Source of the DNA: Candidatus Caenarcanum bioreactoricola
GTDB lineage: Bacteria; Cyanobacteriota; Vampirovibrionia; Caenarcaniphilales; Caenarcanaceae
NCBI GenBank assembly: GCA_001899385.1
Contig: MOYB01000004.1
Span: 19,597-59,036, forward strand
Length of the DNA: 39,440 nt
Direction: 5' to 3'
Position numbers and translations under genes: made by a program. Every line of letters starts with the position of its first letter. Position 1 is the stretch's first letter. The notes under the pieces are model-generated. The model saw only the letters and a program-made list of their open reading frames with translations. It was not told the DNA's origin and ran no database searches. This document shows, in pieces, positions 1 through 39,440 of this stretch.

Positions 1-58
1 GGGAGGGGTGAGGGCTTATTAGGAGGTTTGGGGAAGATGATATTTTCAAAAATTTTAA
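1..58. repeat. Left terminal copy of G-rich inverted repeat
   Basis: The first 58 bases match the reverse complement of the last 57 bases: the outer 20 are identical, then come two short indels and one substitution, then 21 identical bases ending in AATTTTAA. The outer half has G runs (GGG, GGGG, GGG, GGGG), very unusual in this AT-rich DNA; the inner half is AT-rich. It is probably a dispersed genomic repeat at which the assembly stopped. Reading frame 1 is open from base 1 to a TAG at 82-84, but the peptide is not recognisable. Confidence 0.85.
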
Positions 59-178
59 ATATTATTAAAGGTGAAGCTATATAGAAGAAGGTAATAAAAA
101 ATTCATAAATAATGTCTATTGTAATTTCTTTAATATTGTTTTAGAATTAATCTACTTTGTAAAATTAATAAATATAAT

Positions 179-640
179 ATGGCTACACTTGCAGATTTAA
201 AGCCTTTGAAAGGCGCCAGAAAAAAGAAAAAAAGAGAAGCTAGAGGACATGCAGGCTATGGTGGTAAGACTGCCGGTAAAGGTATGAATGGTCAAAAAGC
301 TCGTAAAAGTGCAGGGGTTAGAAAACAATTTGAAGGAGGACAAACTCCTCTTTATAGAAGACTTCCTAAACATCAATACATGCCTTCTTTTAATAAAATT
401 GAATTTAATATTCTTAATATTAGTGATATAGAATATCTTGCTTTAGAAGGAATAACTGAAATTACTCCAGAAATTCTCCTTGATAAGAAAGTAATAAAAG
501 GACTTGAAAAAGGTGGAATTAAGATTCTTGCTAAAGGTGAAATTTCAAAATCAGTAAATATAAAAGCTCATGCATTTTCTGCAAATGCTGAAGAAAAAAT
601 TAAAAAAGCTGGTGGTTCAATTCAAAAAATAACAGAATGA
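179..640 (+). CDS. rplO: 50S ribosomal protein L15
   Basis: This is a large-subunit ribosomal protein that binds 23S rRNA late in assembly. It has the family's basic glycine-rich N-terminal part (GGKTAGKG near residues 28-35, then GQKARKSAG) followed by a compact C-terminal domain; 153 residues is a normal length. The ATG at 179 is the only sensible start, but no Shine-Dalgarno sequence precedes it. Its stop overlaps the secY start (ATGA, 637-640), so the two are translationally coupled as in the conserved spc operon. The usual upstream partners rpsE and rpmD are not visible in the 178 bases before it, where the end repeat lies instead. Confidence 0.97.
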   Translation: MATLADLKPLKGARKKKKREARGHAGYGGKTAGKGMNGQKARKSAGVRKQFEGGQTPLYRRLPKHQYMPSFNKIEFNILNISDIEYLALEGITEITPEILLDKKVIKGLEKGGIKILAKGEISKSVNIKAHAFSANAEEKIKKAGGSIQKITE

Positions 641-2079
641 ATATAAATACTAAAAGGAATGCTAAAAAAATAGATTTTAGTTTTGATGCAATGCTTAAAA
701 CTGGATTTTTAAGAAGACTTAGTATTACGTTAGGACTTTTAATTTTTTATCGTTTTTGTGTTCATATCCCTTTGCCTGACATTAATCATGAAATTTTTAG
801 GCAACATTCTAATATGCTCACTACTGGCATTTTAGGGATGGTGGATCTTTTTGCTGGTGGTGCTTTAAGTGCTCTTTCAATTTTTGCACTTGGGATTGGT
901 CCTTTTATTACTTCTTCAATTATGATGCAATTACTTGCAGAAGTTTTCCCTTCAATAAAAGCATTGAATAGAGAACATGGAGAAGAAGGGCGCAAAAAAT
1001 ATCAACAATATTCAAGATATTTATCTGTATTTTTAGCCGCTCTTCAAGGATTTGCACTTGCAAAATATCTTTCTTATGCTCATGCTGAAATATTAAACAA
1101 AACAGGGCAGAGTCTTTTATTTGATAGTTCTATATTATTTATATTTAAAATAGTATTAATTTTAACAGTAGGAAGTTTATTTATAATGTGGCTAGGGGAA
1201 CTTATCAGCGAATTTGGGATAGGAAATGGTGCTTCCCTTCTTATTTTTGCAGGTATTGCGGCTAGACTTCCTCAACTTATAATAAAAACCTATGAAACTT
1301 TTAAAGTAGGGTCAATTCCTGTTTGGGGTATTCTTTTAGTATTAGCAACTTTTTGTTTAGTAATTTTTGCTATTATTGCTATACAAGAGGGTTCAAGAAA
1401 GCTTTTAATTGTTGGAGCTAAAAATTATTCAGTAAACTTAAATCAGGCGCATTATCTTCCTCTTAAAATAAATCCTGCTGGAGTACTTCCAATAATTTTT
1501 GCAAGTATGACAATGTTTGTACCAATTCAAATATTAAATTTTTTAGGGCAACAAAATGTCAACATTTCAACAGGGACTTATAATCTCTTTAAAGCAAATA
1601 AATTTTTAGGTGGAATTCTTGATTCAATCTATTCAATAGATATTTTCAAAAAAGCTCTTATTGGTTTTGGAAGTTTTATTGATAGAACATTTTTAGTTTA
1701 TTCAAGCTGGGAACATTCATTATTTTATTTTGCTTTAATTTTAATGTTTGCTTTTTTCTATGCTTCAATTCTTTTACCTTCAAATGAAATTGCAGAGAAT
1801 CTTCAAAAAGGAGGGTCTTCTATTCAAGGAATTAAACCAGGGAAGCCCACAGCAGAATATCTTGAATGGCTTTTAAATCGTTTAACTTTTATAGGTGGTA
1901 CAACAATAGCATTAATAACTATATTACCTTTACATATTGAAAAACTTGGGCAAGTAAACACCTTAGGTGGACTAGGAAGTACTTCTTTAATAATTATGGT
2001 TGGAGTAGCAATAGATCTTTACAACCAAACAAATTCTTATTTGCAAGCACATCAATACAAAAAGAGAAGCTTATTTTAA
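637..2079 (+). CDS. secY: Protein translocase subunit SecY
   Basis: SecY forms the membrane channel of the Sec system through which unfolded proteins are exported or inserted. The protein is a polytopic membrane protein of about ten helices and contains conserved SecY segments such as the plug region (LFAGGALSALSIFALGIGPF), GIGNGASLLIF, INPAGVLPIIFA and GIKPGKPTAEYL. At 480 residues it is about 40 longer than typical bacterial SecY; the extra length lies in the loop after INPAGVLP, around residues 300-350. It overlaps rplO by 4 nt. The adk, map and infA genes that often follow secY are absent; a convergent tlyA begins 3 nt after the stop. Confidence 0.97.
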   Translation: MNINTKRNAKKIDFSFDAMLKTGFLRRLSITLGLLIFYRFCVHIPLPDINHEIFRQHSNMLTTGILGMVDLFAGGALSALSIFALGIGPFITSSIMMQLLAEVFPSIKALNREHGEEGRKKYQQYSRYLSVFLAALQGFALAKYLSYAHAEILNKTGQSLLFDSSILFIFKIVLILTVGSLFIMWLGELISEFGIGNGASLLIFAGIAARLPQLIIKTYETFKVGSIPVWGILLVLATFCLVIFAIIAIQEGSRKLLIVGAKNYSVNLNQAHYLPLKINPAGVLPIIFASMTMFVPIQILNFLGQQNVNISTGTYNLFKANKFLGGILDSIYSIDIFKKALIGFGSFIDRTFLVYSSWEHSLFYFALILMFAFFYASILLPSNEIAENLQKGGSSIQGIKPGKPTAEYLEWLLNRLTFIGGTTIALITILPLHIEKLGQVNTLGGLGSTSLIIMVGVAIDLYNQTNSYLQAHQYKKRSLF

Positions 2080-2082
2080 AAT

Positions 2083-2922
2083 TTAATATAAATCTTCATA
2101 AGCAATTTTTATAACTTTTTTTATCCAAGTTTCAAGATTAGGATTAATAAAATGACCTCTTTGAGGATATATCAAATGTGCTAGGAACTCAATATTACCT
2201 GATGCTCCTAGAATAGGCGAAAAATTCAAACCTTTTAAATCAAGTCCTGCTCGGTAAATTGAGTGTATAAATTCTAAAAGTACTTCAAAATGGATTTCAG
2301 GATTTCTAATAACTCCACCTCTTGCAACCTTATTTTTACCTGCTTCAAATTGAGGTTTTATTAATACTACCATTTGTGTTAAATCTGGACCTGCACTTAA
2401 CTTTTGAATAGCAGGAAGAAGCTTTATAACTGAAATAAAACTAACGTCAATAACAATAAAAGAAGCTTTTTCATCATCTTCTTCATATAAATTTTCAGAT
2501 AAAAGATATCGAATATTAGTTTTTTCTATACATTTAACTTTTTCATTTTTTCTTAAAGTCCAGTCTAATTGACCATAACCAGTATCTATTGCATATATTT
2601 TTTTTGCACCTTTTTGCAATAAACAATCTGTAAATCCACCGGTTGAGGCTCCAACATCCATACATACTAAATCTTTTACAGAAAGATCAAAGACTTCAAG
2701 GGCTTTTTGTAATTTATATCCACCTCTACTAACAAAGATTTTGCCATCTCCTATAACTTTTATATTATCTGCTGTAGGATTTACTTCAATACCAACTCTT
2801 TTTACTGTTTTATTATTAACTAATACAATACCTAATTTAATAGCTTTCTCTACTTGAGAAACATTTGAAAAATAATTTTCAATTAAATATTCAGAAAGAC
2901 TTTGTTTAGTTTGTAAATTCAT
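2083..2922 (-). CDS. tlyA: TlyA family rRNA (cytidine-2'-O)-methyltransferase
   Basis: An S4 RNA-binding domain (about residues 1-65) is followed by an FtsJ-like Rossmann methyltransferase domain. The SAM-binding motif reads MDVGASTGGFTDCLL, and the SRGGYKLQKAL linker is typical of the family. TlyA enzymes methylate ribose 2'-OH groups of cytidines in 16S and/or 23S rRNA; older annotations call them hemolysin A. Length (279 aa) is slightly above the usual 250-270. It is transcribed towards secY, ending 3 nt away, and is divergent from ftsW across a 76-bp gap containing TATAAT-like boxes. Which rRNA sites are modified cannot be told from sequence. Confidence 0.93.
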   Translation of the reverse strand: MNLQTKQSLSEYLIENYFSNVSQVEKAIKLGIVLVNNKTVKRVGIEVNPTADNIKVIGDGKIFVSRGGYKLQKALEVFDLSVKDLVCMDVGASTGGFTDCLLQKGAKKIYAIDTGYGQLDWTLRKNEKVKCIEKTNIRYLLSENLYEEDDEKASFIVIDVSFISVIKLLPAIQKLSAGPDLTQMVVLIKPQFEAGKNKVARGGVIRNPEIHFEVLLEFIHSIYRAGLDLKGLNFSPILGASGNIEFLAHLIYPQRGHFINPNLETWIKKVIKIAYEDLY

Positions 2923-2998
2923 AAATTAATCATAAGTCAAGAATTTTAAATTTGAATTATAATAAGTTTACGATACCATATTATAGAAATTTATTATA

Positions 2999-4129
2999 GT
3001 GGAAACATCATTAAAATCTTCAATTCAGATATTTTCACACAGAATAAAATCTACGCTTCAAAATGCAGATAAGATTTTTATTTTTGCAGTATTAGCATTA
3101 ATTATCTTTGGACTTTTTATGCTTTTAAGTGTTTCTAGTTATGAATCAGAAAAATTTAATAATTCCGCTTATAGTCTATTTTTAAATCAGATTTTTGCAA
3201 TTTGTATAGCAATTATAACTTTTTGTTTAGGTATAACTATAAATCCTCAAAGATTTAAAGAACTAACTCCTATATTAGTAATTTTAGCTTTATTATCTTT
3301 AATACTTCTTAATTTTTCACCTTTAGGTTTAACTGCAGGTGGTGCAGAAAGATGGTTAAATCTAGGAATCTTTAGTTTTCAACCTTCAGAATTTGCAAAA
3401 ATAGCAGTACTTGCTCTTATGGCAGATGCAGTGTGTAGAGGCAATTGGAACAGTCCACCAGTAATTCTAAGATTACTTTTATGTGGATTAATAGCATTTT
3501 TAATTTATAAAGAGCCTGATTTAGGAAGTGCATTGCTTATTTTTATACTTTGTGGCTTTTTTCTTTTTATAAGAGGCATGAATTTAATAATAGTTCTTTG
3601 TTCTGGATTTTTATTAAGTACTATTGTTTTCTGGGTTATAAATAATAATACTTATCAAAACGACCGTATTAAAGGCTGGTTAAACCCACAAGACGATCCT
3701 TTGGGTATTGGCTATAATATACTCCAATCTTATTATGCGATTGCTGAGGGTGGATTTTTAGGAGTAGGCTATGGAAATTCTTTTTACAAATTAGGTTATT
3801 TGCCTGTTAGTTATGCTGATTTTATTTTCTCAATAATGTGTGAAGAATTAGGGATTTTAGCACCAATAATAATAATTTCTTTATATTCTGTAATTCTTTG
3901 GAAAGGAATAAACGCTTCAATTCAAGTAAAAGATAATTTTATGAAATATTTATCTTTAGGAATAATTTTTGTAATGATTTCAGAAGCAATCTTAAATTTA
4001 GCTGGAGTATGTGGAATATTGCCTATTACTGGCACTCCTTTGCCTTTTGTAAGCTATGGAAAAACCTCTCTTATTGTAAATGGCTTTTTATTAGGTTTAT
4101 TAATAAATCTTTTATATAACAAAAAATAA
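2999..4129 (+). CDS. ftsW: FtsW/RodA/SpoVE family peptidoglycan glycosyltransferase
   Basis: This SEDS-family polytopic membrane protein polymerises peptidoglycan from lipid II in the divisome or elongasome. Diagnostic stretches are QPSEFAKIA, the RIKGWLNPQDDPLG loop, QSYYAIAEGGFLGVGYGNS, YLPVSYADFIFSIMCEELG, and the C-terminal TPLPFVSYGKTSL. The YLP..(D)FIF..EE.G pattern resembles FtsW more than RodA, but the distinction is not certain. The start is a GTG at 2999; no in-frame ATG occurs before the first membrane helix. A TATTAT box at 2979-2984 would give a leader of only a few bases. The last base of its stop codon is the discriminator position of the convergent tRNA-Gly. Confidence 0.92.
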   Translation: METSLKSSIQIFSHRIKSTLQNADKIFIFAVLALIIFGLFMLLSVSSYESEKFNNSAYSLFLNQIFAICIAIITFCLGITINPQRFKELTPILVILALLSLILLNFSPLGLTAGGAERWLNLGIFSFQPSEFAKIAVLALMADAVCRGNWNSPPVILRLLLCGLIAFLIYKEPDLGSALLIFILCGFFLFIRGMNLIIVLCSGFLLSTIVFWVINNNTYQNDRIKGWLNPQDDPLGIGYNILQSYYAIAEGGFLGVGYGNSFYKLGYLPVSYADFIFSIMCEELGILAPIIIISLYSVILWKGINASIQVKDNFMKYLSLGIIFVMISEAILNLAGVCGILPITGTPLPFVSYGKTSLIVNGFLLGLLINLLYNKK

Positions 4130-4200
4130 GCGGACGATGGGACTCGAACCCACGACGTTCAGCTTGGAAGGCTGACATTCTACCACTGAATTACATCCGC
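4129..4200 (-). tRNA. tRNA-Gly (anticodon UCC)
   Basis: The minus strand folds as a full cloverleaf. The acceptor stem GCGGATG pairs with CGTCCGC (one G-U), the anticodon loop CTTCCAA gives anticodon UCC, and the T arm reads GTGGGTTCGAGTCCCAT. The discriminator base is U, usual for glycine tRNAs, and lies in the ftsW stop codon at 4129. The 3' CCA is not encoded, so it must be added by CCA-adding enzyme. It lies 49 nt downstream of the gltB stop on the same strand. Confidence 0.96.
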
Positions 4201-4249
4201 AAAAGATAAAAATAATATATCATATATTTAGAAATTTTTCATTGTTTAT

Positions 4250-7200
4250 CTAAGAAATTGCTTCTACTTTTTTAAATTTTAAAATTTCTAAACTAAAATC
4301 TTCTAAAAGTTTTTTTGCTAAACTACTTCCTGTATATTCTAAATGTTTTTCAATTAAAGTTTTAATAGTAATATTATCAAATTCTTCAAGATTTTTTATA
4401 CATACTGAATCAGAGTTTATTCGCTTTGGACCTACGTTTTTTTTGTCATAAATATAAGCAGTACCTCCTGTCATACCTGCCCCAAAATTATTACCTATTT
4501 CACCTAAAATTAAAATATGTCCTCTGATCATATATTCACAACCATGTTCTCCTATTCCTTCTACAACTGCACAAGCTCCGCTATTCCGCACAGCAAATCT
4601 TTCTCCTGCTATACCTGCTACAAATAATTCCCCACCAGTTGCACCATACAAGACAGTATTACCTATTACTACATGTTCATTACTTTGTTCTTTAATAGAG
4701 GAGAAAGGACTTATTGCAATCAAACCTCCATTCATACTTTTAGCAACATAATCATTTGCTTGTCCTTCAAGATAAAGGTTTAATCCATTAACACAAAAAG
4801 CCCCAAAACTTTGCCCTGCAGTGCCTGTAAAATTAAGTTTAATTTCAGAGTCTTTTAGTCCATCATTTCCAAATCTTTTAACTATTTCATGACTTATTTC
4901 TGCGCCAACTGTTCTATGTACATTTTTAAGTTTATAATTCCCTTCAAAACTTTTTTTCTTTTCAAGGGCATCTACAACATCACCAATTACTTGTTCATCA
5001 TAAGGAATTTTGATTATAGATCTAAAAGCTGTACATTTTAAAGCTCTTCCACTTTTTACAAGATCTGTTCTAAGTAAATTTGAAATATTTAAATTCTTAA
5101 GCTTTTTATCTGATTCTTTAATATTTGATATTAAGAGATCACTTCTTCCTATTATTTCATCAAGAGATATATAACCCATTTCAGCAAGTATTTCTCTTAT
5201 TTCTCTTGCAATATATCTTAAATAAGTCATCACAAACTCAACTTCACCTTTATATTTTGCTCTAAGTTCTGAGTTTTGTGTTGCAATACCTACTGGGCAA
5301 GTATTAAGATGACATTTTCTATCCATACAACAACCACAGGCAACCATTAAAGCTGTCCCAAAACCATATTCTTCAGCCCCAAGCAATGCAGAAATTATTA
5401 TATCTCTAGCTGTTTTAAGTCCACCATCAACTCTTATTTTAACTTTATCTCTCAAGTCATTCATAATAAGCGCTTGTTGTGTTTCAGCGAGTCCTAATTC
5501 TATAGGTCCTCCTGTATGCATTATAGAAGAAAGTCCTGCGGCACCTGTTCCACCATCAAAACCAGAAATTTTTATTATATCTGCAAAAGCTTTTACTACT
5601 CCAGAAGCAATAGTACCTATTCCATTTTCAGAAGTTAATTTAACTATGACTTTTGCTTGAGGATTTATCATTTTTAAATCATAAATTAATTGTGCTAAGT
5701 CTTCTATTGAATAAATATCATGATGTGGTGGTGGAGAAATCAAGTCCATACCTGCTTTTGCATAACGTAATGAAGCTATATATGTATCTACTTTTTTCGC
5801 CGGTAAATGCCCACCTTCACCAGGTTTTGCGCCTTGAGAAACTTTTATTTCAATTTCTTCTGCCGAATTCAAATATTCAGGAGTTACGCCAAATCGTCCA
5901 GATGCTATTTGTTTAATTTTGCTATTTTTTATGGTTTTATATCTTAAAGCATCTTCGCCACCTTCTCCGCTATCTGAAAGTGCACCAAGCCTATTAAATG
6001 CTTCTGAAATGGTTTCATGAGCTTCTTTGCTTAAAGCTCCTATAGACATTGCTGAAGCAACAAATCTTTTAAAAATTTCATTTTCTTCTTCTACTTGATT
6101 TATATCTATAGAACTTTTATCACTTTTAATATCTAAAAGATCTCTTATATTACAAGGTTTATTAGCATAAGCAAATTTTACAAAATTTTTATATTCATCC
6201 CAATTCTTTTCACGAACTGCTTTTTGAAGAGATCTTACTGTTTGAGGATTCCATGAATGAAACTCTCCATCTTTCACTTGTCTAAATTCACCAAGACTTT
6301 TAATAATGGGATTTTCGCTTTTAAATGCTATTTCATATCTTTCTAAAATTTCTTCTTCTATATCTTCTAATTCTAATCCTCCAATTTGAGAAGTAGTACC
6401 TTTAAAATATTTATTTATTACTTTCTCTGAAATTCCAACAGGTTCAAACAGTGCAGAATTTCTATAACTACGTACTGTTGAAATTCCCATTTTAGCCATG
6501 ATCTTTAATAAACCAGAATTCATAGCTTTTCTATAGTTCATAATAGCCATATTAAAATCAAGATTTATTTCTTGACATATATTTTTAATAAGCTGAACAC
6601 TAAGATAAGGATTTACAAGTGTTGCACCATAAGCTAAAAGAAAAGCAAAACTATGAGTATCACTAACTTCACCAGTATCCGCTATTATACTAAACTTACC
6701 TCTAACTCCTTCACTAATACCTTTAGTATTAAGACAAGCAATTGCTAATCCCATAGGAATAGGAATTCTATTTTCTGAAATTTCACGATCAGATAATACT
6801 ATTGTTTCAACTTTTTCTTGAAGTGCTTGCATTAATTCATTTTCAAGTTCATTTAATCCTGCTTCTAATCCTTTATTTTTATCAAAAGAACATTCCAAAA
6901 TTTTTAATCTTTTACCAAAGTGATTAATAAGAGTTTCTAATTCATGATCAAAAATAAGAGAAGTTTCTAAAGAAAACATATGTACATTTTCAGGATCTTC
7001 TTTAAGAAAATTCCCATGTTTACCAATATAAGTACGAAGAGACATTACTTTTTTTTCTCTTATAGGATCTATTGCTGGATTTGTAACCTGTGCAAATTTC
7101 TGTTTAAAATAAGAATAAAAGAGTTTAGGTTTCTTAGATAAAATAGAAAGAGGAATATCACTCCCCATTGAATAAATTAATTCAGTGCCTTTTTCAATCA

Positions 7201-8572
7201 TAGTTTTAAGCACCATTTCAGCTTGATCTTGATCTAATCCAAAAAATATTCTTTCTCGTGTAATATCTTTAGTTTCAAGCTCTAGATTTTCTTTTTCAGC
7301 TTTAAATTTAGCAGAATTTTCATCAAGCCATTTTTTATATTCTTTGCCTTCTATTAATTTATCAACTATTTCATCTGAAAAATAAATCTTTCCTGTTCTT
7401 GTATCAATAGAAATTTTATCTCCAGGAGCAAGTCGTCCTTTTTTGATTATTTCTTCTTGAGGTATATCTATAACACCTACTTCAGAAGATAATATAACTT
7501 TATCTTTAGTAATCAAATATCTAGCAGGTCTAAGACCATTTCGATCAAGTTTACCGCCTACGATTTCACCATCAGTAAAAGCAATTGCAGCAGGACCATC
7601 CCAACTTTCCATTCCATAAGAAAAATATTCATAAAAAGCTTTTTCTTCAGGGCTAAGATTTTCATCATTTTCCCAAGCTTTAGGTATAAGCATATTTGAT
7701 GCAACAAAAGGATCTAGTCCTGATCTAATAAGAAACTCCAAGACATTATCTAAAGAAGCAGAATCACTATCTTCATCATTAACAAGAGGGAATATGTCTT
7801 CACAATCAGCTCCCCAAACTTCTTTTATATCAGCGATTTTAGCTTTTATAAAATTCCTATTTGCATTAATAGTATTTATTTCGCCATTATGAGCAAGCAT
7901 TCTAAATGGGTGTGCAAATTTCCAAGTAGGAGAGGTATTTGTAGAATATCTTTGATGAAATAAAGCAATTGCAGTTTCATAATCAGGATCTTGTAAATCT
8001 TTATAAAAATGTCCAACTCGAGGAGCAGTGATTAAGCCTTTATAGACTATTGTTTTTGAAGAAAAAGAAGCAATATAAAAATTTTTATATTCAGTTTTAA
8101 GGCTTAACTTTTCAAGTTTTTTTCTTAAAATAAATAAAGCTTTTTCATAATCAAGACATTCAACATTTTCTTTTGAAATAAAACATTGCCAAAGAGCAGG
8201 TTTAGTTTTTTCAGCAATTACACCTAATTCTTCATAATTTACAGGAATTTCTCTCCACGCAATAACTTTAAATTTATTATTTATTATTTCATTAATTTCT
8301 TTTTTAATTTCTTCTTGTTTATGATTAGGCAAAAACATTACACCTATAGCAAGGTTAGCATTAGAAATACTTTGTTTTAATACTTTTTCAAAAAATTTAT
8401 AAGGGATTTGGGTTAAAATGCCAGCACCATCGCCAGTTTTACCATCAGCACTAACCGCCCCTCTGTGATTGAGATTAGACAAGCCTTCAAGAGCAGATTT
8501 TACAATTTCATGGCTTTTTTCACCTTTTATATTAACGATAAAACCTACACCACAAGAATCTTTTTCTTTCAT
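4250..8572 (-). CDS. gltB: Glutamate synthase, large subunit (GltB-type)
   Basis: This enzyme makes two glutamates from glutamine and 2-oxoglutarate, the second step of GS-GOGAT ammonium assimilation. A class II glutamine amidotransferase domain starts at Cys7 (after a six-residue propeptide, KDS-CGVGF), followed by the central domain, the FMN-binding synthase barrel, a 3Fe-4S cysteine cluster near residue 1077 (CGCCMDRKCHLNTCPVG), and the C-terminal beta-helix with glycine-rich repeats. At 1440 aa it is near full length for the family. No gltD small subunit is present, so the electron donor (ferredoxin or a distant GltD) is unknown. Its promoter segment is duplicated 700 bp upstream, on the far side of a HEPN/MNT pair. 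Confidence 0.97.
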   Translation of the reverse strand: MKEKDSCGVGFIVNIKGEKSHEIVKSALEGLSNLNHRGAVSADGKTGDGAGILTQIPYKFFEKVLKQSISNANLAIGVMFLPNHKQEEIKKEINEIINNKFKVIAWREIPVNYEELGVIAEKTKPALWQCFISKENVECLDYEKALFILRKKLEKLSLKTEYKNFYIASFSSKTIVYKGLITAPRVGHFYKDLQDPDYETAIALFHQRYSTNTSPTWKFAHPFRMLAHNGEINTINANRNFIKAKIADIKEVWGADCEDIFPLVNDEDSDSASLDNVLEFLIRSGLDPFVASNMLIPKAWENDENLSPEEKAFYEYFSYGMESWDGPAAIAFTDGEIVGGKLDRNGLRPARYLITKDKVILSSEVGVIDIPQEEIIKKGRLAPGDKISIDTRTGKIYFSDEIVDKLIEGKEYKKWLDENSAKFKAEKENLELETKDITRERIFFGLDQDQAEMVLKTMIEKGTELIYSMGSDIPLSILSKKPKLFYSYFKQKFAQVTNPAIDPIREKKVMSLRTYIGKHGNFLKEDPENVHMFSLETSLIFDHELETLINHFGKRLKILECSFDKNKGLEAGLNELENELMQALQEKVETIVLSDREISENRIPIPMGLAIACLNTKGISEGVRGKFSIIADTGEVSDTHSFAFLLAYGATLVNPYLSVQLIKNICQEINLDFNMAIMNYRKAMNSGLLKIMAKMGISTVRSYRNSALFEPVGISEKVINKYFKGTTSQIGGLELEDIEEEILERYEIAFKSENPIIKSLGEFRQVKDGEFHSWNPQTVRSLQKAVREKNWDEYKNFVKFAYANKPCNIRDLLDIKSDKSSIDINQVEEENEIFKRFVASAMSIGALSKEAHETISEAFNRLGALSDSGEGGEDALRYKTIKNSKIKQIASGRFGVTPEYLNSAEEIEIKVSQGAKPGEGGHLPAKKVDTYIASLRYAKAGMDLISPPPHHDIYSIEDLAQLIYDLKMINPQAKVIVKLTSENGIGTIASGVVKAFADIIKISGFDGGTGAAGLSSIMHTGGPIELGLAETQQALIMNDLRDKVKIRVDGGLKTARDIIISALLGAEEYGFGTALMVACGCCMDRKCHLNTCPVGIATQNSELRAKYKGEVEFVMTYLRYIAREIREILAEMGYISLDEIIGRSDLLISNIKESDKKLKNLNISNLLRTDLVKSGRALKCTAFRSIIKIPYDEQVIGDVVDALEKKKSFEGNYKLKNVHRTVGAEISHEIVKRFGNDGLKDSEIKLNFTGTAGQSFGAFCVNGLNLYLEGQANDYVAKSMNGGLIAISPFSSIKEQSNEHVVIGNTVLYGATGGELFVAGIAGERFAVRNSGACAVVEGIGEHGCEYMIRGHILILGEIGNNFGAGMTGGTAYIYDKKNVGPKRINSDSVCIKNLEEFDNITIKTLIEKHLEYTGSSLAKKLLEDFSLEILKFKKVEAIS

Positions 8573-8610
8573 TATGATTATTATAATTTTAACTTATAAC
8601 TCTTCTCTTT

Positions 8611-8648
8611 AAAGCATGATAAGAGTAATTTCAACTATTATAACAAAA
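8611..8648. repeat. Direct repeat copy 1, carries gltB promoter
   Basis: These 38 bases recur without any mismatch at 9311-9348. Read on the minus strand, the copy contains a consensus -10 box TATAAT (8642-8637) that fits a transcription start about 55-60 nt before the gltB ATG. No good -35 box is seen. The two copies bracket the HepT/MntA pair and share no extended similarity outside the 38 bases. Confidence 0.9.
8637..8642 (-). promoter_or_regulatory. -10 box of probable gltB promoter
   Basis: A perfect TATAAT on the minus strand lies 65 nt before the gltB start codon, inside direct repeat copy 1. The -35 region is AT-rich without a recognisable TTGACA. An identical box sits in copy 2 upstream of the MntA-like gene, so both minus-strand genes appear to use the same promoter sequence. 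Confidence 0.5.
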
Positions 8649-8663
8649 TTTTAAAAGAAAAAA

Positions 8664-9011
8664 TTAATTTTCATTTTTTTTATAAATCATACTTATTTGT
8701 TCTTTTAATAGAGGAAGTTCATCATTTGCAATTTCCCAAACAGTTTCTAAATTTACTGTTCCATATTCATGAATCACTTTATTTCGCGTTGTAATAATTT
8801 TTCTCCAAGGAATATAAGAATATTTTTCTTTTATATTATCTGGTAATATTTTTGAAGCTTCTCCTAAAATTTCAAGATTTCTAATAACTGCATCTATAAC
8901 CATTTCATTATTTTCAAAATCTTCAAAAGTTAAATTTTCTATATATTTTAAAATTTTATTTATACTATCAAGAATATCTTCAAGAATTTTTAAATAAGAT
9001 TTTTTAGACAT
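8664..9011 (-). CDS. hepT: HepT-like ribonuclease toxin (HEPN, DUF86)
   Basis: This is a small, mostly helical HEPN-domain protein of the DUF86/HepT family; such proteins act as RNases and are toxins of HepT/MntA type modules. The catalytic RX4HXY motif is intact: Arg76-NKVI-His81-Glu-Tyr83, followed by Gly84. In characterised systems the partner MntA inactivates HepT by adding AMP to the motif tyrosine, which is present here. It is the second gene of a two-gene operon, overlapping the upstream mntA-like gene by 8 nt. The 115-aa length is standard. The toxin role is inferred from family and pairing. Confidence 0.9.
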   Translation of the reverse strand: MSKKSYLKILEDILDSINKILKYIENLTFEDFENNEMVIDAVIRNLEILGEASKILPDNIKEKYSYIPWRKIITTRNKVIHEYGTVNLETVWEIANDELPLLKEQISMIYKKNEN

Positions 9012-9294
9012 TAACTAAATCTCCTTGAATATATTTTATAAACTTAGATTCAACTGCTTTTATAGTTAAAACATCTACTTTAATCTGAAAAGTTTCTTCT
9101 AAAAAATCACATAAATCTATAAAAGCAAATCCGAGAGGTTTTTCTAATTTAACTATTAAATCTAAATCACTTTCAGGAGTTTGTTCATTTCGAGCATACG
9201 AACCAAAAATTTGAATATTAACAACTCCATATTTTTCTTTTAAAATTAATTTGATTTCTCTTAGCTTTTCTTTAATTTCTTCTAATGTTTTCAT
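9004..9294 (-). CDS. mntA: MntA-like minimal nucleotidyltransferase antitoxin
   Basis: A minimal nucleotidyltransferase with the GSX10DXD-type active site: Gly31-Ser32, then Asp43 and Asp45 in ESDLDLIV. Proteins of this type neutralise HepT toxins by AMPylation. At 96 aa it is the compact form expected. It precedes hepT with an 8-nt overlap, the usual antitoxin-first order. A -10 box TATAAT (9342-9337) in direct repeat copy 2 lies 43 nt upstream, and this promoter sequence is identical to that of gltB. Confidence 0.9.
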   Translation of the reverse strand: MKTLEEIKEKLREIKLILKEKYGVVNIQIFGSYARNEQTPESDLDLIVKLEKPLGFAFIDLCDFLEETFQIKVDVLTIKAVESKFIKYIQGDLVNV

Positions 9295-9310
9295 ATCTTT
9301 ATTTTATCAT

Positions 9311-9348
9311 AAAGCATGATAAGAGTAATTTCAACTATTATAACAAAA
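9311..9348. repeat. Direct repeat copy 2 flanking the HepT/MntA pair
   Basis: A perfect copy of 8611-8648, exactly 700 bp away in the same orientation. It carries the TATAAT (minus strand, 9342-9337) that can drive mntA-hepT. Its plus-strand edge overlaps the possible -35 of the divergent HEPN/MNT operon. It is too long to be an ordinary transposition target duplication. Confidence 0.9.
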
Positions 9349-9368
9349 GATTAGGGATTAGATATAAT
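9340..9368 (+). promoter_or_regulatory. Promoter of plus-strand HEPN/MNT operon
   Basis: A possible -35 ATAACA (9340-9345) and a consensus -10 TATAAT (9363-9368) are separated by 17 bp, ending 21 bp before the ATG at 9390. The -35 overlaps the minus-strand -10 of the mntA-hepT promoter, so RNA polymerase could not occupy both promoters at once. Confidence 0.5.
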
Positions 9369-9389
9369 TATTTAATAAAAATAGAATAA

Positions 9390-9821
9390 ATGACTAATAT
9401 AAATTATATAAAATTAAAAAATTCTTTAAAACGACTAGAAGAAAGATATAAAGATTATAAAATAGCTTTAACACGTAAAGAACTCTTAATCTCTGACAAA
9501 GAATCCATAAAAGAGTCTTGTATACAACGTTTTGAAGTGTGTTTTGATACAACTTGGAAGCATTTAAAAAAATATTTACAAGAAGAAATAGGATTAATAG
9601 ATATTCCTCTTGGACCTAATCCTATATTTAAAAGTGCATTTGCTGCAAAAGTTATAAATAATCCGACTCAATGGATTGAATTTAATATTAGAAGAGGAAA
9701 CACAAGTCATGATTATTCTGGCGAAAAAGCAGATAATACTTTTGAAATAATAGCTGATTTTATTAATGAAGCAATAGTTTTATATGAAACAATGAGTGGA
9801 GAAAAATGGGAAAATGAATAA
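9390..9821 (+). CDS. HEPN-domain protein, HI0074 (nucleotidyltransferase substrate-binding) family
   Basis: A helical HEPN protein of the HI0074 family, which pairs with minimal nucleotidyltransferases. The RX4HXY motif is intact as Arg102-GNTS-His107-Asp-Tyr109. The 143-aa length is normal. It is the first gene of a two-gene operon with an MNT gene whose start lies just before this stop. Unlike the neighbouring HepT/MntA pair it has the toxin-like gene first, and it belongs to a different HEPN subfamily. The role is most likely the toxin of a HEPN/MNT module; an older view calls it the substrate-binding subunit of a two-chain nucleotidyltransferase. Confidence 0.88.
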   Translation: MTNINYIKLKNSLKRLEERYKDYKIALTRKELLISDKESIKESCIQRFEVCFDTTWKHLKKYLQEEIGLIDIPLGPNPIFKSAFAAKVINNPTQWIEFNIRRGNTSHDYSGEKADNTFEIIADFINEAIVLYETMSGEKWENE

Positions 9822-10125
9822 AATTATTAATAATATTGATATTGAGCCCGAATATTTAGAAATAATATATTCAATATTTGCTAATTATCTTCCATATAAA
9901 GAAATTTGGGCATATGGTTCTCGTGTTAAAAAAACAGCAAATAAAAGATCCGATCTTGATTGTGTTGTTTTTAATGCAACGGATTTAGAAATTTACAATG
10001 CAAAAGAGGCTCTTGACAACAGTGAAATACCATTTATTATTCAATTACTTCGTTGGGAAAAACTTCCTGAGGATTTTAAAATTAATATAAAAGAAAAATA
10101 TTTTATTCTCCAAAAAGAAAAGTAA
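9814..10125 (+). CDS. Minimal nucleotidyltransferase, partner of HI0074-type HEPN
   Basis: The nucleotidyltransferase motif is Gly35-Ser36 followed by Asp47 and Asp49 in RSDLDCVV. The frame is open from a GTG at 9796, but the ATG at 9814 is preferred because GGAG (9798-9801) lies 12 nt ahead of it; this gives 103 aa and an 8-nt overlap with the HEPN gene. Together they form a complete HEPN/MNT pair. By family analogy it modifies and silences the HEPN partner, which is inference for this subfamily. Confidence 0.88.
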   Translation: MNKIINNIDIEPEYLEIIYSIFANYLPYKEIWAYGSRVKKTANKRSDLDCVVFNATDLEIYNAKEALDNSEIPFIIQLLRWEKLPEDFKINIKEKYFILQKEK

Positions 10126-10157
10126 AAACATAGATATGTTAAAATATTTTTAAAATC

Positions 10158-10982
10158 ATGTTTAAGAATCTTAAAGAAAATTTTGTTTATTTAATCTTTA
10201 AAATTATTCTTATTTTATTTTTATTATTATCTATTTCTTTTTTCTTATATATAGGATTTAAAGGTTATAAAGATATTTTTAATTTAAGTTTTTTCTCTAA
10301 TAAAAATCTAATTTATTCTTTAATAAGTACAATACAAATTATAATTTTATCTTTGGGAATTGCTTGTCCTATAGGTATCTTTGCGGGTATTTATTTTAGT
10401 GAATATGCAGACAATAATAATAAAATAATAAAGTTCTTTCGTTTATGCATACAAATACTTAATGGTATCCCTTCTATTGTTCTAGGACTTTTTGGTTTAG
10501 CTTTTTTTGTTTTTGCTCTAGGTTTTAAACAAAGCCTTTTATCAGCATCTCTAACTCTAAGTATAATGATATTACCTTTAATTATTAAAACAACAGAAGA
10601 AAGTTTTCGAACAATACCAAATGCTTTAAAAGAAGCAAGCTTGGCTTTAGGAGCAACTGAAACAGAGACTGTTTTTAGAGTATTATTACCTTATGCAAAA
10701 CAAGGTATATTTACTGGAATAATACTTTGTATTGGCAGAGTTATTTCTGAATCTGCAATCTTAATATTAACTGCTGGAGGCAGCTTGTCAATACTTTCAA
10801 GATTCTTTTCAAATAATTATCCGTATATCTTGGCTGATTCAGGAAGAAGTTTAGCCTTGCATCTTTATTATCAAAAATTTAGCTATAATCAAACAGAATC
10901 GGCTTTTACAACTGCATTAATTCTATTATCTTTAATTTTATTATTAAATTCAATTGTAATTTTAATTAAATCAAAGAAATAA
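10158..10982 (+). CDS. pstA: PstA-like phosphate ABC transporter permease
   Basis: An inner-membrane permease with about six helices and the ABC permease EAA loop (EASLALGATETETVFRVLLP). The GIPSIVLGLFGLAFFV and RVISESAILILTAGG segments are typical of PstA. PstA with PstC forms the channel for phosphate uptake, powered by PstB and fed by PstS. None of those partners is in the window, so this is an isolated subunit gene unless they lie elsewhere. It starts 32 nt after the MNT gene and overlaps the convergent mnmG by 12 nt at their 3' ends. Confidence 0.87.
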   Translation: MFKNLKENFVYLIFKIILILFLLLSISFFLYIGFKGYKDIFNLSFFSNKNLIYSLISTIQIIILSLGIACPIGIFAGIYFSEYADNNNKIIKFFRLCIQILNGIPSIVLGLFGLAFFVFALGFKQSLLSASLTLSIMILPLIIKTTEESFRTIPNALKEASLALGATETETVFRVLLPYAKQGIFTGIILCIGRVISESAILILTAGGSLSILSRFFSNNYPYILADSGRSLALHLYYQKFSYNQTESAFTTALILLSLILLLNSIVILIKSKK

Positions 10983-12776
10983 TAAAAGGACTGTAATATC
11001 TGCTTGCCTTACTCCATCTATTTTACTTGCCTGCCCTAAAGTTGCAGGTTTTATTTTATTTAATTTTTCTCTTGCCTCTTTTGATAAATGCAAAATATTA
11101 TTATAATCAAAATTTTCAGGTATTTTTTTATCATAAGAATCCGCCATTTTATCTATTTGCTCTCTTTGTCTTTGTACATATCCACTATATTTTATTTCCG
11201 TTTCTATCTCAAATCTTGGAACATTTAAACTCCCAGTCCTATCTCTTTCTAAAATTTGATCTATTTTTTCATAATTTGTCTCTGTCCTAGCCAAAAGCTC
11301 ATACAAAGAAATTTTAGAGTTTTCTGTATTTATTTTATGTCCTTTTAATAATGCTATTTCATTTTCAAATCTTTGCATTTTTTCTTCAAAAACCTTCCAC
11401 CTAAAGTCATTTACTAATCCGAATTTTCGACCAGTGGGGGTTAATCGTCTATCTGCATTTTCTTGTCGTAAATAAAGTCTATATTCTGAACGAGAAGTCA
11501 TCATTCTATAAGGCTCTATAATGTCTTTTATTAATAAATCATCTATTAAAGTCCCTATATAACTTTCAGATCGTTTAAGTATAAATTCTTCTTTAGATAA
11601 AATTTTCAAAGCAGCGTTTGCTCCTGCAACTAAGCCCTGACATGCAGCTTCTTCATAGCCACTTGTACCAAGAACTTGACCTGCAGAATAAAATCCTTCT
11701 AAAATCTTTGATTCAAGAGTATGTCTAAATTGTATTGGCTTTAAAAAATCATATTCAATTGCGTATGCTGGTCTAATTATTTCAACGTTTTCAAGTCCTT
11801 TTATAGTTTGTAATAATTCTCTTTGTAAATTTACTGGCAAACTTGTAGATGCACCTTGTACATATATTTCATTAGTCTCTAAACTCTCTGGTTCAAGAAA
11901 TAAAAGATGCGATTCTTTATCTGGGAATTTTACAATTTTATCTTCAAGAGAAGGACAATATCTAGGACCTATACTTTTTATAAATCCTCCATATAATGCT
12001 GTTTTATCAAGATTTTTTCTTATAAAATCATAGGTTTCTTTAGTAGTACGCACTGCATGACAAGGAATCTGAGGTCTTATCGGTCTATCTGGCAAAAATG
12101 AAAAGAACTTTAATTCATCATCTCCTAAATGCTTATCTAATCCTTCAAAATTTACACTGTTTTTATTTATTCTTGCAGGAGTACCTGTTTTAAGCCTGCC
12201 AATATCAAAACCTATTTCTTGCAAACATTTACTTAAGCCCTTAGAAGCTGGCTCTGAAGAGCGCCCCGAATCAAAAGAAATTCCTCCACAATAAATTTTA
12301 CCTTCTAAAAAAGTACCTGAAGTTAAAATCACTGCCTTTGAATAAATTTTTTCTTCTAAAGTAGTTTCTATACCTATAACATGTCCTTTTTCAACTAAAA
12401 TTTTATTTACATTAGCTTGATACAAAGAAAGATTTTCAAGTTTTTGGAATTCAGAGCGCATCCATCTAGAATATTTATATTTATCAATTTGTGCACGCAA
12501 AGAATGAACTGCTACTCCTCTCGAAGCATTTAAAGTTTTCATTTGAAGATAACAAGCATCTCCTGCTAAACCCATGATTCCACCTAAAGCATCAATTTCT
12601 TTTACAATATGAGATTTTGCAGGACCGCCCAAAGAAGGATTGCAAGGCATCCATGCAATAGTATCAATATTCATTCCAATTAAAAGAGTTTTTACTCCTA
12701 ATCTTGCGCAGGAATAAGCCGCTTCACAACCTGCATGACCACATCCTATTACTATTACATCAAAGTTTAAATTCAT
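10971..12776 (-). CDS. mnmG: tRNA uridine-5-carboxymethylaminomethyl modification enzyme MnmG (GidA)
   Basis: This FAD protein works with MnmE to put the cmnm5 group on wobble uridine 34 of several tRNAs. It has the N-terminal dinucleotide-binding GCGHAGCEAA, MPCNPSLGGPAK, the substrate and FAD loop around GTFLEGKI, TGTPARI, and the late GTSGYEEAACQGLVAGANAA. At 601 aa it is marginally short for the family; the C-terminal helical domain is present. It is the second gene of a minus-strand pair, 7 nt after the YqhA-like gene. The last four codons overlap the pstA 3' end. Confidence 0.97.
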   Translation of the reverse strand: MNLNFDVIVIGCGHAGCEAAYSCARLGVKTLLIGMNIDTIAWMPCNPSLGGPAKSHIVKEIDALGGIMGLAGDACYLQMKTLNASRGVAVHSLRAQIDKYKYSRWMRSEFQKLENLSLYQANVNKILVEKGHVIGIETTLEEKIYSKAVILTSGTFLEGKIYCGGISFDSGRSSEPASKGLSKCLQEIGFDIGRLKTGTPARINKNSVNFEGLDKHLGDDELKFFSFLPDRPIRPQIPCHAVRTTKETYDFIRKNLDKTALYGGFIKSIGPRYCPSLEDKIVKFPDKESHLLFLEPESLETNEIYVQGASTSLPVNLQRELLQTIKGLENVEIIRPAYAIEYDFLKPIQFRHTLESKILEGFYSAGQVLGTSGYEEAACQGLVAGANAALKILSKEEFILKRSESYIGTLIDDLLIKDIIEPYRMMTSRSEYRLYLRQENADRRLTPTGRKFGLVNDFRWKVFEEKMQRFENEIALLKGHKINTENSKISLYELLARTETNYEKIDQILERDRTGSLNVPRFEIETEIKYSGYVQRQREQIDKMADSYDKKIPENFDYNNILHLSKEAREKLNKIKPATLGQASKIDGVRQADITVLLLFL

Positions 12777-12783
12777 TTATTTT

Positions 12784-13284
12784 TTATTGATGAGAATCTG
12801 TAAACTTTTCTGTTAAAGCAAAGATTAAGCCAGAAAATACAAAAGTAAGATGAAGCCCTAGCATCCATGCAATTTGAATATTTGTATGATGTTCAATACT
12901 TATAAAAACTTTTAATAATTCTATTGAAGAAATTGCAACTATAGAACCTATAACTTTTAATTTTAAGTTAGCATAATCTATTTTGCCCATCCAAGAAGGT
13001 CTATCTATATGAGTCTTTGCTATATCAATCTTTGAAACAAAATTTTCATAACCACTAAAAATAATCATTAATAATAAGTTTGAAATTAAAACAAGATCTA
13101 TAAGTTTTAAAACAGACATTGTTAATTCTGTACCAGAATAAGAAAATAAATTAGGTACTATTTCAATAAACTCCTGAAGAAACTTTATTGAAAGCATTGA
13201 AAGTGCAGCCACAAGCCCTAAATAAAGAGGCACTAAAAGCCATCTACTTCTAAATAAAATTATTTCTATTAATTTTTCAATCAT
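12784..13284 (-). CDS. UPF0114 / YqhA family membrane protein
   Basis: A 166-aa integral membrane protein with about four helices, recognisable as UPF0114 (YqhA) from FRSRWLLVPLYLGL at the N terminus, LIDLVLISNLLLMIIFSGYENFVSK in the middle, and PSWMGKIDYANLKLKVIGSIVAISSI after it. The biochemical function is unknown. It is the first gene of an operon with mnmG (7-nt gap) and is divergent from the YvlD-like gene, sharing a 69-bp promoter region. Some UPF0114 members are suggested to be channels; nothing here adds to that. Confidence 0.9.
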   Translation of the reverse strand: MIEKLIEIILFRSRWLLVPLYLGLVAALSMLSIKFLQEFIEIVPNLFSYSGTELTMSVLKLIDLVLISNLLLMIIFSGYENFVSKIDIAKTHIDRPSWMGKIDYANLKLKVIGSIVAISSIELLKVFISIEHHTNIQIAWMLGLHLTFVFSGLIFALTEKFTDSHQ

Positions 13285-13311
13285 TATATGAACATTCTTA
13301 ATAAAGTCTAT

Positions 13312-13317
13312 TATAAT
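13312..13317 (+). promoter_or_regulatory. -10 box before the YvlD-like gene
   Basis: A perfect TATAAT on the plus strand; with TGAACA at 13289-13294 it gives a 17-bp spacer. Transcription would start near 13324, downstream of the in-frame ATG at 13288, which decides for the ATG at 13354 as the true start of the following gene. Confidence 0.5.
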
Positions 13318-13353
13318 ATAAAATTAAAATACTTTCGTTTATGGGGATATAAT

Positions 13354-13740
13354 ATGTTAGATTTCTTAGATGCTGGCACAAAGAATCTCTTAGTTGATAT
13401 TTTAACTGTAGGCATTGCAGTATTTATTTGTGCAAAGGCTTTACCCGGTGTAGTAGTAAAAGACATATGGAACGCTTTCCTTGTAGCACTTCTTATTGGT
13501 ATTTTTAATGCCTTACTTATGTTTGGTTTAAATTATTTTCATCTTAGTCAAATCAAAAATTTCCTTAGTCAGAGTATCTTCAAACTTATTATAAATGCAA
13601 TATTATTAATAATAATCGATAAAGTTATAAAAGATTTTGAACTTAAGAATTTCTTTAATGCATTATTGGCTGCTTTTTGTATTACTCTTATATCGCAAAT
13701 TCTTAAATGGTTAATTACTGTTAAATTTCCTATTTTATAA
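13354..13740 (+). CDS. Phage holin family IV / YvlD-like membrane protein (PF04020)
   Basis: A small four-helix membrane protein. The pattern AKALPGVVVKDIWNAFLVALLIGIFNALL followed by two more hydrophobic stretches matches the PF04020 family (mycobacterial 4-TMS holin superfamily, B. subtilis YvlD). Most bacterial members are not phage proteins and their function is unknown. The frame also contains an ATG at 13288, but a -10 box lies between the two, so the start at 13354 (128 aa) fits better, with GGGG (13343-13346) upstream. No phage genes adjoin it. Confidence 0.8.
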   Translation: MLDFLDAGTKNLLVDILTVGIAVFICAKALPGVVVKDIWNAFLVALLIGIFNALLMFGLNYFHLSQIKNFLSQSIFKLIINAILLIIIDKVIKDFELKNFFNALLAAFCITLISQILKWLITVKFPIL

Positions 13741-13806
13741 TAAAAATAATCAAATAATTTTTTAATTTTTAGAATATTATATATAAAGTTAATATTTATT
13801 TTTAAT

Positions 13807-14178
13807 ATGATAAACAAAAAAATTCTTTTGTTATTAAGTTTTTTATTCTTAATTTCTGGATGTTCTTTTCTTAAAAGAGAACTTACTATTGATGCTACTA
13901 ATGATCAAACACTTAAAACATCTGTAGAAAAAATAGCAAAATCCATGCCTAGAGAAAAGCAAATGGAATTTGGAAAAGCTATTGGTAAAGTTGCCATAAT
14001 GTCTTTATATGACTGTATGAAAACAAAATCATGTTCAAAAGAAACTGTAAAAAATAAAATTCACGGAAAAACTGCCGATGAAGTTATTCAAATGGCTAGT
14101 CAAATAAATGATGTAGAAAGCCAAAAAATGAGTACTTCTATTATGAAAGATTTAATAAAAATTAATAAAAACCAATAA
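13807..14178 (+). CDS. Putative lipoprotein, DUF6694-like
   Basis: A 123-aa protein beginning with a lipoprotein signal peptide: MINKK, a hydrophobic core, and a lipobox LISGC giving a lipidated Cys19. The mature part contains IDATNDQTLKTSVEKIAKSMPREKQMEFGKAI, similar to what I know of the DUF6694 lipoproteins; this assignment is tentative. It should be membrane-anchored in the periplasm. It has its own upstream gap of 66 bp and its stop abuts the convergent GH15 gene directly. Two later cysteines (CMKTKSC) could form a disulfide. Confidence 0.8.
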   Translation: MINKKILLLLSFLFLISGCSFLKRELTIDATNDQTLKTSVEKIAKSMPREKQMEFGKAIGKVAIMSLYDCMKTKSCSKETVKNKIHGKTADEVIQMASQINDVESQKMSTSIMKDLIKINKNQ

Positions 14179-16185
14179 CTATTCTAACCCCTCAAGCATA
14201 TGCAAACGATAAACTTTATTTTGTTTTGCTCTTAAATCTCTTAATTTGCGCAAGTACATCATAACTACTTCTACAACTGTTGCATGACTCCAAGTTAAAG
14301 GACTTACAGATAAAGGCTTTCCGTCATAAGGATTTACTTGTTCTGCTAAAACTCCTGAAATTAAAGAATGATCATTTACCCATTTTAAGTGTTTTAATGA
14401 TTCTTCTAATTCTTCTTCTGTTTCCGCAAGCATTATTTCTTCGATCATAAGCCATAAAGTAGAAATAACCCATGGATTACCAGGAACATCTTTTGTTGGA
14501 GGAGAAGATGCCTGATACCAATCATATTGATAACGTGCAATTCCTCCTATATTAGTTTTAACTGTTAAAAACTCTCGGTAAGCTTGCATTGTACTTCTTA
14601 CCATTGGATCTTTTACTGAAAACGTTCCAAATCTAAAAAGTCCGTATAAACTTGCATCTACTGTTGAATCTGGAATAAGTTCAAAAGAATGATCATTTGG
14701 ATGAATTAAACCACGTAAAAACCTTCCAGATTCTTCATCATAAAGATATGTTTTAATTGCTTCTTTTACTTCTTTTGAAGCATTCATATATTCATCATAA
14801 TGTGCTGTATCGCCAAAAGCTGCTGCGAAATTAGCTGCTGCTCTTAAACCTGCTTCTACAGTACAACAAGTAAAAGTTAAAACCCCTCTTCTTTCTTCCC
14901 ATAAATCAAAAGATGGCAAAGGAAGTTTTGTTTTGAGATTTCTATAATGCACCATGAAATTTGCAGCAGGCTTTATAAGCGAATGATATAAATTAATTAC
15001 AAATTCTACATTTTTATGCAATCTAAAATGTTCCCATAATGCCCAGATAACAAGCGCTGTTTCATCTTCTTGTATTGGCAATTGCGGCTCACCATCTCTT
15101 ACCCATGGGTGCCATGAACTTGCTAAAGTACCTTCTGGACTATATTTATGCAATAAAAATCCATGTGAATCAATTATTTTATTCATTAAAGAATAAAACT
15201 TTTGAGTAATAACTTCATAACGAGCCTGATCTAATGCTTGTGCAACTATAGCACCGTCTCTAGGCCATACATAACTATAATGATCTTTAAAAACAAATTG
15301 TACATCTGAATCATTTGCAGCAAGAATTGCGCCTTCATGATCTACTTGCGTTCTTATTATTAAAAGACTTCTTTTAAAAAGATCTTGTCCCCATATTGGT
15401 AAAGGTGTTAAATCAAAATTTTCTTTATTTACCCATAGACGCCAATATTCTTCTGTTTGCTTCATTTTAGAATTAATATTACTAGCATGTATATTAAAAT
15501 GAAGCCTTTCTACTGAAGTCATATCTGTTCCAAAAGAAATCCAATAATTAAAAACACTCTCCCCAAAAGCAGAAAGTTTAAGATATTTGCCTATTGTTGA
15601 ATCAACTGAACCGTGGGTTATAACAGTATTTTGAAGATCGCCATCCTCTGCATCTTTCCATGTACCAAGAGCATAGCCCATTGCCTTTGCTCCAATAGAA
15701 TAGTGTTCTACACCATCTGTTAAACCACAAGCAAAATATCTTTTGTTTTTATAATGTATAACTGACTTCCAAAGAGGATGATAAAAAGCAGTATCACCAA
15801 CTTCACTTCCATAAATTCTAAAATCATGATGAAAAAATACTCGGACATCACGACTTCTTTCCCAAAGATTTTTAACTTTTATTTGTCTAACATAATGATT
15901 CTGATAAACATCTACAAAATCATTACAAATAAGTTCTATACCAAGAGTATCATTTCTAAGCCATACATCTGTAACAAGAGTATCTGTTTTATATTTTAAA
16001 ATTCTTTGCCAAGTAGGATCACTTATCCAAGAAAAATAGCCATCCGCCCAGACACCAAATCTAAACGGATAGCCAATGGAATGATTCTCAAGACCTACGT
16101 GTGGGAAATATACATCTCTGATTTGATAATTAGAATCAAAACAAATTAATATTTTTCCATTTGATACAGGTATGTCTCTAGGCAT
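14179..16185 (-). CDS. Glycoside hydrolase family 15 (glucoamylase-type)
   Basis: GH15 enzymes release glucose from the ends of alpha-glucans with inversion. An N-terminal beta-sandwich (about residues 1-250) precedes the (alpha/alpha)6 barrel. Barrel motifs are YVWPRDGA (305-312), the presumed acid in WEER (429-432) and the presumed base in AEQ (614-616), then LTWSHA. The length of 668 aa is typical of the bacterial/archaeal type. There is no signal peptide, so it is probably cytoplasmic and acts on glycogen or maltooligosaccharides; some relatives are trehalases. Its ATG overlaps the stop of the upstream acyl-CoA synthetase (TAATG), implying coupled translation. Confidence 0.92.
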   Translation of the reverse strand: MPRDIPVSNGKILICFDSNYQIRDVYFPHVGLENHSIGYPFRFGVWADGYFSWISDPTWQRILKYKTDTLVTDVWLRNDTLGIELICNDFVDVYQNHYVRQIKVKNLWERSRDVRVFFHHDFRIYGSEVGDTAFYHPLWKSVIHYKNKRYFACGLTDGVEHYSIGAKAMGYALGTWKDAEDGDLQNTVITHGSVDSTIGKYLKLSAFGESVFNYWISFGTDMTSVERLHFNIHASNINSKMKQTEEYWRLWVNKENFDLTPLPIWGQDLFKRSLLIIRTQVDHEGAILAANDSDVQFVFKDHYSYVWPRDGAIVAQALDQARYEVITQKFYSLMNKIIDSHGFLLHKYSPEGTLASSWHPWVRDGEPQLPIQEDETALVIWALWEHFRLHKNVEFVINLYHSLIKPAANFMVHYRNLKTKLPLPSFDLWEERRGVLTFTCCTVEAGLRAAANFAAAFGDTAHYDEYMNASKEVKEAIKTYLYDEESGRFLRGLIHPNDHSFELIPDSTVDASLYGLFRFGTFSVKDPMVRSTMQAYREFLTVKTNIGGIARYQYDWYQASSPPTKDVPGNPWVISTLWLMIEEIMLAETEEELEESLKHLKWVNDHSLISGVLAEQVNPYDGKPLSVSPLTWSHATVVEVVMMYLRKLRDLRAKQNKVYRLHMLEGLE

Positions 16186-18314
16186 TAAAAAATAATTCTT
16201 GCATCTAAGCTATAAGCTTCTTTCCCTTTTATGATAAGAGGATTAATATCTATTTCTTCTATTTCAGGGAAATCCTTAATTAATTGCGCAAAATTAAGTA
16301 GTATCTCCTCTAAATAGCCTAGATCCGCACCTTCTTGTCCTCTATAACCTTTAAGTAATTTATAGATTTTTGTATTACTTATAGCTTCTTTTATAATTTC
16401 ACGATTTAAAGGCATAAGTGAAATAGTTTTATCTTTTAATAATTCTACATTTACACCACCTGCTCCAAAAATAATAGTTGGTCCCCATAAGCTATCTTTC
16501 TTTAAACCTATGATTAATTCAAATCCACCTTTAAGATCAACCATTTTTTGTACTACGGCACCTTCTATGTTTGCTTTTGCATTATATGCTTTTGCATTTT
16601 TGATTATTTCTTCAAAAGCTTTCTTTGCATCTTCTGTAGTTTTAATATTTAACTTAACTCCACCTGCTTCTGTTTTATGAAGAATATCAGGAGATTGAAT
16701 CTTCATTACAACAGGAAAACCTATTTCTTCAGAGAGTTTAGCAGCTTCATCTGCATTTGTAGCAAGTCTTGCTTTTGTAGTAGGGATGTTATATGCTTCA
16801 ACAAGATTCTTTGCCTCAATCTCATTAAGAAAGTTTCTTTCACCTTTAAGTTTAATACTTTCTATAAGTTTTTTATAATCTTGAATCGCATTTTTATCAG
16901 TACCATTTCTATGTTCTTCTTTATATGCATTGATTACCTCAAGAGATTTCTTAAGTTCAACATATTTATTTAAGTTTGTAAAAGCATCAATAGCATTTTC
17001 TGGATACAAATAACTAGGTACTCCATTTTCTAAAAAGATTTCTACACCTTTATCAACAGTAGAGCTTCCCATCCAAGAAGTATAAATAGGTTTATTATAT
17101 TTTTTAGAAAGTTTAGAAATAGATTCTGCTGTTTCTTTAGCTAAAGACATTGCTTGAGGAGTAAGAATTACCATTAAAGCATCATTATTTTTATCTTTAA
17201 TACAAATTTCACAAGCTTGTTCATAACGATCATGAAGAGCATCACCTAAAACATCAACTGGATTATTATGACTCCAAAAAGCAGGAAGAGCTTTATTTAA
17301 TTCTTCTACTGTTTCTGGACTTAATTCAGCAAGTTTTCCGCCCTTTTCAACAAGTGCATCAGTTGTAATTACTCCAGGTCCACCTGCATTTGTAAGAATA
17401 CAAAGTCTATTACCTTGGGGTAATTTTTGACTAGAAAGTCCTTTTGCAACATTTATAAGATCTTCTATTTTATATAATCTAACAATACCTGCTCTTTTAA
17501 GTGCGGTATCATAAACATCATCTGAACCCGCTAAAGCGCCGGTATGAGAAGCAGCCGCCTTGCTTCCTTCTTCAAATCTACCTGATTTTATTGCAAATAT
17601 AGGTTTTTTAGCAGTAAATTTCTTACAAGCTTTAATAAATTCTTCAGGTTTTTTGATAGATTCTATATACATTATGATACTTTCGGTTTTGCCGTCCTGA
17701 TCAAAATATTCAATAAAATCTGAAAATTCAAGATCAAGCATTGAACCGATAGAAACAAAATTACTAAAGCCAATTTTATTTTTTATAGACCAATCAAGAA
17801 CAGAAGTACATAAAGCACCACTTTGAGAAATAAAGCCTACATTACCAGCATAAGGCATTTGTCCTGCAAAGCTAGCGCTCATATGTTTAGAAGGATTTAT
17901 AACACCTAGACAATTAGGACCTACAGCTTTAATGCCATGTTTATGAAGAGTTTTTTCGATTTCTTCTTCTAATAACTTACCTTCTTCACCTATTTCAGAG
18001 AAACCTGAAGTTATAATAACAACTGCTTTTATATTATTTTGACCGCATTCTTCGATAAGTCCTACAACAGTTTTTGCAGGAGTAGCTATAATAGCCAAGT
18101 CCACAGGAGCATTTATTTCGGTAATTGATTTATAAGCTTTTATATTAAGGATTTCAGGACTTTTAGGATTTATAGGGAAAATTTTTCCTTTATAACCTTC
18201 TGAAATAAGATTATTCATTACAGCATAGCCTACAGATTCTTTTCTTTCACTTGCGCCTATAACTGCTATTGATTCAGGATTAAAAATTTTATCTATTTTT
18301 TCTAAATTATTCAT
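16185..18314 (-). CDS. ADP-forming acetate/acyl-CoA ligase, fused alpha-beta type
   Basis: This enzyme converts acyl-CoA, ADP and phosphate to a carboxylic acid, CoA and ATP, giving substrate-level ATP in fermentation. An N-terminal CoA-binding domain (FNPESIAVIGAS) is followed by the succinyl-CoA-ligase-like domain, with a catalytic histidine region at AASHTGALAG, and a C-terminal ATP-grasp domain (GFPVVMKIQSPDILHKTEAGGV, then EIDINPL). The frame extends to 18365, but the ATG at 18314 gives the N terminus normal for the family (709 aa). It is directly coupled to the GH15 gene, suggesting glucan breakdown ending in acetate. The actual acyl substrate is inferred. Confidence 0.92.
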   Translation of the reverse strand: MNNLEKIDKIFNPESIAVIGASERKESVGYAVMNNLISEGYKGKIFPINPKSPEILNIKAYKSITEINAPVDLAIIATPAKTVVGLIEECGQNNIKAVVIITSGFSEIGEEGKLLEEEIEKTLHKHGIKAVGPNCLGVINPSKHMSASFAGQMPYAGNVGFISQSGALCTSVLDWSIKNKIGFSNFVSIGSMLDLEFSDFIEYFDQDGKTESIIMYIESIKKPEEFIKACKKFTAKKPIFAIKSGRFEEGSKAAASHTGALAGSDDVYDTALKRAGIVRLYKIEDLINVAKGLSSQKLPQGNRLCILTNAGGPGVITTDALVEKGGKLAELSPETVEELNKALPAFWSHNNPVDVLGDALHDRYEQACEICIKDKNNDALMVILTPQAMSLAKETAESISKLSKKYNKPIYTSWMGSSTVDKGVEIFLENGVPSYLYPENAIDAFTNLNKYVELKKSLEVINAYKEEHRNGTDKNAIQDYKKLIESIKLKGERNFLNEIEAKNLVEAYNIPTTKARLATNADEAAKLSEEIGFPVVMKIQSPDILHKTEAGGVKLNIKTTEDAKKAFEEIIKNAKAYNAKANIEGAVVQKMVDLKGGFELIIGLKKDSLWGPTIIFGAGGVNVELLKDKTISLMPLNREIIKEAISNTKIYKLLKGYRGQEGADLGYLEEILLNFAQLIKDFPEIEEIDINPLIIKGKEAYSLDARIIF

Positions 18315-18402
18315 TGCAATCTTTCTATTTAAAATATGTGTTAGTTTTAATTTATTCAAGAGCATTTTAACTCTATAATGAATATATATCCATAGGGATT
18401 TT

Positions 18403-18437
18403 AAATAAGTTTTTTAGGAATTTTTATACTTGTTTAG
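18403..18437. repeat. Copy of hicA 3' end (direct repeat 1)
   Basis: These 35 bases match 19060-19094 with a single mismatch; the latter span the hicA stop codon and its last codons. On the minus strand this copy reads the hicA C terminus LNKYKNS followed by TAA. The two copies bracket the YefM-YoeB pair together with a restriction gene scrap. Confidence 0.85.
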
Positions 18438-18445
18438 AAAAAAAA

Positions 18446-18538
18446 GCTTGTCTTAATGAAAACAAAGATGAAAATGTATTTGATATTCAACAAGGGGTAA
18501 GTATTTGTATAATGATAAAAAAGAAAAATATAAAATAA
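18446..18538 (+). pseudogene. Remnant of a restriction/N6-methylase gene C-terminal region
   Basis: An open stretch without a start codon encodes a fragment including NENKDENVFDIQQGVSIC, ending at TAA 18536-18538. NVFDIQQGV is a phrase I recognise from type ISP/type IIG-like restriction-modification proteins, where it lies in the methylase-associated part. Neither the catalytic methylase motifs nor any other piece of such a gene is present. It sits directly against the hicA-end repeat, so it looks like debris from recombination. The family call rests on one short motif. Confidence 0.5.
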
Positions 18539-18541
18539 ATT

Positions 18542-18787
18542 ATGAATAACATAGAAAAAGAATTTATTTATGAATTTGAAAAACTTTCTTCAGAAAAAAA
18601 AGAAGAAGTTATTGATTTCATAGCATTTTTAAATAGTAAAGAAAAAGAAGATGCTACTGAATATTTATTTAGCACAGAAGCTAATAAAAAATACTTAATT
18701 CAATCTATTGAAGAAGTTGAAAATGAAGAAGATTTAATAGAAGTTAATTTAGAAGATTTAAAAAAAGGAATTTTTCCAAAAATATGA
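18542..18787 (+). CDS. YefM-like antitoxin with atypical N terminus
   Basis: An 81-aa acidic protein preceding a YoeB toxin. The C-terminal part (FSTEANKKYLIQSIEEVEN) resembles the toxin-binding tail of YefM. The N-terminal half (FIYEFEKLSSEKKEEVIDFIAFL) does not look like the Phd/YefM DNA-binding fold and is closer to DUF2281-type small proteins. It is the first gene of the pair with a 4-nt overlap (ATGA). A TATAAT at 18508-18513 lies 28 nt before the start. The antitoxin role follows from the pairing. Confidence 0.82.
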   Translation: MNNIEKEFIYEFEKLSSEKKEEVIDFIAFLNSKEKEDATEYLFSTEANKKYLIQSIEEVENEEDLIEVNLEDLKKGIFPKI

Positions 18788-19041
18788 AAAAAATAATCTT
18801 CAAAAAAAGAGCCTTAAAAGAGCTCGAAAATTGGAAAGATTCTGATTCTAATATATTCTCTAAAATAATAAAAATATTAGAAGATATACAGATTAATCCA
18901 TTTAATGGTATTGGGAAGCCTGAACCATTAAAATATGATAAGCAAGGTTATTGGTCAAGAAGAATAACAAAAGAACATAGACTTGTTTATAAAATTACAA
19001 ATGATTCTATTATTATTGTATCTTGTCAATTTCACTATTAA
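18784..19041 (+). CDS. yoeB: YoeB/Txe family mRNA interferase toxin
   Basis: An 85-aa basic RelE-superfamily toxin that cuts mRNA at the ribosome. Typical YoeB sequence is clear: IFKKRALKELENWK at the start, PFNGIGKPEPLKY, GYWSRRITKEHRLVYKI and the terminal SCQFHY. The Glu and Arg of the KEHRLVY core and the final His-Tyr, residues of the YoeB active site, are present, so the toxin looks intact. It overlaps the antitoxin by 4 nt. It ends 30 bp before the convergent hicA. Confidence 0.93.
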   Translation: MKKIIFKKRALKELENWKDSDSNIFSKIIKILEDIQINPFNGIGKPEPLKYDKQGYWSRRITKEHRLVYKITNDSIIIVSCQFHY

Positions 19042-19059
19042 GCAATGACTAAAATATTC

Positions 19060-19094
19060 AAATAAGTTTTTTAGGAGTTTTTATACTTGTTTAG
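19060..19094. repeat. hicA 3' end (direct repeat 2, within the intact gene)
   Basis: This segment covers the stop codon and last codons of the intact hicA and matches 18403-18437 at 34 of 35 positions. It marks the right boundary of the YefM-YoeB segment. Confidence 0.85.
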
Positions 19095-19304
19095 GAATTC
19101 TTCTTTGTTTAATTTACAATCTTTAAGAATTTTGAATAAAAGACCAATACCAATATTTTCTCCTTTATGAAAAGGAACAACAGTTGCTCTACCATCAGAA
19201 TGTAATAAATAATGATGACTACCTTTAATTCGAATAATTACAAATCCCAATTTTTCAAGTGTTTTAATTAATTTTTGACTTGTAATTTGAGGAAATTTTG
19301 ACAT
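19071..19304 (-). CDS. hicA: HicA family mRNA interferase toxin
   Basis: A 77-aa protein with the double-stranded RNA-binding-like HicA fold. The catalytic histidine is in GSHHYLL (residues 28-34), after LIKTLEKLGFVIIRIK, and is followed by the characteristic VVPFHKGENIGIGLLFKIL. HicA toxins cut mRNA and are blocked by HicB. It lies 3 nt after hicB on the same strand, so here the antitoxin comes first, reversed from the classical E. coli order but common elsewhere. Partial duplicates of its 3' end lie on both sides. Confidence 0.94.
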   Translation of the reverse strand: MSKFPQITSQKLIKTLEKLGFVIIRIKGSHHYLLHSDGRATVVPFHKGENIGIGLLFKILKDCKLNKEEFLNKYKNS

Positions 19305-19307
19305 AAA

Positions 19308-19520
19308 TTAAATTGAAATACGTTGTAATCCTATAAATTCATTTTCTTGATTATCAAAAATTTCATCAACTTCTAAACAAAGTTCTATTGCTTCTTTAAT
19401 TCTACTCATAAGTTCATCTAATGATTTAGCTTGCGTATGACAACCTTTTAATTCAGGAACTGAGGCAATAAAATACCCTTCTGAATCTTTTTCTATAATA
19501 ACATTAAATTTTTTACTCAT
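19308..19520 (-). CDS. hicB: HicB family antitoxin
   Basis: A 70-aa HicB partial RNase H-like domain: KFNVIIEKDSEGYFIASVPELKGCHTQ, then SLDELMSRIKEAIELCLE. There is no C-terminal DNA-binding domain, so autoregulation through this protein alone is uncertain. The frame opens at 19544, but the ATG at 19520 gives the usual family start. A TATAAT at 19533-19528 (minus) lies just 7 nt ahead of that ATG, so the message would begin at or near the start codon (leaderless). Confidence 0.92.
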   Translation of the reverse strand: MSKKFNVIIEKDSEGYFIASVPELKGCHTQAKSLDELMSRIKEAIELCLEVDEIFDNQENEFIGLQRISI

Positions 19521-19550
19521 AAATATTATTATAACTTGATTCAATTAAGT

Positions 19551-19601
19551 TTTTTAGGAATTTTTCTTTGCTTAAATTATAATCTTTAAAAATTTTCAAA
19601 A
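19551..19601 (-). pseudogene. Relict of a second hicA 3' end
   Basis: Read on the minus strand this stretch encodes FLKIFKDYNLSKEKFLK, which aligns without gaps to LFKILKDCKLNKEEFLN of the intact hicA. At DNA level about 48 bases align to 19086-19135 with several substitutions. It therefore represents an older, diverged copy of the hicA C-terminal region, lying directly upstream of hicB. No start or N-terminal part remains. Confidence 0.7.
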
Positions 19602-19627
19602 ATGTATATTTATGCTATACTTAAATC

Positions 19628-19747
19628 TGCTTATGGTAATAGTGGTTTAATTATCACCTCTTAACTTTAAATAAGAAATTGTTTAAAAAAGAGCCTCTAG
19701 ATTGTGAAAAGTCAATTAGTTGAACGGATCAGTCTAGAGGTATTTTT
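19628..19747 (+). ncRNA. Candidate structured small RNA
   Basis: An extended -10 element TGCTATACT (19613-19621) with TTTTCA 17 bp upstream could start a transcript near 19628. The transcript could form a small hairpin (GTGGT/ATCAC) and ends in a long stem CCTCTAGA (19694-19701) paired with TCTAGAGG (19733-19740), whose loop holds an inner TCAA/TTGA pairing, followed by the T-rich TATTTTTA. No protein-coding frame is seen. It may be an sRNA or just a terminator hairpin. Confidence 0.35.
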
Positions 19748-19767
19748 AATGGAATCCAAGCAACGAC

Positions 19768-19796
19768 TTTACATATTATTGTTTTTTTGCTAGTAT
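19768..19796 (+). promoter_or_regulatory. Promoter of first paralog, duplicated downstream
   Basis: TTTACA (19768-19773), a 17-bp spacer and TAGTAT (19791-19796). The same block recurs before the second paralog with similar flanking bases (GACTTTACATATTA and TAGTATTGA in both). Conservation across the duplication supports it being functional. Confidence 0.55.
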
Positions 19797-19822
19797 TGAC
19801 ACAAGATTTAATTTATTAAAAA

Positions 19823-20224
19823 TTGCTTATTATTAATTCAAAACATTATGTATCTAAATCTGTGAAAGCTGTTAAAAAAACAAGAATTCCAGAAGAAATA
19901 ATTACTTTCCAAACAAAACCGGTAAAAATCGCTGAATTTAAAAACACTCCTCTATGGCAAAAGAAAATATTTAAACCTTTTAAAATATATTGTTTCTATG
20001 ATATTGAAGATAATACACTTGTTATAAAGTTAAGTTATGGTACTCTTGGAAGCCTAACAGCTATTAAAATTACCCCAGAGTCTACTATTGAATATAGAAT
20101 AATAAAACAAGAAGGATTTTTAAATAGATTTCGTAGAGGTATTGTAGAAATAGTTGTAGATAATAAACCTTATAGATTTTCAAAAGATAAAAACACTTGG
20201 GTAGAAAGTCCCCCTAAATCTTAA
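19823..20224 (+). CDS. Uncharacterised protein, tandem paralog A
   Basis: I do not recognise the family. The 133-aa protein is basic and predicted soluble, with no signal peptide. It aligns with the next gene, most clearly at the C terminus: GIVEIVVDNKPYRFSKDK plus TWVES here against FVEIVVNDKAYRLSDDK plus TWVES there. The start is a TTG at 19823, aligned exactly with the ATG of the second copy, and it is the only start consistent with the shared upstream sequence. No Shine-Dalgarno sequence is seen and the leader would be about 20 nt. The central part has diverged strongly from its sister. Confidence 0.78.
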   Translation: MLIINSKHYVSKSVKAVKKTRIPEEIITFQTKPVKIAEFKNTPLWQKKIFKPFKIYCFYDIEDNTLVIKLSYGTLGSLTAIKITPESTIEYRIIKQEGFLNRFRRGIVEIVVDNKPYRFSKDKNTWVESPPKS

Positions 20225-20242
20225 ATAATTCTTTACAATGAC

Positions 20243-20270
20243 TTTACATATTAATTATTTTTTGTAGTAT
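20243..20270 (+). promoter_or_regulatory. Promoter of second paralog
   Basis: TTTACA (20243-20248), a 16-bp spacer and TAGTAT (20265-20270), matching the block at 19768-19796. The similarity runs on into the start codon region, showing that gene and promoter were duplicated together. Confidence 0.55.
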
Positions 20271-20296
20271 TGATATAAATTTTAATTTAATAAAAA

Positions 20297-20701
20297 ATGG
20301 CTATTAAACATTTAAATTCTATATCTGTATCTAGGGCTATATCTATGAAAGCTGTTAGGGATAGAGCAATCCCACAAGAAGTCCTTATTAATAGCGCTAC
20401 TATGAAGACTATTTACTCTTCTTTTAATAAAATACAGAAAAAATATGGAGTAACACATGCTTATAATGAGGAAACAAGGGTTTTAATATTAGAAAAAGAT
20501 GTTAGTATAAAATTAGAAATCCCTAATGTCGATTCAAGGGCTAATATTCAATATAAAGTATTAAGACTTGAAGGATTTTCCAATGCACTTTGGGGAGAGC
20601 ATTTTGTAGAAATAGTTGTAAACGATAAAGCTTATAGACTCTCAGATGATAAAAAAACTTGGGTAGAAAGTCATAGAAGAAAAAATAGATGGGGAGGTTA
20701 A
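20297..20701 (+). CDS. Uncharacterised protein, tandem paralog B
   Basis: A 134-aa relative of the preceding gene, family unknown to me. Both begin with a short lysine-rich segment around the phrase SVKAVKK/SMKAVRD and IPEE/IPQE, differ in the middle, and end with the shared EGF-x-N...VEIVV...YR.S.DK.TWVES block. This copy has an extra basic tail (HRRKNRWGG). It starts with ATG and its stop overlaps the stop of the convergent tatD. A pair of small surface or DNA-associated proteins is possible, but nothing in the sequence decides it. Confidence 0.8.
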   Translation: MAIKHLNSISVSRAISMKAVRDRAIPQEVLINSATMKTIYSSFNKIQKKYGVTHAYNEETRVLILEKDVSIKLEIPNVDSRANIQYKVLRLEGFSNALWGEHFVEIVVNDKAYRLSDDKKTWVESHRRKNRWGG

Positions 20702-21450
20702 ATCTTAAATAATTCTTTAGTATTATATTCCGTTATTTCTTCACATCTTTTTTCGTCTATATTATGGATCTCAGCTAAAGTCTTGTTTACTTCTATTAAA
20801 AAAGCAGGTTCATTCCTTTTTCCACGATAAATTTGTGGCGCCAAAAAAGGACAATCTGTTTCTATTAAAACACGTTCTAAAGGAATTTTCTTTGCTTCTT
20901 CTCTTAATTCCTTTGCATTCTTAAAAGTTAAACATCCTGAAAAAGAAGTATAAAAACCTAATTCCCAAAACTTTGCAGAATATTCCGCGTTGCCTGTATA
21001 ACAATGCATTACCCCTTTAGATACTCCTGTTTGTTTTATAATGTTTAATACATCTTCAAAAGCATCTCTACAATGAATAATAAGTGGTAAGTTTAATTCT
21101 TTTGCTAAAATACAATATTCTTTAAAAACTTTTTTTTGTATTTCAGGCATACAATCTTTATGATAATAATCTAATCCAGTTTCTCCTATTGCAATAAAAT
21201 CTATTTTATTTATTTTAAAAACTTGTTCTACTTCTTCTTTAGAAAAATCATTAGCATGACAAGGATGAGTCCCTGCACAAATAAAAAGATTATTATATTT
21301 CTTTTGTAAACCTCTCATTTGTGGAAGATCTTTAAGTTCTACACAAGGATGAATAAAAGCTTTGATGCCTATATTAAAGGCTCTTTCTATTATTTCATCT
21401 CTATCTAAATCAAAATTTTCCCAAATTAAATGAGCATGACTATCTATCAT
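20698..21450 (-). CDS. tatD: TatD family metal-dependent hydrolase/DNase
   Basis: An amidohydrolase-fold TIM barrel protein; TatD enzymes are metal-dependent nucleases (3'-5' exonuclease on DNA and RNA). Metal ligands are visible: the initial DSHAHL, the Glu in IAIGETGLDYYH, HCRDA, MHCYTG and the late ETDCPFLAP. At 250 aa it is of normal length. It is the last gene of a four-gene minus-strand operon, 14 nt after the TPR gene. It converges with paralog B, their stop codons overlapping. Confidence 0.95.
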   Translation of the reverse strand: MIDSHAHLIWENFDLDRDEIIERAFNIGIKAFIHPCVELKDLPQMRGLQKKYNNLFICAGTHPCHANDFSKEEVEQVFKINKIDFIAIGETGLDYYHKDCMPEIQKKVFKEYCILAKELNLPLIIHCRDAFEDVLNIIKQTGVSKGVMHCYTGNAEYSAKFWELGFYTSFSGCLTFKNAKELREEAKKIPLERVLIETDCPFLAPQIYRGKRNEPAFLIEVNKTLAEIHNIDEKRCEEITEYNTKELFKI

Positions 21451-21464
21451 TATTTTAAATAAAA

Positions 21465-22172
21465 CTAAAAACTATCAATTTTTTCTTTAAGTTCTTTTGC
21501 TTTAAGTGAAGCGTTTAATGAATTAAAGGAATTATAAGATTTAGTATAAAAATCAAGCGCTTGTTTTTTATCTCCCAAAGCAAAATAAGTATCTCCTAAA
21601 TTGCTAAGGATTTGAGCTTTTCCGTAATCATCTTTTAATTCATCTGATAATTCCATTGCTTTTTCATGGAATTTAATAGCTTTTTTAAGCATTTCTTGAG
21701 AATGTTTTGTATAAATACTTCCTATTTCAGTTATTGCAAGAGCCTGTCCGTATTTATCATTTAGTTCATTATATAAAGCTAAAGCTGTCTGTGCTTTTTT
21801 TAAGGCTTCAAGTAATTTATTTTGCTTTTCATAATTCTTTGTTAAATACATTAAAGTATTTGCCATTGCTTTTTTATCATTAAGCTCTTTATAAATTAAA
21901 TAAGCTTTATTAAAATTTTCTTGCGCTTTTATAAAATTATTTTCGTCTTCTAATGTCAAAGCTTCCATATTAAGATTATCAGCTTCTTTTTTCTTTTCTT
22001 CTTGATTATTTACTGGCTTTTCTATAGAAATTTTCTTTTCAGGAGTCTTTGATTTAGTTATATTAGATTTTGTTGTTTTTTTAAATAACGTTGGCAATTT
22101 AGCAATAGCGCTTTCACTCAAACAAAATAAACAAAATAAAATTAAGACTTTCTTTAAATCAGCTTTTAACAT
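21465..22172 (-). CDS. Exported TPR-repeat protein
   Basis: A signal peptide (about residues 1-24, LKKVLILFCLFCLSESAIA) leads to a Lys-rich linker (residues 30-65) and then about four tetratricopeptide repeats between residues 68 and 225, recognisable from repeated ALxLYxELNDKYGxAxxLxxLGxxY patterns. It is likely a periplasmic or surface-associated scaffold. It lies between the membrane protein gene (35-nt gap) and tatD (14-nt gap). Partners are unknown; association with the chaperone and membrane protein of the same operon is inferred. Confidence 0.85.
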   Translation of the reverse strand: MLKADLKKVLILFCLFCLSESAIAKLPTLFKKTTKSNITKSKTPEKKISIEKPVNNQEEKKKEADNLNMEALTLEDENNFIKAQENFNKAYLIYKELNDKKAMANTLMYLTKNYEKQNKLLEALKKAQTALALYNELNDKYGQALAITEIGSIYTKHSQEMLKKAIKFHEKAMELSDELKDDYGKAQILSNLGDTYFALGDKKQALDFYTKSYNSFNSLNASLKAKELKEKIDSF

Positions 22173-22207
22173 TTATTTTTTTAAACAGAATAAAATAATT
22201 TTAACAT

Positions 22208-23224
22208 TTATTTTGATTTTTCATAATCTATAACAACAGTTTCTATATCTTGCATTGAATTTTGTTCAAGTTCTTTTTCCAAATCTTTCTGCTTTAAATC
22301 ATTTTGTTTAATAATTTTTCTATAAGATTGATGATTATTTGGTTTTATTACTGAATTTTCAGGAAGTTTTTTCTTTAAGGTCTGAAATACAGTAAATTTA
22401 CTAATTAATTTTTTACCAAACAAAGGAATTAATGATTCTTCCGAAGCTTTAGCAGCTTTTTTATTATTTGAAAGTTTAATTGGAGAAAAAGGATCATTAT
22501 CTTTATCTTTTTTTACTGGTTTATCAAAAATTGAATGCTCTGGATCAAAAACTTCTTCTTTTTTATTATTTAAAGAAGCTTCAATCGGTTTAATAATTTC
22601 TGCTTTAACAGCTTGAGGGACTTCTTCTTTAACAGGCACTTGAACATAAACTATAATCTTTTCAGGCTCTGTTTTTATTTGAGGAATTTCTTTATTTATT
22701 GGATTAGAAATTATTTTTTCTGCCTTGATTTTATTTGGAAGAGAAAGACTTTTATCAAGATTTATATTAGTTATTCCATGTTTATTCTTAAAACTTTCAA
22801 AGCTTTCTTCTTGACTATTAAATTTTTGTAATTCTTGTAAAGGAATATCTATAAAACCTTTAGAATCTAAATCACTTGTTATTCCATATTCTTCTTTGAA
22901 ATTTTCAAAATTATTTTCTAGCTCTTGATTATAAATAAATTTTTCCTGTTCATTTTTTTCTATAGAAGCTTGTATAGGAATTTTAGTTTTTATTATATTT
23001 TGTTTTTGTACTTTAAACAAAGTAAATACTAAAAATATTCCTATTAATAAAGCTAAAACAAATACTGATAAATTCAAATTATTTATTTTAGAATTTTCCT
23101 GATTCGGTTCATAAATCCCCGCTTTATCAAGAAAATTCTCAATAATAGTTTCTATAGATGGAGCTTTTTTTTGTTTTTGCTCATCAAATTGCTTTTTACT
23201 TTTATCTTTTAAAAGATTATTCAT
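22208..23224 (-). CDS. Single-pass membrane protein of unknown function
   Basis: The family is not recognised. The 338-aa protein has a cytoplasmic N-terminal segment, one membrane helix at residues 51-70, and a long hydrophilic Lys/Glu/Pro-rich C-terminal region that would be outside the membrane. Two related motifs occur: NFENFKEEYGIT (105-116) and SFESFKNKHGIT (141-152). A basic segment follows (FGKKLISKFTVFQTLKKKLP). The bitopic layout with a disordered proline-containing spacer resembles TonB- or pilus-assembly-type proteins, but no domain proves this. It overlaps the upstream chaperone gene by 8 nt. Confidence 0.82.
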   Translation of the reverse strand: MNNLLKDKSKKQFDEQKQKKAPSIETIIENFLDKAGIYEPNQENSKINNLNLSVFVLALLIGIFLVFTLFKVQKQNIIKTKIPIQASIEKNEQEKFIYNQELENNFENFKEEYGITSDLDSKGFIDIPLQELQKFNSQEESFESFKNKHGITNINLDKSLSLPNKIKAEKIISNPINKEIPQIKTEPEKIIVYVQVPVKEEVPQAVKAEIIKPIEASLNNKKEEVFDPEHSIFDKPVKKDKDNDPFSPIKLSNNKKAAKASEESLIPLFGKKLISKFTVFQTLKKKLPENSVIKPNNHQSYRKIIKQNDLKQKDLEKELEQNSMQDIETVVIDYEKSK

Positions 23225-24095
23225 TTGTAGAAACTATTTTAATTCTTTCACTAAAAATATTATCGTCAAGTTTTTCAACACTATCACTTTCTCTTACAGA
23301 CTTATCTATAAAAACAAATTGTATTTCACTTGCTTTTGAGAATTTTTCTTCATCTGGGAAATATACTGTATTTCCATATTTTATAGAACTATCTTTAGGA
23401 GTAGGTACTACTATAAAACTTCCCAATTCTTTTGTTTCCCAAAAAACATTACCTTGAGCATCAAAAAATCTTGCTCCTACTTTCTTTCTTTTATGAATAT
23501 TGCCTTCATTTTCATATTTAAAATTATAAGAAAACTTTAATTTACCACTATCATCTTTATTTTTCTTTACTTCAAAATCTTTAAATTTAATATTTGCATA
23601 TAAAGAAGATTCTGGACCTTTTCTTATATAAGTACCTACTTGCATTTCTTTATTTACATTTAAACCCATACGATATTGTTTATTATTAGAACTAAATTCT
23701 TTTCTATCCGCAGATATTTCAAGCATCTTAAGAAAAAGTTTATATTCTTTATTCTCTACATCAAAAGGTAAAGAACAAGCAATTCTTACTTTTCTTTTTT
23801 GATCTGGTAAAAGTGTAAATTGCATAGGTGTTATTTTTATATATTGTGTTATTTGTTCTTGTTCTTTTTCTGTTGCAATTATACGTCCATCTTTATCCAT
23901 ATCCCATTCACCGAGACTTAATTGAAGTCTTACTGGTTTATTCATAGGATTTGAAATTTCAACAGAAGTTGCTCCCATACCAGCAGGGGCATCTATAACT
24001 ACAATTGTTGGACTAAAAAGAAATTCAGAAAAAGCTCTTTCAGAGAATAACATACAAAAAATAAAAGATAATAAAAAAGATAATATTTTTTTCAT
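23217..24095 (-). CDS. PapD-like periplasmic chaperone
   Basis: A signal peptide (residues 1-23) is followed by a PapD-like immunoglobulin fold. The order of motifs fits fimbrial chaperones: FSPTIVVIDAPAGMGATSVEISNP, then the VRL strand, then ITPMQFTLLPDQKRKVRIAC, which matches the conserved PxxxxLxPxxxQxVRV turn. The C-terminal part is less typical. Chaperones of this type hold pilin subunits for an outer-membrane usher, but no usher or pilin lies in the window. It is the first gene of the operon, so it may serve an unusual secreted substrate. Confidence 0.8.
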   Translation of the reverse strand: MKKILSFLLSFIFCMLFSERAFSEFLFSPTIVVIDAPAGMGATSVEISNPMNKPVRLQLSLGEWDMDKDGRIIATEKEQEQITQYIKITPMQFTLLPDQKRKVRIACSLPFDVENKEYKLFLKMLEISADRKEFSSNNKQYRMGLNVNKEMQVGTYIRKGPESSLYANIKFKDFEVKKNKDDSGKLKFSYNFKYENEGNIHKRKKVGARFFDAQGNVFWETKELGSFIVVPTPKDSSIKYGNTVYFPDEEKFSKASEIQFVFIDKSVRESDSVEKLDDNIFSERIKIVSTNE

Positions 24096-24225
24096 AAATA
24101 AAAAAGATAATTTAGTTTTAGTTTATAAATTATTCCACAGAGCTAAAGAAGATTTAACAAAAACATCTTTTAAAAGAAGGTATAAATATGTTAATCTAAA
24201 ATTAAAATATGAGATAATTAAACTC

Positions 24226-24624
24226 ATGAAAAAATTAATAATATTTATATTATGTCTATTAAGTATTAGTGCTTATGCAGAAGAAGATCCTTGTCTTGAT
24301 TTTCTTTTAAATAATGCAGAGATTAATTTAAACAAAGAACAAAAATCTGAAATTTCAAATATAAAAAAATTACTTTATTCTGAAATTTCATCAAAACAAC
24401 AAAATTTAAGTACTGAAGAAAATAAATTAAAATCTCTTCTAAGAAATGATGATGCAACAGATGCTGAAATTACTACAACTAAGAAAAAAATAGAAGAACT
24501 TCAATCTTTTATTTCTTCAAAAAAAGTTAAATATTGGCAAGATGCAAAGAAAATTTTAAATGCAACACAATCTGAAAAATTAAGAGAATTAAGATTTAAG
24601 CAAAATATTTCTTGTAAAAATTAG
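24226..24624 (+). CDS. Spy/CpxP-like periplasmic protein
   Basis: A signal peptide (residues 1-18, ending AYAEE) precedes a helical protein with two LTxxQ-like motifs: LNKEQKSEI near residue 36 and LNATQSEKL near residue 117. This spacing is that of the Spy/CpxP family of periplasmic chaperones or stress sensors. The 132 aa are mostly charged helix. Two cysteines (Cys23 and Cys130) could join the ends. It is transcribed alone, ahead of the phage-like gene by 47 nt. Confidence 0.82.
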   Translation: MKKLIIFILCLLSISAYAEEDPCLDFLLNNAEINLNKEQKSEISNIKKLLYSEISSKQQNLSTEENKLKSLLRNDDATDAEITTTKKKIEELQSFISSKKVKYWQDAKKILNATQSEKLRELRFKQNISCKN

Positions 24625-24671
24625 TTAAATATCTTTTTGTTATAGTCAATAAATAAAAGATAAAAACTATT

Positions 24672-24971
24672 ATGGAAAATATTGAAGAAAGAATTAATAA
24701 AAAAATAAAAGAAAAATTAATAAACTTAGCTAATGAACTAACTGATGAAATAAAACAAAATATAAAAACACAATTTAAAACAAATAAACATTTATTAGAA
24801 TCTATTCAAATTACTTCTAAAAAAGAAGCAAATTCTTTTGAATTTTTTATATCATCTAACGCACCATATGCTAAATATCTGGAATTTGGCACAAGTAAAA
24901 CCTCTGCTAAACCATTTATGAAACCAGCTTTTGAAAAAATAAAATCAAAGTTTTATAGGGATTTCAGTTAA
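24672..24971 (+). CDS. HK97 gp10-like phage tail/head-completion protein, isolated
   Basis: The C-terminal part, APYAKYLEFGTSKTSAKPFM followed by KPAFEK, is the hallmark of the HK97-gp10_like family, phage proteins of the head-tail connection. The N-terminal half is helical. At 99 aa it is slightly short for the family (roughly 110-140). No capsid, portal, terminase or other tail gene lies near, so this is either a prophage remnant or a domesticated copy. Its last 27 nt overlap the convergent pepP gene. The frame is intact, which argues against simple decay. Confidence 0.78.
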   Translation: MENIEERINKKIKEKLINLANELTDEIKQNIKTQFKTNKHLLESIQITSKKEANSFEFFISSNAPYAKYLEFGTSKTSAKPFMKPAFEKIKSKFYRDFS

Positions 24972-26222
24972 AACTTCACAAGCTGAATCTGTTTTTAAAA
25001 GATTGTCTTCTATTCTTATTCCTATACCTAAAAATTCTTTAGGAACTTCATAATCTTCTAAATAAAATTCATTAAAATATATAGCAGGTTCAATAGTAAA
25101 AAGCATTCCTGTTTTTAAAATTTTAGAAGAATTATCTTTTTCTGTATAAAAACCAACATCATGAGTATCAAGTCCTAACCAATGACTTGTTTTATGCATA
25201 AAAAATTTCATATATGATTTTGTTTCTAAAGCTTCATCAAAAGAAGTTTTTAAAATTTTTAAATCAATTAAGCCTTTTATAATTTCTTTTACAGCAACAT
25301 CATGTACTGATTGAATAGTTGCATTTAATTTAAAAGCTTGTTCTTTAGCAGCAATGTTTGCTTTTAATACTATGTCATATATTGCTTTTTGAGCAGAATT
25401 AAATTTTTTTCCAAGAGGAATAGTTCTAGTAATATCAGAAGCATAATATTCATATTCACAGCCTACATCAAGCAATAATAAATCATTTTTTTTCATTTCT
25501 TGATTATTTGCTACATAATGAAGGATAGAAGCATTTTTACCACTAGCAATTATTGGTTCATAAGCATAATTAGCATTTTCTTTTAAAAACATTTTACTGA
25601 ATTCAGCATAAACTTGATATTCATATTTAAAATTATTATTCATACACATTTCTATAATTGTTTTATGTGCATTGCAATTAATTTTTGCAGATTTTTTAAT
25701 TAAATCTATTTCATAATCTTCTTTTATAATACGTAATTCAGAAATCAAATATTCACTATTAATTATTTCTTGACATCTTTTTTGTTTAGCAATTTGTAAT
25801 ATTTTTTTTCTTAAATCTAAATAACTGTTTCCAGCAAAATCAAAATATAATTTTTTAAAATTACAAATATTATTATTTTCAAAGAAATCTTCTAAATCAT
25901 TAAATCTATAAACTTTTTTAATTTCAGTATATTCAGAAGCCCTTTCTAAGCCCAATATATGTCCAGTCCAAATTTCTTTATTTTTATTTCGAGCTTTAGT
26001 AAATAATATTTCATCATAATCATTATTTTTATGTTTTATAATAAGCAAAGCACTATCGTTTTCATTAAGTCCTGTAAGATACCAGAAACTACTATCTTGC
26101 CTAAATCTATATTCTATATCTGAATTTTTATATTGTGTCTGATTTGAGAGTATAAGAATAGAACTTTCAGATTCTAATAAATCAATAAGTTTCTTTCTTC
26201 TATTTTTATAAATTTTATTCAT
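24945..26222 (-). CDS. pepP: Xaa-Pro aminopeptidase (M24B family)
   Basis: Removes N-terminal residues preceding proline. It has an N-terminal creatinase-like domain (residues 1-165; RFRQDSSFWYLTGLNE) and a pita-bread catalytic domain. Metal ligands appear in order: LLDVGCEYEYYASDITRT (two Asp), HKTSHWLGLDTHDVG (His), FTIEPAIYF (Glu) and IGIRIEDN (Glu). At 425 aa it matches PepP. Its 3' end overlaps the phage-like gene by 27 nt. It has a plain AT-rich leader with no Shine-Dalgarno sequence. Confidence 0.95.
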   Translation of the reverse strand: MNKIYKNRRKKLIDLLESESSILILSNQTQYKNSDIEYRFRQDSSFWYLTGLNENDSALLIIKHKNNDYDEILFTKARNKNKEIWTGHILGLERASEYTEIKKVYRFNDLEDFFENNNICNFKKLYFDFAGNSYLDLRKKILQIAKQKRCQEIINSEYLISELRIIKEDYEIDLIKKSAKINCNAHKTIIEMCMNNNFKYEYQVYAEFSKMFLKENANYAYEPIIASGKNASILHYVANNQEMKKNDLLLLDVGCEYEYYASDITRTIPLGKKFNSAQKAIYDIVLKANIAAKEQAFKLNATIQSVHDVAVKEIIKGLIDLKILKTSFDEALETKSYMKFFMHKTSHWLGLDTHDVGFYTEKDNSSKILKTGMLFTIEPAIYFNEFYLEDYEVPKEFLGIGIRIEDNLLKTDSACEVLTEIPIKL

Positions 26223-26474
26223 ATTATATAGATTACTATTATATTAATTATATTTTATATATTAGTCGTAGTATTAGGGAATATAGTAAGTTTATAAGTT
26301 AAAAAAATCTTTGTGATTAAGCTTTAAATCATTATAATTTTTTATTAGTATTGCTTTGGTATTACAGTATTTTTGTTGAAAGTAATAGTTTAAAGAGAGA
26401 AAAATTTTCTAGTTTTATTGTCTATAAACTGTATTGCTTAATAGTTATAAATGTTTAATAAACTTTTATAAGAT
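26223..26474. other. Intergenic stretch, no gene seen
   Basis: These 252 AT-rich bases between pepP and the DUF6471 gene hold no convincing coding frame, tRNA or strong hairpin. They must contain the pepP promoter at the left. Confidence 0.5.
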
Positions 26475-26723
26475 TTAAAAAATAACTTTACTTGGATCAT
26501 CAATTTTTATTTCTTTACATCCAATAACATATAAACATTCAAATAAAAATGTAGCTGAAAATTTTGCTCTATTAATTTTATTTATCAAATTTTTTGGATC
26601 TTCTATGATCCCTATTTCTTTAAGTTTTTCTGCTAATTTACTATAACTGATTTTTCTTCGAACAAGCTCTGCTTTTAATAATCCTTTTATATAATCATTC
26701 CAAAGATCCTCTGTTATTATCAT
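26475..26723 (-). CDS. DUF6471 family protein
   Basis: The 82-aa protein matches my recollection of DUF6471: LKAELVRRKISYSKLAEKL, GIIEDPKNLINKINRAKFS and ATFLFECLYVIG. The layout resembles a small helix-turn-helix domain, with a basic segment in the middle, so DNA binding is plausible though unproven for the family. It is a stand-alone gene with a divergent RHH-like gene on the other side. Confidence 0.83.
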   Translation of the reverse strand: MIITEDLWNDYIKGLLKAELVRRKISYSKLAEKLKEIGIIEDPKNLINKINRAKFSATFLFECLYVIGCKEIKIDDPSKVIF

Positions 26724-26809
26724 TTATATCTAATATAGTTTAACTTCTTTAATTTTATTGTTTAAAAATTTTTAATATAATAAAAACATCAAATTAGATG
26801 TTAATGCAC

Positions 26810-26815
26810 TATAAT
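26810..26815 (+). promoter_or_regulatory. -10 box before the RHH-like gene
   Basis: A perfect TATAAT 30 nt before the TTG start at 26846. The -35 region is not convincing. Confidence 0.35.
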
Positions 26816-26845
26816 TGATATTAGATTTACTTAATTTAAAAAATT

Positions 26846-27067
26846 TTGAAAATTGATAAAAAAGAACAAATAAATATAAGAATAGATCCTGAATTAAATG
26901 AAAGGCTTAATGAAGTAGTTCGTATAACTAAAAGAGTTAATAAAAAGAAAATCAAAAAAGAAATAATTGTAGAAACAGCAATTTTACTTTTAAAAACTAC
27001 GAAATTAAACTTTTTTGAAATAAAAAACAAAGAAAGTTTATTAGAAATTTTGGGGTTAAATATCTGA
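26846..27067 (+). CDS. Small ribbon-helix-helix-like protein
   Basis: A 73-aa basic protein with INIRIDPELNERLNEVV near the start, typical of a ribbon-helix-helix strand followed by helix A, then KKIKKEIIVETAILLLKT as a second helix. RHH proteins are DNA-binding regulators or antitoxins, but no toxin gene follows within 240 bp. The start codon is TTG at 26846; no ATG lies in frame near it. It could also be a CopG-like plasmid-type regulator that has become isolated. Confidence in expression is moderate. Confidence 0.65.
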   Translation: MKIDKKEQINIRIDPELNERLNEVVRITKRVNKKKIKKEIIVETAILLLKTTKLNFFEIKNKESLLEILGLNI

Positions 27068-27295
27068 ACCAATGATTTATGAGATTTAACTTATAACTTC
27101 CCTTCTATAATCATAAAAATCAAATAAATCTTATGAATCATAGTTCAGACTTATTTATTAACAAAAAGTAAAGTATTTATAATTTATAAGTTAAATAAAT
27201 TTAAACAAATTATTGTAGAGACTTATCTAAAGAAATATATAGGGAATTTATGTTAATTTAGGCTTTATTTATTTGGATTATAATAATAATAGAAA
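27068..27295. other. Intergenic stretch with promoter for the 64-aa gene
   Basis: No coding frame or tRNA is seen. Near its right end TATAAT (27279-27284) is followed 12 nt later by an excellent ribosome-binding site, so it is mainly the leader and promoter region of the next gene. Confidence 0.45.
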
Positions 27296-27310
27296 AAAGG
27301 AGGCGCTAAT

Positions 27311-27505
27311 ATGACAATTGCTATTGAGGGTATGAACCAACAAGCTCCTAATGCTGCATTTTTTGCTTCTGGTTTTGGAACAAATAGAGTAAAACAAGAA
27401 CCCCCTCCAATTTTGGGTGGTGATCAAGTTTCTAGTTCTTATAATGTTGCTGAGGGAACTCAACTACCGGGTATCGGTGAAAGATTAAATATAAGAAACG
27501 TTTAG
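27311..27505 (+). CDS. Small conserved-looking protein with strong RBS, function unknown
   Basis: I do not recognise this 64-aa protein. It is rich in Gly, Pro, Gln and Asn, without membrane segments or a signal peptide, and contains PPPILGGDQVSSSYNVAEGT then LPGIGERLN. It is reported as a gene because the leader has a near-perfect Shine-Dalgarno sequence AAAGGAGG (27296-27303) 7 nt before the ATG and a TATAAT box, a combination seen nowhere else in this window. Base composition of the gene is also less AT-rich than its surroundings. It is likely abundant. The stop codon lies in a hairpin shared with the convergent helicase gene. Confidence 0.72.
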   Translation: MTIAIEGMNQQAPNAAFFASGFGTNRVKQEPPPILGGDQVSSSYNVAEGTQLPGIGERLNIRNV

Positions 27506-27516
27506 TATTACTAAAC
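27500..27516. terminator. Palindrome holding two opposed UAG stops
   Basis: GTTTAGT, loop ATT, ACTAAAC forms a perfect 7-bp stem. The plus-strand TAG (27503-27505) ends the 64-aa gene and the minus-strand TAG (27513-27511) ends the helicase. A T-rich run follows on each side, modest on both, so it may act as a weak bidirectional terminator. Confidence 0.5.
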
Positions 27517-29568
27517 AATCTCGTCTTTTATTGGAGATTTATAAATAAGATTATAAGCCTCTTCAGCATTAATTTTTAATTCTTCTGAAATATTAGGACA
27601 AGAATATATTTGCTTTAGAGTAGATGCCCCTTGTTTTAGAATTTTAACTAAATCCCCTTCATCTGATAAATATTTTTTTGTAAAATCCCCCCAATTATTC
27701 ATTGTTGCCCAATCAAAACCTAAACTAAGATGTTTTGTGTTAAAAGGTAAAGAAGCTTTAAATTCAGTAGTTTGTTGCATTGAAATAATTTCTTTCATAA
27801 TAGAATAAATATCTTTCATGAAAAGAACAGTGTTTTCACTAACTGCCCAAGAAAGAAGATCATTTGCTTTTAATTTTCTTAATTCATAAGAAGTTAAAGT
27901 ACAAGCTATTCCACAAAGTTCATAAGGATTCATTTTATCTAAAGCTTTTCTATCTAATAATTCCGCTAAAAATAAAATATTATCTCCTCGAAGTTCTGCT
28001 GCCCATTTACCTTTTTCAGTTAAAAAGAAATCTTTTGTTAAATAACCAAAATGTTCAAGTATTTTAGTTGCTTTTTGAAAATCAGACCATGGAATTTGTT
28101 TTAATTCTTCAATTCGTTTTAATCTTTTTTCTTTCTTTTTCCAACCATGTATATGTTTAATTTCTTCTTCTATCTTTTTTATTTCTTCAAGCTTTTCATA
28201 ACGTGCAAAACTTAAAGTAATAAGCTCTTCTGCTTCTTTAAAAGTACACATTCCAGCTAAATTTAAAACCATTGTGTAATTTGAAGTAAAAGCACTATGA
28301 AGTTCATCTACAGGGGAAGTAATAAGTTGAAAGATTTCTAAAACTCCTTCAAAAGGTGTCTCTATAATAATTGCATAGCCTATGCTGTCAAGTCCACGCC
28401 TACCCGCTCTTCCGGACATCTGTTGAAATTCTGTACCTGTTAAAAGTCTGTGCCCCATATCTATTCTTTTTGATATCTGTGAAATTACTGTAGAACGGGC
28501 AGGCATATTTATTCCGGCAGCAAGTGTTTCTGTTGCAAAAACAACTTTTATTAGATTTAACTGAAATAATCTTTCAATTAAGAATTTAAGTGCAGGTAAT
28601 AATCCTGCATGATGACAGGCAATACCTTCTTTTAAGCTTCTATAATGGGGATGAGTTAATAACCAAGGAATTTCTTCACAAGCTTTTTTTAATTCTTTTT
28701 TTAAAAGTTCTTTTTCTCTTAAATTAAGTAAATTAAGTTTTACAGTTTTATTCCTTTGAATATTAGTAAATTTTTTAAGAGCCTCTTCACAACCTCGACG
28801 ACTAAAAAGAAAATATATACAAGGAAGCATGTCTTTAGTTCTAAGTTCTTGAATTATTTCAGCTATTTTAGGAAAAGGTTTTCCTCCTTTAGTTTTTTTA
28901 TGTTCAAAATGAGTTTTTAATAAAGCTTTTTGTAAATTACCTTTTTTATCAGTTATAGGTTTAAGACCTTCGCGACCAAAAAACATATAATTTAAAGGCA
29001 CAGGTCTTTCATTACTTATAATAAGTTCAGTTTCACCATGAACACTAGTCATCCAATCACATAGTTTTTCTGGATTGCCAATAGTTGCAGATAAAGAAAT
29101 TATTTGAATATCAGAACCAGAATAAATAATGCATTCTTCCCAAACAGTCCCACGATCAGGATCTTTCATGTAATGACATTCATCAAGAACAAGGAAAGCA
29201 GTTCTTTGAAGAATAGGATCTTCTTCTGATTTATAAAGTATATTTCTAAAAATTTCAGTGGTTAAAACTATAATGTCAGCATCTCTATTAATAGAAATAT
29301 CACCTGTAAGCAATCCAACTTTGTCAGAGCCAAATTTTTTGCAAAGGTCTGTAAATTTTTGATTACTTAGGGCTTTGAGAGGACTAGTATAAAAGATTTT
29401 TTTATTTGAAGATAAAGCAAGATTTATAGCATATTCTGCAATGGCTGTTTTACCAGAACCAGTAGGAGCACAAACTAAAATATTTTTACCTTTATTCAGT
29501 GAATCTATTGCTTTTAATTGAAATTCATCTAATTGAAAATCAAATAATTCGTTAATTTCTTTTTGCAG
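27511..29568 (-). CDS. Ski2-like DExH-box RNA helicase, non-standard start
   Basis: An ATP-dependent helicase of the Ski2-like family, probably in RNA processing. The frame is continuous from 29574 and holds Walker A CAPTGSGKT, TSPLKALSNQK (motif Ia), DECH (motif II), SLSATIGN (motif III), then VVFATETLAAGINMP and QMSGRAGRRGLD (motifs V and VI). Motif I lies upstream of the first in-frame TTG (29313), so translation must begin earlier. Between the in-frame TAA (29577-29575) and Walker A there is no ATG, GTG or TTG; a CTG at 29568 or an ATT at 29556 are the candidates. A TATAAT lies at 29598-29593. From CTG the protein has 685 aa, shorter at the C terminus than cyanobacterial relatives. Confidence 0.85.
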   Translation of the reverse strand: MQKEINELFDFQLDEFQLKAIDSLNKGKNILVCAPTGSGKTAIAEYAINLALSSNKKIFYTSPLKALSNQKFTDLCKKFGSDKVGLLTGDISINRDADIIVLTTEIFRNILYKSEEDPILQRTAFLVLDECHYMKDPDRGTVWEECIIYSGSDIQIISLSATIGNPEKLCDWMTSVHGETELIISNERPVPLNYMFFGREGLKPITDKKGNLQKALLKTHFEHKKTKGGKPFPKIAEIIQELRTKDMLPCIYFLFSRRGCEEALKKFTNIQRNKTVKLNLLNLREKELLKKELKKACEEIPWLLTHPHYRSLKEGIACHHAGLLPALKFLIERLFQLNLIKVVFATETLAAGINMPARSTVISQISKRIDMGHRLLTGTEFQQMSGRAGRRGLDSIGYAIIIETPFEGVLEIFQLITSPVDELHSAFTSNYTMVLNLAGMCTFKEAEELITLSFARYEKLEEIKKIEEEIKHIHGWKKKEKRLKRIEELKQIPWSDFQKATKILEHFGYLTKDFFLTEKGKWAAELRGDNILFLAELLDRKALDKMNPYELCGIACTLTSYELRKLKANDLLSWAVSENTVLFMKDIYSIMKEIISMQQTTEFKASLPFNTKHLSLGFDWATMNNWGDFTKKYLSDEGDLVKILKQGASTLKQIYSCPNISEELKINAEEAYNLIYKSPIKDEIV

Positions 29569-29625
29569 TTTCTTTTATGAGTTAATTCTTATATTATACT
29601 TATAGCATGAATATTAATAAAATTT

Positions 29626-30399
29626 ATGCAAGAAAATATTACAGATAAGCTTTTAAATGATTTAAACTCTGTTTTTAATAAAGCAAGAGGATATCAATTT
29701 ACAGAGGAAGAATTAAAAAAATATGAATTAAATCAAGAGAAACATGAATTTATAAGAAAAGCTATTAATTCTACAGCAAAGACCCTTGATAATTCTTTTA
29801 CTCGATTTTTATCTTTTATTCTTAAGCCTATAAATGATTTGTTTGATTCTATAATTAAAATAATTTTAACAGTTTGTGCTTTTATATTTTTTCTTCAGGC
29901 ATCAACTTTTAATTTTCAGGCAGAAAAAAGTCTTAATGAAATTGTTGCTAATGCAGAAAAAGAAAATTCAAAATATACTCAAATAAAAGAAGAAATATTT
30001 AATAAATTAAAAGAACTAGACTTAGATAAAGAAGATATAAAAGAACAAAGGAAAATAATAGCAATTAATGCAGAAAAGAAACAAAAAGAAAATTTAAAAT
30101 GGCTTGAATATAAAAACAAGTCAATAACAACTATTTGGGCGGATTTACCAAAAGATTGGTCTAAAGCACAAGATCTTTTTTATATATATTCTAAAACCTT
30201 TGAATATTATCAAAAGCCTTTGAATTTATTTTTTAGTTTACCGCAAGAAGCTATTATTTATTTTTATGCATTTGTTCAAAGTCTTTGTGTTTTATTTATT
30301 TATATAATTATAAAATCTTTATTAGGCTTTTTAATTGTTTCTAGCTTTAGATCTACTATTTTAAAAAAAGAATTAAGAGAAGCTTTAAAAAAGATTTAA
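29626..30399 (+). CDS. Two-TM coiled-coil membrane protein, unknown
   Basis: The family is not recognised. The 257-aa protein has a charged N-terminal segment (1-72), a membrane helix at about 74-91, a long charged coiled-coil-like region (100-165), and a second hydrophobic region (208-240). The coiled coil would lie between the two membrane passes, on one side of the membrane. It is divergent from the helicase gene (57 bp between starts) and its 3' end overlaps the PrsW-PDZ gene by 4 nt. Confidence 0.78.
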   Translation: MQENITDKLLNDLNSVFNKARGYQFTEEELKKYELNQEKHEFIRKAINSTAKTLDNSFTRFLSFILKPINDLFDSIIKIILTVCAFIFFLQASTFNFQAEKSLNEIVANAEKENSKYTQIKEEIFNKLKELDLDKEDIKEQRKIIAINAEKKQKENLKWLEYKNKSITTIWADLPKDWSKAQDLFYIYSKTFEYYQKPLNLFFSLPQEAIIYFYAFVQSLCVLFIYIIIKSLLGFLIVSSFRSTILKKELREALKKI

Positions 30400-31982
30400 T
30401 TTTTATCATAAACCATAGAAGTTCTATAAGTTGTAATAGTTAAAATATCTCCTTTTCTAAAAATCTCTAATTTTGCAGAAGTACCGATGGGTCCTCTTAT
30501 TATTTCACTTGCTTGAAATGCATCCATTCCTAAAGTTGAAATTCCATTTACAGATAAAATTACATCTTGTGCTTCTAGCCCTGCTCTTTCCGCACTTGTG
30601 TCAGCATAGACAAAAACAACAAAAGGAGCCATATTTCCATTATAAAGAATGCTTGATAATTGAATTCCAATATAACCCATTTTAGGAAGTTCAGTTGATT
30701 TTAAAGGATTTTTATTTTGACTATTTTCTGTGCCTTTATTTTTTATTATTTTTTTAGCTTTATCGTTTTCTATGTTTAAGCTTTCTGAATCGGTTTTTAT
30801 TTTTTGTTGTGGAAGTGTTATTTCTTCTATTTCCCAAGATAAACCCATTGGAATTTCTTTTAAGATTTTATCTTTTTCAGTTTTCTTTTGTTTTTTTGTA
30901 AGTTTTGGATCTGAAGGTAAAAAGAAGGAAAGCATAAAAATTAATAAAGAAAGTGTACTTATTGAAAATATAATGCTAAATCGTTTTTTTCTATCTGCTA
31001 TTATGTCTGTATTTTTTTGTTGGCTCTCCCAGAAAGCCCAAAGTCCTATAATTATATAAAGAGTAAAAATAATTATTAAAGCAATATTTAGTTGATTTGT
31101 TTTAATAAGATTAAAGAAAGCTTTTTGAAAAATTAAAAAGCTTAAAATAGGAGTAATTAATGATATAAAGAAGAAAATAAAAGCATTAAAATATTCTTTT
31201 TTTAAAAAATGTGCAGACCCAGGCATTAAAAAAGAAAAGAAAGCTCCCCAACCTTTTTGAATTTCATTTTCTTTTTTTTGAATTTCATTTTTAATTTCTC
31301 TTTTTAAAGAAAAGGGCATATTTATTTTCAAAGCAAAGAAGCCTGCTAACAAAAGGAAAGTAAAAGCTAAAATTTTATAAATAATATTTATATCTATTTC
31401 TTCACTTACTACACAGTTATAAATAAAATGACTTAATATTCCAAACATAAAATAAAAACAAGAAATAATTTTTGTTTTAAAGTTATTTTTAGTTAAGAAT
31501 AGTTTTAGTCCGGCTATCCAAAAAAGAGCAAAAAAGCAATGTGCAAATAAAGGTAAGAATCTTGTAAAACTTCCTTCTTTATTTAAAACATAAATGAAAT
31601 TTTCAGCGCCAGCAAAGCCTAATGCGCCGGACAAGCCCAAAGCCATAGGATTATTTGCAAAAATTTCTGAAAAGCTTTTTTTGTAAAAGAATTTTGCAGA
31701 TATTATACCTATTAAAGAACTTATAAATTTTACAAATTCTTCATTTAAAGCAACAAATAAAAAGAAAATAGGAGAATCTAAGCCTATTTTAAATTTAAGT
31801 TGTATTAAATTATTTAACTCCCCAGCAAATCTAGCAAGGAGGCAAGCACTTATAAAGCCTATAATAACACCAAAGATTTTTGTATTTAATTTACGTGCAG
31901 AAAAAAACCATAATAATAATATTGCAGGTATTATACCGGTTGAAAAAGCAAGAAAGAAAATTAAGATTTTTTCAGGGTTCAT
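30396..31982 (-). CDS. PrsW-type membrane protease fused to a PDZ domain
   Basis: The N-terminal half (1-230) is a multi-spanning PrsW-like domain of the CPBP/glutamic-protease type. Conserved residues appear as ALNEEFVKF (Glu81-Glu82), GFAGAENFIYV (Glu127) and the His148 in LFAHCFFALFW. More membrane helices follow (about 245-370), then a Lys-rich spacer (370-430) and a PDZ domain (about 433-520) with PFVVFVYADTSAERAGLEAQ. PrsW proteins cut membrane proteins such as anti-sigma factors. The fused PDZ domain, expected outside the cytoplasm, would bind substrate C termini. It is third in the minus-strand operon after tyrS and a coiled-coil gene. Confidence 0.85.
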   Translation of the reverse strand: MNPEKILIFFLAFSTGIIPAILLLWFFSARKLNTKIFGVIIGFISACLLARFAGELNNLIQLKFKIGLDSPIFFLFVALNEEFVKFISSLIGIISAKFFYKKSFSEIFANNPMALGLSGALGFAGAENFIYVLNKEGSFTRFLPLFAHCFFALFWIAGLKLFLTKNNFKTKIISCFYFMFGILSHFIYNCVVSEEIDINIIYKILAFTFLLLAGFFALKINMPFSLKREIKNEIQKKENEIQKGWGAFFSFLMPGSAHFLKKEYFNAFIFFFISLITPILSFLIFQKAFFNLIKTNQLNIALIIIFTLYIIIGLWAFWESQQKNTDIIADRKKRFSIIFSISTLSLLIFMLSFFLPSDPKLTKKQKKTEKDKILKEIPMGLSWEIEEITLPQQKIKTDSESLNIENDKAKKIIKNKGTENSQNKNPLKSTELPKMGYIGIQLSSILYNGNMAPFVVFVYADTSAERAGLEAQDVILSVNGISTLGMDAFQASEIIRGPIGTSAKLEIFRKGDILTITTYRTSMVYDKN

Positions 31983-31989
31983 TAATAGA

Positions 31990-32352
31990 TTATTTAATAA
32001 AACTTAAAATAAGATTTGAAATAAGAGGATTAGAGGTAAGTCCAAGTATTATAACTACAACAATAAGCATTTTTAATTTGTTTATTTCTTCTTTAAATTC
32101 AAGTTTTATTCCATGGATTTCTTCTTTTATTTCATAAACTTCTTGTTTTGTTGCTAATTGATTAATAAATTGATTTGTAAGTTCAGCCTTTGTTTCTTCT
32201 TTTTGAAGATTACTGCGGATTTCGTATTTTGCATTTACAATATCGTCTATGGAACTTTCCAAAGCATCTATAAAAGAATTTGCTTTTTCTGGACCTAAAA
32301 CGCTAACTAGCAAATCAAGACTTTTTCTTGGAAATGTATATTTTATACTCAT
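31990..32352 (-). CDS. Coiled-coil protein with C-terminal TM (DUF1640-like)
   Basis: A 120-aa protein with an N-terminal globular region (VSVLGPEKANSFIDALE), a coiled coil (residues 50-93: KEETKAELTNQFINQLATKQ through KEEINKLK) and a C-terminal membrane helix (94-115). The layout matches the CCDC90/DUF1640-like family of short membrane-anchored coiled coils, function unknown. It lies in an operon with 23 nt to tyrS upstream and 7 nt to the PrsW gene downstream. Confidence 0.78.
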   Translation of the reverse strand: MSIKYTFPRKSLDLLVSVLGPEKANSFIDALESSIDDIVNAKYEIRSNLQKEETKAELTNQFINQLATKQEVYEIKEEIHGIKLEFKEEINKLKMLIVVVIILGLTSNPLISNLILSFIK

Positions 32353-32375
32353 ATTATTATTATACCTATTAATAA

Positions 32376-33551
32376 TTAGTTTTCAATTTTCTTTATTTTA
32401 ATAAACTTTCTTTTGCCTAACTGTAATATATCTCCAGTTTTTAAATTAATACTTTTAAATTCTTCTAATAATTTTTCATTATTTAATTTAACAGCACCTT
32501 CTTTTATTTTTCTTTTTGCTTCCCCTATTGATTCACACATTCCAGATAAATGCATTATTTGTGCAAGTGTATGCTCTTCATTAAAATCACTAAATTCTTT
32601 TATATCTTCAGGGATTTCCCTTTTTTGAAATCTTTTAATAAAATCTTGTTCTGCTTCCAATGCCTTTTCTTCTGAATGATAAATTTTTATTATTTCTCTT
32701 GCAAGTTGCATTTTTAAATCACGAGGATTTTGATTTTCTTTAAGATTTTCAGGCAATATATTTAAAAGTTGACAATACCATGAAAGCATTTGTTCATCAG
32801 CTAAACTCATAGTCTTTCCATACATTTCATTTGCTGCTTCAAAAACCCCTATGTAATTTCCAAAACTTTTAGACATTTTCTTTTTGCCATCAAGCCCTAT
32901 AAGTAAAGGTGCAAGCATTACTATTTGTTCTTCTTGTCCAAAATGTTTTTGCATTTCCCGTCCAGCTAAAACATTAAATCTTTGATCTTGTCCTCCTATT
33001 TCTATATCTGCTTTTACTTGTACAGAATCATAAGCTTGGAGTATAGGATAAAGAATTTCATGCATATATAAAGGAAAACCTTTGTCTAATCTTTCTCCAA
33101 AAGCTTCTTTAGCAATAATTTGATTTACAGTATTTAAACTCATAAGCTTTAAGATTTCAGCAAGCTTCATATCTCTAAGCCAAGCATTATTATTAACTAT
33201 TTCTATTTTGTTTATATCAAGGATTTTTGCAACTTGTTCTAAATATGTTTCACTATTTTTTTTAACGTCTTCTTCTGAAAGGGGAGGTCTTGCCTCGTTT
33301 CTGCCGGTAGGATCTCCTAGTTGAGCAGTAAAACCCCCTATAATTAAAATAGGTATATGTCCTAAGTCTTGAAATCGTTTAAGGATTTGAAGACAAACAG
33401 TATGTCCAAGATGTAAATCCGGAGAAGTAGGATCAATACCTAATTTTACTCTTAAAGGTCTATTTTTTTTTAATTTAGCTTCTAAAGCTACAATTCCATG
33501 TGGTAAAATTTCTACATTACCACAAGTCAAATATTTAATTTGATCTTTCAT
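32376..33551 (-). CDS. tyrS: Tyrosyl-tRNA synthetase
   Basis: Charges tRNA-Tyr with tyrosine. It is class I, with HLGH (residues 47-50), the tyrosine-binding region, KKMSKSFGN near residue 224, and a C-terminal S4 RNA-binding domain (about 330-391: EAKRKIKEGAVKLNNEKL). The 391-aa length and the sequence following HLGH suggest the TyrZ-like subtype rather than the longer E. coli TyrS. It is transcribed 41 nt downstream of the TadE-like gene and 23 nt upstream of the next gene. Confidence 0.97.
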   Translation of the reverse strand: MKDQIKYLTCGNVEILPHGIVALEAKLKKNRPLRVKLGIDPTSPDLHLGHTVCLQILKRFQDLGHIPILIIGGFTAQLGDPTGRNEARPPLSEEDVKKNSETYLEQVAKILDINKIEIVNNNAWLRDMKLAEILKLMSLNTVNQIIAKEAFGERLDKGFPLYMHEILYPILQAYDSVQVKADIEIGGQDQRFNVLAGREMQKHFGQEEQIVMLAPLLIGLDGKKKMSKSFGNYIGVFEAANEMYGKTMSLADEQMLSWYCQLLNILPENLKENQNPRDLKMQLAREIIKIYHSEEKALEAEQDFIKRFQKREIPEDIKEFSDFNEEHTLAQIMHLSGMCESIGEAKRKIKEGAVKLNNEKLLEEFKSINLKTGDILQLGKRKFIKIKKIEN

Positions 33552-33592
33552 TATTACAGTTTAATATTAATTCTTATATTTTAATAATAAAT

Positions 33593-34708
33593 TTAATTTT
33601 TTACACCAACAGGAGTATCAAAAAGTCTATCATTTTCATAAAAGTCAGCTTCTATATTTTTATGCTTATCTCTGGCAAGTACACCATTACGTTTTTCTGG
33701 AATAACATTTAATTTTAAATTTGGATCAAGAGCATCTTTTCCGATTGTATTTGTTCCAGCTTCTGTTTCATAAATATCATAATTTTTATAATGTTGAAAT
33801 ACTTTTTGAACATCTCTAACCGCCCCGCTTCTTTGTCCATAAGCATCTGATTCGCGTTGACTAGCAGTGTTTCGTCCAAAGACTGCTTCCCCACATTTAT
33901 AAAGTTTACAAGGGATTAATGAGTTGTTACTTGGACAACCTAAAACAGGTTGATCACTTCCAAAACCATAAAATCTAAAAATATTTTTTCTGTTCATTCT
34001 TGCACAAACAATACATTTATGAATTTTTCCTTCTAATGATTTTCTATAATTATTACAATTACCATCACCAGGTCTACATTTATCTCCTTGTAAAATCATC
34101 ATTCTATAACTGGCGTCGCTTGCTTGTTCAATGTCAATTCCCCCATAGCTTCCATTTGAGGAACTAAAACTACTTTTTATAGTGCTTGCACCTGCATTTA
34201 AACACCAGTCAGCATTCATTCCGGGGCTAGGCGGAGCAGGGCATAGATGTCTTGCAGGACTAGAACCGATATAAGTTCCATTATACAAACTACTATTTTT
34301 TATATCAGTACCAAAAATATCTTTTAGTACTAAACTTCTTTCTGTTTTTGGATAAACATCTAATCCATCTCTTGTTAAGACTTTAGGTTGTTCTTCAAAA
34401 ACTTGATTAACGACTTCGTCCATTGCTTTATAGACAGTATTTTTTTTAAGGAGTGCACCCATTGAGCCTTGTCGGGCAGTTGCTCCTTCGCCAGTAAATT
34501 CATCTGCAAGAAAGGAACAGGCTCTTTCTGCTGCTGCTTTAGTTACAGATTCTAATTCCTGTCCTTGTAAATAGGTTATAAGGGACTCTGTTAAAAGAGG
34601 CACCATAAAAAGAAGCACAAGGCATAAGCCTAAAAGCATTGAAAAGATTTCATCAATGCTTGCTCTTTTATTTATAATAAATTTTTTAAATAAATTTTTT
34701 AATTTCAT
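33593..34708 (-). CDS. Cys-rich TadE-like/pseudopilin-like secreted protein
   Basis: The protein has a basic N terminus and a hydrophobic helix (around residues 21-45, EIFSMLLGLCLVLLFMVPLL) followed by a glutamate and a large extracellular-type domain, a TadE/pilin-like layout. The C-terminal domain holds about ten cysteines in clusters (KCRPGDGNC, KCIVCAR, PCKLYKCG), suggesting disulfides. The frame opens at 34738, but ATG 34708 has AAGGAG ahead of it in the palindrome GGAGATCTCC, giving 371 aa. No tad or type IV pilus assembly gene is in the window. The family call is tentative. Confidence 0.7.
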   Translation of the reverse strand: MKLKNLFKKFIINKRASIDEIFSMLLGLCLVLLFMVPLLTESLITYLQGQELESVTKAAAERACSFLADEFTGEGATARQGSMGALLKKNTVYKAMDEVVNQVFEEQPKVLTRDGLDVYPKTERSLVLKDIFGTDIKNSSLYNGTYIGSSPARHLCPAPPSPGMNADWCLNAGASTIKSSFSSSNGSYGGIDIEQASDASYRMMILQGDKCRPGDGNCNNYRKSLEGKIHKCIVCARMNRKNIFRFYGFGSDQPVLGCPSNNSLIPCKLYKCGEAVFGRNTASQRESDAYGQRSGAVRDVQKVFQHYKNYDIYETEAGTNTIGKDALDPNLKLNVIPEKRNGVLARDKHKNIEADFYENDRLFDTPVGVKN

Positions 34709-34860
34709 AATGGAGATCTCCTTTTTCATATTTTCCACAATAACTAATTGAATTATTTAAAAATTTTCTAGGAAATCTTTCTTATTTTCCTTATTTCCTC
34801 CTTAATCTTTAGATATTAATTTATAAGTAAAAGATAAAAATTTATATTAAGGAAAATATT

Positions 34861-36252
34861 ATGGCAGAGATAGAAAAAGTAAAAAATTATACTGTATATA
34901 ATGAAAAAGGTTTAGAAAGAGAAATAGAAAAAACTAAAAAAGCAGAAGAAGCATCAAAAGCACCAATAGACAGTTCTGCAATAGATGTTCTTAATGCAAT
35001 TGGCGAAGATCAACGTAAATTTGTGACATTAAATAAAATACGTGAATATTATACGACTACTTATCCTAGATTATTAAATGATGAACAATTCATAAAAAAT
35101 ACTCCAACTCTTGGAACAACATTAGATGATAAACAAAAAGCGGCTGTAAAACCATTTGAAGAAGATATATATAATTATATAAAAAGTTTAGATACAGGAA
35201 GTGAAGATACTGCTTTAGGAAATAAAATTGATCAATATCCAAAAATTGATACTGGGTGGACATCAAATACTTGGGGTCTTAAACAAAAAGCTGATGGCTA
35301 TAAAGAACCTATAGATAGAGTTTATCATGGAAAAACAACTGATGCTTCCAATAAAACTGATACTTATCAAAAAGCAGAAGAAACTCCTTCAGCTACTAGT
35401 GAAGCAGGAAGCTCAACTCCTCAAAAAGCTTCTTCTTCAGTGTTTAATTCCCCATTAAGTGAAGATGGTCGCATAGATGCAAGAACTATTAGCTCTGGAG
35501 CAGAAAGAGTTTCTAGTACAGAAGATGTTGAAGCAGAAGAAACAACAGAAACAGGAGATATGATGCCTATAGATTATGTAAATGCGACTGAACCAGAAGA
35601 ACAAATAACAACTATATCTGATTTTTATAAAGTTGTGCCTACTGGTAATAATCCTAAGTTCAGACAATTAATTGTTGATATTTTAGACGCAGATTCTCTA
35701 GAACTAATAAATATTACAATTGATAAGTTTGTTAATGAAAATCCAAAGTTTAGTGCTACTCAAAAAATGATTGTGCTTTTAACAGTATTAATAGAAGGTT
35801 TTAAAGCTAATGCAGATAGTTTAGATGATAAAGAAAAAACAGAAATTGCAACTTCAATTCATGAAGTTCTTAAGAATAATACAGAAAATGAAGCTTTTCA
35901 AGATATTTTAAAGGCTTTACCTGAAGATATACAAACAGCAATAAAAGATCAAAATAGTACTGACGGCATAGATTTAATAAAAAAAGATCTTGATTCTACT
36001 GAAGGTACAAATTTAAAAATGGAAGTAAAGGTTAAAAAAGGAAACTTAAGTACTATAATGGATGCTATTGATACTGTTAAAGAAAAACAAGAAGCACAAC
36101 AAAAAGAGGAAAAGCAAAAGGAAGAAAAAGAGGAAATAAGTAAGCTCTTTAGTGATTTTGGCAAGTTAATTGCTAATAATTTAGATGGTATTACGAAGTT
36201 TATGAGTACTGCAACTACTGCAACTGGAGAACAATTATCAGCTGAAGCTTAA
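34861..36252 (+). CDS. Large acidic protein of unknown function
   Basis: I do not recognise this 463-aa protein. It has no signal peptide or membrane helix. An N-terminal helical part (1-130) is followed by a Thr/Ser/Glu-rich linker (150-240) with repeated acidic stretches, then a helical region (250-380) rich in Asp and Glu, a Lys/Glu coiled segment near 405-425 (QKEEKQKEEKEEISKLF) and a Ser/Thr/Ala tail. AAGGA (34849-34853) sits 7 nt before the ATG. It is divergent from the Cys-rich TadE-like gene. It may be secreted by a non-Sec route or be an intracellular scaffold; nothing decides. Confidence 0.78.
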   Translation: MAEIEKVKNYTVYNEKGLEREIEKTKKAEEASKAPIDSSAIDVLNAIGEDQRKFVTLNKIREYYTTTYPRLLNDEQFIKNTPTLGTTLDDKQKAAVKPFEEDIYNYIKSLDTGSEDTALGNKIDQYPKIDTGWTSNTWGLKQKADGYKEPIDRVYHGKTTDASNKTDTYQKAEETPSATSEAGSSTPQKASSSVFNSPLSEDGRIDARTISSGAERVSSTEDVEAEETTETGDMMPIDYVNATEPEEQITTISDFYKVVPTGNNPKFRQLIVDILDADSLELINITIDKFVNENPKFSATQKMIVLLTVLIEGFKANADSLDDKEKTEIATSIHEVLKNNTENEAFQDILKALPEDIQTAIKDQNSTDGIDLIKKDLDSTEGTNLKMEVKVKKGNLSTIMDAIDTVKEKQEAQQKEEKQKEEKEEISKLFSDFGKLIANNLDGITKFMSTATTATGEQLSAEA

Positions 36253-36309
36253 AAAGTATTATAATATAAAGTTATTATGGAATAGTTCTTTATTCAAAGG
36301 AAAATAAAT

Positions 36310-36714
36310 TTGACTGATTTAAGACATGTAGAACCATTTAAACAGTTAGGCTTAGCTTTAATTACTATTAATAATATTTTATCTGGAAAAGAAAGTGGTT
36401 CTGAAAAAATAGTTAGAGATGCTTTAATTCAAAGATTTAAATTTACTATTGAATTATTTTGGAAAACTTTAATGGCATTGTTAAAATTAGAAGGCATTGA
36501 TGCTAAAAGTCCAAAAGCAAGTCTTAAAGAAGCATATAAACTTGAATGGTTAGATAATGAAGATTTATGGCTTAATATGCTTGAAGATAGAAATTTAACT
36601 TCTCATACATATAAAGAAGAAATAGCAAAAGATATATTTAGAAAAATACCTACGTATTACGAGGCTATAAATCAGGTTTATACTAAATTAAAAATAAAAT
36701 ATAATATTCAATAA
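36310..36714 (+). CDS. Orphan HEPN protein, HI0074 family
   Basis: A 134-aa HEPN protein whose RX4HXY motif is intact: Arg94-NLTS-His99-Thr-Tyr101. The start is TTG (36310), with AAAGGA (36296-36301) 8 nt upstream and TATAAT at 36260-36265. It resembles the HEPN protein at 9390-9821 in family but is divergent in sequence. No nucleotidyltransferase gene lies on either side: the next gene downstream converges and the upstream one is the acidic protein. If active, it must be neutralised by a partner encoded elsewhere or have lost toxicity. Confidence 0.85.
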   Translation: MTDLRHVEPFKQLGLALITINNILSGKESGSEKIVRDALIQRFKFTIELFWKTLMALLKLEGIDAKSPKASLKEAYKLEWLDNEDLWLNMLEDRNLTSHTYKEEIAKDIFRKIPTYYEAINQVYTKLKIKYNIQ

Positions 36715-36721
36715 TTTTTAA

Positions 36722-37321
36722 TTAAACTCTTTGTGCTTCTGTAATAACTGTTTTTATTTTGTCTTTTAATAATTGCGAATCACTTATGTCAAGAGGTGGT
36801 TTTTCTGCATAATTTTTAAGTTGCGCTTGTCCAGATTTTATTACTTTTTCTGCACTTTTATTAAGATGCTCCATTTGTTCAAAAATAAGTGCTGCATAAG
36901 CATAAGCATTTTCTTTTATTTCTTCCGCTTCTCTATATGCCTTACTAAGACTCTCTTCTATTTTTTTTTGAGTTTGTTTCTCTAATTCAAGTATATCAAG
37001 CTTTGTTGATTCGTAAAATTTTCTACTTTCTTGTTTTATACTTTCTATTACGGCTGATTCATTAAGAATTTCTTTTGCTTCTCTTTTTGCAGAATCTATT
37101 ATATATTGTGCTTTTTGCTCTGCTCTAGCAATTATTTCTTTTTCTCTCTCTAAGAGTTCTCTTGAATCTGCAACTTGAGATGGTAATTCTGTTATTGCCT
37201 TTTCTATTAAATCTCGTAAATCTTCATATTTTAATAGTTTATAATCTCCTAAAGGTGTAGAAGGGGCGTTCTCTACAAGTGATATCATCAAATCTAAAAT
37301 TTTATATAGACTCGTTTTCAT
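36722..37321 (-). CDS. Coiled-coil protein (DivIVA-like/Vps-like architecture)
   Basis: A 199-aa protein that is largely a long coiled coil (about residues 60-175: REKEIIARAEQKAQYIIDSAKREAKEIL and following heptads) with a short helical N-terminal domain. It resembles the coiled-coil part of F0 subunit b or DivIVA proteins, but no membrane helix is visible. It begins 2 nt after the prohibitin-like gene, so the two are certainly co-transcribed, hinting at a shared membrane-organising role. Confidence 0.78.
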   Translation of the reverse strand: MKTSLYKILDLMISLVENAPSTPLGDYKLLKYEDLRDLIEKAITELPSQVADSRELLEREKEIIARAEQKAQYIIDSAKREAKEILNESAVIESIKQESRKFYESTKLDILELEKQTQKKIEESLSKAYREAEEIKENAYAYAALIFEQMEHLNKSAEKVIKSGQAQLKNYAEKPPLDISDSQLLKDKIKTVITEAQRV

Positions 37322-37323
37322 CT

Positions 37324-38139
37324 TTATTGTTTAGTGTTTTGTATTGCTTGCGTCATAAGTACTGTATTAGAAGGTAGATATATAACATTCGATGAAGTAG
37401 AAAGGATTTTAGCTATATCTTTTTGTGCTTCTATTTTTCTTAACTCAATAAAAGCAGGAGAGGTTCTACTTGCTTCATTTATTATTCTTGCGGATTCAGC
37501 TTCTCCTCTTGCTTGTTCTATTGCAGATTGAGCATTTCTTTTGCTTGTTTCAAGATCTTGTTCTGCAACTTGTTTTCTATTTATCGCATCTATAAAAGAT
37601 TGTGAAAATTCAATTTCAGTTAAAGAAACTTCTTCTATAGTCATGAAATAATCTTTTAATCTTTGTGTTAATTCTTCTTTTATTTTTATGCTTACAATGG
37701 CTCTTTGAGTAATTACTTCTTCAGCAGTTTTGCTTGCAATAATAGACTTTATAACTTCTTTTGGTATAGATGTAAAAATTTTATCTTTATATACTTTGTC
37801 TGATCCAAGACGTTTGTATATCTCTGGAAGTTTTTCAACCATTGGTCTAAAGAATATAGTCATTTTTATTTTTACTGGTTGTAAATCTTTAGAGGCAGCT
37901 TCTGTAAGAGGTACTTCATAGGTTTGTTGTGTTGAATCATAGACTATTACTTGATCAACAAAAGGCATTTTGAAATTTAGTCCTTGAGAATAGACTTTAT
38001 TACCTAATCCAGAGATTACGTTGAATATAATTGCTTTTTCACCAGGCATAATAACAAATACTGGATTAAGCCATACAAAAAAGAAGAAAATAGCGAATAT
38101 CCCAAATGCGATATAACCTAATTGTAATTTGTTATTCAT
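37324..38139 (-). CDS. Prohibitin/SPFH domain membrane protein
   Basis: A membrane helix at residues 7-27 is followed by a prohibitin-type SPFH (band 7) domain (about 28-200) with PGEKAIIFNVISGLG, YSQGLNFKMPFVD, and IEEVSLTEIEFSQSFIDAINRKQVAEQD, then a coiled-coil tail. SPFH proteins form membrane microdomain cages and often guard FtsH-type proteases. The 271-aa length fits prohibitins. It is upstream of and coupled to the coiled-coil gene, and divergent from the response-regulator gene. Confidence 0.92.
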   Translation of the reverse strand: MNNKLQLGYIAFGIFAIFFFFVWLNPVFVIMPGEKAIIFNVISGLGNKVYSQGLNFKMPFVDQVIVYDSTQQTYEVPLTEAASKDLQPVKIKMTIFFRPMVEKLPEIYKRLGSDKVYKDKIFTSIPKEVIKSIIASKTAEEVITQRAIVSIKIKEELTQRLKDYFMTIEEVSLTEIEFSQSFIDAINRKQVAEQDLETSKRNAQSAIEQARGEAESARIINEASRTSPAFIELRKIEAQKDIAKILSTSSNVIYLPSNTVLMTQAIQNTKQ

Positions 38140-38197
38140 GAATTAAAATAAAAAAGGGAATATTATTAAGTATAAAAGATTTTTGGAATTATTTGAT

Positions 38198-38566
38198 ATG
38201 AGCAAGACTATTTTAATAGCAGATGATGAACCTTCTTTAAGACTCCTTGTAAAAGCAACGTTAAAATCAAGGAATTATACGATAGTTGAAGCAGTAAATG
38301 GGCAAGATGCTCTTAAATTGGCAGAACAACTAGTGCCAGACTTAGTACTTCTTGATGTAATGATGCCTTTAATGACTGGTTTTCAAGTATGCTCTGAAAT
38401 GAGAAAAATAGAAAAGACAAAAAATATAGCAGTAATTATTTTAACGGCAAAGGGAGGCGCTGAAGATAGAAATACTGCTATATCTGCAGGTGCAAATCAT
38501 TTTCTTACAAAACCATTTAGTCCCCCCGAATTATTAAAAGCTGTTGATGAAATATTAGCTGTTTAA
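38198..38566 (+). CDS. CheY-like single-domain response regulator
   Basis: A receiver domain without an output domain (122 aa). Key residues are present: Asp9 and Asp10 for metal binding, phospho-acceptor Asp53 (LLDVMMP), Thr83 (ILTAKG) and Lys105 (TKPF). It receives phosphate from a histidine kinase not encoded here. The frame extends to a TTG at 38183, but the ATG at 38198 gives the usual MSKTILIADDE start. The PilZ gene is convergent, 7 nt away. Confidence 0.95.
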   Translation: MSKTILIADDEPSLRLLVKATLKSRNYTIVEAVNGQDALKLAEQLVPDLVLLDVMMPLMTGFQVCSEMRKIEKTKNIAVIILTAKGGAEDRNTAISAGANHFLTKPFSPPELLKAVDEILAV

Positions 38567-38573
38567 TTATATT

Positions 38574-39335
38574 CTAAATATATTGATTAAAAAGTCTTTG
38601 TGGAAGTTCAGAAGAATCGTTATTATTTTTAGTATTTCTTGATTTTTCTTCATTTTCATTTAAATTAAAAGCATCTTGTTGTTTTTGTTCTCCTGCTTTC
38701 TTCATTATTTCAAGAAGCTTTCCTTTGTAATCATGTTCTATAAGTAAAATTACTGATGTAGACTGATCAAGTTTATTAAAGCTTTGTCTTATAAGTTTCC
38801 CTAGAAGCTTAGGAAAATCTTCAAAAGGTTTTTCAAATTCTATTAATATTTTTTGATTATCCGGAAACACCTTTTTACCTGCGAATTTTATAGCAATACC
38901 TTCATTTGAAAGATCTAAACAAGTAGCATTAACTGCTTCTATTTGGTTGTTTATATAACATTTTATTGGGGTTAAAAAGAAAAATCTTTTATTTTGTCTA
39001 CGATTATATATAATTCTTTTTATAGGTTTTGTAATTTCATAGATTTCAAATTGTTCATTATGTGATATTTTCTTTAAAACTTTAGTATCCCAATAATTAG
39101 ATTCATTTGGTCCTGTATATAGTTGAACTGAATGATTCTCTGGAAAATCTATAGAACGAATAGTTAAAAAATTAATTTCCCATTCAGGATTTGGTTTTAC
39201 TGGATTCTTCATAAAGTATTTGCCTTCTTTTTCTTTTACAGCAACAGGTAATTTTATTAGGCAACCATCTCCATAATAAAATTGAGCAATCAATATGGAA
39301 AGATTAGGTTTAGAAGGACTTTCTTCTTTATTCAT
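38574..39335 (-). CDS. PilZ domain c-di-GMP-binding protein
   Basis: The C-terminal PilZ domain (about residues 115-230) carries the c-di-GMP ligands: RRQNKRFF (RxxxR) near 113-120 and DLSNEGIAI (D/NxSxxG) near 140. The N-terminal part (25-110) resembles the YcgR-type domain, so it could be a flagellar or motility brake or another c-di-GMP receptor. A C-terminal charged tail follows (NLNENEEKSRNTKNNN). A TATAAT (39367-39362, minus) lies upstream of its ATG, close to the right-end repeat. Confidence 0.88.
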   Translation of the reverse strand: MNKEESPSKPNLSILIAQFYYGDGCLIKLPVAVKEKEGKYFMKNPVKPNPEWEINFLTIRSIDFPENHSVQLYTGPNESNYWDTKVLKKISHNEQFEIYEITKPIKRIIYNRRQNKRFFFLTPIKCYINNQIEAVNATCLDLSNEGIAIKFAGKKVFPDNQKILIEFEKPFEDFPKLLGKLIRQSFNKLDQSTSVILLIEHDYKGKLLEIMKKAGEQKQQDAFNLNENEEKSRNTKNNNDSSELPQRLFNQYI

Positions 39336-39383
39336 ATTAATAAAATAATAATTATAAGAATATTATACCCAGTAGAAAGATGA

Positions 39384-39440
39384 TTAAAATTTTTGAAAAT
39401 ATCATCCCCAAAAACCCCCTAATAAGCCCTCACCCCTCCC
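39384..39440. repeat. Right terminal copy of G-rich inverted repeat
   Basis: The reverse complement of this copy matches window positions 1-58: the outer 20 bases are identical, the inner match ends at AATTTTAA. It differs by a T insertion and a 3-nt deletion in the middle. On the minus strand it has G runs GGG, GGGG, GGG, GGGGG and GGGG, enough for a G-quadruplex. Confidence 0.85.

Follow-up and report, generated by a model that had tools for sequence, protein, structure and literature searches.

How chromosomal toxin-antitoxin pairs spread without a carrier element is an open question, for which direct repeats left as scars around a pair would provide a countable signature. The locus described here raises this question in compact form, as a mntA-hepT pair is located between two identical copies of a segment that lies upstream of gltB. 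The window (i.e., the whole stretch of DNA analyzed, 39,440 nt) corresponds to C34:19597-59036 of the genome G000, which has a size of 1.84 Mb in 67 contigs. The relevant features are listed below.

4250..8572, minus strand: gltB, large subunit of glutamate synthase, 1440 aa; the neighbor with the duplicated promoter segment
8610..8648, minus strand: direct repeat copy 1 (downstream), gltB promoter region; exact match to 9310-9348
8649..9309, minus strand: insert, bare mntA-hepT cassette, 661 bp
8664..9011, minus strand: hepT, predicted HEPN RNase toxin, HepT family, 115 aa (PF01934; RX4HXY = RNKVIHEY)
9004..9294, minus strand: mntA, predicted minimal nucleotidyltransferase antitoxin, 96 aa (PF01909; GSX10DXD = GSYARNEQTPESDLD)
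9310..9348, minus strand: direct repeat copy 2 (upstream), in front of mntA; exact match to 8610-8648
9390..9821, plus strand: second pair, HEPN-type subunit, 143 aa (PF08780 / HI0074; RX4HXY motif)
9796..10125, plus strand: second pair, minimal nucleotidyltransferase, 109 aa (PF01909; GSX10DXD motif)
10158..10982, plus strand: pstA, phosphate ABC transporter permease; right-hand neighbor of both pairs

Toxin-antitoxin pairs between gltB and pstA

The repeated segment, TAAAGCATGATAAGAGTAATTTCAACTATTATAACAAAA, is identical in its two copies, which are spaced by exactly 700 bp. A first-pass annotation had reported this identity and spacing correctly but gave the length as 38 bases rather than 39 nt. 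When mismatches are allowed, the match extends to 44 nt at 95% identity; the similarity ends abruptly at both edges of the 39 nt. The intervening 661 bp, from 15 bp 5′ of the mntA ATG to 15 bp past the hepT stop, contain hepT and mntA and no other gene, as had been noted. The genome-wide copy search proposed in that annotation recovered just these two copies in G000 at up to three mismatches, and a dispersed repeat family was rejected on this basis. Although the 67-contig genome is probably a draft or metagenome assembly, an artefact or chance is an extremely improbable source of the arrangement: the locus lies inside a 149-kb contig, ordinary reads are longer than a 39-nt repeat, the same architecture is found in unrelated genomes, and the number of exact 39-nt repeats within 5 kb expected by chance anywhere in a 1.84-Mb genome of such composition is ~4e-11.

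The space between copy 2 and pstA is filled by a second HEPN/MNT pair, which was absent from the earlier annotation. In this pair, the HEPN gene comes first, and the pair is divergent from (i.e., back to back with) mntA-hepT, such that two toxin-antitoxin pairs are located between gltB and pstA. No bracketing repeat was seen around the second pair (9390-10125). Both pairs carry RX4HXY and GSX10DXD, the defining motifs of class I HEPN/MNT pairs (PMC7641770). With PF01934 or PF08780 beside PF01909 and both motifs present, the two pairs are predicted to belong to the HepT/MntA type VII class I systems, in which polyadenylylation serves to neutralize the RNase toxin. The mntA-hepT pair shares with the type VII system (PMC7641770) the combination of PF01934 and PF01909, the two motifs, the antitoxin gene in first position, and the overlap of the genes, and the mntA product matches PDB 1wot. 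The window sequences differ in being distant from the characterized pairs; the hepT/mntA pair scores below the NCBIfam type VII equivalog cut-offs. In an Rfam scan of the region, no regulatory RNA was detected, the sole match being a tRNA at 4129-4200. No MntA relatives were found on viral contigs.

The minus strand of each copy holds the extended -10 element TGTTATAAT (8645-8637 and 9345-9337), which bears out the earlier claim that gltB and mntA are preceded by an identical TATAAT. In the downstream copy, this element is located ~65 nt ahead of the gltB ATG (8572), and in the upstream copy ~43 nt ahead of the mntA ATG (9294). Because complete extended -10 elements are infrequent (~0.09 per kb, counting both strands, over 726 kb of G000), the 39-nt copy likely contains a genuine promoter. 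Scanned with a simple sigma-70 consensus, the region yields promoter-like sites no more often than shuffles, and such a scan is uninformative in DNA this AT-rich.

Bracketed HEPN/MNT pairs in other genomes

To gather HEPN/MNT pairs, 382 genomes belonging to the class and 386 belonging to the phylum were used, and about 120 loci were taken from them; the survey set comprised 123 pairs in 112 loci of Vampirovibrionia and Cyanobacteria. Bracketing was scored as the best left-right match of the 400-bp flanks (match +1, mismatch -2). A score of at least 14 was obtained for 27 of the 123 pairs and at least 18 for 18 pairs. With the right flank reversed, one of the 123 pairs reached 14 and none reached 18 (maximum 16). 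Among random same-size intervals of the same loci, 13 of 1120 scored at least 18, mostly due to tandem gene repeats or low-complexity families, and the difference from the 18/123 pairs is significant (Fisher p=1.7e-11). When tandem HEPN/MNT arrays (L126, L174, and L198) and dispersed repeats (L190 and L119) were taken out by hand, 13 of ~115 pairs remained bracketed (p=7.6e-8), while ~89% of the pairs have no bracketing repeat. The bracket of L190 was rejected as an insertion scar given its many copies, which indicate a dispersed repeat, and the same likely applies to L119.

In the 12 further bracketed loci, the repeats are 21-110 nt in length and different in sequence at each locus, and every repeat corresponds to the end, start, or promoter of the adjoining host gene. 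These loci include the following.

L134: 57 nt, pntB 3′ end
L113: 54 nt, start of a glycosyltransferase-9 gene
L128: 41 nt, 3′ end of a glycosyltransferase-4 gene
L125: 77 nt, apparent DNA methyltransferase start (from reading of the sequence)
L204: 110 nt, proS start and upstream region
L111: 31 nt, ssb promoter region with TGTTATAAT, the same element as in the window
L183: glmS 3′ end

The pair is co-directional with the gene whose border is repeated in 11 of the 13 loci, and the bracketed inserts (652-926 bp) contain little besides the pair. Such insertions at different genes of unrelated relatives suggest that small pairs move without a recognizable mobility enzyme.

The 3′ end of glmS is a classical insertion point of integrative elements, and direct repeats at gene 3′ ends resemble the att sites of such elements in that the repeat restores the end of a host gene. 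A 785-bp segment in the same class that is bracketed by a 28-nt apparent tRNA-gene repeat (L095; see below) also fits this pattern. The pair may thus have been moved by a conventional mobile element, whether an integrase-type element flanked by att repeats or a transposon that duplicates its target site. We consider this unlikely, as no transposase or integrase was found in or beside the inserts examined, the sites are unrelated, and both the sequence and the length of the repeats vary by locus. Terminal inverted repeats of the inserts, that of the window included, are no longer than in random segments, and no common end motif is evident among the inserts. Compared with integrative elements, the inserts are small (0.65-0.9 kb), lack an integrase, and are often located at promoters or gene starts. 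Variable and very long target duplications are produced by insertion sequences of the IS1549/IS1634 type, from which the present cases differ in having neither transposase nor terminal inverted repeats.

At L128 (G044:C1), three copies of the glycosyltransferase-4 gene end are present (8690-8814, 9515-9563, and 11261-11393). This pattern suggests two nested insertions, one of a HEPN/MNT pair and the other of an older 1.8-kb segment with unknown genes, and thus an insertion hot spot.

An empty site at proS

The proS locus L204 of G403 could be compared with a congener, G411. In G411, positions 1461-1870 align with the left flank and repeat of L204 (96%), and positions 1761-2170 with the repeat and right flank (88%). 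These two alignments overlap by exactly the 110-nt repeat with no gap, such that G411 has an empty site with a single copy and no extra bases. The gene-side copy of L204 differs from the empty-site copy by one base and the other copy by seven, and one of the changes in the latter interrupts the proS reading frame with a stop codon. Such a stop codon and the extra changes would be expected of a decaying duplicate, and L204 is a clear case of insertion with a long target duplication. In a third congener, G601, a related pair is found behind the same proS repeat, together with extra DNA. A pooled search of seven more sites yielded no second perfect empty site, although information on pntB alleles was gained; the comparisons were uninformative for L190, where the repeats are dispersed, for L167, where the orthologous site is itself filled, and for L162, where synteny is lost.

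These results also bear on a regulatory alternative, in which local duplication spread the 39-bp segment as a common operator or promoter and no pair was inserted. The presence of an extended -10 in each copy, before a co-directional gene, is compatible with this scenario, but the other brackets are unlike in sequence, some of them are coding gene ends rather than regulatory regions, and one bracketed pair has an empty site in a congener. Regulatory spread is therefore very unlikely.

Because the window repeat has two copies only, unrelated brackets are found elsewhere, and the proS site exists in a single-copy empty form, insertion upstream of gltB is the best reading of the locus. From these sequence comparisons, mntA-hepT is probably a recent insertion in the gltB promoter region that left the 39-bp target on both sides. 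Such an event would leave a direct repeat of the target flanking the cassette; gltB would retain its own extended -10 promoter through the downstream copy, and mntA-hepT would be read from the identical upstream copy, with the cassette bringing just 15 bp of upstream DNA. At the molecular level, a long staggered break may have been filled in with capture of the cassette, or a donor fragment already bearing the gene end may have been captured by one-sided homologous recombination. We infer this molecular step, an origin of the window repeat by the same kind of event as at the other bracketed loci, and the function of both copies as promoters.

Source of the second copy

The first-pass annotation had proposed that the pair was inserted upstream of gltB while the promoter was copied. 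The two-copy repeat and the similar brackets elsewhere support the insertion, but the additional promoter may be a donor's copy. In this alternative of homology-assisted capture, a donor pair with its gene end or promoter recombined on one side and was joined non-homologously on the other, and the two copies represent donor and recipient alleles. We regard it as a serious possibility, if a little short of an even one. Since insertion is common to this alternative and to target duplication, and only the source of the second copy differs, the probabilities that we assign to the two overlap.

Comparing the two copies of a repeat separates target duplication from homologous capture, and several loci with diverged copies point to capture. 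At L134, the gene copy continues past the repeat as CTTTTAAAATAAGACA, which is similar to CTTCTAAAATAAGACA, the native pntB tail of G014; the tail of the other copy, TTATTGAAGTAA, is the native pntB tail of G057. Both tails encode LLK-stop with different codons, and the two copies resemble two different relatives. All three differences between the L208 copies are synonymous, the 77-nt coding repeat of L125 has many synonymous changes, and L183 has two diverged glmS ends that have only the last conserved codons in common. At L134, L208, and L183, the pair most likely arrived attached to the gene end of a donor. On the other hand, the copies, empty site, and insert boundaries of L204 fit a simple duplication in which the non-functional copy then decayed, and the window copies are identical over the 39 nt with similarity breaking off sharply on both sides. 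This identity in itself does not discriminate a target duplication from a donor-borne copy, and the window pair may have come with a donor's copy of the promoter.

Search for an empty gltB site

No empty gltB site was found in the family, in the named genome collection (one distant record), or in G002. The family of the source organism is sparsely sampled, with four relatives compared, and gltB is present within the family only in G002 (69% identical over the first 302 residues). In that genome, gltB lies in another neighborhood, with a methionyl-tRNA synthetase gene upstream; the upstream region is not alignable and contains neither the pair nor the repeat. In three of the four family relatives, one pst permease gene directly adjoins another. 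In the window, pstA stands alone, and the strongest match for a second permease, apparently pstC, is located on G000:C1 at ~103.7-104.5 kb. The position of this match on another contig indicates that the gltB-pstA neighborhood has itself been rearranged. Due to this rearrangement and the sparse sampling of the family, an empty gltB site could not be demonstrated.

Relationship to known insertion systems

Insertion with long target duplication has been described for restriction-modification genes in Helicobacter pylori and other organisms, with target duplications on the order of 100 bp (Nobusato 2000 and Furuta 2010, as reviewed in PMC3874152; PMC1643837). The statement in the first-pass annotation that 38 bp is too long for a standard target-site duplication is fair, but such reports indicate that long target duplications do occur (PMC3874152; PMC1643837). 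The insert in the window has several features of this type of insertion, namely, a long bracket, a locus-specific target sequence, and no mobility gene or terminal inverted repeats; the transposase and terminal inverted repeats of a classical transposon are absent. The restriction-modification insertions likewise involve a small selfish module with no mobility gene of its own, long target repeats of variable length, and a relative with a single-copy empty site (here the proS case, G403 vs. G411). The differences are that the cargo here is a type VII pair of ~0.65 kb, that the repeats are 21-110 nt, that several loci have diverged alleles, and that the hosts belong to the phylum Cyanobacteriota. 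In the openly accessible literature searched, we found no report that HEPN/MNT or other toxin-antitoxin pairs insert with a long target duplication. The interpretation in the first-pass annotation is largely right; the mechanism is of an already described type, which the present cases extend to minimal toxin-antitoxin pairs and in which target duplication and homologous capture probably each have a share.

Scars of this kind mark recent insertions and fix the exact ends of the moving unit, which includes little beyond the two genes. As the same signature has been reported for restriction-modification genes, genome comparison, as well as work in laboratory strains capable of natural transformation, can test whether addiction-type modules spread by a common route.

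VapBC pairs and other bracketed segments

VapBC pairs were included as a negative control, which failed, since four of ~29 loci (L235, L239, L241, and L245, in cyanobacteria) are also bracketed, with repeats of 48-193 nt. Bracketing is not specific to HEPN/MNT pairs. We tentatively propose, as a generalization that we hold to be more doubtful than probable, that minimal toxin-antitoxin pairs (HEPN/MNT and some VapBC) may be mobile units that insert at promoters and gene ends, with direct repeats of 20-190 bp of host sequence and without a mobility gene of their own; the host promoter or gene end would often be preserved, and in the window the promoter would be lent to the cassette.

Elsewhere in the 726 kb of G000 that were examined, most long repeats belong to low-complexity families or represent genes copied in tandem. 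A two-copy direct repeat of 49 nt is located at C34 67906/68671 (L045 8870-8918 and 9635-9683), with the copies 765 bp apart; the repeated sequence resembles a small gene's transcription terminator, and an orphan 105-aa ORF with no Pfam match lies between the copies. The L095 segment (2218-3031; G014:C26), whose repeat copies are 785 bp apart, contains a single unknown 185-aa gene and no integrase; its bracket is like that of an integrated element, though the segment is very small. Inverted copies of one sequence are found at the two ends of the window (1-58 and 39384-39440), with matches of 29 nt (97%) and 23 nt (100%). At G000:C1:79197-80979, near-identical HicA/HicB pairs are arranged in tandem with a 469-bp unit, and the 37-nt repeat of this array is probably their promoter.
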